Virus record (IMG/VR): IMGVR_UViG_3300023278_001490
Span: 1 to 35,837 of that record
Reading direction: 5' to 3' (one strand)
Length of the DNA: 35,837 nucleotides
DNA from: a virus
This document shows, piece by piece, positions 1 through 35,837 of the stretch. The position numbers were made by a program, and so were the translations under genes. A model generated the notes under the pieces. That model did no database searches. It saw only the letters and a program-made list of their open reading frames with translations, and was not told the origin of the DNA. Every line of letters begins with the position of its first letter. The stretch's first letter is position 1.

Positions 1-3000
1 GCATATGTTCACAATTTTGAAGGGCCTTTACTTACAGGTAAAGCTAAAAATAGATTAAGAGGCTTTCCTTTTATAGTATTAGACGAAGCTTCTATGACTG
101 ATGATAAAGATATAGATACTTTAGTAGTAGCTGCTGGTAAGGTGGGGGCTAAAGTAATTTTTGTAGGAGATAGTTTACAAATTCCTAAAGTAGATAGATT
201 TAATCCTAAAATTAAAAAAGTATCTAAAGCTTTTACAAGCTTCCCAATAGTAAATTTAAGTGAAGTATATAGAACTAGTGATGATGACATATTAGAAATG
301 ATGGGAAAAATTAGATCTCAAAATTCTTTTAAAGAAATCTCTATAAAAGAGAATACAAATAAGCTACAATTTGTAACAGACATTGATTTTAAAGATGAAT
401 TTGCTAGAGACTTAAATAATAATCCAGAAGAAACACTGTTTATAGGCTACACAAACGGAAGTGTAGAAACTTTTAATAAATTTGCTAGGAATGTATTAGG
501 AAATGATGGAGAGCCTAAAGTAGGAGAACAAATAATAGGCTATTTAGGATATGCAAATAAACAAATAGAAAAGGGCGATTTAGCAAATGCTATATCTTAT
601 AAAATAGAAGGTATAAAAAAGCTAGAAAACGGGTTAGTTAAATTAAATATTAATAGTAAATTATTATCAGATTTAAATAAAAAAGGAGTAGTCCTTACAG
701 CAAATCCACAAATTGAATATGCTCAATTAAGTTCTTCTGATACTTTAGATTTTGAACTATCTAAAGAACAATTAGAAAAAAACAACCAATTAATATCAAA
801 TATATTTGCAGAAGTACATGCTCTTAATTTAGAGTATAAAAAAAGAGGAAATAGTTTTTATGGTACTTATAAAGACGCTATTAGAAATGTTACTGAACCT
901 CTATCTATATATAACTTAGGAAATGATTATATATATAATCCATCTACAGGTAAAATGGAGGCATATAATAAAAAATCTCCTTCTCTCAAGCACAAAAACT
1001 TAAATGAAAATCTATCAGTACAAAAAGGAGTAGACTTTGGATATGCTGTTACTATACATAAGAGCCAAGGAATGACTATTCCTAATGTTTATTTTGATGT
1101 AAATACTTTAAAAACTGTATCAGATACTAAAATAATAAATAACAGTAAACAAATTAGTACTGAAAAGAATTCTTTATACTATGTTGCCATGTCTAGAGCT
1201 TCTGAGAAATTAGTTGTAGCCAGCAATATAGCTGTTAAAAAAGCAGAAATAAACCCAGGTGAAAACATAGAAAACTACATAGATGGAGAAGCTCCTTGGA
1301 ATAATGAGCCGCCTAAACGTATGGACGAAGCTCCACCAATAAGTGAAGATGATTTATTGGGAGGTGCAGAATTAAATGTAGGGCCTAATGATGATTTTGA
1401 TGATATGCCGATGAGAGGTTCAAATGCTGTTTCTGATTCTGAGTATTATAATACTATTAGAGCAATTTCTGACCAACATTTATTACAAAAAAAGAAGTAC
1501 TGGATGAATGGTAGACAATATCAGAAAGCTAGAATTTACGGTGCAGAGAAAGGAAGGGCTATTTCCAGAGAAATTCAAACAGCGTATCCTTGGGTAGGTG
1601 TTCATATTAATCCTATAGAGGGAGGTAAAGTAAGACTAGCTCTTTATGATAACAGACCTACTAAAACAGATTTAAAACAGAATAATAACGAAGATGCTCC
1701 TATGAGCATGACTGAAAGAATAGAAAAAGCGGAAGGAGCAGGAAAATCTGCTTCCCAAATTACTGTTGATTATCTAAAAGGAAGAATAAATGTAATAAAT
1801 TCAGCAATCTCTAACTTTAAAAATGATCCTAGAAAAGTGCATATACTGCAACAAAGAAAAGAAGCAATAGAAGCTGATATAGACTCTGCGCTAGAAGATG
1901 AGACTACTGGAAATTTAGTACGTATTGCAGAAAAAGAATTAAGTATTGCTAGACAAATATTTAACCAAAGCAAACTAGGAGATACTGACTATGAGTATAT
2001 TGCTAATAGTTTAATTCAAGTTAGAAGTGTTGTAGAATTTTGGAACAGTATTACTCTATTCAATGATGAACAATTAGCAGGTTCTGTACTAAATTTAGAA
2101 TCAACAAAAGGAGGTCCTAAAGTAGAAACTAAAATATATAGTCCAAATGTACAACGTATGAACGAAGTTATGAAAGAAGTAACTCGTTTAACTAAAGGAT
2201 CTACTGCTTTAATGAGAGACAATATGTTTAAGGCTATGTTAAATACTAAAGGTATTAACTTAGCAACTACTAAATCTTCTTCAGATTTAGAACAATTTGT
2301 AGACATTGGCTGGATGCGTTCTAGAACAATGTCTTTAAACAGACAAGACAATGAGTTACTACAAGTAATATCTAAATGGACAAAAGACGCTACTGCTAGA
2401 AGTAATGATGAAGCTAAGATTGTATTTAGTAATTTAGAGAGTTTAACTAAAAATGTACAAAAAACATCTGAATTTAAATCCGATGGATGGGACTTATTTG
2501 CACAAGTAAATAAAGATGGAGATAAAACAGGTGATTTAGTATCTAGATTTTCACAAGACTATTACGATGAAAGACGTAAAAAAATGAGGTATGCTCAAAA
2601 AGTAAATACCCCTAAAGCTTGGGATAATTTCTATAAATGGAAAAAAGAAAATGAAATTATTTTTGATGTAAGAAAACTATTCTATGAAGACGGTGATGGT
2701 AAATTTACTGAAGCAGATAAAGAGGCTCATATTGCAGAACTAAAAGAGCATTTAGGAGAAGTAGGATTTAATGGTGCGTTTACTACTGTAAATAGAAAAT
2801 ATCAAGATTATAAAAACCTAGAAGAAGCTGCTTACATAGAAATAGAAAGTAGAGGAGAAGATGCGGGAACTACTGACGCAATGAAACTACTTTGGAGAAA
2901 GAAAAACTCTCCTCTTATTTATGCAGAAGTAATGATTGATGGTGCTAAGAGTTTAATGGACAACAAGTTTGTTAGGTCTGAAGGATATAAATACACTTAT

Positions 3001-5157
3001 AATGCACCTAGAAGAACTACTTCTAAAGGAGAGAGTACTGGATGGTATGATGCAAAGTTTGAAACTATTGAAAATAATGAAGCATTGTCTGAATTCTATG
3101 AATTCTTTACTGAAATAACTTCTCAAATGGTAAGTTTCTTGCCACACCAGTTCAAACAAGATGTACAAGTAAATACTTTACCAGAGCTTAGAAGAACTTT
3201 AATAGAAAAGATATATTCACAAAAAAATCTTAAAGCAGGATTTAATGGTATTTCTGATGCTATTAAAGAATCTATTTCTACTAGAGTAATAAGTGATACT
3301 GCAAATCAAGATGTTAATCCTGCAACAGGACAATTAAATCCTAGTTCTCCTGTAACTATGTTACAAGGAAATCTAAATGTAGATGAAAAGTCTTATGAAT
3401 TAGATAAAGTGCTTAAAGCGTTTGCTACTATGGCCATTTCATTTAAGCATAAATCTAGAGTAGAAAACTTACTTAGAAATGCTGAAACTATTGTTGCAGA
3501 TGCAACAGAAATAACGGAAACTGCTGATGGACAATTGCTTAAAAAGAAAGGAGGAGATGTGCTTAGAGGTAAAAACGCTCTTTCTAATACTAAAGCTCTA
3601 TTAAAGTACGGTATTGAAAGTTTCTACGGTCTTAGAAAACCTGAATCTGGAGTATCTAAAACAAAAGTATATACAGTAGAAGAAAATAAAACTTTAAAGA
3701 AAGCTAATGAAGAAATAACTGCAGTTACTGAAAAACTTTCTAATGAAGAAATAACACAAGAAGAGTTTGATGAAAGTATTTTAGAAATAGAAGAAAAATA
3801 TAATTTGAAAGCTTTGGGTATGAATTTAACAGGTTCAAAAATTGTAAAACACTTTAGTAAGTACGTTCAACTTAAGGGTATGGGTTGGAATGTTGTGTCT
3901 GCCACCACTAATTTACTATTTGGAGTTTTATCTAATATGAACCATGCAAGCGGAAAAAGGGACTTCTCTATGAAACAAATGAGAAGAGCCTTTTCCGTTA
4001 TGCTTCATACTTCTGCTACTATGATGTCAGGAGGTTATGCTAGTAGTAAAACTGCTACTAAAGTGCGTAACTTAATGATGAAATTTGATGTACTTAAAGA
4101 GTTTAATGAGGAAGCTAGTCAGAATGTTAAAAATGCTAACTCTAATAAAAAAGGTCTTAAGAAATTATTGCCTTATGAACTACAAAAAAGTTCTGAATAT
4201 TTTGGACAAGGACAAGTAATGGTTGCTTATATGATGGCTACTGGTTTAGACGGTAAAAAACTTACTAAGCAAGAAATTAAAGATAACAAACCTAATTTAT
4301 GGGAGGCTTATGATGAAAATGCTGTTTTTAAAGAAGAGCACTCTGGAAATGTAGAATGGGAAGGAAATATAGATAATTTAGAACATAATCAAGCTAAGTA
4401 TTCTTTCCAAACTAAATTAGACCAAATACTTGAAAGCATACACGGTAACTACAATCCTACATCGCCTATTTTAGCTAAAAAGACTGTTTGGGGACAATTA
4501 CTATTTCAATATAGAAGTTGGATGCCAGAAGGAATTATGTCTAGATTTGAAAGTAAAACTTATGACACTATTCTAGAAAGAGAAAGAAAAGGTAGATATA
4601 CTACTTACTTTACTCTTGGATTTAAAGATTCTATGTCTGTAATGCTTAAGCAAATTGCAATGCAAGGAGATAAAGCTTTTGAAGGAGAGTTTAAAGGACA
4701 GGGAGAAGGAGGTAAAGCGGGGCCTATGTCTGATATAGACAAAGAAAACATGCGTAGAAATCTGTTTGGTATGGCGAGTATGGCGGCTTTAGCGGGGCTA
4801 GGACTTGCACTAAAAGCCTTAGCTGGAGATGATGATGATGAAGACAAAGAAATTACAAATTATTTACTTAATCAAATATACAGATTAGAAACAGATTTAA
4901 CTTTCTATACTAAAGTAGATTCTTTTGAAGCACTATTACAAAACCCAATACCTGCTTTTGGGGTTATTGGTGATGGAGCAAATCTTCTTGGAACTACGTT
5001 TGATTATATACTAGGAGAAGAAGATATAATTAAACACGGTCCAATGGCTGGAGAAAGTAGATTATGGAGAAATGCACTAAAAGTAACGCCTTTTGAAAAT
5101 CTTACTCTAAAATTAAAAATGAATCTAGAGGAAAATATGGAAGAAAAGCATGGATAA
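1..5157 (+). CDS. Giant protein with SF1 (RecD/Dda-like) helicase module, 5' end outside window
   Basis: The reading frame is open from base 1, so this is the 3' part of a larger gene; 1718 residues are visible. The first 400 residues carry SF1 helicase signatures: motif II as LDEAS (residues 27-31), a VGDSLQIP motif III, TIHKSQGMT (about nt 1051-1080) and YVAMSRA (about nt 1180-1200). The Walker A motif must lie upstream of the window. The remaining roughly 1300 residues are charged, mostly helical-looking and match no family I know. Near the C terminus (about nt 4765-4830) there is an Ala/Gly/Leu-rich hydrophobic segment followed by a run of Asp residues. It sits at the end of the + strand block, just before a terminator. 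I infer a virion-associated, possibly ejected protein that acts on DNA or nucleoprotein. The helicase call is firm; the virion role is inference. Confidence 0.8.
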   Translation, partial: AYVHNFEGPLLTGKAKNRLRGFPFIVLDEASMTDDKDIDTLVVAAGKVGAKVIFVGDSLQIPKVDRFNPKIKKVSKAFTSFPIVNLSEVYRTSDDDILEMMGKIRSQNSFKEISIKENTNKLQFVTDIDFKDEFARDLNNNPEETLFIGYTNGSVETFNKFARNVLGNDGEPKVGEQIIGYLGYANKQIEKGDLANAISYKIEGIKKLENGLVKLNINSKLLSDLNKKGVVLTANPQIEYAQLSSSDTLDFELSKEQLEKNNQLISNIFAEVHALNLEYKKRGNSFYGTYKDAIRNVTEPLSIYNLGNDYIYNPSTGKMEAYNKKSPSLKHKNLNENLSVQKGVDFGYAVTIHKSQGMTIPNVYFDVNTLKTVSDTKIINNSKQISTEKNSLYYVAMSRASEKLVVASNIAVKKAEINPGENIENYIDGEAPWNNEPPKRMDEAPPISEDDLLGGAELNVGPNDDFDDMPMRGSNAVSDSEYYNTIRAISDQHLLQKKKYWMNGRQYQKARIYGAEKGRAISREIQTAYPWVGVHINPIEGGKVRLALYDNRPTKTDLKQNNNEDAPMSMTERIEKAEGAGKSASQITVDYLKGRINVINSAISNFKNDPRKVHILQQRKEAIEADIDSALEDETTGNLVRIAEKELSIARQIFNQSKLGDTDYEYIANSLIQVRSVVEFWNSITLFNDEQLAGSVLNLESTKGGPKVETKIYSPNVQRMNEVMKEVTRLTKGSTALMRDNMFKAMLNTKGINLATTKSSSDLEQFVDIGWMRSRTMSLNRQDNELLQVISKWTKDATARSNDEAKIVFSNLESLTKNVQKTSEFKSDGWDLFAQVNKDGDKTGDLVSRFSQDYYDERRKKMRYAQKVNTPKAWDNFYKWKKENEIIFDVRKLFYEDGDGKFTEADKEAHIAELKEHLGEVGFNGAFTTVNRKYQDYKNLEEAAYIEIESRGEDAGTTDAMKLLWRKKNSPLIYAEVMIDGAKSLMDNKFVRSEGYKYTYNAPRRTTSKGESTGWYDAKFETIENNEALSEFYEFFTEITSQMVSFLPHQFKQDVQVNTLPELRRTLIEKIYSQKNLKAGFNGISDAIKESISTRVISDTANQDVNPATGQLNPSSPVTMLQGNLNVDEKSYELDKVLKAFATMAISFKHKSRVENLLRNAETIVADATEITETADGQLLKKKGGDVLRGKNALSNTKALLKYGIESFYGLRKPESGVSKTKVYTVEENKTLKKANEEITAVTEKLSNEEITQEEFDESILEIEEKYNLKALGMNLTGSKIVKHFSKYVQLKGMGWNVVSATTNLLFGVLSNMNHASGKRDFSMKQMRRAFSVMLHTSATMMSGGYASSKTATKVRNLMMKFDVLKEFNEEASQNVKNANSNKKGLKKLLPYELQKSSEYFGQGQVMVAYMMATGLDGKKLTKQEIKDNKPNLWEAYDENAVFKEEHSGNVEWEGNIDNLEHNQAKYSFQTKLDQILESIHGNYNPTSPILAKKTVWGQLLFQYRSWMPEGIMSRFESKTYDTILERERKGRYTTYFTLGFKDSMSVMLKQIAMQGDKAFEGEFKGQGEGGKAGPMSDIDKENMRRNLFGMASMAALAGLGLALKALAGDDDDEDKEITNYLLNQIYRLETDLTFYTKVDSFEALLQNPIPAFGVIGDGANLLGTTFDYILGEEDIIKHGPMAGESRLWRNALKVTPFENLTLKLKMNLEENMEEKHG

Positions 5158-5160
5158 CGG

Positions 5161-5197
5161 AAAAAAGGGGAACTAAACAGTTCTCCTTTTTTATTTA
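5161..5197 (+). terminator. Rho-independent terminator after the giant helicase gene
   Basis: GGGGAACT and AGTTCTCC form an 8-bp stem (one G-U pair) around an AAAC loop, flanked by a run of A and a run of T. It lies right after the stop of the giant gene and ahead of the exonuclease gene. Confidence 0.85.
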
Positions 5198-5214
5198 TTA
5201 ATCAAATAAATTTT

Positions 5215-6003
5215 ATGAAAAACAGGAAAAGACTGTTCTATGATATAGAAACTAGTCAGATAATTTTTAAAGGATGGAGTACAGGAAAACAATTTATAGG
5301 AGCACATCAAATACTAGAACATTCTAAAATAATATCTATACATTGGAAATGGGAAGGAGAAGATGAAGAAGTTCACAATTTAGATTGGGGAATAAACAAA
5401 CAATGTGATAAGTCTCTAATAAAAAAATTCATTAAAGAACTAAATAAAGCAGATGAAATAGTAGCCCATAATGGAGACAGGTTTGATATTAAATGGATAA
5501 GAGCCAGAGCTATTTTTCATGGATTAGAAATGAGAAATCATTATAACATGATTGATACTTATAAAATATCTAAAGCAAATCTTAGAATACCTAGCCACTC
5601 TTTAAAAGAATTATGTAAATATTATGGACTAGCCGCCAAAGTAGATGCAGGAGGTATAGATACTTGGGACAAAATACAGTTTGAAAAAAACCAAGAAGCC
5701 TTAGATCATTTACTTTATTATGGAGATGGGGACATTATAAGCCTTGAAGCTGTTTATAATAAACTTAGACCATACGCAAAACATAAAGTTAATTATGCTG
5801 TACTGCACGGTAATACTAAATTTCATTGTCCAGAGTGTTCTCATTTAGGAAGATGGAATAAAACATATACTACTGCAGCAGGTACTCCTCAAGTACTTAT
5901 GTTATGTAGAAATACAGCTTGTAAAACGTATTTTAAAGTAAATAACAAAACATACCAAGACTATTTACAATTTAGAATGATTAACGGTGTAGACCAACAC
6001 TAA
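5215..6003 (+). CDS. DEDDy-type 3'-5' exonuclease with C-terminal zinc ribbon
   Basis: 262 aa. The RNase H-like exonuclease fold is recognised by Exo I YDIETS (residues 9-14), Exo II VAHNGDRFD (about 83-91) and Exo III with YxxxD spacing in YYGDGD (about 173-178). This set of acidic residues is the DEDDy arrangement seen in DnaQ-like and YprB-like nucleases. The C-terminal 60 residues have CPEC and a later CRNTAC, a probable zinc ribbon for nucleic-acid binding. It is the last + strand gene before a convergent junction. It probably trims DNA or RNA during phage replication or host nucleic-acid breakdown; substrate preference cannot be read from sequence. Confidence 0.8.
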   Translation: MKNRKRLFYDIETSQIIFKGWSTGKQFIGAHQILEHSKIISIHWKWEGEDEEVHNLDWGINKQCDKSLIKKFIKELNKADEIVAHNGDRFDIKWIRARAIFHGLEMRNHYNMIDTYKISKANLRIPSHSLKELCKYYGLAAKVDAGGIDTWDKIQFEKNQEALDHLLYYGDGDIISLEAVYNKLRPYAKHKVNYAVLHGNTKFHCPECSHLGRWNKTYTTAAGTPQVLMLCRNTACKTYFKVNNKTYQDYLQFRMINGVDQH

Positions 6004-6004
6004 T

Positions 6005-6041
6005 GGAAAAAGGGGGGTAGAAACCTACCTTCCTTTTATTT
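6005..6041. terminator. Bidirectional terminator at convergent junction
   Basis: A-rich flank, a 9-bp GGGGGGTAG/CTACCTTCC stem with two G-U pairs, an AAAC loop and a T-rich flank. It lies between the convergent stops of the exonuclease and the 91-aa gene, so it can serve both strands. Confidence 0.8.
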
Positions 6042-6311
6042 ACTTTGATATATGGCTTGATTAATACTTGTTTTTTCTTGTTTGTAAAACCATTTTTCTA
6101 TTGCCATTTCTGTCCAAATTTCTTCTTCTAATTTTTTATTCTTTACTCTAATACAAACACTTTTTGGAATCCAAGTTTCGTTTCTCTGACCTTTAAATCT
6201 TTTAAATGAATATGCCTTTTCTGTTTCACCTGTCTGCAACATCCATATTTTTACGTGATTATTTCGTTTCATCACTCTTTTATAAGTTTTTAAATAGTTT
6301 TTTCCTGTCAT
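6036..6311 (-). CDS. Hypothetical basic 91-aa protein
   Basis: I do not recognise it. The protein is strongly basic and rich in Lys, Arg and Trp, with no signal peptide or membrane segment. The RBS region before the ATG is AT-rich. It is the last gene of the minus-strand block and lies downstream of a separate promoter and hairpin (6331-6458), so it may be expressed separately from the UDG-like/muramidase genes. A nucleic-acid-binding role is possible from charge only. Confidence 0.6.
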   Translation of the reverse strand: MTGKNYLKTYKRVMKRNNHVKIWMLQTGETEKAYSFKRFKGQRNETWIPKSVCIRVKNKKLEEEIWTEMAIEKWFYKQEKTSINQAIYQSK

Positions 6312-6330
6312 TATTATTTAGTTTTTAAAC

Positions 6331-6360
6331 ACAAAAAATCCCACTATTTCTAGTAGGATT
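6331..6360 (-). terminator. Rho-independent terminator or attenuator
   Basis: On the minus strand AATCCTACTA pairs with TAGTGGGATT (10 bp, one G-U) around a GAAA tetraloop and is followed by six T. It lies about 70 nt after a strong promoter and 20 nt before the 91-aa gene, so it ends a short RNA or acts as an attenuator. Confidence 0.75.
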
Positions 6361-6427
6361 CTTGTATCAATCAATTTAAAAAAATCATTAATAAACCTGG
6401 CTGGCATGTTCTATGAAAAAACTTACA
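6337..6427 (-). ncRNA. Candidate small RNA (about 90 nt) between promoter and terminator
   Basis: A good Bacteroidota-type promoter (6429-6458) and a GAAA-capped terminator (6331-6360) bracket about 90 nt. The stretch could instead be a leader with a 29-codon ORF (6318-6407) that reads through the hairpin into the region before the 91-aa gene. Nothing matches a known RNA family by eye. The small RNA reading is favoured by the compact promoter-terminator arrangement, but is inference. Confidence 0.4.
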
Positions 6428-6428
6428 T

Positions 6429-6458
6429 CAAATATAGATAAATTTTACCTCTCTCCAA
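6429..6458 (-). promoter_or_regulatory. Bacteroidota-type promoter (TTG-N19-TATATTTG)
   Basis: On the minus strand TTG is followed after 19 nt by TATATTTG, matching the Bacteroidota primary sigma consensus (-33 TTTG, -7 TAnnTTTG). It drives the putative small RNA and possibly the 91-aa gene. Confidence 0.65.
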
Positions 6459-6511
6459 CATAAATTACATAAAAACAATTAACATACCAATAAAGGTTAT
6501 GTGAAATAATG

Positions 6512-6709
6512 TCATTCATTATCTCTAGAAGCCACGTATTCCCTGACTCTTTGGCCTAATTCAGTGTTATTAGGAAACATGTTAACAAGATTTATTATAT
6601 TCTTAAATGACATGTATCCTTTCTGTTTTTTTACAATATTAGAAAATTCATTATATTCTCTTTCTTGTCTTTCATTTTCAAATTCTTTTTTATTTGCTCC
6701 CATTACCAT
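6512..6709 (-). CDS. Hypothetical 65-aa charged protein
   Basis: Unrecognised. Highly charged N-terminal half, probably helical. Its ATG overlaps the stop of the UDG-like gene (ATGGTAA), which indicates translational coupling; an alternative ATG lies two codons further in. It ends about 150 nt before the short-RNA terminator. Confidence 0.55.
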   Translation of the reverse strand: MVMGANKKEFENERQEREYNEFSNIVKKQKGYMSFKNIINLVNMFPNNTELGQRVREYVASRDNE

Positions 6710-7371
6710 TCTATTTTATAATTATCAGGATTTTTTCCTAGTGCTATTGCTACTTCTTCTAATATTTCGTTAGTTCTACTAAAAGCAGAGCCTTTAGTAA
6801 CGTTAGACGTATGTATTATAAAGTTACTTTCTTTGTCTATTTTAGGCATCATTGCCATAGCAATTTCATCTCTTATAATATACACCAAAGCAGGGTATGT
6901 GTCTGATAATGTTGTTAATACGTGACGTATGAACTTGTTCCATACTTTCTCACTGTGCCTTATTTTATCTTTTTCTATAGTTAGAGAAGTTCCCAATAAG
7001 AGAACTCCTTGTTCTGCTAATCTAGTAAGGTCAGGGTCTTGATCTAATATAAACCCGTTGTAAATGTCTTCTTCTATTTCCTGTAATAAGGTCTTAGTAG
7101 TACCGTTCATACCAATAAAACTACTAGAAAAGGGTACACCATTAGACGTACCATCATCATATACTCCTCTTCCCAGTATAATTACTTTAACCTTAGAAGG
7201 AGGACATAGTTTAAAAGCTCTAAACATATTGTCCTTATGAGGAAATATTTTTCTAGTACTAAACTTACCTACATTCACCTCTTTACCTACTCTTTTAAAG
7301 TAGTCTGATTCTAACATAGGCTTAAGTAGTGTTACCCACTCTTCTCCTAAGTATTCTTGTAATTTACTCAT
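6703..7371 (-). CDS. Uracil-DNA glycosylase-fold protein, catalytic motifs degenerate
   Basis: 222 aa, the usual length for family 1 UDG. The scaffold is clear: VKVIILG (61-67) leading into the uracil-pocket loop, VLLLGTSLT (126-134), and a C-terminal H190 followed by FSRTNEIL. Active-site motifs are altered. The water-activating loop GQDPYH of the family reads GRGVYD (67-72), so the catalytic Asp is Gly69. The Asn that reads uracil (LLLN in the family) is Gly130. The HPSP loop is HTSN. I therefore expect binding without normal glycosylase activity, perhaps a structural or processivity role like that of poxvirus D4. UDG-fold proteins are common in crAss-like phages. The muramidase gene upstream overlaps its start by 4 nt. 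Confidence 0.75.
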   Translation of the reverse strand: MSKLQEYLGEEWVTLLKPMLESDYFKRVGKEVNVGKFSTRKIFPHKDNMFRAFKLCPPSKVKVIILGRGVYDDGTSNGVPFSSSFIGMNGTTKTLLQEIEEDIYNGFILDQDPDLTRLAEQGVLLLGTSLTIEKDKIRHSEKVWNKFIRHVLTTLSDTYPALVYIIRDEIAMAMMPKIDKESNFIIHTSNVTKGSAFSRTNEILEEVAIALGKNPDNYKIEW

Positions 7372-7724
7372 ATCTTTATACTTTTTAGTTTATTACAATA
7401 CTCAGGGTCTGAAGCATATCCCAGTCTTTCTAAGAATGCATAATAATCTCCTCCTTTATACTTATATTGTATCTTAGACATATAAGCATCACAGCTTTCT
7501 TTCCAGTTATCAAATATAAGGTACTTATGGTCGTATCTAAGACCAAATAAGTTATGCCTTGTTCTACAACTATAAGATTTAAAATGCCCTGTCTCTAATA
7601 CAGCTTGAGCTGCCACTATTTTAGGGAATTTACAATCTATTTCTATTAAATAGTTATATACTTCTTGTTTAGTCTGACTAATACCAAATATTGGTAATAG
7701 CAGTATTATTAATATTTTTTTCAT
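7368..7724 (-). CDS. Secreted glucosaminidase/muramidase (endolysin-type)
   Basis: 118 aa with an N-terminal signal peptide (residues 1 to about 17, hydrophobic core IIL-LLP-IFG). The mature part has the glucosaminidase/FlgJ-like pattern: AQAVLETGHFKS with the catalytic Glu (about residue 43), then NLFGLR and a YMSKIQYKY...LERLGYASD segment typical of these peptidoglycan hydrolases. It would cut host peptidoglycan after export through Sec, consistent with lysis. No holin is evident beside it. It follows a terminator and has its own start box (AAAGCTATG) related to that of the accessory genes near 27-33 kb. Confidence 0.8.
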   Translation of the reverse strand: MKKILIILLLPIFGISQTKQEVYNYLIEIDCKFPKIVAAQAVLETGHFKSYSCRTRHNLFGLRYDHKYLIFDNWKESCDAYMSKIQYKYKGGDYYAFLERLGYASDPEYCNKLKSIKI

Positions 7725-7737
7725 AGCTTTAGTTTTT

Positions 7738-7766
7738 AAAAAAAGAGGGGTTATTCCCCCTCTCTT
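7738..7766 (-). terminator. Rho-independent terminator overlapping a stop codon
   Basis: On the minus strand AAGAGAGGGG and CCCCTCTTTTTTT form a G/C-rich hairpin with a T run; the stop codon of the 191-aa gene lies in the loop. Confidence 0.85.
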
Positions 7767-8326
7767 GTATTAAATTTCAATGGTTTATTATCAAACTTTT
7801 TATTAGGGTTCATAACTGACATAATTCTATATACATCGTTATAAAACTCTCTCTGCTTGTCTAGTACTGAAGATACCTCTTGTGTTCTGGGTATAGTCCG
7901 ACTATCAAGCTTTTCTTCCAACGCTCTAAATGCTTTCTCTGGTTTATAAAGAACATCTGCTACTGGGTGATTTTTAGATATTGCATGGAAAGTAAGTATT
8001 TTTTGCTTATATTTTTCTGATACTTTAGAGTATTTAGACTCTGTGAGTAATTTGAAATCTTCTTTATGCTTTGGCGGCACTTTAAATACCATCATTAAGT
8101 GTTTTTCATCAGGGTCATAAGCTGTAACATATAAATCGTGGTTTTTCATATATTCCTCATAAGCGAGAAATTCTATGGAAGCTGAAAATTTATATAGTAC
8201 AAAAATATTACCGTCCAAACTTGGATAACTATCATCTCCTATAAATACATTTGCTACGCTAGGTCTGTATTTAACTACATCTTTTAACATAGGAAAAATA
8301 TACGTGAAACTTTTTGTCTTTCTCAT
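7751..8326 (-). CDS. Conserved-looking hypothetical 191-aa phage protein
   Basis: No domain recognised. Soluble, mixed composition: an N-terminal basic stretch, an alpha/beta-like first half with several aromatic residues (FVLYKF, YVTAYD), and a charged helical C-terminal half. It lies 14 nt after the PD-(D/E)XK nuclease gene and is closed by a strong terminator, so it ends that transcription unit. A role in replication or recombination is suggested only by its neighbours. Confidence 0.6.
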   Translation of the reverse strand: MRKTKSFTYIFPMLKDVVKYRPSVANVFIGDDSYPSLDGNIFVLYKFSASIEFLAYEEYMKNHDLYVTAYDPDEKHLMMVFKVPPKHKEDFKLLTESKYSKVSEKYKQKILTFHAISKNHPVADVLYKPEKAFRALEEKLDSRTIPRTQEVSSVLDKQREFYNDVYRIMSVMNPNKKFDNKPLKFNTREGE

Positions 8327-8340
8327 CCAAGTGTTGTTTG

Positions 8341-9312
8341 TTATTTAAATAAATCCAATTCTACTACTCCATTATTTTTATGAACTTCTGCTGGATATTC
8401 CCAAGCATTAGTGTCATTATAATAAGCTAAATCTGCTAACAGGTCTTCTACTCCCTTAATGTAATATCCTGAAGAAGACTCCCCTCCTACTATAGCTTTA
8501 GTGGTCTCTTCTTGAGACATTCTAAATATTAGAGGCGGGTTATAACTAGCCATCTCTGCTACTATAAACTCAAAGTCCTCTACTTCATAGTCAGGGTAAT
8601 GTTCTTTACCCCAATCCACTAGCCCTAGTCTGAATAAAGCTCCTTGTAGATAATACTTATAAGTACGATAACTAGTTCTAAAAGAGAATACTGATTTACC
8701 AGTAGTCTTCAAATCTAAACCTTTTATCTTCTTATTTTGATGGTCTACAGTAACTACATCTAACTTAACTTTACAGGCAGTGCCTTCATAGTCAAAATAA
8801 TGTATAAATTGATACATTATCTCATCATATTCTACATTAGAAGCAGTATCTGCAAAATAAGTTTTAGTATATTGGTTAGTCTTTAATTGATTAACTACTC
8901 CTTGTACCTGTTGGTAATCATCAAAACTAAGTACTGTCTTACCTTCAGAAGCTTTCATTGCGTCATAGTAAGGCTTACCTACTTCTTCCCACTTATCCAT
9001 ACTAACTGCTTTCTTATAGCCAGAAGCTATAAAAGCAAGTGCATGGTCATCATTTTCCAACATAGACATAACGTATGCAAGCATACCTTCTGTAGAAGGC
9101 TTGCTATCTGTCATAATATAAAACATATCATGAAAGTTATCTGGTTCTGTAAGTAATATATCTACTGCAGACCCTTTGGAAAGAAAATCCCCAGTAGGCT
9201 TAGACTTATTAATGTAAGCTTGTGGACCATCCGCAAGTCTAGAAAGTGCAGAATAGCTAATTGCGTCTTTTGTAATATACTCTTGTGCTGGTGTAATTTG
9301 TTCATCTGTCAT
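8341..9312 (-). CDS. PD-(D/E)XK nuclease (RecB/YqaJ/Cas4-like exonuclease)
   Basis: 323 aa. The core is in residues 160-235: TACKVKLDVVTVD supplies the PD-like Asp, KGLDLKTT gives the D-x-K catalytic pair, and after a short helix RTYKYYLQGALFRLG matches the Q/Y-rich motif of the RecB/YqaJ family. The N-terminal part with AISYSALSRLADGP and LSKGSAVDILL is typical of phage exonucleases in this family. It probably resects DNA ends for phage recombination, working with the RecA-like ATPase and SSB-like protein encoded nearby. It starts after the terminator that closes the ubiquitin-like cassette. Confidence 0.8.
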   Translation of the reverse strand: MTDEQITPAQEYITKDAISYSALSRLADGPQAYINKSKPTGDFLSKGSAVDILLTEPDNFHDMFYIMTDSKPSTEGMLAYVMSMLENDDHALAFIASGYKKAVSMDKWEEVGKPYYDAMKASEGKTVLSFDDYQQVQGVVNQLKTNQYTKTYFADTASNVEYDEIMYQFIHYFDYEGTACKVKLDVVTVDHQNKKIKGLDLKTTGKSVFSFRTSYRTYKYYLQGALFRLGLVDWGKEHYPDYEVEDFEFIVAEMASYNPPLIFRMSQEETTKAIVGGESSSGYYIKGVEDLLADLAYYNDTNAWEYPAEVHKNNGVVELDLFK

Positions 9313-9338
9313 GTTTTTATAAATTAAAATTAAACAAT

Positions 9339-9367
9339 AAAAGAGTGGATAATATCTCCACTCTTTT
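9339..9367 (-). terminator. Rho-independent terminator closing the ubiquitin-like cassette
   Basis: AAAGAGTGG and CCACTCTTT form a 9-bp stem with a 9-nt loop and T-rich tail on the minus strand, right after the 114-aa gene. Confidence 0.8.
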
Positions 9368-9372
9368 TAATA

Positions 9373-9717
9373 CTACTCTGCTAACCATTCTGGTGAAGGG
9401 TCTTCTTCTTCTACTTTGATAAGCTCCTCTACAACAGTATCTTCTGCTGTTACTTCTTCAATAGAATCTTCTAGATCTACTTGCAAAGACTCATCTTCAT
9501 CCACGATAATAAATACAGGAACTTGAGCTACTTTAGTTTTCTTGCCTTTAAGCTTTTCATTCTTAAATAGTAAAGAAACTTGTGTTTTATTCAAGTCATA
9601 CATTTCTCCTATAGAACTACCTTCTCCTAAGTAATTCTTGTCTCCTGCGTTTCTTGTGAAACCTTTTTCTAGTGCATCTAATACTGCACTAATTGTAATT
9701 TTTACTGGTTCTTTCAT
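9373..9717 (-). CDS. Putative HTH-like protein with acidic tail
   Basis: 114 aa. Residues 1-60 look like a small helix-turn-helix unit: VLDALEKGFTR, a spacer, IGEMYDLNKTQVSLLF, then KLKGKK. The last 45 residues are very acidic. It is the final gene of the E2-JAMM-E1-330aa run, 18 nt after it and before a terminator. It could be a DNA-binding regulator or a target of the modification system. The HTH call is by eye and needs a profile search. Confidence 0.45.
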   Translation of the reverse strand: MKEPVKITISAVLDALEKGFTRNAGDKNYLGEGSSIGEMYDLNKTQVSLLFKNEKLKGKKTKVAQVPVFIIVDEDESLQVDLEDSIEEVTAEDTVVEELIKVEEEDPSPEWLAE

Positions 9718-9735
9718 TTTTTTTTATTTATTTGT

Positions 9736-10728
9736 TTATTGTTCTATACATTCTAATGCTTCTATTGAAGCTTTTCTTAAAAACTCTTCATATCCTTTAA
9801 TATCCTTAAATTTAGGCAAGGAATAATTAAGTAACATTTCATTAAAGTTAGGTTTAGTAATTATTTTAACTCCTGCTTTTTGCAACGGAGTTTTTATAAA
9901 TTTCCTATACTTAGGCCTTAATCCTCTGTGAATACTTCCTGCTATATCAAAATCATCTTTTACCCATAGTTCTACATAATCTGTAAATACATAATCATCT
10001 ATTACTTGAGAGGCTTTAAAATAAGGCAAGTTTTTTCTTTTAGCAACCATACAAACTAAAGGAATAGTTTCTCCTGTAATCATATTATAATGTGCTATAT
10101 AATATTTACCTATTACATACTTAAATAAAGAATTTCTAGTTTTGAATACACAAAACTTATCATTATTACTTAATGTATGAAAAGAAGTCATAGCCTTGTC
10201 ATAAGTATTTATACTACCGTAAATTCCTATAACATTATCTAATAAACAATTATTAATATTCTTATCTACTATATCAATATCTAAATTAATCTTATCCTTA
10301 ATAACTAAATAAGATAATAAAATATAAAATTGTTCTTTAGTGATTTTAGTAAATAATTCTAATATTTGATTTTTAGCGTAATCTCTTGAGTAATAATAAT
10401 GATTAACTAAATCACAGTTTTTTGATAATATTCTATATATTGCTGCTACAACTATTTCTTTAAGTAATTTAGGATAAATACTATCTTCTCTTAAAAAATC
10501 TATTATTTCTTCTTTTATTCCTATTTCTTCAAAAGCCTGAATAATTTGTCGTTTTATGTTAGAATTAACACTAACATTATTACAAATTATTTTAGGTATA
10601 CTACATATAGGTATAAATTCAGAGCTATCAGATATAATCTTAGTACTACTTGCCATAGAAGCGGACATACCATAAGGATTCCAAGTAGACGCCCTTAAAT
10701 CAATTATATTTTCTCCTTCTACTATCAT
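9736..10728 (-). CDS. Unknown 330-aa partner of the phage ubiquitin-like cassette
   Basis: No recognised domain. Its ATG overlaps the stop of the E1-like gene (ATGA), so the two are translationally coupled and probably made in fixed ratio. It is Ile/Asn/Tyr-rich and helical in the first two thirds (residues 60-170), then has a more mixed segment with YYIAHYNMITGETIPLVCMVAKRK (shown in parts: YYIAHYNM about 204-211, LVCMVAKRK about 219-227) and a basic patch RGLRPKYRKFIK. No signal peptide or clear transmembrane segment. Base composition is more AT-rich than the E1 gene. Candidate roles are substrate, E3-like adaptor or accessory subunit; none can be chosen from sequence. Confidence 0.65.
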   Translation of the reverse strand: MIVEGENIIDLRASTWNPYGMSASMASSTKIISDSSEFIPICSIPKIICNNVSVNSNIKRQIIQAFEEIGIKEEIIDFLREDSIYPKLLKEIVVAAIYRILSKNCDLVNHYYYSRDYAKNQILELFTKITKEQFYILLSYLVIKDKINLDIDIVDKNINNCLLDNVIGIYGSINTYDKAMTSFHTLSNNDKFCVFKTRNSLFKYVIGKYYIAHYNMITGETIPLVCMVAKRKNLPYFKASQVIDDYVFTDYVELWVKDDFDIAGSIHRGLRPKYRKFIKTPLQKAGVKIITKPNFNEMLLNYSLPKFKDIKGYEEFLRKASIEALECIEQ

Positions 10729-11414
10729 AATTTCACATCTTGTGTTATTGTGGGAAGTTCAAACAATGTTCTAAAAGGTACTTCTCTAAACTCCATTTTG
10801 GCTTTTACATTAGTAATATAATTATTAAATATTGATGTCATATATCCTGCTGTCATTGCTCCACAATGGCTAGTAGCCTTCATTGAGCACGCAACATCTT
10901 CTACTTCATTATCATCAAATAACTCCTCTTCATATCTATCTTCATCTCCCTTACGTACTGCAAATATTTGAGCACTCTCTGCTAACATTCTACCGTCAAT
11001 AAATATTTCTCTATTAGTCTGTTCTTTCCACTTGTTAAACATTAATTTACGTGCTTTCATATTATCAAAAGCAGAAAACATAATGGGATTAGCGTAGCTA
11101 TCTTCTGTAAACCATCCCATTTTATATACTTCTGTAGTACTAGAGAATTTTTTAATTAAGTCTACCGTAGCTTCTTCTTTGCTCATTCCTATATATTCAT
11201 GTCCATATAATTGACCTCCTAAATTAGTAGTGTCTACTATGTCTGAATCATGTATATAAATTTTACATTCTTGTCTGCCTAAATAAAAAGCTAACCAACT
11301 TCCGATACCTCCTGCCCCTCCTATGAGTACAGGTATACCAGGATGAAACCACTCAATGTCAGAAAATCTGACACTGGTGGCTTTACCTTTTAATTGTTCT
11401 AATTGTTCTTCCAT
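10725..11414 (-). CDS. ThiF/E1-like adenylyltransferase of phage ubiquitin-like system
   Basis: 229 aa, a compact single Rossmann domain as in prokaryotic E1-like proteins. The nucleotide loop is GGAGGIGS (32-39) and HDSDIVDTTNLGGQ (55-68) is the ribose-binding Asp region followed by the N-L-x-x-Q motif. The usual Arg of NLxRQ is Gly here. SAFDN (114-118) holds the Asp expected near the metal and ATP. C176 in ACSMKATSHCGAMTAG is the best candidate for the E1 catalytic cysteine; C184 follows. There is no CxxC zinc pair. It would adenylate the C terminus of a beta-grasp protein and pass it to a Cys. It starts 1 nt after the JAMM stop and overlaps the 330-aa gene. Confidence 0.85.
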   Translation of the reverse strand: MEEQLEQLKGKATSVRFSDIEWFHPGIPVLIGGAGGIGSWLAFYLGRQECKIYIHDSDIVDTTNLGGQLYGHEYIGMSKEEATVDLIKKFSSTTEVYKMGWFTEDSYANPIMFSAFDNMKARKLMFNKWKEQTNREIFIDGRMLAESAQIFAVRKGDEDRYEEELFDDNEVEDVACSMKATSHCGAMTAGYMTSIFNNYITNVKAKMEFREVPFRTLFELPTITQDVKL

Positions 11415-11415
11415 A

Positions 11416-12534
11416 TTAAATTACCATTTCATATTGTTCTATTTGTTCTGACAACTTATCTGCTAATACATGTGTACCTCCGTATTTGTATAATTCTTCT
11501 AATACAGCTTCCATATTATCTTCAAATCTTTCCATAGTAAAATCAGTAAAAGCTTGTTGATACCAATGATTAAAATTCTCATCTAAGTTGCTAATAAATT
11601 CATCTTTTTGAAAATCATCAGCAGCATTCCATGCTAAATCTGCTTCCATCATTTTACTAGGAATATATCCCATAGAACTACTACCAGCAGATAATACTAA
11701 TAAGACAAATTCTTTAGCAGAATCGCTTACGTCCATTATGTCTTCTGGCGTAAGGTCTAATGAAGTTTGTCCGTACATATCATACCCTCTACCTTGATAT
11801 AAACTTCTAGCGTTGCTCCAACTATTACTCCAATTAGTTTTTTGTTTAACTGGTTCTGCTTTCTTTCTAACTTCAGCTCTATCAGCAATTTTCATTACTT
11901 CTCCCATAAAACCAGAATCCTCTTGTTTATCATAAACAACATCTAAATCAATAGCGTATACTATATCTTGTTCTTGTTTAACTGAATAAGTACTAACAGA
12001 ATCATCGCCTAGTATATTCTGATACTTTATACCAGAATTGCCTACTAGTTCTTTTTTAGCCATAACGCATAACCTAGCTACATAATCTCCTTTAAAATTA
12101 ACAATTAAAGAAAGGTAATAAGCGTGATGCTCTGTATTATCTCTTAACTCTTGGTCATCTGTCCCACTAAAATATGCTCTCATATTATGATGAGTGTGCA
12201 TATGCCCCATTCTCCAGCCTTCTTCCATTATCTGCGGATAATAGTCATGCATGTCAAATGTTTCTTCTGGCTCAAACTCATATTCTGTATACCCAGCTGT
12301 ACCTATATTCATAGGATACATAGCATGTGCCTCTATCTCTAATTCTTTAGGTGTATTAATGTCTCCATTTTTTATACTAAACAATACAGGTCCTGACCAT
12401 TCTTTAGCTCCGACATAATTATGTAATGTATTAATTTGAGTAATTAATCTACTGTTTAACACTAATTTACCGTTATCTTTTCCTAAGATAATAGGGTAAT
12501 TTGCACTTTTTTCTACTTCTTTAACTTTTTTCAT
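11416..12534 (-). CDS. JAMM/JAB metallopeptidase of phage ubiquitin-like system
   Basis: 372 aa. The complete JAMM metal site is visible: E45 in KEWSGPVLF, then H113-T-H115, seven residues, S123, two residues, D126. This is the deubiquitinase-like fold that cleaves isopeptide or C-terminal peptide bonds of ubiquitin-like proteins. Residues 200-372 form an extra, acidic and helical domain with no recognised family, possibly for substrate binding. The ATG overlaps the E2-like stop (ATGA) and the E1-like gene follows after 1 nt. Expected roles are maturation of the UBL precursor and removal of UBL from targets. Since the UBL is followed by a SAP-like domain, the peptidase may be needed to expose a Gly end. 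Confidence 0.9.
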   Translation of the reverse strand: MKKVKEVEKSANYPIILGKDNGKLVLNSRLITQINTLHNYVGAKEWSGPVLFSIKNGDINTPKELEIEAHAMYPMNIGTAGYTEYEFEPEETFDMHDYYPQIMEEGWRMGHMHTHHNMRAYFSGTDDQELRDNTEHHAYYLSLIVNFKGDYVARLCVMAKKELVGNSGIKYQNILGDDSVSTYSVKQEQDIVYAIDLDVVYDKQEDSGFMGEVMKIADRAEVRKKAEPVKQKTNWSNSWSNARSLYQGRGYDMYGQTSLDLTPEDIMDVSDSAKEFVLLVLSAGSSSMGYIPSKMMEADLAWNAADDFQKDEFISNLDENFNHWYQQAFTDFTMERFEDNMEAVLEELYKYGGTHVLADKLSEQIEQYEMVI

Positions 12535-13985
12535 TTTCCGTATTTTTTAATAAAATAATGATTAATATGTGCTTCTAACTTAGTAGCAAAATAATTTGTA
12601 ATATCTGGATGTACAATTTCTTCAGCATTAAGTATTTCTTTTTCCTCTACATCATAGTCTAATATATATGTAGGAAAAGACTTTTCTCTAAATATAAAAT
12701 CATTTCCATATTCTCCTTCTAATTCTGAGTTTAATAATATGTTATTATACTCTTCTATCTCTCTTAATATGTTTTCTAAGTTTTCTTTACTATTATAAAT
12801 ATATTTACCATCTCCAGTTTTTTGAATTTTTTCTGATATTGGCATTTTAGTTAATTTAGCTTCTAAATCTTCTTTATTTACAATAAATTTATTCTTGTCT
12901 TTATCAAAAGAAACCTTAAAATCTTCAAATAACTTTATATTATCTTTATATCTTCTCTCTACTGTTCTTGGACGAATAATAGTACTTCCTTCATGAGAAT
13001 AAATATTTTCCATCCTAATATGTGGGCCACCTCCTAAAGATTCCCAACTAGCATAAGCTTCTATTTGGTACATAAATAACTCAAACTGTATAATATTAAA
13101 AGGATCTCCTGCAGGACTATCTCTGTCTATTTTCCAATCTCTTTGTATAGAAGCTATTTCAGAACTACCTAAACAAAACTGTTTCCATCCACAAATATCA
13201 ATAATATTTTCACTCTGAAGACTGGAAGAAGGCAAATGAGAATGTCTATATCCTGTTCTATACTCAGAATAAGTTACTGCTCCCCTTCTGCCATGTATAC
13301 TTTCTGTTAAAACTAATTTCTCATTAAACTTTAGTCTAATAAATAAATCATAAAGAATTCTTTTACCTCCTTTACTATTTCTAATAGTAACTTCTGGAAA
13401 TCTTAGAATTAAAGACATATTGTATTTAAAATTTTCAAAATCTTCTTGTATATCCCAATTATCTCCAAATATTTCAGTAAGAGACTTTTTAATATCTAAT
13501 AAATTCTTTTTATTAGATTTTACAGTTTCTTTTATTTTTACTAAATCTTCTTCAAGCTCTTTATCTTTATTTTTTGTATAAAGCTCTATTTCATTTGGAA
13601 ATGCATGTTTAATATCACTAACACTAACATATCTATTAGAAATTCCATATAAAGAATCAATATGCATTAATTGAACAAGATCATTTTCATCATCTGTACT
13701 GATACCACTAACTATTTTTAATACTTCTCCATTTGGATAATGAGTAGTATCAGAACCTTCTAGCATAATAACATAATCATTACTATGAAAAATATAAAGA
13801 CTTTCATCTTCTATAGCTCCTTCAGGCTCAAGCTCTTCTAATTCTTGCTGTATTTCTATTTCTAACTGTTCTTCCTCTTCTTGTTGGTCTTCCTCACTTA
13901 TGGTAGCAACTCCGTCTAATTCTTCTAATAGTCTTGCAGCGTCTTCTTCTAGCATTTCCATAGTTATATTTCTTTGTTCACTCAT
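12531..13985 (-). CDS. E2-like (ubiquitin-conjugating fold) protein
   Basis: 484 aa. Residues 1-60 are extremely acidic with long Glu runs. Residues 65-130 look like a small beta-rich domain, and 130-180 a charged helix. Residues 185-280 resemble prokaryotic E2-like (RWD/UBC) domains: RFPEVTIRN, YDLFIRL, HGRRGAVTYSEYRTGYRHSHL (about 231-251, first His-x-His at 248-250), and then FCLGS with the candidate catalytic Cys at 271. An H-x-H before and a Cys after the flap is the arrangement of bacterial E2s in PRTRC-like and related systems. Assignment relies on this motif and on the operon with JAMM and E1 genes. The C-terminal 200 residues are unknown and could recruit a target. Confidence 0.7.
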   Translation of the reverse strand: MSEQRNITMEMLEEDAARLLEELDGVATISEEDQQEEEEQLEIEIQQELEELEPEGAIEDESLYIFHSNDYVIMLEGSDTTHYPNGEVLKIVSGISTDDENDLVQLMHIDSLYGISNRYVSVSDIKHAFPNEIELYTKNKDKELEEDLVKIKETVKSNKKNLLDIKKSLTEIFGDNWDIQEDFENFKYNMSLILRFPEVTIRNSKGGKRILYDLFIRLKFNEKLVLTESIHGRRGAVTYSEYRTGYRHSHLPSSSLQSENIIDICGWKQFCLGSSEIASIQRDWKIDRDSPAGDPFNIIQFELFMYQIEAYASWESLGGGPHIRMENIYSHEGSTIIRPRTVERRYKDNIKLFEDFKVSFDKDKNKFIVNKEDLEAKLTKMPISEKIQKTGDGKYIYNSKENLENILREIEEYNNILLNSELEGEYGNDFIFREKSFPTYILDYDVEEKEILNAEEIVHPDITNYFATKLEAHINHYFIKKYGK

Positions 13986-13999
13986 ATGTTTAAAGTTTT

Positions 14000-14021
14000 A
14001 AGGGGGAAACTAATCCCCCTT
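14000..14021 (-). terminator. Terminator between UBL and E2-like genes
   Basis: AAGGGGG and CCCCCTT form a 7-bp GC stem with an 8-nt loop, followed on the minus strand by AAAACTTTAAA rather than a long T run. It may be a partial terminator, letting the UBL be made in excess over E2, JAMM and E1. Confidence 0.65.
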
Positions 14022-14027
14022 TATTAA

Positions 14028-14723
14028 TTAATCTTCTAATACCATACCTAATTCTTTAGCAAGGTTTTCAGCATCTTTAGCTAATACATCTATGTCTCTA
14101 GAAATAGCTCCAGAATCTATGTCTTCAAGCAAACTATCAAACATATTTAGAAATTTGTTTCTCATTACTTGTACTACTGAACGTATATTAACATCTTTGT
14201 TAACTACTAAAGACTCTGTACAGTCATCTAGTAATAATGCATCAAAAGGACATGCTGAAATATAATCGTCTTCTAAGATGTTTATAGGATCATTCTCTAT
14301 TCTTATAGTAGTAGGTCTAACATTATTCTTGTTAGTTTTAGGCGCAGTTTCATCAGAACTATTAATACCGTGTCTTTTGTCATAAGCTCTTAGTTTACTC
14401 CGTAAAGAAGAACCATCTCCTGTATTAGAAAGTGATTTTTTTTGACACGCTTTTCTTAGCTTAGCATCTGTTAATCCTGCATAAGCGTCTTCTGTTACAC
14501 CAGACTTAACTTTAGTAGGATAAACATATACTATAAAGTCTCCAGTAGGTAATATTGCTGCAGAACTCTCTAAAGTCATTCTGTTTTCTTTAACCATGCA
14601 TCTAGCACTAGACACCATCATGTCTTCATTGATTAATGCTTTTAATTCTCCCCAAGTAGCTACATTAGTGTTAATTTCTTGAGTTGCTCTTGTTTTGTTA
14701 GAATAAATTGTTACTTTTCTCAT
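14028..14723 (-). CDS. Ubiquitin-like beta-grasp protein fused to SAP-like domain
   Basis: 231 aa from the ATG at 14723; an upstream in-frame ATG at 14765 would overlap the nuclease gene by 22 nt and adds a poor basic extension, so the shorter start is preferred. Residues 1-72 have the beta-grasp pattern: KVTIYS, TWGELKALI helix, RCMVKENRMTL, ILPTGDFIVYVYPTK, ending in KVKSG (71-75). Residues 83-117 look like a SAP DNA-binding helix-extended-helix: GLTDAKLRKACQKKSL, then TGDGSSLRSKLRAYD. The last 100 residues are acidic and unknown. The SG at 74-75 could be a processing point for the JAMM peptidase. It is separated from the E2-JAMM-E1 run by a terminator-like hairpin. UBL call comes from pattern plus context. 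Confidence 0.75.
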   Translation of the reverse strand: MRKVTIYSNKTRATQEINTNVATWGELKALINEDMMVSSARCMVKENRMTLESSAAILPTGDFIVYVYPTKVKSGVTEDAYAGLTDAKLRKACQKKSLSNTGDGSSLRSKLRAYDKRHGINSSDETAPKTNKNNVRPTTIRIENDPINILEDDYISACPFDALLLDDCTESLVVNKDVNIRSVVQVMRNKFLNMFDSLLEDIDSGAISRDIDVLAKDAENLAKELGMVLED

Positions 14724-14743
14724 AATTGTTTTTTTAAATTGAT

Positions 14744-15316
14744 TTATTGATTGTTTTTTAACCATTCTTTAATGGTTGTAATTTTATACTTTAATTTAGT
14801 ATCTCCCATTTTAATATTTCTATTGGGGATATCTCTTTTATACACTTCAGTGTCTATTACTTTTTGAGGAGTAAACGTACTCTCAAATAACTTATCTGGC
14901 ACTATTTTATTTGTGTATATACCGTAGTCTTTATATAACCACTTTTGCTTTAAAGGAAAAGTATACTGAGTACTATTAGTACGGCCAGCAAACATGCCTT
15001 TCACATCTACGTATGCTTTTTTACCTTTAATGACTACAAATGTTGGAAATAAATCAGGTTGCCCCCACACTCCTCTTTTTGGTGAAAATGTTATAACAAA
15101 ATCTGGAGTATAAGTACAAGGCTTCAATAGAGATTTAGTTTTATTCTCTACTTTAGTCTTGGTTTTTAACTCTGTAATTTTGGTATATGAAAATACTACA
15201 TCTTCTGAAAGAGTAAATGTTTCCTGTTCATAGGTATAACTCTTAATAATCTTATGCTTTATTAATTCATCTAAGTAATATGAAAAGTATAATTCTTCAT
15301 TATTTTTATACTTCAT
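14744..15316 (-). CDS. PD-(D/E)XK endonuclease (Holliday-junction/T7 endo I-like)
   Basis: 190 aa. A helix with E7/E8 at the N terminus, YTPDFVITF (about 68-76) with the PD Asp, and AYVDVKGMF (about 100-108) with the D-x-K pair form a PD-(D/E)XK site. FPLKQKWLYKDYGIYTNKIVP resembles the helix-strand that follows in DUF1064-like and phage junction resolvases. It probably processes branched DNA during replication or packaging. It overlaps the primase gene by 11 nt, so they are co-translated. Confidence 0.7.
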   Translation of the reverse strand: MKYKNNEELYFSYYLDELIKHKIIKSYTYEQETFTLSEDVVFSYTKITELKTKTKVENKTKSLLKPCTYTPDFVITFSPKRGVWGQPDLFPTFVVIKGKKAYVDVKGMFAGRTNSTQYTFPLKQKWLYKDYGIYTNKIVPDKLFESTFTPQKVIDTEVYKRDIPNRNIKMGDTKLKYKITTIKEWLKNNQ

Positions 15317-16298
15317 TTAATTTTTGTTTGATTAACATCTTTAGCTTATCCTCTCCGTGTTCCTCTCTATAATCTGATATATCTTTAGACTCTCCTATTG
15401 GATTATGTACATAAGGTAATTCATAGATTAAGCTATGTTGAGACCCTGCCTCTAAACCTGCTTTATCATTGTCATACCATATAATAATCCTATCCCATCT
15501 CTCTTTTAAGTACTTAACAGCTCCTTCTGGTAACTGTGTACTTTCACTTTGTGGAGCAACTGCATATAAACCTATACTTCGTAATGTCATAACATCTTTA
15601 TTGGATTTGGTTATAATTAATAACTTACCTTTTTCAGGCAACTGTTTAAATCCTTGTACTATGTTTGAATTACAGTTAGTGAACCATTTAAATTCACTAT
15701 CTAGTTTAAGTATTTTATATTTATAGTTCCCAAAATGGTAACTAAATGCTAATTTTTTGTTTTTAATAGTGAAATAACTTTCTTGCATATAATATGCTTG
15801 AAGCTGCTTAACTTCATATAGCTTAAGTATTTCTTCAGTAATACCGTATTGTTTCCAATAACGTAATCCTGCGTCAGTATAAGGCTTAGACACTATCCTT
15901 AACTTAACGTCTGATATTTGTGGCTGAACTTTTTGCTTCTCTCCAGTATGTCCCATTGTTTCTTTAACAACATTACCTATACATAATTTTAAATTAAAAT
16001 CATTAGACACTAGTATTAATGCCTGATAATATTTTAATCCATATTTATGTTGTACGTATTTTATAGGGCCATAAACTTCTCCATTAGAAAAATCCTTATA
16101 TATAGCATTATTATTTCCAAGTATTTTAATGCTACAAGAGGGTTTTCTATCTTTTCTAAGTTCTGAACAAAAAGTCTTGCCAGGAGATAAATAAGAAGAG
16201 ATATAGTATTTAAAAATATCATGTGCTGATATTCTATTTAATATATCTGACTTTTTTAATTCTCCAGCAGCAATGTGGCCTTCTGTTTTAAATTTCAT
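15306..16298 (-). CDS. DnaG-type phage DNA primase with TOPRIM domain
   Basis: 330 aa. The N-terminal part has FCSELRKDRKPSCSI, IYKDFSNGEVYGPIKYV and YYQAL, a pattern of small phage primases related to DnaG. The TOPRIM core is LLIITKSNKDVMTL (about 228-241) and IIIWYDNDKAGLEAG (about 271-285). The D-N-D metal motif is intact, but the usual acidic Glu of the first TOPRIM motif is replaced: ITKS instead of ITEG. There is no canonical Cys4 zinc finger. It should lay primers for the family A polymerase, together with the replicative helicase encoded upstream. Confidence 0.8.
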   Translation of the reverse strand: MKFKTEGHIAAGELKKSDILNRISAHDIFKYYISSYLSPGKTFCSELRKDRKPSCSIKILGNNNAIYKDFSNGEVYGPIKYVQHKYGLKYYQALILVSNDFNLKLCIGNVVKETMGHTGEKQKVQPQISDVKLRIVSKPYTDAGLRYWKQYGITEEILKLYEVKQLQAYYMQESYFTIKNKKLAFSYHFGNYKYKILKLDSEFKWFTNCNSNIVQGFKQLPEKGKLLIITKSNKDVMTLRSIGLYAVAPQSESTQLPEGAVKYLKERWDRIIIWYDNDKAGLEAGSQHSLIYELPYVHNPIGESKDISDYREEHGEDKLKMLIKQKLNEV

Positions 16299-16321
16299 AT
16301 GCTATGAATTAAATAGAAAAT

Positions 16322-16344
16322 AAAAGGAGGACTTTCCTCCCTTT
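16322..16344 (-). terminator. Terminator-like hairpin after the SSB-like gene
   Basis: On the minus strand AAAGGGAGGA and TCCTCCTTT pair (with one bulge) around a short AAG loop and are followed by TTATTTT, about 35 nt after the SSB-like stop and before the primase start. Confidence 0.7.
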
Positions 16345-16378
16345 ACCTCCATTTGCCACTCTCACTAAATACAAAAGT

Positions 16379-16963
16379 CTACCAAGGGCTTTCTTCTGTA
16401 TCTTCGTCAGAGCTTTCTCCGTTAATTATCTCCAAATCTGCTGGAGCTAATCTTTTCATATCATATTTATCATTTTCATCAAAAGTTAATTTAGAAGAAT
16501 CTTCTGATACAGTCAAAGGCTCACAAAAACCAAAAGCAGCCATTTCTGCTTTAAACCAGTTGTTTTTACCTTCTTTACCTGCAATCTCTGTTCCTGCAAA
16601 CTTCCATCTAGCAGATTTACCTGCAAATACTCCATTAAGAGCTGCTGCATAATCTTTACTCTCTTCTGCAGTAATACTATCTAAAGCCTCTCTTACTCCC
16701 AACTTATCAGCCATAACAACTAATCTGTCTTTTGTATATGGCCAAGCTTTTGTTGACAACCATAAAGTTGTTTCTGCTGTTTGACCTTTTCCGTCTAAAT
16801 CTTCTGAGGGCTTTCCTTCGTGAACTATCATAAGCCCTTCCGTTCCTCCGTTAGATTCTTTAAATTCAATTTTTTGTATTCTTGCCGTGTGAATACCTGG
16901 TGCTAGAAAAGACGATACATAATTCTTTTCTACTACTTCGTGTCCTGATGTGTTAAATTTCAT
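16379..16963 (-). CDS. Putative single-stranded DNA-binding protein with acidic tail
   Basis: 194 aa. The body is beta-rich (HTARIQKIEFKES, TTLWLST, GKSARWKFAG, WFKAEMAAFGF) as in OB-fold ssDNA-binding proteins of phages such as the DUF669-like group. The last 15 residues are very acidic and end in ESPW, which resembles the acidic, aromatic-ended C-terminal tip of SSBs used to recruit partners. It lies between the RecA-like ATPase and primase genes, the common place of a phage SSB. The family match is by pattern only. Confidence 0.6.
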   Translation of the reverse strand: MKFNTSGHEVVEKNYVSSFLAPGIHTARIQKIEFKESNGGTEGLMIVHEGKPSEDLDGKGQTAETTLWLSTKAWPYTKDRLVVMADKLGVREALDSITAEESKDYAAALNGVFAGKSARWKFAGTEIAGKEGKNNWFKAEMAAFGFCEPLTVSEDSSKLTFDENDKYDMKRLAPADLEIINGESSDEDTEESPW

Positions 16964-17012
16964 ACTTTTTTTTATTTAATTGTTTATTATTTATTTATTA
17001 TTTATTTATTTA
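16964..17012 (-). repeat. AAAT-repeat start region of the SSB-like gene
   Basis: 49 nt made almost only of TTTA/TTAT units on the + strand. On the minus strand it is an unstructured A-rich leader before the ATG at 16963, which fits the A-rich, Shine-Dalgarno-free initiation common in Bacteroidota and may allow high expression of the SSB-like protein. Confidence 0.5.
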
Positions 17013-17693
17013 TTATCCGTAATACTCGTCTATTGCTTTAGACACTGCTCCTAAATCATTGGGTATGTAAGTTTTATCAAACATACCCATTGGAGATTTA
17101 GCTGGGTAAGTTCCGTCATTATTAGTGACAAATCTGTATTCCATATTACCATCTTCTTTCTTATGTACTTCAGTAAACATTAAAATAGTAAATAATCCTG
17201 CTGGATTAATTTTATCATCTAATAATTTACCAATAGTCTTAATCTTGATAGTTGGTTTAGCTCCAAATTCTCCTGGCACTGTGTCTGAATGTGTTAAGAT
17301 ATACACTTTAAGGTCTTCTCTAAGGCTCTTAGCTTTATTGAGAATTTCCCAAGCATGTTTACCTATCTCAGTAAACTTAACAAATCCAACCTCAGAACTT
17401 CTTCTCATAAATTCATTAGACATTGTATATTGCCAATCATCTATAACAACTTCCTTAATATCTGCCCTATCTTTACTTATAGTATTTAAAAATGCTATAA
17501 TATCTTTAGATTGGTCGGATGAAAAATAATTGCCTGTTTTTCCTTTAAAAGGAGTGTAGTCTTTCTTCCACCCTTTAATAGGCAATGGTTTGCCTACGCA
17601 ATTTACTATTGCTGTTTTCTTAGGGTCTAGTGTTCTAACAGCTGTTGACTTGCCAGTTCCACTTTCTCCTACTATTCCTATTAATTCACTCAT
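17013..17693 (-). CDS. RecA-like/Sak4-type ATPase
   Basis: 226 aa. Walker A is GESGTGKST (9-17); Walker B is EVVIDDWQY (about 80-88). A sensor-like LKVYILTHSD (about 127-136) follows. This layout matches phage AAA_24/Sak4 recombinases, which anneal or exchange strands with SSB. It overlaps the 117-aa gene by 4 nt and sits next to the SSB-like gene, and the window also has a YqaJ-like exonuclease, so a phage recombination set is present. Confidence 0.75.
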   Translation of the reverse strand: MSELIGIVGESGTGKSTAVRTLDPKKTAIVNCVGKPLPIKGWKKDYTPFKGKTGNYFSSDQSKDIIAFLNTISKDRADIKEVVIDDWQYTMSNEFMRRSSEVGFVKFTEIGKHAWEILNKAKSLREDLKVYILTHSDTVPGEFGAKPTIKIKTIGKLLDDKINPAGLFTILMFTEVHKKEDGNMEYRFVTNNDGTYPAKSPMGMFDKTYIPNDLGAVSKAIDEYYG

Positions 17694-18043
17694 TGTTCAA
17701 ATAAATTTAATTGATTTTTGTTTAAATGTTTCCTAAATACTTTAGGCATTGGATAATAATAAATATGATGTTTAGTTCCTTTTACGAGCTTATCATCAAA
17801 ACTAGAAACTTTTTTTAGTCCTGTTATTAATTGCTCTGGTTGTACTAATACTCTAACATCTTTTTCTCCTACTATTCCTAACCTTAAAGGTATATTATCT
17901 TCTATTGCTGCTTCTACAAAATGATATTGCAACGCTATTGTGTTGTTTTTATCATTCCACTCTGTTACCTTAACTAGATGAAGTAGCTCTTTTCCGTTGT
18001 GAGAAATCATTTTTCTCTTTTGTGGTGTTATTTTTTTTCTCAT
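17690..18043 (-). CDS. Hypothetical 117-aa protein ending in a clamp-binding-like motif
   Basis: No domain recognised; basic N terminus, beta-rich middle. The C terminus is NKNQLNLFEQ. QLNLF fits the bacterial beta-clamp binding consensus QLxLF at the usual extreme C-terminal position. It lies between the replicative helicase and RecA-like ATPase genes, overlapping the latter by 4 nt. I infer a replication accessory factor that may dock on the host sliding clamp, since no clamp gene is seen here. Confidence 0.6.
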   Translation of the reverse strand: MRKKITPQKRKMISHNGKELLHLVKVTEWNDKNNTIALQYHFVEAAIEDNIPLRLGIVGEKDVRVLVQPEQLITGLKKVSSFDDKLVKGTKHHIYYYPMPKVFRKHLNKNQLNLFEQ

Positions 18044-18045
18044 AA

Positions 18046-19128
18046 TTAAAATTGTTCTAAATCAACTACTCTTTTATAAAGAGCTGGGTTTTCTTTAAAT
18101 TTGATTGCTCTAGGTATTTCTTGAAAATAACCTACTTCACCTACAAATTGTAAACCTACTCTAACGTCAGAAGGCCCATCTCTGTTTTTAAGCACTCCTA
18201 CACTTCTAAATCTATCTTTAAGCTTGGTAATATCATATCCTCTAAATCCCTCTAGTTCATGTCTATGAGGAGCAAATAGTGACATAATCACGTTAGCGTC
18301 CTGTTGTGTATTTCCTGAATCTTTAAAGTCTGATAATTTAGGCTCTACCATATCCATCTTAAATCTATCTGTAGCAGTATTACTTCTATTTAATTGCTGA
18401 ACAACTACTGGCGTATAACCAAAGTTATTCCTAAGAGCTATAAAATATTCTGACATTTTATCTATGTTAGCCTTAATATTATTACCTTGCTCACGCTTCA
18501 TTAAAGAAATATGGTCAACTACCATAATAGTATATTCGTTACTATGGCTGGGGACATATTTATCAAATATCTTGATATCTCCTCCTCCATTATTAACCAT
18601 TTTATACTTTAACTCTCCATTTGCTCTAGCATAGTCTAACATAAACTTGTTAATACCTGTAGGATTCTGGTTAGAGTCAATAATAGTAAGTACATCTTCC
18701 ATCTCCTCAAAGTGCTCTTTACAGCTCATTACAAGTTTAAAGATTTCATCTGATACTCTGTTCTTGCCTCTTGATAACACATAATTAATATCATGTGTAA
18801 TACCATAATCTAAGAACAGTTTTCTACAAATAGCTTTAGTCATCTTAATAGTTTTATCAATCTCTAAAGACCAATAAAATACCTTAAGCTTCATACCTGA
18901 TTTAATGTCTGGGTTACTCATATACCAATCATAAGGATTGTACAAGAATGCGTCATCTGTAAAAGCAGTCTTTCCGCTTCCAGTCTCCCCACCTATTAAA
19001 TAGTATGTGCCTCTCTGTGTTCCAGGTATGTAATCTACTAACCTATTAAAACCCATAGGAAGCCCCTTGTTCATACCTAACTGACCTTTTTCTATGTTGG
19101 CTATTACATCATTAAATATCATCAGCAA
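18046..19128 (-). CDS. Replicative DNA helicase, DnaB C-terminal (RecA-like) domain only
   Basis: 360 aa, shorter than DnaB (about 450-470) because the N-terminal primase-binding domain is absent. Walker A GGETGSGKTAF (45-55), a catalytic-Glu-like FYWSLEIDK, Walker B TIMVVDHISLM (about 200-210), PVVVQQLNR (about 239-247), and SGNTQQDANVIMSL match the DnaB/SF4 family. The ATG at 19128 overlaps the upstream gene by 17 nt; an in-frame ATG at 19122 is also possible. It should unwind DNA at the phage fork with the primase encoded downstream. Confidence 0.85.
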   Translation of the reverse strand: MLMIFNDVIANIEKGQLGMNKGLPMGFNRLVDYIPGTQRGTYYLIGGETGSGKTAFTDDAFLYNPYDWYMSNPDIKSGMKLKVFYWSLEIDKTIKMTKAICRKLFLDYGITHDINYVLSRGKNRVSDEIFKLVMSCKEHFEEMEDVLTIIDSNQNPTGINKFMLDYARANGELKYKMVNNGGGDIKIFDKYVPSHSNEYTIMVVDHISLMKREQGNNIKANIDKMSEYFIALRNNFGYTPVVVQQLNRSNTATDRFKMDMVEPKLSDFKDSGNTQQDANVIMSLFAPHRHELEGFRGYDITKLKDRFRSVGVLKNRDGPSDVRVGLQFVGEVGYFQEIPRAIKFKENPALYKRVVDLEQF

Positions 19129-19714
19129 GGTTATTAGTTCTTGTATCTACTGCGTTAATAGATTCTCCTTCTTCTATCTGCTCAATATATCCTTCTAACA
19201 AAGAGATACTATTTTTACTAATAAAATAATGTGCTAATGTCATATACTCATAACGCTTTAACGCTCTTTCTGCAACATACTTTTTAGTAGCACTAAATAT
19301 CATTTCTTTAGTTACTTCTTTATTACTCTTAATGAAAAACTTCATCTTAGTAGCACATCCACTTTTAGGGCTTCTAACAGGATAACCTCCAGATTTAATA
19401 CCAGCAGGAAATAATTCTCTCCATTCTTGTATCCAATCATCTACACTTCCTACTAGTTCTTTATTCTTAGCAGACTTACTAGTAGCAATAGGTTTATCTG
19501 TTTCTGAAAGTTCGCTACCTAATAAAAAGTCAATAGATTTCTGTCTAGCAACTATTTTATTTTCAGTAATTTTAATAAATCCTTTTTTCTCTAATAGTTC
19601 CAAAGAAACCATTGTTCTAACAGGGCATATCATACCTGTTACTAAATAGTAGAGGTAGACATATTCGTCTGGTGAGAGCTTGTGCTCTACCATAGCGTTA
19701 ATTTTTAATTCCAT
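19112..19714 (-). CDS. Putative winged-helix protein, possible helicase loader
   Basis: 200 aa. Residues 1-65 read as a small winged helix: SPDEYVYLYYLVTG, VSLELLEKKGFIKI, NKIVARQ. The C-terminal half (from about 85) is alpha-rich and basic, with DDWIQEWRELFPAGIK and SGCATKMKFFI. It overlaps the DnaB-like gene and is the first larger gene after a strong promoter. Overlap with the replicative helicase is typical of loader or origin-binding proteins, but that is inference from position. Confidence 0.5.
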   Translation of the reverse strand: MELKINAMVEHKLSPDEYVYLYYLVTGMICPVRTMVSLELLEKKGFIKITENKIVARQKSIDFLLGSELSETDKPIATSKSAKNKELVGSVDDWIQEWRELFPAGIKSGGYPVRSPKSGCATKMKFFIKSNKEVTKEMIFSATKKYVAERALKRYEYMTLAHYFISKNSISLLEGYIEQIEEGESINAVDTRTNNLADDI

Positions 19715-19718
19715 ATTC

Positions 19719-19766
19719 TTACTTGTTTTGTAAGAAGTCCAAGATGTAATTTGGTACTCCAGCCAT
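19719..19766 (-). CDS. 15-codon leader peptide ORF
   Basis: ATG to TAA encodes MAGVPNYILDFLQNK. It starts a few nt after the -7 element of a strong promoter and ends 5 nt before the 200-aa gene. It could be a true leader peptide used for coupling or an accidental ORF; the same layout recurs at 33385. Confidence 0.35.
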   Translation of the reverse strand: MAGVPNYILDFLQNK

Positions 19767-19770
19767 TACA

Positions 19771-19801
19771 CAAATATAAAAAAAATAATGTTAATAATCA
19801 A
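19771..19801 (-). promoter_or_regulatory. Bacteroidota-type promoter (TTG-N20-TATATTTG)
   Basis: Minus strand TTG, 20 nt, TATATTTG; the best promoter match in the window. It overlaps the end of a 53-aa ORF and drives the helicase-loader-like, DnaB-like, RecA-like and SSB-like run. Confidence 0.7.
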
Positions 19802-19952
19802 TTAAAAAGATAGGCAACTCCATACCTTTAATTTTATCCATATACTCTTCTATAATTTCTGCATCTTCTATTTCTCTATCTTGTTTTTCAACTTCTTTGA
19901 TGTATTTTTCTATTATAAATTCCCTATGCGGGGTGTGTATAATAATCTTCAT
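19791..19952 (-). CDS. Small hypothetical protein (53 aa)
   Basis: The ATG at 19952 lies inside the end of the DnaA-like gene (29-nt overlap, +1 frame) and the ORF runs to TAA at 19791. It begins MKIIIHTPHREF, then a very acidic/basic helical stretch, ending in LPIFLIDY. Sequence is protein-like and in line with the coupled gene order, but I recognise no family. Its 3' end carries the -33 element of the next promoter. Confidence 0.5.
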   Translation of the reverse strand: MKIIIHTPHREFIIEKYIKEVEKQDREIEDAEIIEEYMDKIKGMELPIFLIDY

Positions 19953-20397
19953 TTTCTTCTTCATCTTTTATGAGTTCAGTTATTTCAAAATTAATATCCT
20001 TTAATCTATTAATAAGAGTATCTTTTTCTAAAAGTAAATCATTAACTTTCATATCAAATTCTTCTGGAAGAATTGCAGAAAATTGATTAAATTTTTCTAC
20101 CAATTCAGGAGTACTCGGTGCTAAACTATCATACGTTTTTTTAAAATGAATTACTGTAGCATGATGAAAATTCATAAAATCTCCAAGCATTTTTAACGTC
20201 AATTTACGTGAATAATAGTTGTCGCTATTAGGGCCTATCTTATATTTACTGTGAATTAAAGCAACAAAAACTCTTCTAGCGTCTATTACATTTCTTTTCC
20301 TACTACGGCTAAAAATATCAAACCCATAATCTATATCCATATGTCTTTTAATACGTGCTAAATCTTCTCCAATAATTCTTTTTAGTTTACTTTCCAT
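19924..20397 (-). CDS. DnaA domain IV-like DNA-binding protein
   Basis: 157 aa with no ATPase domain. Residues 33-90 match the DnaA C-terminal domain: RKRNVIDARRVFVALIHSKY, LTLKMLGDFMNFHHATVIHFKK. FHHATVIHFKK corresponds to the DnaA signature DHTTVLHAxRK that reads DnaA boxes. A charged helix follows at 110-150. It would bind the phage origin or act as regulator or DnaA mimic. It starts 3 nt after the SF2 helicase stop, in the replication run. Confidence 0.7.
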   Translation of the reverse strand: MESKLKRIIGEDLARIKRHMDIDYGFDIFSRSRKRNVIDARRVFVALIHSKYKIGPNSDNYYSRKLTLKMLGDFMNFHHATVIHFKKTYDSLAPSTPELVEKFNQFSAILPEEFDMKVNDLLLEKDTLINRLKDINFEITELIKDEEENEDYYTHPA

Positions 20398-20400
20398 ATT

Positions 20401-21552
20401 TTATAATTTAGTTATACAATCCTCTACTCCATCGCACTCTATAATATTAAGATGTTCTAATCCTTCAAACATCATATTATACCACTTAACTTCTTGAGTA
20501 CCGTAAGTAACAAAGATAAATACTCTACCTATCTCACCGTTATTACGCATTCTTCCTATTCTTTGTATTAAGTCTTTACTTTTAGAATAGTATGAGTGAA
20601 TAATACAATTATCTAATCCTACTAAATTAGCACCTTGTTTAAGTTTCTTAAAAGACCCTATAAGATTAATATCTCCATTGTCAAATTCTTCTCTTATTCT
20701 TAGATTTTTCTTATCTGCATTCCTAGAACTTACTACATTAGGAGTAATCTTAAGTAATGTATCAATACTATTACCAAATATAATAGATTTACCTGTCACA
20801 GCTTTTGTTAATTTCTTAGCAGCTTCCATCTTACTAGGCAATTCATATAGTAATTTAGCTCTTGAAGCAGAACTATTGCGTATTAAATACTTTCTTCTAC
20901 TTTCAGGTGCATATAATGCATACTTAAACTGATTATCTTTATATTGATAAGCAGAAAACTCTGTTCTCATAATAGGTTTAACTTTAGTACCACTAACAAT
21001 AGTAACACTTTCTGTGTCCAATTTATGATTAATAACATATACATCTAACTTACGAGAAGTTCCATCTATTTGTCCCTCATCTATACCATAAGTATAACAC
21101 ACTGGACAAAACTTGTCTAACAAATGTCCTTTAATAACTTGTTCTTCTTCATCTACCATAGCTTTTCTATCTACAGTAGCAGATAGTCCAATTATATTAG
21201 TATAAAAATTATTAATATAAAATTTAGAATATTCCTTAGTAAGACTGTCGTGTATTTCATCTGCAATTACTAAATCCCACTCAGTACCAATCCATTTATA
21301 AGCTGATTGATAACATGCAAAATCTATTATATAATCATTTGCTCCCCATTTCTCTTGCTCATTCCTAAGCTCCATTTCCCTATCTGTCTGCTCTGCTAAA
21401 AACAATATTTTAGCATCTTTGGGGTAAGTTTTAATAGCCTCTATTGCTATCTTAGTTTTACCTAATCCAGTAATAATTTCTAAAGTACCTTTCTTCCCTG
21501 CATTTATCCAGGAAATAAGAGCCTGGTTTTGTATTTTTTGTCTTATTTCCAT
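20401..21552 (-). CDS. SF2 helicase (A18/UvsW-like)
   Basis: 383 aa. Q-like motif near NQALISW, Walker A ITGLGKTKI (27-35), motif II IADEIHD (about 99-105), motif III GLSATVDR (about 126-133), a CPVCYTYG pair, motif V KQGANLVGLD and motif VI IQRIGRMRN near residue 336. This fits the compact SF2 helicases found in crAss-like phages and called vaccinia A18-like. Likely role is fork remodelling, R-loop removal or origin control. It is followed directly by the DnaA-like gene. Confidence 0.85.
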   Translation of the reverse strand: MEIRQKIQNQALISWINAGKKGTLEIITGLGKTKIAIEAIKTYPKDAKILFLAEQTDREMELRNEQEKWGANDYIIDFACYQSAYKWIGTEWDLVIADEIHDSLTKEYSKFYINNFYTNIIGLSATVDRKAMVDEEEQVIKGHLLDKFCPVCYTYGIDEGQIDGTSRKLDVYVINHKLDTESVTIVSGTKVKPIMRTEFSAYQYKDNQFKYALYAPESRRKYLIRNSSASRAKLLYELPSKMEAAKKLTKAVTGKSIIFGNSIDTLLKITPNVVSSRNADKKNLRIREEFDNGDINLIGSFKKLKQGANLVGLDNCIIHSYYSKSKDLIQRIGRMRNNGEIGRVFIFVTYGTQEVKWYNMMFEGLEHLNIIECDGVEDCITKL

Positions 21553-21566
21553 TTTTTTAGTTTTAA

Positions 21567-21806
21567 TTATTCAATAGTTGCACATAACACATCTCCCCCT
21601 ACTAACCTTTTGCCTATATTAATAAATAACGGATAATCAGGATTTTCTTTAACATAAACTTTAGCTTTATTTACAGCTGCTATTAAATCAGTTTCCATTA
21701 TATTAATAGGCTTCATATCTTGTAACCCATATTTAGGTACAGCAACATATACAGTTTCCCATGTTCTATCTTCTTCTTTTTCTAACATTTTAATCGTTAC
21801 TTCCAT
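21567..21806 (-). CDS. Hypothetical 79-aa protein, paralogue of the next gene
   Basis: Function unknown. It aligns along its full length with the C-terminal half of the 173-aa protein encoded just upstream: W-x-T-x-YVAxP, then L..AxxKAxVxVxxNxDxPLxIxIxKxL, then LCAxI. This points to a tandem duplication of a small alpha/beta domain. 14 nt to the SF2 helicase start. Confidence 0.6.
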   Translation of the reverse strand: MEVTIKMLEKEEDRTWETVYVAVPKYGLQDMKPINIMETDLIAAVNKAKVYVKENPDYPLFINIGKRLVGGDVLCATIE

Positions 21807-21826
21807 CTTTTTCTTTTTAAATATTA

Positions 21827-22348
21827 TTAATAAGGTAATGTTCCTTTAATCTCCCAAATACCATCTCTTTCTTTTGTTGACCTTTTGTATTTAATCTCTG
21901 CACACAAAGTAGTACTTTGTAATTCTTTAATAATATGTATACTTAAAGGCGTATCAGTATTCTTCTCTACAAAAACTCTGGCTTTAGTAATAGCATTAGC
22001 TAATTTATCTTCTGAAATACCTACATAAGTATCACTACCATTAGTAGGGCTTGCTACATATTTAGTTACCCATTTTCTAGTTTCTTTATTGGGATGTCTA
22101 TGTACTTCTGTTTTAATATTATTAGTATTATAAATAGGTTTTTGAACACATACTGCAAAACCAGGTTCAAATTTATTAGTGTCTTCCTTAAATTCTTTTG
22201 CAGACACTTCTCTTACTCCTTGAGAATTATTCCAACCTCCACTATAAGTATCATTACCATATTCATCTCTATCTTCATCTTGTAATTCTCTAAATGCAAT
22301 TTCAAGAGTTCTACCCTTAATTCTTGCTTCTTTTGTTATTCCTCCCAT
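21827..22348 (-). CDS. Hypothetical 173-aa protein containing the duplicated small domain
   Basis: No known family. Residues 1-75 are charged and unique; residues 85-155 share the pattern of the 79-aa protein downstream (KWVTKYVASP, KLANAITKARVFVEKNTDTPLSIHIIKEL, LCAEI). The additional N-terminal domain suggests either fusion here or deletion in the shorter paralogue. Confidence 0.6.
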   Translation of the reverse strand: MGGITKEARIKGRTLEIAFRELQDEDRDEYGNDTYSGGWNNSQGVREVSAKEFKEDTNKFEPGFAVCVQKPIYNTNNIKTEVHRHPNKETRKWVTKYVASPTNGSDTYVGISEDKLANAITKARVFVEKNTDTPLSIHIIKELQSTTLCAEIKYKRSTKERDGIWEIKGTLPY

Positions 22349-22368
22349 TTTAATTTATTTTTAATTAG

Positions 22369-22629
22369 TTAAGTTAAATAGTCAACATAAGGATTTTCCC
22401 CTGAACTTTTTAATTCTTTTATTTCTTTTATTAATTTTTCTATTTCCACATCTCTATCTCTAAGCATATCTCCTAACATTTTATTTTGTGCTAAAACATC
22501 ATCTGTTAACATACAATTGTCACTAAGATTCTGTAATACATCTTTTTGTCTTGCCGTTGCTCCGTGAAATATAACATGTCCAAACTCTGGATGCTTTACT
22601 TTTATTTCTTTTCTTTTATCTTCACTCAT
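22369..22629 (-). CDS. Hypothetical 86-aa protein with C-terminal coiled coil
   Basis: Unrecognised. N-terminal 25 residues are basic and beta-like; residues 40-75 (LAQNKMLGDMLRDRDVEIEKLIKE region) look like a coiled coil. The start overlaps the upstream stop by 8 nt. Confidence 0.55.
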   Translation of the reverse strand: MSEDKRKEIKVKHPEFGHVIFHGATARQKDVLQNLSDNCMLTDDVLAQNKMLGDMLRDRDVEIEKLIKEIKELKSSGENPYVDYLT

Positions 22630-22843
22630 AAGGCTCTATTATATAAATTTCTACTTCTCCAAGTACATCACCATTGCTATCAGTAATGGTTACATATTTA
22701 GATCTTTCTTTAGTATGCTCTGTTTTAGTAAGCATTAGATCTTCTATCCCATATATATAAATGGGTTCTTCATTTTCATCCATTTCTTTTTTATTTTTAA
22801 TTAAGTTATACATCCAGTCCCATTCTTTACCGCTGTTAATCAT
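22622..22843 (-). CDS. Hypothetical 73-aa acidic protein
   Basis: Unrecognised. Short amphipathic N terminus, acidic middle and a beta-rich end (SKYVTITDSNGDVLGEVEIYI). It is the first gene after the non-coding region 22844-23063, which holds a palindromic operator, so it heads the run towards the SF2 helicase. Confidence 0.55.
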   Translation of the reverse strand: MINSGKEWDWMYNLIKNKKEMDENEEPIYIYGIEDLMLTKTEHTKERSKYVTITDSNGDVLGEVEIYIIEPYE

Positions 22844-22947
22844 TTCATGTATGTTTTTTAATTCTTATTTATACATATATGTATGCTATTATAGTAGCTG
22901 TTTACAGTTTATTTAGTAGTTCTTGCTACTAGGGTAGCTTTACTTTT
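22844..22947. other. Non-coding leader with small palindromes
   Basis: Holds the perfect 14-nt palindrome ATACATATATGTAT, a GCTAC-TAGG-GTAGC hairpin and a CTGTTTACAG near-palindrome that contains half of the GTAAAC/GTTTAC operator. I see no gene here apart from a possible 9-codon ORF beginning at the third 19-bp repeat. Confidence 0.5.
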
Positions 22948-22965
22948 GTAAACAGATTTGTTTAC
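22948..22965. promoter_or_regulatory. Operator-like palindrome GTAAAC-N6-GTTTAC
   Basis: GTAAACAGATTTGTTTAC, two perfect 6-nt arms. The same arms with the same spacing occur twice before the DNA polymerase gene, which suggests a shared phage or host regulator. Confidence 0.55.
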
Positions 22966-22984
22966 TCATCTTTGTTTTGGTTTA
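22966..22984. repeat. 19-bp direct repeat, copy 1
   Basis: tcatctttgttttggttta, identical to copies at 23064 and 23213. On the minus strand it ends in AAAGATGA, giving an A-rich start region and ATG. Confidence 0.8.
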
Positions 22985-23060
22985 AAAAAACTTAACCACC
23001 TCATCATCTGCAGGTGCAAGAGATTACGGAGCTAATTGCATACATAATCTAGTTAAGTTT
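22985..23060 (-). ncRNA. Candidate structured RNA (three-way junction)
   Basis: A 9-bp closing stem (22988-22996 with 23052-23060) encloses two hairpins: 22997-23001 with 23012-23016 and 23021-23026 with 23045-23050. TGCAA (23015-23019) could pair with TTGCA (23036-23040) as a pseudoknot. On the minus strand the closing stem runs into seven T, as in an intrinsic terminator. It has no tRNA T-loop and no hammerhead core. It may be a stand-alone RNA or a leader element of the run starting at 22843. Confidence 0.45.
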
Positions 23061-23063
23061 CAT

Positions 23064-23082
23064 TCATCTTTGTTTTGGTTTA
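23064..23082. repeat. 19-bp direct repeat, copy 2
   Basis: Identical to copies 1 and 3. Here it carries both the TGA stop of the 50-aa gene and an ATG (ATGA). Confidence 0.8.
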
Positions 23083-23216
23083 TACGATATTGATAGTCCA
23101 AGATTGAACCATCCTATTATCAATTCATAACTACTATTAAGTACCTTATCATATGTTACTTTAACAAATGGTAATAGATACAGTTGTGAGTCTATTTTAT
23201 GTATGCTTATCTTCAT
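23064..23216 (-). CDS. Small hypothetical protein (50 aa)
   Basis: Begins at the ATG within repeat copy 3 and stops in repeat copy 2. Residues such as QLYLLPFVKVTYDKVLN and IIGWFNLGLSISY give a beta-like, hydrophobic pattern typical of small Bacteroidota phage ORFs. The start overlaps the end of the 86-aa gene by 20 nt. Function unknown. Confidence 0.55.
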   Translation of the reverse strand: MKISIHKIDSQLYLLPFVKVTYDKVLNSSYELIIGWFNLGLSISYKPKQR

Positions 23217-23457
23217 CTTTGTTTTGGTTTATTAAGTTAAGTAGTTCAGTGAATGATTTAACGTCTTTAAACTTTATCCTGGGGTTACAGTCAAAGTTCA
23301 GCTCTACAGACCACTCATCATTCTTAATTTCATCATCAGCATCTGTAATACCATGCAAACCTTCTACTATATCTAATGTGTAATAATAGAATGGAGCTTC
23401 TGCTTTTTCTTCTATCTGCTTTTCAAAGCCTAGTGATATTAATTCTTTTTCAGTCAT
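23197..23457 (-). CDS. Hypothetical 86-aa protein
   Basis: Unrecognised. Starts MTEKELISLGFEK and then has an aromatic FYYYTLDI strand, an acidic middle and an amphipathic C-terminal helix (VKSFTELLNLINQ). Its layout is like that of small phage proteins often found in Bacteroidota phages. The start overlaps the upstream 52-aa gene (ATGACTGA). Part of a chain of overlapping micro-genes. Confidence 0.6.
   Translation of the reverse strand: MTEKELISLGFEKQIEEKAEAPFYYYTLDIVEGLHGITDADDEIKNDEWSVELNFDCNPRIKFKDVKSFTELLNLINQNKDEDKHT
23213..23231. repeat. 19-bp direct repeat, copy 3
   Basis: Identical to copies 1 and 2. It codes for NQNKD within the C terminus of the 86-aa protein and supplies the ATG of the 50-aa gene. 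Confidence 0.8.
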
Positions 23458-23608
23458 CTTTTAAATATTTTTCCCAAAGTTTATCTTTTTCTAATTTAGT
23501 TAAGTTCTTAAACTCTGCATCTACAAATGAAGCAAATTCTATTGCTTCTCTTTTTATTTTTACTGCATGCAATAATTCTAATCCATATACAACATCTTTT
23601 TCACTCAT
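23450..23608 (-). CDS. Small hypothetical protein (52 aa)
   Basis: ATG at 23608 to TGA at 23450. Helical and charged: VVYGLELLHAVKIKREA, then a Lys/Glu-rich end. Overlaps both neighbours by 8 nt (ATGAGTGA at the start, ATGACTGA at the end), strong evidence that it is translated. No family recognised. Confidence 0.65.
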   Translation of the reverse strand: MSEKDVVYGLELLHAVKIKREAIEFASFVDAEFKNLTKLEKDKLWEKYLKDD

Positions 23609-23684
23609 TTAATTTTTTTTTAATTATAATATAAGCTACTACAAATACTGCTAAACCCCAGCTAAATATTACTACTTCAATCAT
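23601..23684 (-). CDS. 27-aa single-pass membrane microprotein
   Basis: ATG at 23684. Almost the whole peptide is one membrane segment (VVIFSWGLAVFVVAYIII) followed by a Lys cluster. The start overlaps the stop of the Cys-rich gene by 8 nt and the end overlaps the next start. Too short for family assignment. Confidence 0.55.
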   Translation of the reverse strand: MIEVVIFSWGLAVFVVAYIIIKKKLNE

Positions 23685-23868
23685 CTTTTTTATTTTTAGG
23701 ATTAACACTTGGTATATCATTTTTCCAAAAGAATGTATCTATACCTTCTTTATCTTTACAGTTAAACTCTGCATAACTCTGTCTAAACTCATCGGGCTTT
23801 GCCGTAAATCTGTAGCAATCCTCTTTGAACTTACATTCATTATTTTTGCACATACTTATATCTGGCAT
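23677..23868 (-). CDS. Cys-rich 63-aa protein, putative zinc-binding
   Basis: Cysteines at 7, 12, 18 and 37 in CKNNEC...DCYRF...FNCKD form a likely small metal site. The CYRFTAKPDEFRQSYAEFNC pattern resembles small Cys-containing proteins frequent in Bacteroidota phages. Function unknown. Confidence 0.6.
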   Translation of the reverse strand: MPDISMCKNNECKFKEDCYRFTAKPDEFRQSYAEFNCKDKEGIDTFFWKNDIPSVNPKNKKDD

Positions 23869-23872
23869 AATT

Positions 23873-24037
23873 CTAATTTTTTTTATTAAATTCTGTTTTA
23901 TCTAGTTTAAAAGTTTCCTTCCCATTCTCGTAGAATGAGCATAAAATATACTTCTTAGTTTCATAGCTAATGTATATCTTTTTATCTTTGTATGTGTATT
24001 CTTTTGACCAGTCTATATTAGTATAATCTTTTTCCAT
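23873..24037 (-). CDS. Small hypothetical protein (54 aa)
   Basis: ATG at 24037, TAG at 23873, 4 nt before the next ATG. Polar, Lys/Tyr-rich and beta-like (KKIYISYETKKYILCSFYENGK). Tight spacing to both neighbours supports it. No family recognised. Confidence 0.6.
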   Translation of the reverse strand: MEKDYTNIDWSKEYTYKDKKIYISYETKKYILCSFYENGKETFKLDKTEFNKKN

Positions 24038-24038
24038 T

Positions 24039-24263
24039 TTATGTTTTTTTATAAATTAAATAAATTCTTAATACTATACCAAAAGGTACTCCAGTAAAAA
24101 ATGATATCCATATCCAAAATAATGTTGGATTTATAATATCTATAATAGCTATTGCTATTGCTAACATAAATACTGATAAAAGTATCCAAGCTAATATGTG
24201 TACAAAATTAACGGGAGTCCTTACTAAGAACTCCCAAAAACTTTTATATTCTTTCTTTTTCAT
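24039..24263 (-). CDS. Two-pass membrane protein (74 aa)
   Basis: The ATG at 24263, with the AAAAATT leader common here, is preferred over an upstream in-frame ATG (24302) that would overlap the polymerase gene. A basic N terminus (KKKEYKSF) is followed by two hydrophobic segments (about 19-42 and 46-68) separated by an Asn-Pro turn. Could be a holin-like or accessory membrane protein; size and two segments fit but nothing specific proves it. Confidence 0.6.
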   Translation of the reverse strand: MKKKEYKSFWEFLVRTPVNFVHILAWILLSVFMLAIAIAIIDIINPTLFWIWISFFTGVPFGIVLRIYLIYKKT

Positions 24264-24274
24264 AATTTTTAATT

Positions 24275-26284
24275 TTAATGACTCCAGAAATCTGAAATAC
24301 AAGGTTCGGCTTTTAAAGGTATAACTTTACAAAAAGGTTTACCTGCTTGTTCCATATGATATTGAAGTCTTTCTCCAATCTCTTTACCCATATCTATAGG
24401 ACATTCTACTACTATTTCATCATGCACTATATTACATATTTTAACAGTATCAAACCATCCTCTTGATAATATTTCATCAAAAAACATAATAGCAGCATAT
24501 TTAGTAATTTCTGCACTGGTTCCTTGTATAGGGTAATTTAAAGACATTTTTTCTAACTTACCTCTTGTTTTAAAATAACTTCTAACTAAAGGTTTATAAT
24601 GACTCTGATACATAGAACTATTGTCAGCTTTATGTGTTCTATAATCTTCCCAAAACCCTTCTTCATCTATTTTAACTTTATCTTCTTTATATACTTCATA
24701 AAAATCTGAATAAGATTTTCTATGTGATACATTATTAAGTTTAACATAGCCTAACGCAAGAGCCGATGCTTTACATCTAGCAAAGTAATTTTTAATGCCT
24801 GGGAAAGCTTTGAAATAACCATCATAAATAGCTGTACCTTCTTCTTCGGATATATTTAAATTACCTGCTATAGTACTGCCTTCTCCACCATATTGTATAG
24901 CAAAGCCTGCACCTTTAGCATTTTGTCTTTTATCTTTATGTTTAGACTTAATTTCTTTTAAGCTTAATTTTTTTAACTCTGGGTATATTTTTTGAGCTAT
25001 AAATGAATGCATATCACTAAGACCACTCCTATAGAACTTTAATAAATCAGGGTCTTTACTAAAATTAGCAAATACTACTGATTCTTGTCCACTATAATCT
25101 GCTACTACAAGAGTATTACCTTCTTCAGGTACAAAACATCCTCTATGTTCATGATTAGCAGGTACATTTTGTAAGTTTAAATGTTCTATACCTTTCTTTC
25201 TATTAGTTTCTCCACAAGACATTCTTCCTGTAGCTTGTAATTGTCTAAATATAGTGTGTAATCTACCAGTATTTGGATGTATTTGTCTTAATACATTTTC
25301 TCCATAAGTACTAATTAACTTAGCACATTGTTGGTATTTAGTAAACAATGGTATAATTTCAAAATCTTTTGATTGTGAAGCTAATATTGATGCATCTACA
25401 CTATCTTTCATTTTACCTGTAGTCTTATCTTTAGTACTAGTATCTACACCAAGATCTTTAAATAAATTAATAACTTGTTTAGAACTACTCCAATTGATTA
25501 GACATACTTTAGCGTCAGAAAACAAACTCATTTGCATACTAATATATTTATTAATCTTATTATCAAATACATAGTTATTAAGAGCTTGTGTAGCTAATTC
25601 ATAATTAACTAAGTCTTTATCCATCTTGGCTTTCCATTTTTTTCCATCTAAATAAAAACCACAGTATTCTACATAAGCTAATACTTTTACAAATTTATTA
25701 TCTAAATCTATTGCTCTGGATAAGTTTTCTTGTTCTAATTTAATTAGTTGTTGTTTTTTAATAGTACCTAGATATTTAACATCATCCGCACTATACTGTA
25801 TTACATCTTCTTGTCTTTTAATTAGTTCAATAGTATCTCTACTATTCTTGATGTTTTGGTTAAGGTGTACATCACAATACCTTTCTGTTAAAGCTCCAAG
25901 CCCTTTTCTTACACTTAATCTTCCCATATTTAGAACACTCTCCGCAAGGAAAGTATCATATATTTTAGTAGGAGTAATGTTATTTACATATAGAAACTTT
26001 AAATCAAACTTAGCGTTTTGCATAAGTATTAATTTATTTTCTAATAGTATTTTAAATTCTTGAATATCTATAGTTTCTAAATCTATAACAAACTGGTTCT
26101 TATTATCCCCAAATTGTGCATATATTAAATCACTTGCATGACAGTCCAAACCTGTTGTCTCTGTGTCAAACTCTACTTCATTCTTGTCTTTAAAATAAAA
26201 CAATACATCATCTACCTCTCCTATTAATATATCTTTACTTAAGTGTGAATACTTGGACCTATCTTCTGTTATTAGATAAACCAT
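24275..26284 (-). CDS. Family A DNA polymerase with 3'-5' exonuclease domain
   Basis: 669 aa from the ATG at 26284; the in-frame ATG at 26344 would place operator palindromes inside the coding region and adds an unlikely extension. Exonuclease: EFDTETTGLD (Exo I), LILMQNAKFDLKFL (Exo II), YSADDVKYLG (Exo III). Polymerase: motif A VVADYSGQESVVF, motif B KDKRQNAKGAGFAIQYGG, and motif C NIVHDEIVVE, with YPIQGTSAE between. All catalytic Asp/Lys/Tyr positions look intact. No 5'-3' nuclease domain. This is the phage replicative polymerase. Confidence 0.93.
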   Translation of the reverse strand: MVYLITEDRSKYSHLSKDILIGEVDDVLFYFKDKNEVEFDTETTGLDCHASDLIYAQFGDNKNQFVIDLETIDIQEFKILLENKLILMQNAKFDLKFLYVNNITPTKIYDTFLAESVLNMGRLSVRKGLGALTERYCDVHLNQNIKNSRDTIELIKRQEDVIQYSADDVKYLGTIKKQQLIKLEQENLSRAIDLDNKFVKVLAYVEYCGFYLDGKKWKAKMDKDLVNYELATQALNNYVFDNKINKYISMQMSLFSDAKVCLINWSSSKQVINLFKDLGVDTSTKDKTTGKMKDSVDASILASQSKDFEIIPLFTKYQQCAKLISTYGENVLRQIHPNTGRLHTIFRQLQATGRMSCGETNRKKGIEHLNLQNVPANHEHRGCFVPEEGNTLVVADYSGQESVVFANFSKDPDLLKFYRSGLSDMHSFIAQKIYPELKKLSLKEIKSKHKDKRQNAKGAGFAIQYGGEGSTIAGNLNISEEEGTAIYDGYFKAFPGIKNYFARCKASALALGYVKLNNVSHRKSYSDFYEVYKEDKVKIDEEGFWEDYRTHKADNSSMYQSHYKPLVRSYFKTRGKLEKMSLNYPIQGTSAEITKYAAIMFFDEILSRGWFDTVKICNIVHDEIVVECPIDMGKEIGERLQYHMEQAGKPFCKVIPLKAEPCISDFWSH

Positions 26285-26304
26285 AATTTTTGTTTTTAAT
26301 TTTA

Positions 26305-26322
26305 GTAAACAATATTGTTTAC
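26305..26322. promoter_or_regulatory. Operator-like palindrome, polymerase-proximal
   Basis: GTAAACAATATTGTTTAC is a perfect 18-nt palindrome 20 nt upstream of the polymerase ATG. Confidence 0.65.
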
Positions 26323-26336
26323 TTTTTTCTTGTTTT

Positions 26337-26354
26337 GTAAACAAATATGTTTAC
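26337..26354. promoter_or_regulatory. Operator-like palindrome, polymerase-distal
   Basis: GTAAACAAATATGTTTAC, same arms, centred 32 bp (about three helical turns) from the proximal copy, so two dimers could bind on one DNA face. Confidence 0.65.
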
Positions 26355-26486
26355 TTTTGCACCTGCCATTAAAAGACGGGCTGTTTGTCTTTAAGATATT
26401 TAAGGTTCTATATTAATTTATAGGGCCTTTTTATATTTATATATGATACTATAAGATATTCCAAATATCTAAGTCCACAATGGATT
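26355..26486 (-). promoter_or_regulatory. Polymerase gene upstream region
   Basis: Non-coding. Holds a GATATTtggAATATC-type palindrome near 26455-26471 and a TTAAAGAC/GTCTTTTAA hairpin near 26371-26393. No promoter of the TAnnTTTG type is clear; GATATTTG is the nearest match. It separates the terminator of the 178-aa gene from the polymerase operators. Confidence 0.4.
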
Positions 26487-26522
26487 AAAAAAAGTAAAAA
26501 ACAGAAACCCCGTAGGGCTCTG
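26487..26522 (-). terminator. Rho-independent terminator after the 178-aa gene
   Basis: On the minus strand CAGAGCCC, TACG, GGGTTTCTG form a stem with one bulge followed by TTTTTTACTTTTTTT; about 20 nt after the stop. Confidence 0.85.
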
Positions 26523-26542
26523 AAATTTACTTTATATTATTC

Positions 26543-27079
26543 TTATGCTTCTAACTCATCTTGAGCTACATCTGCACTTACTGCAGCATCAGCACTATCT
26601 GAAGCTAAAAACGTATGTTTAGCTGCTCCTATTACAGGATCAGTATTAGAGAATACATAATCTCCACCGTGAGTGATGAAATCTCCATCAGCACCTGCAC
26701 GTTTAGCAGACTTTTCAAGATTCTCTATCTGATAATCTGTACCAACAGTTGTTTCAGTGATTTGTACTCTTACTCGTTGTCCTCCTATTTCAGGATTAAC
26801 AATGTTAAGGAATTTTGAATCTCCCTGCTCCATATCTGCTATCTTCATTCCTAATGCTCCTTCAATGTCAGATTTTTCACCTGAAATCCATGCTCTTCTT
26901 GGTTTAGCAGAAGCAAATCTATCATCAGATTTGTTAAGCAATCCAACTAAGCTATTACCTCCCTTGGCAGTAGGATTTTGAACTAGTTCCGCAAATTCTA
27001 ACTGGTATTTTCCACCGCTAATTGCTTTAACTTTTGATAATAAAGTTTCTCCTGGTTTAATTGATTTTTCTTCGTTCAT
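26543..27079 (-). CDS. Unknown 178-aa protein, probably abundant
   Basis: No family recognised with certainty. Begins with KPGETLLSKVKAISGGKYQLEFAEL, a beta-rich start that could be an OB-like fold, then NPTAKGGNSLVGLLNKSDDRF, RRAWISGEKSDIEGALG and an acidic Ala/Asp-rich tail ending ELEA. The acidic tail and the place next to the DNA polymerase fit a DNA-binding accessory protein. It has its own strong terminator, and codon use is slightly richer in G/C than its neighbours, as for a highly expressed gene. Confidence 0.6.
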   Translation of the reverse strand: MNEEKSIKPGETLLSKVKAISGGKYQLEFAELVQNPTAKGGNSLVGLLNKSDDRFASAKPRRAWISGEKSDIEGALGMKIADMEQGDSKFLNIVNPEIGGQRVRVQITETTVGTDYQIENLEKSAKRAGADGDFITHGGDYVFSNTDPVIGAAKHTFLASDSADAAVSADVAQDELEA

Positions 27080-27133
27080 GTTGTTTTTGTTGTGGCATAG
27101 ATTATAGTCTATACCTGGTTTGTAATTAAATGA

Positions 27134-27289
27134 TTATTGATTGATGTTCACTCTGCATTTATTGGGACTTGTGACCCTCATAACACGTATACTACTGTTA
27201 GTATTACCTTTGGTTCTTACTTGTTTAGTACGTTGTGGTGTGGTTGCATTAAGGAGAAGCAAAAGCAATAAGCTAAATACTTCTCCCAT
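27134..27289 (-). CDS. Small secreted or membrane peptide (51 aa)
   Basis: ATG at 27289. Begins MGEVFS followed by seven consecutive Leu, then a polar, basic, Thr/Asn-rich tail with one Cys. The Leu run looks like a signal peptide core. Its first codons overlap a 7-bp GGAGAAG/CTTCTCC hairpin, so its translation may be structure-controlled, or the ORF may be a by-product of that hairpin. Lies 20 nt after the 150-aa gene. Confidence 0.45.
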   Translation of the reverse strand: MGEVFSLLLLLLLNATTPQRTKQVRTKGNTNSSIRVMRVTSPNKCRVNINQ

Positions 27290-27309
27290 CTAAAACTCCA
27301 GCTATAGAG

Positions 27310-27762
27310 CTACTTTATACTCAATGAAGAGTAAATACTTGTTTTCTTTAGTTTAGCTAAGACTAAATTTCTTCTATGTAATAGTATATTTTTTAATGTT
27401 TCTAAATATACTAAAGACTCTGAAGGACATAATTTTAATGTTATTTTTTCTGTATTATCTGATTGTGCTATATACTCTGATTCTACAGGGTTTATAGTAC
27501 TTAATAAACTAAGACCAGGGTCTGTAATAGATAAATTTATCCACATAGCTTCGTCTTTCTTTTCTTTTTTCATTAATTGCTTTTTAAAAGCTTTAATATC
27601 TAAGAATTTAGCAGTAATCTCTGTACTAGTAGATTTACCATCAATATCTTTTAAAAGAATTATTGCTTGTATTTGCAAATTCTTTAATTGACGATCATAT
27701 TCTTGTATTTCTGATACTAGTTCTACAGCAATGTGTAATTCATCCATCTTCTCCTTATCCAT
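27310..27762 (-). CDS. Hypothetical 150-aa protein
   Basis: Unrecognised. Residues 1-75 are helical and charged, coiled-coil-like; the middle (about 75-115) is polar; the last 35 residues are basic and helical. No signal peptide. It starts 4 nt after the 67-aa gene, so they are probably co-translated. Confidence 0.55.
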   Translation of the reverse strand: MDKEKMDELHIAVELVSEIQEYDRQLKNLQIQAIILLKDIDGKSTSTEITAKFLDIKAFKKQLMKKEKKDEAMWINLSITDPGLSLLSTINPVESEYIAQSDNTEKITLKLCPSESLVYLETLKNILLHRRNLVLAKLKKTSIYSSLSIK

Positions 27763-27766
27763 ATTT

Positions 27767-27970
27767 TTATTTTTTATAAGTATGTATGTAGTCTATTACT
27801 AAACTACCTTCACATCCGTGATGTGGTATTATTTCTATATAAACACCGTCTATTGTCATAGTAACATCTCCGATAACTTCTTCAAGACTACCTTCTGGCG
27901 ATATTGTTAAGCCAACTGCTTCATCTAAATTGTGTTCATAATTTATTAAAGCCCATATTAAATCGTTCAT
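27767..27970 (-). CDS. Hypothetical 67-aa protein
   Basis: Unrecognised acidic protein with a beta-like centre (VTMTIDGVYIEIIPHHG). The start carries the repeated box ACTAAAATATACAGCTATG, the first in this direction-to-end of the accessory group. Confidence 0.55.
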   Translation of the reverse strand: MNDLIWALINYEHNLDEAVGLTISPEGSLEEVIGDVTMTIDGVYIEIIPHHGCEGSLVIDYIHTYKK

Positions 27971-28027
27971 AGCTGTATATTTTAGTTAAATATATAATAT
28001 TATTTTATGTTATCTAATTTAATTATA

Positions 28028-28048
28028 ATAGAAGCACTAAGCTTCTAT
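28028..28048 (-). terminator. Hairpin after the 28-aa ORF
   Basis: ATAGAAGC and GCTTCTAT, 8-bp perfect stem with a 5-nt loop, followed by AT-rich sequence without a clean T run. May be a weak terminator or RNA-stability element. Confidence 0.5.
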
Positions 28049-28062
28049 ATTATATTTAATAA

Positions 28063-28149
28063 TTAGCAAGGCAATGTAAGTATAATACCAATTGATGTTG
28101 CTAATATTGTATTACTTTTTGTACCTCTTTTCTTTTTCTTGCTTTTCAT
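28063..28149 (-). CDS. 28-aa basic/hydrophobic microprotein
   Basis: ATG at 28149. Seven basic residues near the N terminus (KSKKKKR) are followed by a hydrophobic stretch (ILATSIGIILTLPC). Could be a membrane-anchored peptide. Coding status rests on position between genes and composition only. Confidence 0.4.
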   Translation of the reverse strand: MKSKKKKRGTKSNTILATSIGIILTLPC

Positions 28150-28176
28150 GTCTTTTATGTTTAATTTTTTTGAAGA

Positions 28177-28416
28177 CTATTCTTCTCCTTCCATTGCAGA
28201 TTCCCACATAGAAGGTGTCATTCCTGATATTAAAAATTCTCTATCATTTGTTGATAGTTCAGGCATAACTTGTTGTATAAATTCTCCTTTTTTCCAACTT
28301 ATATATTGAGCTATCTCTATTGTAACTGAATAATCTTCATCAGTAATAGAGCATAACTTTGAACAAGTTGCTGTTTGTTTTTCATTATCAAATGTCCATT
28401 CTCCTGGTCCTAACAT
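28177..28416 (-). CDS. Hypothetical 79-aa acidic protein
   Basis: Unrecognised. Has three Cys/Trp-containing segments (WTFDNEKQTATCSKLC, QYISWKKGEF, TPSMWESAMEGEE) and is probably alpha/beta. Starts after the structured non-coding stretch 28417-28646. Confidence 0.55.
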   Translation of the reverse strand: MLGPGEWTFDNEKQTATCSKLCSITDEDYSVTIEIAQYISWKKGEFIQQVMPELSTNDREFLISGMTPSMWESAMEGEE

Positions 28417-28646
28417 ATTTTTTTAGAATTATATTATTAATAAAAGTCATGCACCTACTTACACAACTTTTTCTCGTAAAACTTAAAGAACTTTGTAGGT
28501 ATTTAGTGCCACTAGTAAGGTTCAAACTTACCCTGCCATATTATTTAGGCGTGTCATTTAACTCTTAAAGAGCTTTAATGGCATATATATCAATAGAGCG
28601 CTTATCCACTGCTGAATACTTGCAGTGAGAGTGTCTTTAAACTAGT
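28417..28646 (-). other. Non-coding stretch with stem-loops
   Basis: Stems seen: ACCTAC/GTAGGT (28453-28458 with 28495-28500), GTAAG-GTTCAAA-CTTAC (28515-28531), CACTGC/GCAGTG (28607-28627) and the palindrome TAAACTAGTTTA near 28637-28648. Only 8-9 codon ORFs occur. The GTTCAAA loop looks like a T-arm but no acceptor or anticodon arm fits. Possible structured leader of the 79-aa gene. Confidence 0.4.
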
Positions 28647-28736
28647 TTACCTCTGGTATTGCGTGACCCATTTCTCTATTAATAATTTACCTACTAACAT
28701 ATTGTGTCCACTATCCGTATAGGTATGTGTTGTCAT
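28647..28736 (-). CDS. 29-aa candidate peptide
   Basis: ATG at 28736, 12 nt after the stop of the 56-aa gene. Polar N terminus (MTTHTYTDSGHN), then an amphipathic helix. Short; supported by spacing in the run only. Confidence 0.35.
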   Translation of the reverse strand: MTTHTYTDSGHNMLVGKLLIEKWVTQYQR

Positions 28737-28748
28737 GTATTCAGTAAA

Positions 28749-28919
28749 TTATATTAACTTTTCTTTAAGAATAGATATTTCTTTATTTATTCTTTTTATA
28801 TTTTTATCAGATAAAGGTACATATAATCCTTCACTTTTATTCCTTCTTTCTCCTTTTTCTAATTGAGCTTTTAGTCTTTCTAATGCTCCACTTCTTCTTT
28901 CTTCTTGATTATGTTTCAT
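28749..28919 (-). CDS. Small charged helical protein (56 aa)
   Basis: ATG at 28919 overlapping the stop of the 35-aa gene (ATGA). Two charged helices (RRSGALERLKAQLEKGERR and IKRINKEISILKEKL) flank a VPLSDKN turn, a pattern I associate with small Bacteroidota phage proteins of unknown role. Confidence 0.6.
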   Translation of the reverse strand: MKHNQEERRSGALERLKAQLEKGERRNKSEGLYVPLSDKNIKRINKEISILKEKLI

Positions 28920-29023
28920 TTTTTGTTTTGTTTAGCAATTAATATTAATATATAATGGTCTACATTAAAGTTATCCCACCATGCTTTATAAATACAGATC
29001 TTTTTTACTATTTCCTTTTTCAT
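28916..29023 (-). CDS. 35-aa microprotein
   Basis: ATG at 29023, 2 nt after the stop of the 77-aa membrane gene, and its TGA overlaps the next ATG. Basic ends around an aromatic and hydrophobic centre (IYKAWWDNF, YILILIA). Confidence 0.5.
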   Translation of the reverse strand: MKKEIVKKICIYKAWWDNFNVDHYILILIAKQNKK

Positions 29024-29025
29024 AT

Positions 29026-29259
29026 CTATTTAGTTTTAAATAATACTAATGGAGTTAATAAACCTAGCCAAAATGATAATATTACTGATATTACTGTTTT
29101 AGTTTGTTCTGCTGACATTCCATTATCATAAACTACTCCGCTTATAGATGTTACTGTTATAGTAGGATTAAATACTCCTGTTATTGCTCCCATTAATATA
29201 CATAAAAATGTTATTGCTAACACATAAATTATTTTTTCTCTTATTATTAAATATTTCAT
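29026..29259 (-). CDS. Two-pass membrane protein (77 aa)
   Basis: Two hydrophobic segments (about 11-29 and 56-74) separated by a polar Thr/Ser-rich loop with one Asp. Start box ACTAAAAAAAACAGCTATG. Size and topology would fit a holin, superinfection-exclusion factor or other small membrane protein; I cannot choose. Confidence 0.6.
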   Translation of the reverse strand: MKYLIIREKIIYVLAITFLCILMGAITGVFNPTITVTSISGVVYDNGMSAEQTKTVISVILSFWLGLLTPLVLFKTK

Positions 29260-29275
29260 AGCTGTTTTTTTTAGT

Positions 29276-29671
29276 TTAATTAAAATCTATTATTCTTATT
29301 TTAGTTGCCATTGAATATGAACCATCCATTGGATAAATATAAATTACTTTTTCTTCATAATCAAATACAAATAAATATCTATCTCCTGAATCACATGTAG
29401 TATAATAAACATCTTTTTGTACTTCATTAATAGTACTATCAATATAGTATGTTGATGTAAGATTTTCAAGATATACAAAATGCTCAAATGATGTTTTTAA
29501 ATCATCAAAATAAAATCTATTTATAAAGGTTGTATCATATATACAATCTGAATATAATCCAGTTACATCATCACGATAACATATTGCATATTCTTTAGCA
29601 TACACGCTTAATTGTGCTACACTTACTGTCCTTAAGAACAGTAGTATAACAATGGTTAATATCTTTTTCAT
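29276..29671 (-). CDS. Secreted protein of unknown function (131 aa)
   Basis: Clear signal peptide (MKKILTIVILLFLRTVSVAQ, likely cleavage near VAQ-LS). The mature part is Tyr/Asp-rich, acidic, with four Cys (about 31, 43, 93 and one nearer the start) that could form disulfides in the periplasm. Preceded by the box ACTAAAATAACCAGCTATG. Possibly acts at the host envelope. Confidence 0.6.
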   Translation of the reverse strand: MKKILTIVILLFLRTVSVAQLSVYAKEYAICYRDDVTGLYSDCIYDTTFINRFYFDDLKTSFEHFVYLENLTSTYYIDSTINEVQKDVYYTTCDSGDRYLFVFDYEEKVIYIYPMDGSYSMATKIRIIDFN

Positions 29672-29682
29672 AGCTGGTTATT

Positions 29683-29874
29683 TTAGTTTAATAATGAATT
29701 AACTAACAATGCTTTAGTCATATCATTTATCATATCAATAACATCTTCTGTTTGTTTTTTAAATTCATCTAATCCTATTTGATTAATAATAGTTTCTCTA
29801 TTATCTACTATTTTCTTTAATGTTCTTTTCAGGTTAAGAATACCCTGTTCTGTTTCATATACTGAATTATACAT
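29683..29874 (-). CDS. Hypothetical helical 63-aa protein
   Basis: ATG at 29874 follows the CAGCTATG box; an upstream ATG (29904) overlaps the next gene. Helical, with a long charged/hydrophobic stretch. No family recognised. Confidence 0.5.
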   Translation of the reverse strand: MYNSVYETEQGILNLKRTLKKIVDNRETIINQIGLDEFKKQTEDVIDMINDMTKALLVNSLLN

Positions 29875-29894
29875 AGCTGGTGTTTTTATTTTTA

Positions 29895-30230
29895 TTACCA
29901 ACAAGGTTTTCTTGTTGATTTATTTCTTTTATTTGTTATATAGTGTTGTATTACAAGACCTGCAATTGTTACAATAGCTCCTGTTATTAATATACTGTCA
30001 TTTCTATCCATCATAGTATTATATGCAGATGCTTTGTTATCTCCCATATAAGGAGTTCCTTCACCAAACCTATTTACAAAATTATTATAATTTATTTCAG
30101 TAGCAATAAATGCAATAGGTAATCCCGATAATCCTATTATACCTGCAGTATAATTAGGCTTTTCTCTCTTATATTGACCTACTACTTGAGTTGAACTCAA
30201 TAGTAATAGTATTATTATTATATTTTTCAT
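29895..30230 (-). CDS. Exported protein with membrane segment (111 aa)
   Basis: Signal peptide-like start (MKNIIIILLLLSSTQVVGQ), a second hydrophobic stretch near 29-45 (GIIGLSGLPIAFIA) and a third near 79-93 (ILITGAIVTIAGLVI), then a basic tail. Likely sits in the inner membrane or is exported. Start box variant CTAAAATAACAGTTATG. Confidence 0.55.
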   Translation of the reverse strand: MKNIIIILLLLSSTQVVGQYKREKPNYTAGIIGLSGLPIAFIATEINYNNFVNRFGEGTPYMGDNKASAYNTMMDRNDSILITGAIVTIAGLVIQHYITNKRNKSTRKPCW

Positions 30231-30252
30231 AACTGTTATTTTAGAAGTTAAT

Positions 30253-30354
30253 AAATATGACCACCTTACGGACTATTAAGTTATTACCTGCTTTAGCTGG
30301 AATTACTGGTCATATTTAATTTGAACGGGCTAACTGCTCTTATCACAGTTGCCC
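30253..30354 (-). other. Structured element: 10-bp stem junction plus GC hairpin
   Basis: AAATATGACC (30253-30262) pairs perfectly with GGTCATATTT (30308-30317), enclosing two small hairpins, and right beside it GGGCTAACTG/CAGTTGCCC (30327-30354) gives a second strong hairpin. Sits between a 37-aa ORF and the 111-aa gene; either an RNA, a 5' leader or a terminator. Confidence 0.45.
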
Positions 30355-30363
30355 CTAGTTTAT

Positions 30364-30477
30364 TTATAATGCCATTGGTACTATATATACCATATCTAAT
30401 AGTATACAAGTACATAACATTTGAAATTTCTCTTTAAATGAGCCTGCTGAATTAGGCATTACACATAATGTTATCAT
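30364..30477 (-). CDS. 37-aa candidate peptide
   Basis: ATG at 30477, 12 nt after the 117-aa gene. Begins MITLCVMPNS and has a hydrophobic end; two Cys in LCTC. The start region is A-rich with AACTATG, similar to the group box. Evidence is position and start box only. Confidence 0.35.
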   Translation of the reverse strand: MITLCVMPNSAGSFKEKFQMLCTCILLDMVYIVPMAL

Positions 30478-30488
30478 AGTTATAATTT

Positions 30489-30842
30489 TTAATCAATGTC
30501 TAAGTATTTATCTAATACTAATTGAATTCTTTTAGTTGCGATTTTTCTTAATATTCTAATATCATCACCATCTAAAGACAAATCTTCTGATTTATTAGAT
30601 ATACCATAAACAATACTCTGTTCTAAGTTTTTTCTAATAGTTATATCTATATCATCATTTTTATCATGAACAGAACATCTATATCCACCAACAAAACATA
30701 ATATCATAAGGATAAATGTTAATATTACTGCAAAAATATAATGCCCTGCTATAATTGCCATAGGAATACTAGTGGCATTAATTAAAATTGAAGCAAGAAT
30801 AATTGTTATTACTAAATTACTGTGTTTTACTTTATGTTTCAT
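30489..30842 (-). CDS. Two-pass membrane protein with cytoplasmic tail (117 aa)
   Basis: Two transmembrane segments (about 10-32 and 35-54) followed by a soluble acidic tail with ISNKSEDLSLDGDD and a basic last helix. Start box TTCTAAAACAACAGCTATG, right after the AGCTATA/TATAGCT palindrome at the end of the large non-coding region. Confidence 0.6.
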   Translation of the reverse strand: MKHKVKHSNLVITIILASILINATSIPMAIIAGHYIFAVILTFILMILCFVGGYRCSVHDKNDDIDITIRKNLEQSIVYGISNKSEDLSLDGDDIRILRKIATKRIQLVLDKYLDID

Positions 30843-31729
30843 AGCTGTTGTTTTAGAAGTTAGCTATAATATAGCTGACTTGATTAATAAATATTCTAAT
30901 TGAGCAGAGTCCTAATCTATCTCTGTTTATAGGCAATAGTTTTACTAAAACTTTCTAATGCGAAAGACTATATTATCTCAATTGTTTAGCATTATTGCTA
31001 AATAGCCGTGGTTATAAGAATATATACCGACACTTGTTTCTCACCTCTTTTGGGTTATTGAAACTAGTATATACAATTTGCACTATAAAGACACCATAAC
31101 GAGCGTGCGTTGTGAGTTATGGTTCTACCTTTACTTTCCATCTAATAGAATACTTCTATTCTAAAAGAGTAAAGGATTAGTATTTACCTATAAGTATATT
31201 TATAGGATTATATGCATTGGTATAAAAGTAGCATATTAGACTTATTCACCACGAAGGGCTTATTTAGTAATCATTCCCAGAATATACTCCTGTTTTGGTT
31301 AAAGGTTGGAACTGTTGCGATAATACCACCACAGTATTAAAGGGTTACTACACTGTGCACAGTGGCAACCTATTAAAAATATCTAGTACTTAAGTTCAGG
31401 TCCGTTTAACTAGAATAAGACACGGAATGGACGTCATCCATTTTCTGTTTTACTATTACATAGCGTGGTGAGTCACGATCTCACTATAAGTTTATTTCAT
31501 GGTTTATAATTAATATTATTACCTAACTCACTGTTGAGGTTTGTAATAAATAAACTGTTTAATAGGCTCTTGATACCTATATAATGTTCCAATTTACAAC
31601 GCCAAGATATCAAACAACCAAGACTTTATACCATAGTCTCTAAAGAAATCCAGTTTATTGTGGTAGGTTCTGTTTTAAAAATGCTCAGTCTTTCCTGAGA
31701 GTCAACAGTACTGTGGCTGCTAGACAACA
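30843..31729. ncRNA. Large non-coding region with many stem-loops (candidate ornate RNA)
   Basis: About 890 nt with no supportable gene. Inverted repeats lie almost end to end: AATTGAG/CTCAATT (30898-30904 with 30977-30983) enclosing CAGAG/CTCTG and AGTTTT/AAAACT; TTTAGCA-TTAT-TGCTAAA (30985-31002); CCATAAC/GTTATGG (31094-31122); CCTTTACT/AGTAAAGG (31128-31175) with an inner TAGAAT/ATTCTA; CCTATAA/TTATAGG (31187-31206); the palindrome CACTGTGCACAGTG (31351-31364); and CTCAG/CTGAG (31683 onward). Several are closed junctions rather than single hairpins. This resembles the style of large phage RNAs such as GOLLD or ROOL, but I cannot match it to either. Strand is undecided; the minus strand is more likely because the genes around it are minus. 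Confidence 0.5.
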
Positions 31730-32221
31730 CTAGTGCAAGTTATTTGCAACTAGCTGCCTATTTAATTCTGTTACTGGAACTCTATTTATGTAATCTTCTT
31801 CTTGATTACCTTTAATAAAGTCACGTAATGTGATAGTATTCATAGATGAAAAGTATCTATGATATTCATTACCTACTATAGTATCTTTGAATTCCATATC
31901 TTGCGGTTCTACTTGATTAACCGTATGGTTTAACCAGATAGGTGATATGTAATTTATAAGACCATATATAGATGTAATACTATCTACTATTGTATCACTT
32001 TTAGTATGATATAATGCTAATCTTTCATCAAGACCATTATAAGTCATAAATGCTTCATATCTTATATCATAAGAGTGAATACCCTTGTTGAATATATTAT
32101 CCATTGGGTCTAAGTGTTTAAAACTAGTCTCCATATCTATAAGTTTTATGGGGTTAATAAAATACCTACACCAGTAATTAGCTGATGTAGGGTTACATTC
32201 CTTGAATGTTAGCTCAGCCAT
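31730..32221 (-). CDS. Hypothetical 163-aa protein
   Basis: Unrecognised. Soluble, mixed alpha/beta, rich in Tyr, His and Asn; first 15 residues contain two Cys. The ATG overlaps the right arm of the palindrome TTAGTTCT-A-AGAACTAA, so its translation or transcription could be controlled there. Encoded upstream of the large non-coding region. Confidence 0.55.
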   Translation of the reverse strand: MAELTFKECNPTSANYWCRYFINPIKLIDMETSFKHLDPMDNIFNKGIHSYDIRYEAFMTYNGLDERLALYHTKSDTIVDSITSIYGLINYISPIWLNHTVNQVEPQDMEFKDTIVGNEYHRYFSSMNTITLRDFIKGNQEEDYINRVPVTELNRQLVANNLH

Positions 32222-32238
32222 TAGTTCTAAGAACTAAT
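32221..32238. promoter_or_regulatory. Palindrome at the 163-aa gene start
   Basis: TTAGTTCT-A-AGAACTAA, perfect arms with 1-nt centre, overlapping the start codon. Could be an operator or an RNA hairpin that hides the start. Confidence 0.5.
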
Positions 32239-32271
32239 TAAACTGCAAATACTAATACCAAACCCAATGCT

Positions 32272-32349
32272 CTAAGCATTAGGATTGATAGACCAATCAA
32301 TAGGTGTAATCACTCCATTAATTGATACATATGTTTCTTCTGTTTTCAT
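32272..32349 (-). CDS. 25-aa candidate peptide
   Basis: ATG at 32349 behind the repeated box TTCTAAATTTCCAGCTATGAAA, which supports translation. Ends in an AATGCT-AGCATT hairpin that includes the stop. Polar, no family. Confidence 0.4.
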   Translation of the reverse strand: MKTEETYVSINGVITPIDWSINPNA

Positions 32350-32362
32350 AGCTGGAAATTTA

Positions 32363-32500
32363 GAAGGTTATACAATGGTAATATACTGTAATTAGCTATA
32401 ATATACCTATGATGGTAACTATAGCTAAAGTGGATATAGGGTTAATAGTAGTGTATAGGTGCTAGACCGTAAGGTCTGTAGACTATAATACCATTAGGTT
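32363..32500 (-). other. Structured leader region
   Basis: Non-coding. TTAGCTATA/TATAGCTAA, a 9-bp stem (near 32391-32427) with an inner TACC/GGTA stem, and an AGACC-GTAA-GGTCT hairpin (near 32463-32477). The TATAGCTAA arm recurs before the 30842 gene, so this may be a shared regulatory leader. Confidence 0.4.
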
Positions 32501-32509
32501 AACAAAGAT

Positions 32510-32535
32510 AAGAGAAGAGCCGTAGCCCTCCTCTT
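32510..32535 (-). terminator. 11-bp hairpin after the 94-aa gene
   Basis: AAGAGGAGGGC and GCTCTTCTCTT pair fully (two G-U) around TACG, 10 nt after the stop. No T run follows, but ATCTTTG does, so it may be a terminator, an RNA-processing site or part of a leader. Confidence 0.6.
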
Positions 32536-32545
32536 GTTACCTGCA

Positions 32546-32830
32546 CTACACAGGCACTATCTCGTACAGTTTCCCTTGGAACTTAGCGTCCTGGTCTGCA
32601 ACTGCCTCTCCAAATGCGTACTTGTGTGCAAGACTCTTACCAAGTGGGAATACCTTCTCCAATTGCTCAAGAGTTACGCCTCTCTTAAGAGATATGCTAC
32701 CAATTTGCTTGGTCTGTGACTGCATAGCGATTAATAAATCCTCTGCGTCCATTGCATTGTCTTGCATAGAAAGCATAACTCTATCCTCTCCTGCTGCGTT
32801 TGTGTACTGAATGTGTGCTCTAACTACCAT
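32546..32830 (-). CDS. Hypothetical 94-aa protein, first gene of the minus block
   Basis: Unrecognised. Soluble, with LSMQDNAMDAEDLLIAMQSQTKQIG (shown in part: NAMDAEDLLIAMQ), then a basic GVTLEQLEKVFPLGKSL and an acidic end. It is clearly richer in G+C than its neighbours and uses more C/G-ending codons, as if highly expressed or recently acquired. Starts with the ACAGCTATG box; transcribed from the divergent region through a long leader. Likely an early phage protein. Confidence 0.6.
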   Translation of the reverse strand: MVVRAHIQYTNAAGEDRVMLSMQDNAMDAEDLLIAMQSQTKQIGSISLKRGVTLEQLEKVFPLGKSLAHKYAFGEAVADQDAKFQGKLYEIVPV

Positions 32831-33320
32831 AGCTGTAAATTTAATTTGGCCCGTTTATCGCAAGGGGGACTTTCCCTGCTAAACCTTAGTGGGAGTTATT
32901 TATCAAGAAGGTCCACGTATTCAATATTTTTTTCCAAAAAAAATTTTAAAAAATTTATAAAAAAAGTCATAACACTAAAAGTGACAAATAGCTAATGTAT
33001 AGTAGTATTACTTTGCTATTTGTCCTATTTGTGTGTTAAGTGTTTAGAAAAGTCTAGGAGATAGTAGGCTCTTGCAAGTAGTTTGTTTCTCTCTCATCAA
33101 CAACTTGTTTATAATATAGAAACATAATGCATTAATATATAGGCTACTACAAGAGAAACGGAAACATAATAGATAAGCTATTAAGTGTAGGTACTTGGAA
33201 GATATAGTTGGATAGGCATTTAAAGTGGCCCTTCTTCTTTTTAAAACTACTACCCCTCAAAAGCGGGCTACTATCTTAGTAGGTTTGTGTTAGTTAGTAG
33301 TATAAAGTAATATACTTACG
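32831..33320 (-). other. Divergent intergenic region: long leader with stem-loops, candidate origin
   Basis: No gene seen. From the minus promoter at 33321 the leader to 32830 would be about 480 nt. Stems: GACAAATAGC/GCTATTTGTC, 10 bp perfect (32983-33024); GTTTCTCT/AGAGAAAC (33085-33092 with 33152-33159); CTACTA-TCT-TAGTAG (33268-33282). An A-rich block with TTTTAAAAAATTTA lies at 32927-32967. This AT-rich part and the change of transcription direction make it a plausible replication origin. Confidence 0.4.
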
Positions 33321-33351
33321 CAAAGTTACTAGAAATTTACCACATACACAA
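33321..33351 (-). promoter_or_regulatory. Bacteroidota-type promoter for the minus block (TTG-N20-TAACTTTG)
   Basis: Minus strand TTG, 20 nt, TAACTTTG. Points towards the 94-aa gene. Confidence 0.6.
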
Positions 33352-33372
33352 GGTTATCTCCACATTTATTTT

Positions 33373-33380
33373 TATCTTTG
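33373..33380 (+). promoter_or_regulatory. -7 element TATCTTTG for the plus block
   Basis: TATCTTTG followed by TAACATG; 5 nt later a short ORF begins. No clear TTG lies 19-21 nt upstream, so the -33 half is weak. Confidence 0.5.
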
Positions 33381-33384
33381 TAAC

Positions 33385-33420
33385 ATGAGTTTATTTAAGA
33401 GTATAAAAGGATGCAAGTAG
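33385..33420 (+). CDS. 11-codon leader peptide ORF
   Basis: Encodes MSLFKSIKGCK and its stop overlaps the start of the 90-aa gene by 10 nt. Mirrors the 15-codon ORF after the promoter at 19771. May be a coupling leader. Confidence 0.35.
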   Translation: MSLFKSIKGCK

Positions 33421-33683
33421 ATGGAGTAAGAATATATATAGGAGAAGGACTTTGTGATAACTTTACAGACGAAGAGTACAAAGACTTTATAGAAGTAGGA
33501 CACTGTGTGCTAGAAGAAGAAATGGGAATACCAGGAGGAGAAAGACTGGAACTTAAATACTATGATACTTTCACAGGAATAGGCTGCTATCATTTTAAAG
33601 AGCCTGTAGAAGAAAATGAATTGCTTATGTTTTTTGATGAAGATGAACTCATCCCACATAAAGAACCTTCTCCCTTAAAATAA
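33411..33683 (+). CDS. Hypothetical 90-aa acidic protein, first gene of the plus block
   Basis: Unrecognised. Acidic, with IYIGEGLCDNFTDEEYKDFIEVGHCVLEEE (in part: TDEEYKDFIEVGHC) and a FTGIGCYHFKEP strand. No signal peptide. First gene behind the plus-strand promoter at 33373. Confidence 0.6.
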   Translation: MQVDGVRIYIGEGLCDNFTDEEYKDFIEVGHCVLEEEMGIPGGERLELKYYDTFTGIGCYHFKEPVEENELLMFFDEDELIPHKEPSPLK

Positions 33684-33698
33684 ATATATTATTAATAT

Positions 33699-33729
33699 TT
33701 TGTTGTATACGGTTTTTTGTTTACATTTG
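33699..33729 (+). promoter_or_regulatory. Bacteroidota-type promoter (TTTG-N19-TACATTTG)
   Basis: TTTG, 19 nt, TACATTTG; a full consensus match 18 nt before the ATG of the HTH gene. A GTTTAC half-arm overlaps the -7 element. Confidence 0.75.
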
Positions 33730-33746
33730 TAACAAATCTTATTAGA

Positions 33747-34112
33747 ATGGAGAAGAAAGTGCCTATTAAGACTGATAGTAAAAAGTTCTATAGACAATAC
33801 TTAGAGTTGATGAATCCCTTTGTCAAGCTAAGAGGAAAAGAATTAGACGTACTAGCACAGTTATTATATTACAACAACAAATTAAAAAACATAGATGAAA
33901 AACACCGTTGGGTTGTTATCTTTGATTATGACAATAAACAAGCAATTAGAGAAGATCTAAACTTATCTGAAGCTAGTTTAAATAACAATTTATCAGCATT
34001 ACGAAAAAAGGGAATAGTTAAAAATAATAAAGTTATAAAAGGACTATTAATATATCCTGATAAAAAAAGTAAGTTAACCTTCAACTTTGTTATAGATGAA
34101 TCCAAGGCTTAA
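33747..34112 (+). CDS. Putative winged-helix DNA-binding regulator (121 aa)
   Basis: The ATG at 33747 is 17 nt after the -7 box; the longer frame from a TTG at 33717 would place the promoter in the coding region. Residues 25-100 form a winged-helix-like unit: VKLRGKELDVLAQLLYY, QAIREDLNLSEASLNNNLSALRKKGIVKNNKVI, then a strand LLIYPD. This is typical of phage regulators that bind DNA. It may switch late transcription, as it opens the plus run. Next gene overlaps by 17 nt. Confidence 0.6.
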   Translation: MEKKVPIKTDSKKFYRQYLELMNPFVKLRGKELDVLAQLLYYNNKLKNIDEKHRWVVIFDYDNKQAIREDLNLSEASLNNNLSALRKKGIVKNNKVIKGLLIYPDKKSKLTFNFVIDESKA

Positions 34113-34332
34113 AAAGATATATAAAGATATATCGGCTAAATATGATATACCTGTAAGTAAGGTAGAAGAGATAGTAAAACATCAATTCAAATTTGTTTCG
34201 GATGTAATGGCAGAAGGAGATAAGAATAAACCAGAAACATTTAAAACAATTCAACTAACTCATATAGGCAAGTTTGCATTAAGAGAGTATAAGTTAAAAG
34301 AATACAAAGAAAAAGCAAGTGGTAAGAAGTAA
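34096..34332 (+). CDS. HU/IHF-like DNA-binding protein (78 aa)
   Basis: 78 aa, near the usual length of HU family proteins. N-terminal helices (LKKIYKDISAKYDIPVSKVEEIVKHQF), then FKFVSDVMAEGD, and KTIQLTHIGKFALREYKL, where IxLTHIGKF parallels the HU/IHF IxLPGFGxF stretch. The DNA-inserting arm region is short. crAss-like phages often encode an IHF-like protein here. Family call is tentative. Confidence 0.5.
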   Translation: MNPRLKKIYKDISAKYDIPVSKVEEIVKHQFKFVSDVMAEGDKNKPETFKTIQLTHIGKFALREYKLKEYKEKASGKK

Positions 34333-34453
34333 GTGTAAGCAATGTGGTATAGGAATGCCTAATATAAGGAACTACTGTAGTAGAAGTTGTTTATTACTAG
34401 CTCAAAAGAAATGGAGAATGCAAGTAAAGAAATTAATCAAACAATTAAGATAA
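34319..34453 (+). CDS. Small zinc-finger protein (44 aa, GTG start)
   Basis: GTG at 34319 overlaps the end of the HU-like gene; TAA at 34451 directly precedes the next ATG. CKQCG and CSRSC make a C-x2-C...C-x3-C pair, a likely treble-clef/zinc finger, followed by a basic helix. Tight fit between neighbours supports coding. Probably binds nucleic acid. Confidence 0.55.
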   Translation: MVRSKCKQCGIGMPNIRNYCSRSCLLLAQKKWRMQVKKLIKQLR

Positions 34454-34774
34454 ATGGAGGAAGAAACAAGAATTAAGGAGCACCCTAGTGGAATAAAGTA
34501 TTATGAAATTAAATTAAATGCCACTGATGGGTCAGATAAAACAATGGTGATTAGATTATTTGAAAGTATGAAAAATGAAAGATTAAAATGGTCAGATGAC
34601 GAAGAAACATTTGATGAGTATAAGATTAGAAGAAAATATAGAAAACAATGGGAGAAAGAAAAAAAAGCTAACAAGTTAGTATGGAACTCAAGAAGCTGGG
34701 GAACAATGACTCCTGATAAAGCGTTACAAGTACAAAAATTAATGGAAGAACAAATACAAAAACAAAATGGATAA
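34454..34774 (+). CDS. Hypothetical 106-aa charged protein
   Basis: Unrecognised. First 35 residues beta-like (SGIKYYEIKLNATDGSDKTMVIRLF in parts: IKYYEIKL, KTMVIRLF), the rest a Lys/Glu-rich helix with YRKQWEKEKKANK. Starts right at the stop of the zinc-finger gene and overlaps the GroES-like gene. Confidence 0.55.
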   Translation: MEEETRIKEHPSGIKYYEIKLNATDGSDKTMVIRLFESMKNERLKWSDDEETFDEYKIRRKYRKQWEKEKKANKLVWNSRSWGTMTPDKALQVQKLMEEQIQKQNG

Positions 34775-35171
34775 AGAATTTAAAAAACTAGGAGCAGTAT
34801 TAACAAGAAGTAATATTGCTATTGAATGGAAAGAATATAAAGCACCATCTGGTCTTAAGTATGATGCTGAAATGTTAATGCAAAAAGAATCAGAGCTTAA
34901 TACTATTTGTAAAGTATTAGCTGTTGGAGAAGATGTATTAAACATTAAACCAGGGTCTTTTGCTTTAATGGGAGGAGTAGGAAGACTTGTAGTATTGGAT
35001 GGTGTTACTTATGGAATAGTTAAAGAGCATATGATTGATATGACTTTTAAAACATTGCCTAAATTAGGACTAGATGAAGGAGAGTCTCAAGGACTTATAA
35101 TGACCAATCTTACTGAAAAGCAAGTAAAAAAATTCAGTGAAAAAGCTGCATACAAAGGGCCAGGATTATGA
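34767..35171 (+). CDS. GroES-like fold protein (134 aa)
   Basis: The centre ICKVLAVGEDVLNIKPGSFALM, then a short loop, then LVVLDGVTYGIVKEHMID mirrors the co-chaperonin layout (KVLAVGxG..VKxGDxVLF...DGxxYxIVxExDI). T4 gp31 is a phage example. It might help fold the capsid protein with host GroEL. The N-terminal 45 residues are extra. A pattern match by eye; a structure search is needed. Confidence 0.45.
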   Translation: MDKEFKKLGAVLTRSNIAIEWKEYKAPSGLKYDAEMLMQKESELNTICKVLAVGEDVLNIKPGSFALMGGVGRLVVLDGVTYGIVKEHMIDMTFKTLPKLGLDEGESQGLIMTNLTEKQVKKFSEKAAYKGPGL

Positions 35172-35440
35172 TACTAGAAGTAGATGTGTTTAACAGCTTA
35201 GAAGAATTAGCTAATGATATAGCTGACGCTGCTAACAACCATAAAAATAATGTGTTCTCTAAAGATCTTCCTATGAAAGTAGAAGTTAAAAAAGATGAAT
35301 ACACTAAGATAGAAAAAGCACTTAAATCTAGAGCGTCTTATGATGGCTTAAGAAATGAAAGTGAGCTTATGTCTAATGTGTGGAATATGGGAGACATATA
35401 CGTAGCATTTTTATTAAAAAAAGAAGATGAAGCTATTTAA
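35168..35440 (+). CDS. Hypothetical 90-aa protein
   Basis: Unrecognised; acidic, mainly helical, with EELANDIADAANNHK. Overlaps the GroES-like gene by 4 nt (ATGA) and the next gene by 14 nt. Confidence 0.55.
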   Translation: MILEVDVFNSLEELANDIADAANNHKNNVFSKDLPMKVEVKKDEYTKIEKALKSRASYDGLRNESELMSNVWNMGDIYVAFLLKKEDEAI

Positions 35441-35837
35441 TATAGTAGAATGGGAGTTAAGAATAGATGAAGCAGCGTGGGGGTACGTCCCCTTTGCTGC
35501 CATTCTAAAAAGAGATAAAACAAAAGATAAAGTACAAGCACTAAGAGACATGCTTTTTATCTATCACTTTGCAGATCCACGGTCTGACTATCTTATACAT
35601 GATAATGAAGAAGAGAAGATATCGGAAATTAAAAAAGACATTGGACTAGCGGAGACCTGGAAAGTAGATGAAATAATTAAAGCTGGAGTAGCTTTATATA
35701 TTGAAAAATCAGCAACACCTATTACAGAACTATATACAGCTTCTGTAGATGCAGTATTAGCAGTAAAAGAATATCTTAAAGGAACAGACGCTTTATTAAA
35801 AGAAAGAACAGACACAGGAGCGCCTGTTACTAAAGTA
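35427..35837 (+). CDS. Unknown late protein, 3' end outside window
   Basis: Open from the ATG at 35427 to the end of the window (137 codons seen). Begins MKLFNIVEWELRIDEAAWGY, then DMLFIYHFADPRSDYL and helical, charged stretches. Overlap with the previous gene supports the start. No family recognised; its place suggests a structural or packaging role. Confidence 0.6.
   Translation, partial: MKLFNIVEWELRIDEAAWGYVPFAAILKRDKTKDKVQALRDMLFIYHFADPRSDYLIHDNEEEKISEIKKDIGLAETWKVDEIIKAGVALYIEKSATPITELYTASVDAVLAVKEYLKGTDALLKERTDTGAPVTKV

What the first reader, a model, noticed from the sequence alone, without database searches (positions are those of the whole stretch)
9373..14723. Complete phage-encoded ubiquitin-like conjugation pathway
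A beta-grasp UBL, an E2-like protein, a JAMM peptidase with intact E45/H113/H115/S123/D126, and a ThiF/E1-like enzyme lie together on the minus strand of a phage genome. E2-JAMM-E1 and the 330-aa gene overlap by 4 nt or are 1 nt apart. Seen directly: the motifs and the spacing. Known: prokaryotic UBL/E1/E2/JAB cassettes such as PRTRC and Bil/CBASS-type operons exist, and some modify phage virion or cGAS-like proteins. Inference: the phage modifies a host or own protein with this UBL, for example to disarm host defence, tag a replication factor or alter virion proteins.
Basis: partly seen in the sequence, partly recalled or inferred. Interest (0 to 1): 0.88.

Follow-up and report, generated by a model that had tools for sequence, protein, structure and literature searches.

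The report
Phage-encoded ubiquitin-like protein tagging cassette
A group of crAss-like and related phages carries its own complete ubiquitin-like tagging machinery (tag, activating enzyme, transfer enzyme and trimming protease) next to its DNA-replication genes, in the same place where sister phages carry a known anti-defence gene pair, which suggests it may be an unrecognised way for viruses to disarm bacteria.

Summary
On the minus strand at 9736-14765 lie, in order, a beta-grasp UBL, an E2-like protein, a JAMM peptidase, a ThiF/E1 enzyme and a fifth gene X, beside the DNA primase. The same order recurs in about 90 phage loci, including Steigviridae (Crassvirales) and Flavobacterium phages. 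E2 Cys271 and His250 are kept in 80/80 sequences, E1 Cys176 in every intact family member, and the JAMM residues in 83-84 of 84 unsplit copies. The UBL model superposes on ubiquitin with its conserved Ser-Gly at ubiquitin's C-terminal glycines. Every UBL carries residues beyond that Gly: seven natural short forms stop exactly one codon later, long forms add a helical tail. This implies a pro-UBL that JAMM must trim.

Unexpectedly, the cassette and a T4 rIIAB-like pair exclude each other in the same slot after the primase (0 of 112 cassette loci have rIIAB; 32 of 39 cassette-less loci do; about 5 switches on the primase tree). rIIAB is an anti-defence module, so I propose the cassette is a counter-defence stand-in that tags a target. 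Conjugation itself, the target and the rIIAB equivalence are inferred. It is not a PRTRC, Bil or CBASS member; the E2 and UBL match no curated family.

The parts
14028..14765 (-). pro-UBL: beta-grasp (residues 1-73 of the 231-aa form starting at 14723), conserved Ser74-Gly75, then a SAP/HeH-like helical domain and C-terminal helices
   Evidence: AF2 pLDDT about 96 over 1-70, disorder at 74-77; Z 8.3 to 1ubq, 69 residues, rmsd 2.3; G75 in 78 of 81 relatives
12531..13985 (-). E2-like conjugating protein, 484 aa; H248-S-H250 ... C271-x-G273
   Evidence: AF2 core about 145-320 resembles UEV/UBC folds (Z 6.0 Tsg101, 5.0 Ubc13 and UbcH7); H250, C271, G273, G319 in 80/80
11416..12534 (-). JAMM/JAB metallopeptidase, 372 aa; E45, H113, H115, S123, D126
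   Evidence: Prok-JAB E 2.5e-5; motif kept in 83-84 intact copies; weak matches to CSN5 and archaeal JAMM1
10725..11414 (-). ThiF/E1-like adenylating enzyme, 229 aa; G33-x-G-G-I, D56, D58, K79, D117-N118, C176
   Evidence: Pfam ThiF E 6e-13; profile to UBA5 7.5e-13, MccB, ThiF, Cap2; C176 in all intact family members
9736..10728 (-). gene X, fifth gene of the unit, 330 aa, unknown fold, fastest-diverging member; candidate adaptor or target-recognition protein (inferred)
   Evidence: an ORF directly follows E1 in 85 of 91 loci; lowest identity of all genes
9373..9717 (-). small acidic protein, 114 aa, 18 nt after X; membership of the cassette not shown
   Evidence: no reliable match
15306..16298 (-). 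DNA primase (TOPRIM), upstream neighbour in nearly all relatives
   Evidence: phrog_12622 E 5e-40; synteny
14744..15316 (-). 190-aa protein between primase and UBL, possibly a nuclease
   Evidence: weak match to Holliday junction resolvases E 0.03
8341..9312 (-). exonuclease VIII-like protein, downstream neighbour
   Evidence: phrog_412 E 3e-25

Best explanation
This is a self-contained ubiquitin-like conjugation pathway owned by phages. Proposed working: the UBL is made as a precursor; the JAMM peptidase cuts after the Ser-Gly at the end of the beta-grasp and so exposes a C-terminal Gly (inferred); the E1 adenylates that Gly and takes it as a thioester on Cys176; it passes to Cys271 of the E2; the E2, perhaps guided by the fast-evolving gene X, attaches it to a target protein; JAMM can also remove it. 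The UBL's C-terminal SAP/HeH-like domain and the position in the replication block suggest that this happens near phage DNA. Biological role, my best guess: counter-defence expressed with the replication genes, doing in these phages the job that the rIIAB pair does in their sister phages. Shown: genes, folds (UBL firmly, E2 moderately), conserved catalytic residues, all-or-none co-occurrence, co-inheritance with the primase, and exclusion with rIIAB in the same slot. Inferred: thioester chemistry, conjugates, target and role. Confidence: conjugation pathway about 0.85; pro-UBL trimmed by JAMM about 0.8; rIIAB-like counter-defence role about 0.4. The single figure below is for the pathway with its maturation step, not for the role.
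For: Four genes all-or-none: of 76 primase loci with enough DNA downstream, 36 have all four, 1 has three, 39 none. Order fixed in about 90 loci. Catalytic residues near-invariant over divergent relatives. UBL fold equals ubiquitin down to its tail: model 2-74 aligned to Ub 1-76. E2 model in the UBC/UEV class. E1 profile nearest UBA5, MccB, ThiF and Cap2; hhalign to PRTRC ThiF 98%, E 1.5e-13. No UBL ends at the Gly; L015 KSGK*, L016 KSGF*, L020 KSGE*, L021 KSGI*, L041 AAGI*, L046 KSGK*, L078 KAGN* stop one residue after it, as a precursor would; precedent: BilC trims BilA (PMC11354881). A jumbo-phage relative with a ThiF, an HPH...CLG protein and a small protein ending SGG* has no detectable Prok-JAB in its genome, which fits JAMM being needed only where the Gly is masked. 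Co-inheritance: 27 of 33 supported E1 splits are also in the primase tree, Mantel r 0.80. Exclusion with rIIAB: 0 of 112 against 32 of 39; Fisher p 6e-15 on primase-sampled loci; about 5 switches on the tree; whole records agree. rIIAB counters RexAB in diverse phages (PMC11879866).
Against: No conjugate has been seen. Foldseek alone gave no significant PDB match for the E2 model (best E 0.55), and the VIA Z values of 5-6 are in the range that can mean only a common arrangement. The E2 has HSH/HPH upstream of the Cys instead of HPN. E1 lacks the usual Arg of the N-x-x-R-Q motif (G67 in 76 of 84). Three UBLs (L084, L088, L091) have Ala where the Gly is expected. The rIIAB exclusion could reflect a module-exchange hotspot and shared ancestry: contigs overlap between scans, and after dereplication there are about 5 changes. 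Seven cassette-less loci have neither module. RexAB is a lambda/E. coli system; I know of no Rex-like target in Bacteroidota hosts.
Confidence: 0.8

Rival explanations
1. The conjugation target is the phage's own replication apparatus (for example primase, helicase, polymerase or an annealing protein), a SUMO/PCNA-like regulation of replication or recombination, not counter-defence.
For: Cassette sits between primase and exonuclease and co-evolves with the primase; UBL tail looks like a SAP/HeH nucleic-acid-binding domain; T4 rII genes are also linked to replication and membranes (own knowledge).
Against: Sister phages with close primases do without the cassette, so the replisome does not need it; exclusion with an anti-defence module.
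Confidence: 0.35
2. The cassette counters host UBL-based immunity (Bil, type II CBASS): the phage UBL, E1, E2 or JAMM act as decoys or as deconjugating enzymes against host Cap2/Cap3 or Bil pathways.
For: E1 has weak similarity to CBASS E1-E2 profiles and, in crAss001, BilD; such systems are anti-phage (PMC10097602, seen by title and abstract only).
Against: A decoy would not need four intact catalytic proteins inherited all-or-none; E2 and UBL do not resemble CBASS/Bil profiles.
Confidence: 0.15
3. It is a sulfur-carrier pathway (ThiS/MoaD/Urm1-like) delivering sulfur, with the JAMM releasing the carrier.
For: E1 is a minimal ThiF-type enzyme; some bacterial UBL-JAB-E1 operons are sulfur assimilation operons (PMC1779556).
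Against: A dedicated E2-like protein with an invariant Cys is always present; no rhodanese, cysteine desulfurase or cofactor enzyme was recognised among the neighbouring genes examined; mature tail is SG rather than GG.
Confidence: 0.08
4. The exclusion with rIIAB carries no functional meaning: the slot is a recombination hotspot in which unrelated modules are swapped.
For: Seven cassette-less loci hold neither module; homing endonucleases and group I introns are frequent there; only about 5 switches on the tree.
Against: Never both and seldom neither, also over whole records, which a neutral hotspot would not predict.
Confidence: 0.4

Closest known systems
PRTRC plasmid systems (Iyer 2006 class 6d; TIGR03735-03738 etc.)
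   Same: UBL, JAB, E1 and E2-like genes in one operon on mobile elements; E1 and, more weakly, JAMM related by profile; E2 shares a local C-x-G motif with PRTRC-B; PRTRC-C often ends in Lys-Gly
   Different: E2 and UBL profiles do not match; no ParB, PRTRC-E or PRTRC-F recognised in the cassette; gene order differs; phage replication block, not plasmid
Bil (BilABCD) anti-phage system
   Same: Four-part UBL, E2, JAMM, E1 set; JAMM trims the UBL precursor (PMC11354881)
   Different: Bacterial defence; BilA has two UBL domains and BilB a C-E-H-H motif; here one UBL with a helical tail, and H-S-H before the Cys; no PADLOC Bil match except a weak one for the crAss001 E1
Type II CBASS Cap2/Cap3
   Same: E1, E2 and JAB chemistry; Cap2 E1 domain detected at E about 1e-6
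   Different: E1 and E2 are separate proteins here; no cGAS-like nucleotidyltransferase recognised in the cassette
Lambda/T1 tail assembly TAPI-TAPK (Ub-like + JAB)
   Same: Phage-borne UBL with a C-terminal extension and a JAB peptidase predicted to cut at its Gly (PMC1779556)
   Different: No E1 or E2; tail-assembly locus, not replication locus
T4-type rIIA/rIIB module
   Same: Occupies the same genomic slot in sister phages
   Different: Unrelated proteins (GHKL ATPase and RIIB); mutually exclusive with the cassette

Membership tests
Ubiquitin-like conjugation pathway (general) | beta-grasp UBL with conserved C-terminal Gly | tested here: met
   the Gly is internal until trimmed
Ubiquitin-like conjugation pathway (general) | E1-like adenylation domain with nucleotide-binding motif and Cys | tested here: met
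Ubiquitin-like conjugation pathway (general) | E2 with UBC fold and catalytic Cys | tested here: inconclusive
   Cys271 80/80; UBC-class matches only Z 5-6
Ubiquitin-like conjugation pathway (general) | covalent UBL-target conjugates | not testable with these tools
   needs biochemistry
PRTRC system | E1 related to PRTRC ThiF | tested here: inconclusive
   hhalign 98%, E 1.5e-13, but NCBIfam PRTRC_ThiF 27.7 bits against cut-off 144.75: related superfamily, not a member
PRTRC system | PRTRC-A (JAB), PRTRC-B (E2) and PRTRC-C (UBL) orthologues | tested here: not met
   PRTRC_A 18.7 bits against cut-off 101.8, no PRTRC_B or PRTRC_C match; hhalign none for B and C
PRTRC system | ParB-family gene, PRTRC-E and PRTRC-F in the cluster | tested here: not met
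   no such gene at the locus; X does not match PRTRC-F; PRTRC-E not compared by profile-profile alignment
Bil system | BilA, BilB, BilC and BilD profiles | tested here: not met
   PADLOC: only a weak BilD hit, for the crAss001 E1 and not the window's
Type II CBASS | CD-NTase plus fused E1-E2 (Cap2) | tested here: not met
   separate E1 and E2; no CD-NTase among the cassette genes scanned
rIIAB module | RIIA (GHKL ATPase) and RIIB proteins | tested here: not met
   absent from cassette loci and RIIA absent from 20 whole records
ThiS/MoaD sulfur carrier pathway | UBL ending in Gly-Gly with E1 but without E2 | tested here: not met
   tail is Ser-Gly plus extension, E2 present

The most novel reading that the evidence does not exclude
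Lytic phages use their own ubiquitin-like conjugation pathway as a counter-defence (or membrane/replication protection) module that is interchangeable with rIIAB: covalent protein tagging used by a virus against bacterial immunity, the mirror image of Bil and CBASS, in abundant gut and environmental phages.
Probability: 0.38. Interest if true: 0.94.

Novelty: new variant of a known kind. Interest (0 to 1): 0.87.

Why it matters
Known bacterial ubiquitin-like cassettes are mostly defences or plasmid genes of unknown use. Here the attackers own a complete set with new E2 and UBL families, also in isolated and culturable phages (crAss001, DAC15, Fpv1), so it can be tested now. The either/or relation to rIIAB gives a direct hypothesis for the cassette and, in reverse, a handle on what rIIAB does, a question open since the 1950s. 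The natural one-residue pro-UBL forms give a ready substrate test for the JAMM enzyme.

Tried and rejected
Single-protein scan of viral contigs with the E1: no hit; worked only with an alignment. Plasmid search with E1: none. Bacterial genomes: 2 hits, one on a 3.7-kb MAG contig, so not a common prophage or host system. Primase alignment of 19 was too divergent to scan; two narrower ones were used. Foldseek PDB search of the whole 484-aa E2 model: nothing significant; BFVD gave crAss-like relatives of unknown function and three unnamed weaker entries. PRTRC-F against X: none. Idea that the three loci with Ala-type UBLs had lost E2: rejected, their E2 genes are present but too diverged for the profile (HPH...CLG). 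Idea that the cassette is universal in the clade: rejected. Literature in the held library: no paper found that describes a crAss-like ubiquitin pathway; most subscription papers and all preprints are not held, so a prior report cannot be excluded. A conserved C-terminal S-x-x-E-I-x-x-[LM]-F motif in Steigviridae UBLs recalled beta-clamp motifs; not tested.
Full report
WHAT IS THERE. The window is a 35.8-kb virus record. On the minus strand, after a TOPRIM primase (15306-16298) and a 190-aa protein (14744-15316), come UBL (14028-14765), E2-like (12531-13985), JAMM (11416-12534), ThiF/E1 (10725-11414) and gene X (9736-10728); then a small acidic protein (9373-9717) and an ExoVIII-like nuclease (8341-9312). 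Other genes (DnaB-type helicase, PolA-type polymerase, Sak4 annealing protein, Dda-like helicase) make this the replication part of a phage genome.

WHO HAS IT. tblastn of the E1 finds 78 phage records, mostly Flavobacterium psychrophilum phages (41.7% identity) and Bacteroides/crAss-like phages of the Steigviridae, plus a few jumbo phages. crAss001 gp80-gp75 is primase-UBL-E2-JAMM-ThiF-X, and the same order is seen in Fpv1 and eight others. An alignment-based scan of viral contigs found 181 relatives; in the best 80 plus the annotated ones and the window, UBL was found in 89, E2 in 88, JAMM in 91 and E1 in 92 loci, in fixed order. Three apparent E2 losses are diverged E2 genes, and L078's missed UBL is present. 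In 84,980 bacterial genomes only two relatives were found, one on a 3.7-kb MAG contig, and none in plasmids: this is a phage lineage, not a common host or prophage system.

PROTEINS. Conservation over 80-88 relatives: E2 H250, C271, G273, G319 80/80; E1 G33, D58, N64, K79, D117, R122, R142 in all aligned members and C176 in all intact family members; JAMM E45, H113, S123, D126 84 and H115 83 (exceptions nearly all in ORFs cut by group I introns, or endonuclease genes). AlphaFold of the UBL from 59 relatives: ubiquitin fold over 1-73 with pLDDT about 96 and disorder at Ser74-Gly75; it superposes on ubiquitin at Z 8.3, 69 residues, rmsd 2.3 A, residues 2-74 on Ub 1-76. AlphaFold of the E2: long helix, four-strand sheet, HSH, Cys, helices in 133-312; best structural neighbours include the Tsg101 UEV (Z 6.0), Ubc13 (5.0) and UbcH7 (5.0), mixed with other folds; this is moderate, not firm, support. 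E1: profile matches UBA5, MccB, TcdA, ThiF, MoeB and Cap2. It lacks the usual Arg of the N-x-x-R-Q motif, which PRTRC ThiF keeps. JAMM: CSN5 and archaeal JAMM1 weakly.

A PRO-UBL. Nearly all UBLs have the Gly (78/81), and in none is it the last residue. Long forms, like the window's, have a linker, a SAP/HeH-like domain and further helices. Seven short forms end exactly one residue after the Gly (L015, L016, L020, L021, L041, L046, L078), three others end 2-5 residues after it. In cr106_1 an HNH gene separates the beta-grasp (ending KSGKF) from its helical domain. The simplest reading is a precursor trimmed by JAMM; BilC does this for BilA (PMC11354881). A jumbo Xanthomonas phage (L012) has a ThiF, a protein with HPH...CLG and a 141-aa protein ending ASGG, and no detectable Prok-JAB in its genome: where the Gly is already free, no JAMM is seen.

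A FUNCTIONAL UNIT. Scanning with primases instead of E1, 76 loci had enough downstream DNA: 36 have all four genes, 1 three, 39 none. E1 and JAMM trees agree with the primase tree (27 of 33 supported E1 splits also in the primase tree; Mantel r 0.80). A fifth ORF starts within about 25 nt of the E1 stop in 85 of 91 loci and is the fastest-diverging gene: a candidate for target recognition. The window's X is clearly related by sequence only to those of L014 and L092, so homology of all the fifth genes is not shown.

THE rIIAB EXCLUSION. In cassette-less sister phages the slot after primase or UDG holds a GHKL ATPase and a partner that match RIIA and RIIB lysis-inhibitor families. Of 112 cassette loci none has RIIA or RIIB; of 39 cassette-less loci 32 have both and 7 neither (Fisher p 6e-15 on the 76 primase-sampled loci). 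Some contigs recur between scans; after dereplication 81 against 25 loci need about 5 changes on the primase tree, 22.6 expected for shuffled labels. Over whole records: 20 cassette genomes without RIIA; of 8 others, 7 with RIIA and without E1, 1 the reverse. rIIAB lets T4, N4 and other phages escape RexAB and is dispensable otherwise (PMC11879866; PMC8594841). Two modules that replace each other and never coexist may serve one need. That is an inference, and a recombination hotspot is a serious rival.

MEMBERSHIP. E1 and JAMM share ancestry with PRTRC relatives, but E2 and UBL do not match PRTRC-B and PRTRC-C, curated cut-offs are far from reached, and ParB/E/F partners were not seen. Bil and CBASS profiles are not met. 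It works like these systems; it is not shown to be one of them. Short annotations in public records ('thiamine biosynthesis protein', 'metalloprotease domain', 'E1 enzyme family protein') show that single genes were noticed; no description of the pathway was found in the held papers, which do not cover the whole literature.

VERDICT. A real, conserved, phage-owned ubiquitin-like conjugation cassette with a precursor tag (about 0.85 for conjugation), most likely tagging a protein for counter-defence (about 0.4), with replication control as main rival (about 0.35).

Noticed in passing
L240 10741-14296, L217, L130, L183, L117 and other loci: T4 rIIA/rIIB-like pairs in related phages sit in the slot of the UBL cassette; used in the main argument.
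   Followed up: yes
L012 (Xanthomonas phage PhiXhv-15) 5742-9621: Jumbo phage with a second, apparently JAMM-free variant: 141-aa protein ending ASGG, 892-aa protein with HPH...CLG and Cys-rich ends, ThiF; Erwinia phage Ep032 and other Xanthomonas phages have the ThiF too.
   Followed up: partly
L029 6684-7137, L072 5486-5732: Group I introns interrupt the JAMM gene; in Fpv1 (L003) an endonuclease gene on the other strand splits it within the HxH motif.
   Followed up: partly
L005 3731-4934: HNH endonuclease gene separates the UBL beta-grasp from its C-terminal helical domain right after KSG.
   Followed up: partly
L002, L005 and other Steigviridae E1 genes: E1 proteins of Steigviridae carry an N-terminal extension of up to about 150 residues of unknown nature, absent in the window.
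   Followed up: no
C-termini of Steigviridae UBLs (L002-L009): Conserved ending S-x-x-E-I-x-x-[LM]-F, reminiscent of sliding-clamp binding motifs.
   Followed up: no
window 94-5157: 1687-aa plus-strand protein whose first 400 residues match a Dda-like helicase; the rest is unassigned.
   Followed up: no
L113, L115, L116, L159, L171, L182, L186: Seven cassette-less primase loci with neither UBL cassette nor rIIA; what fills the slot was not examined.
   Followed up: partly
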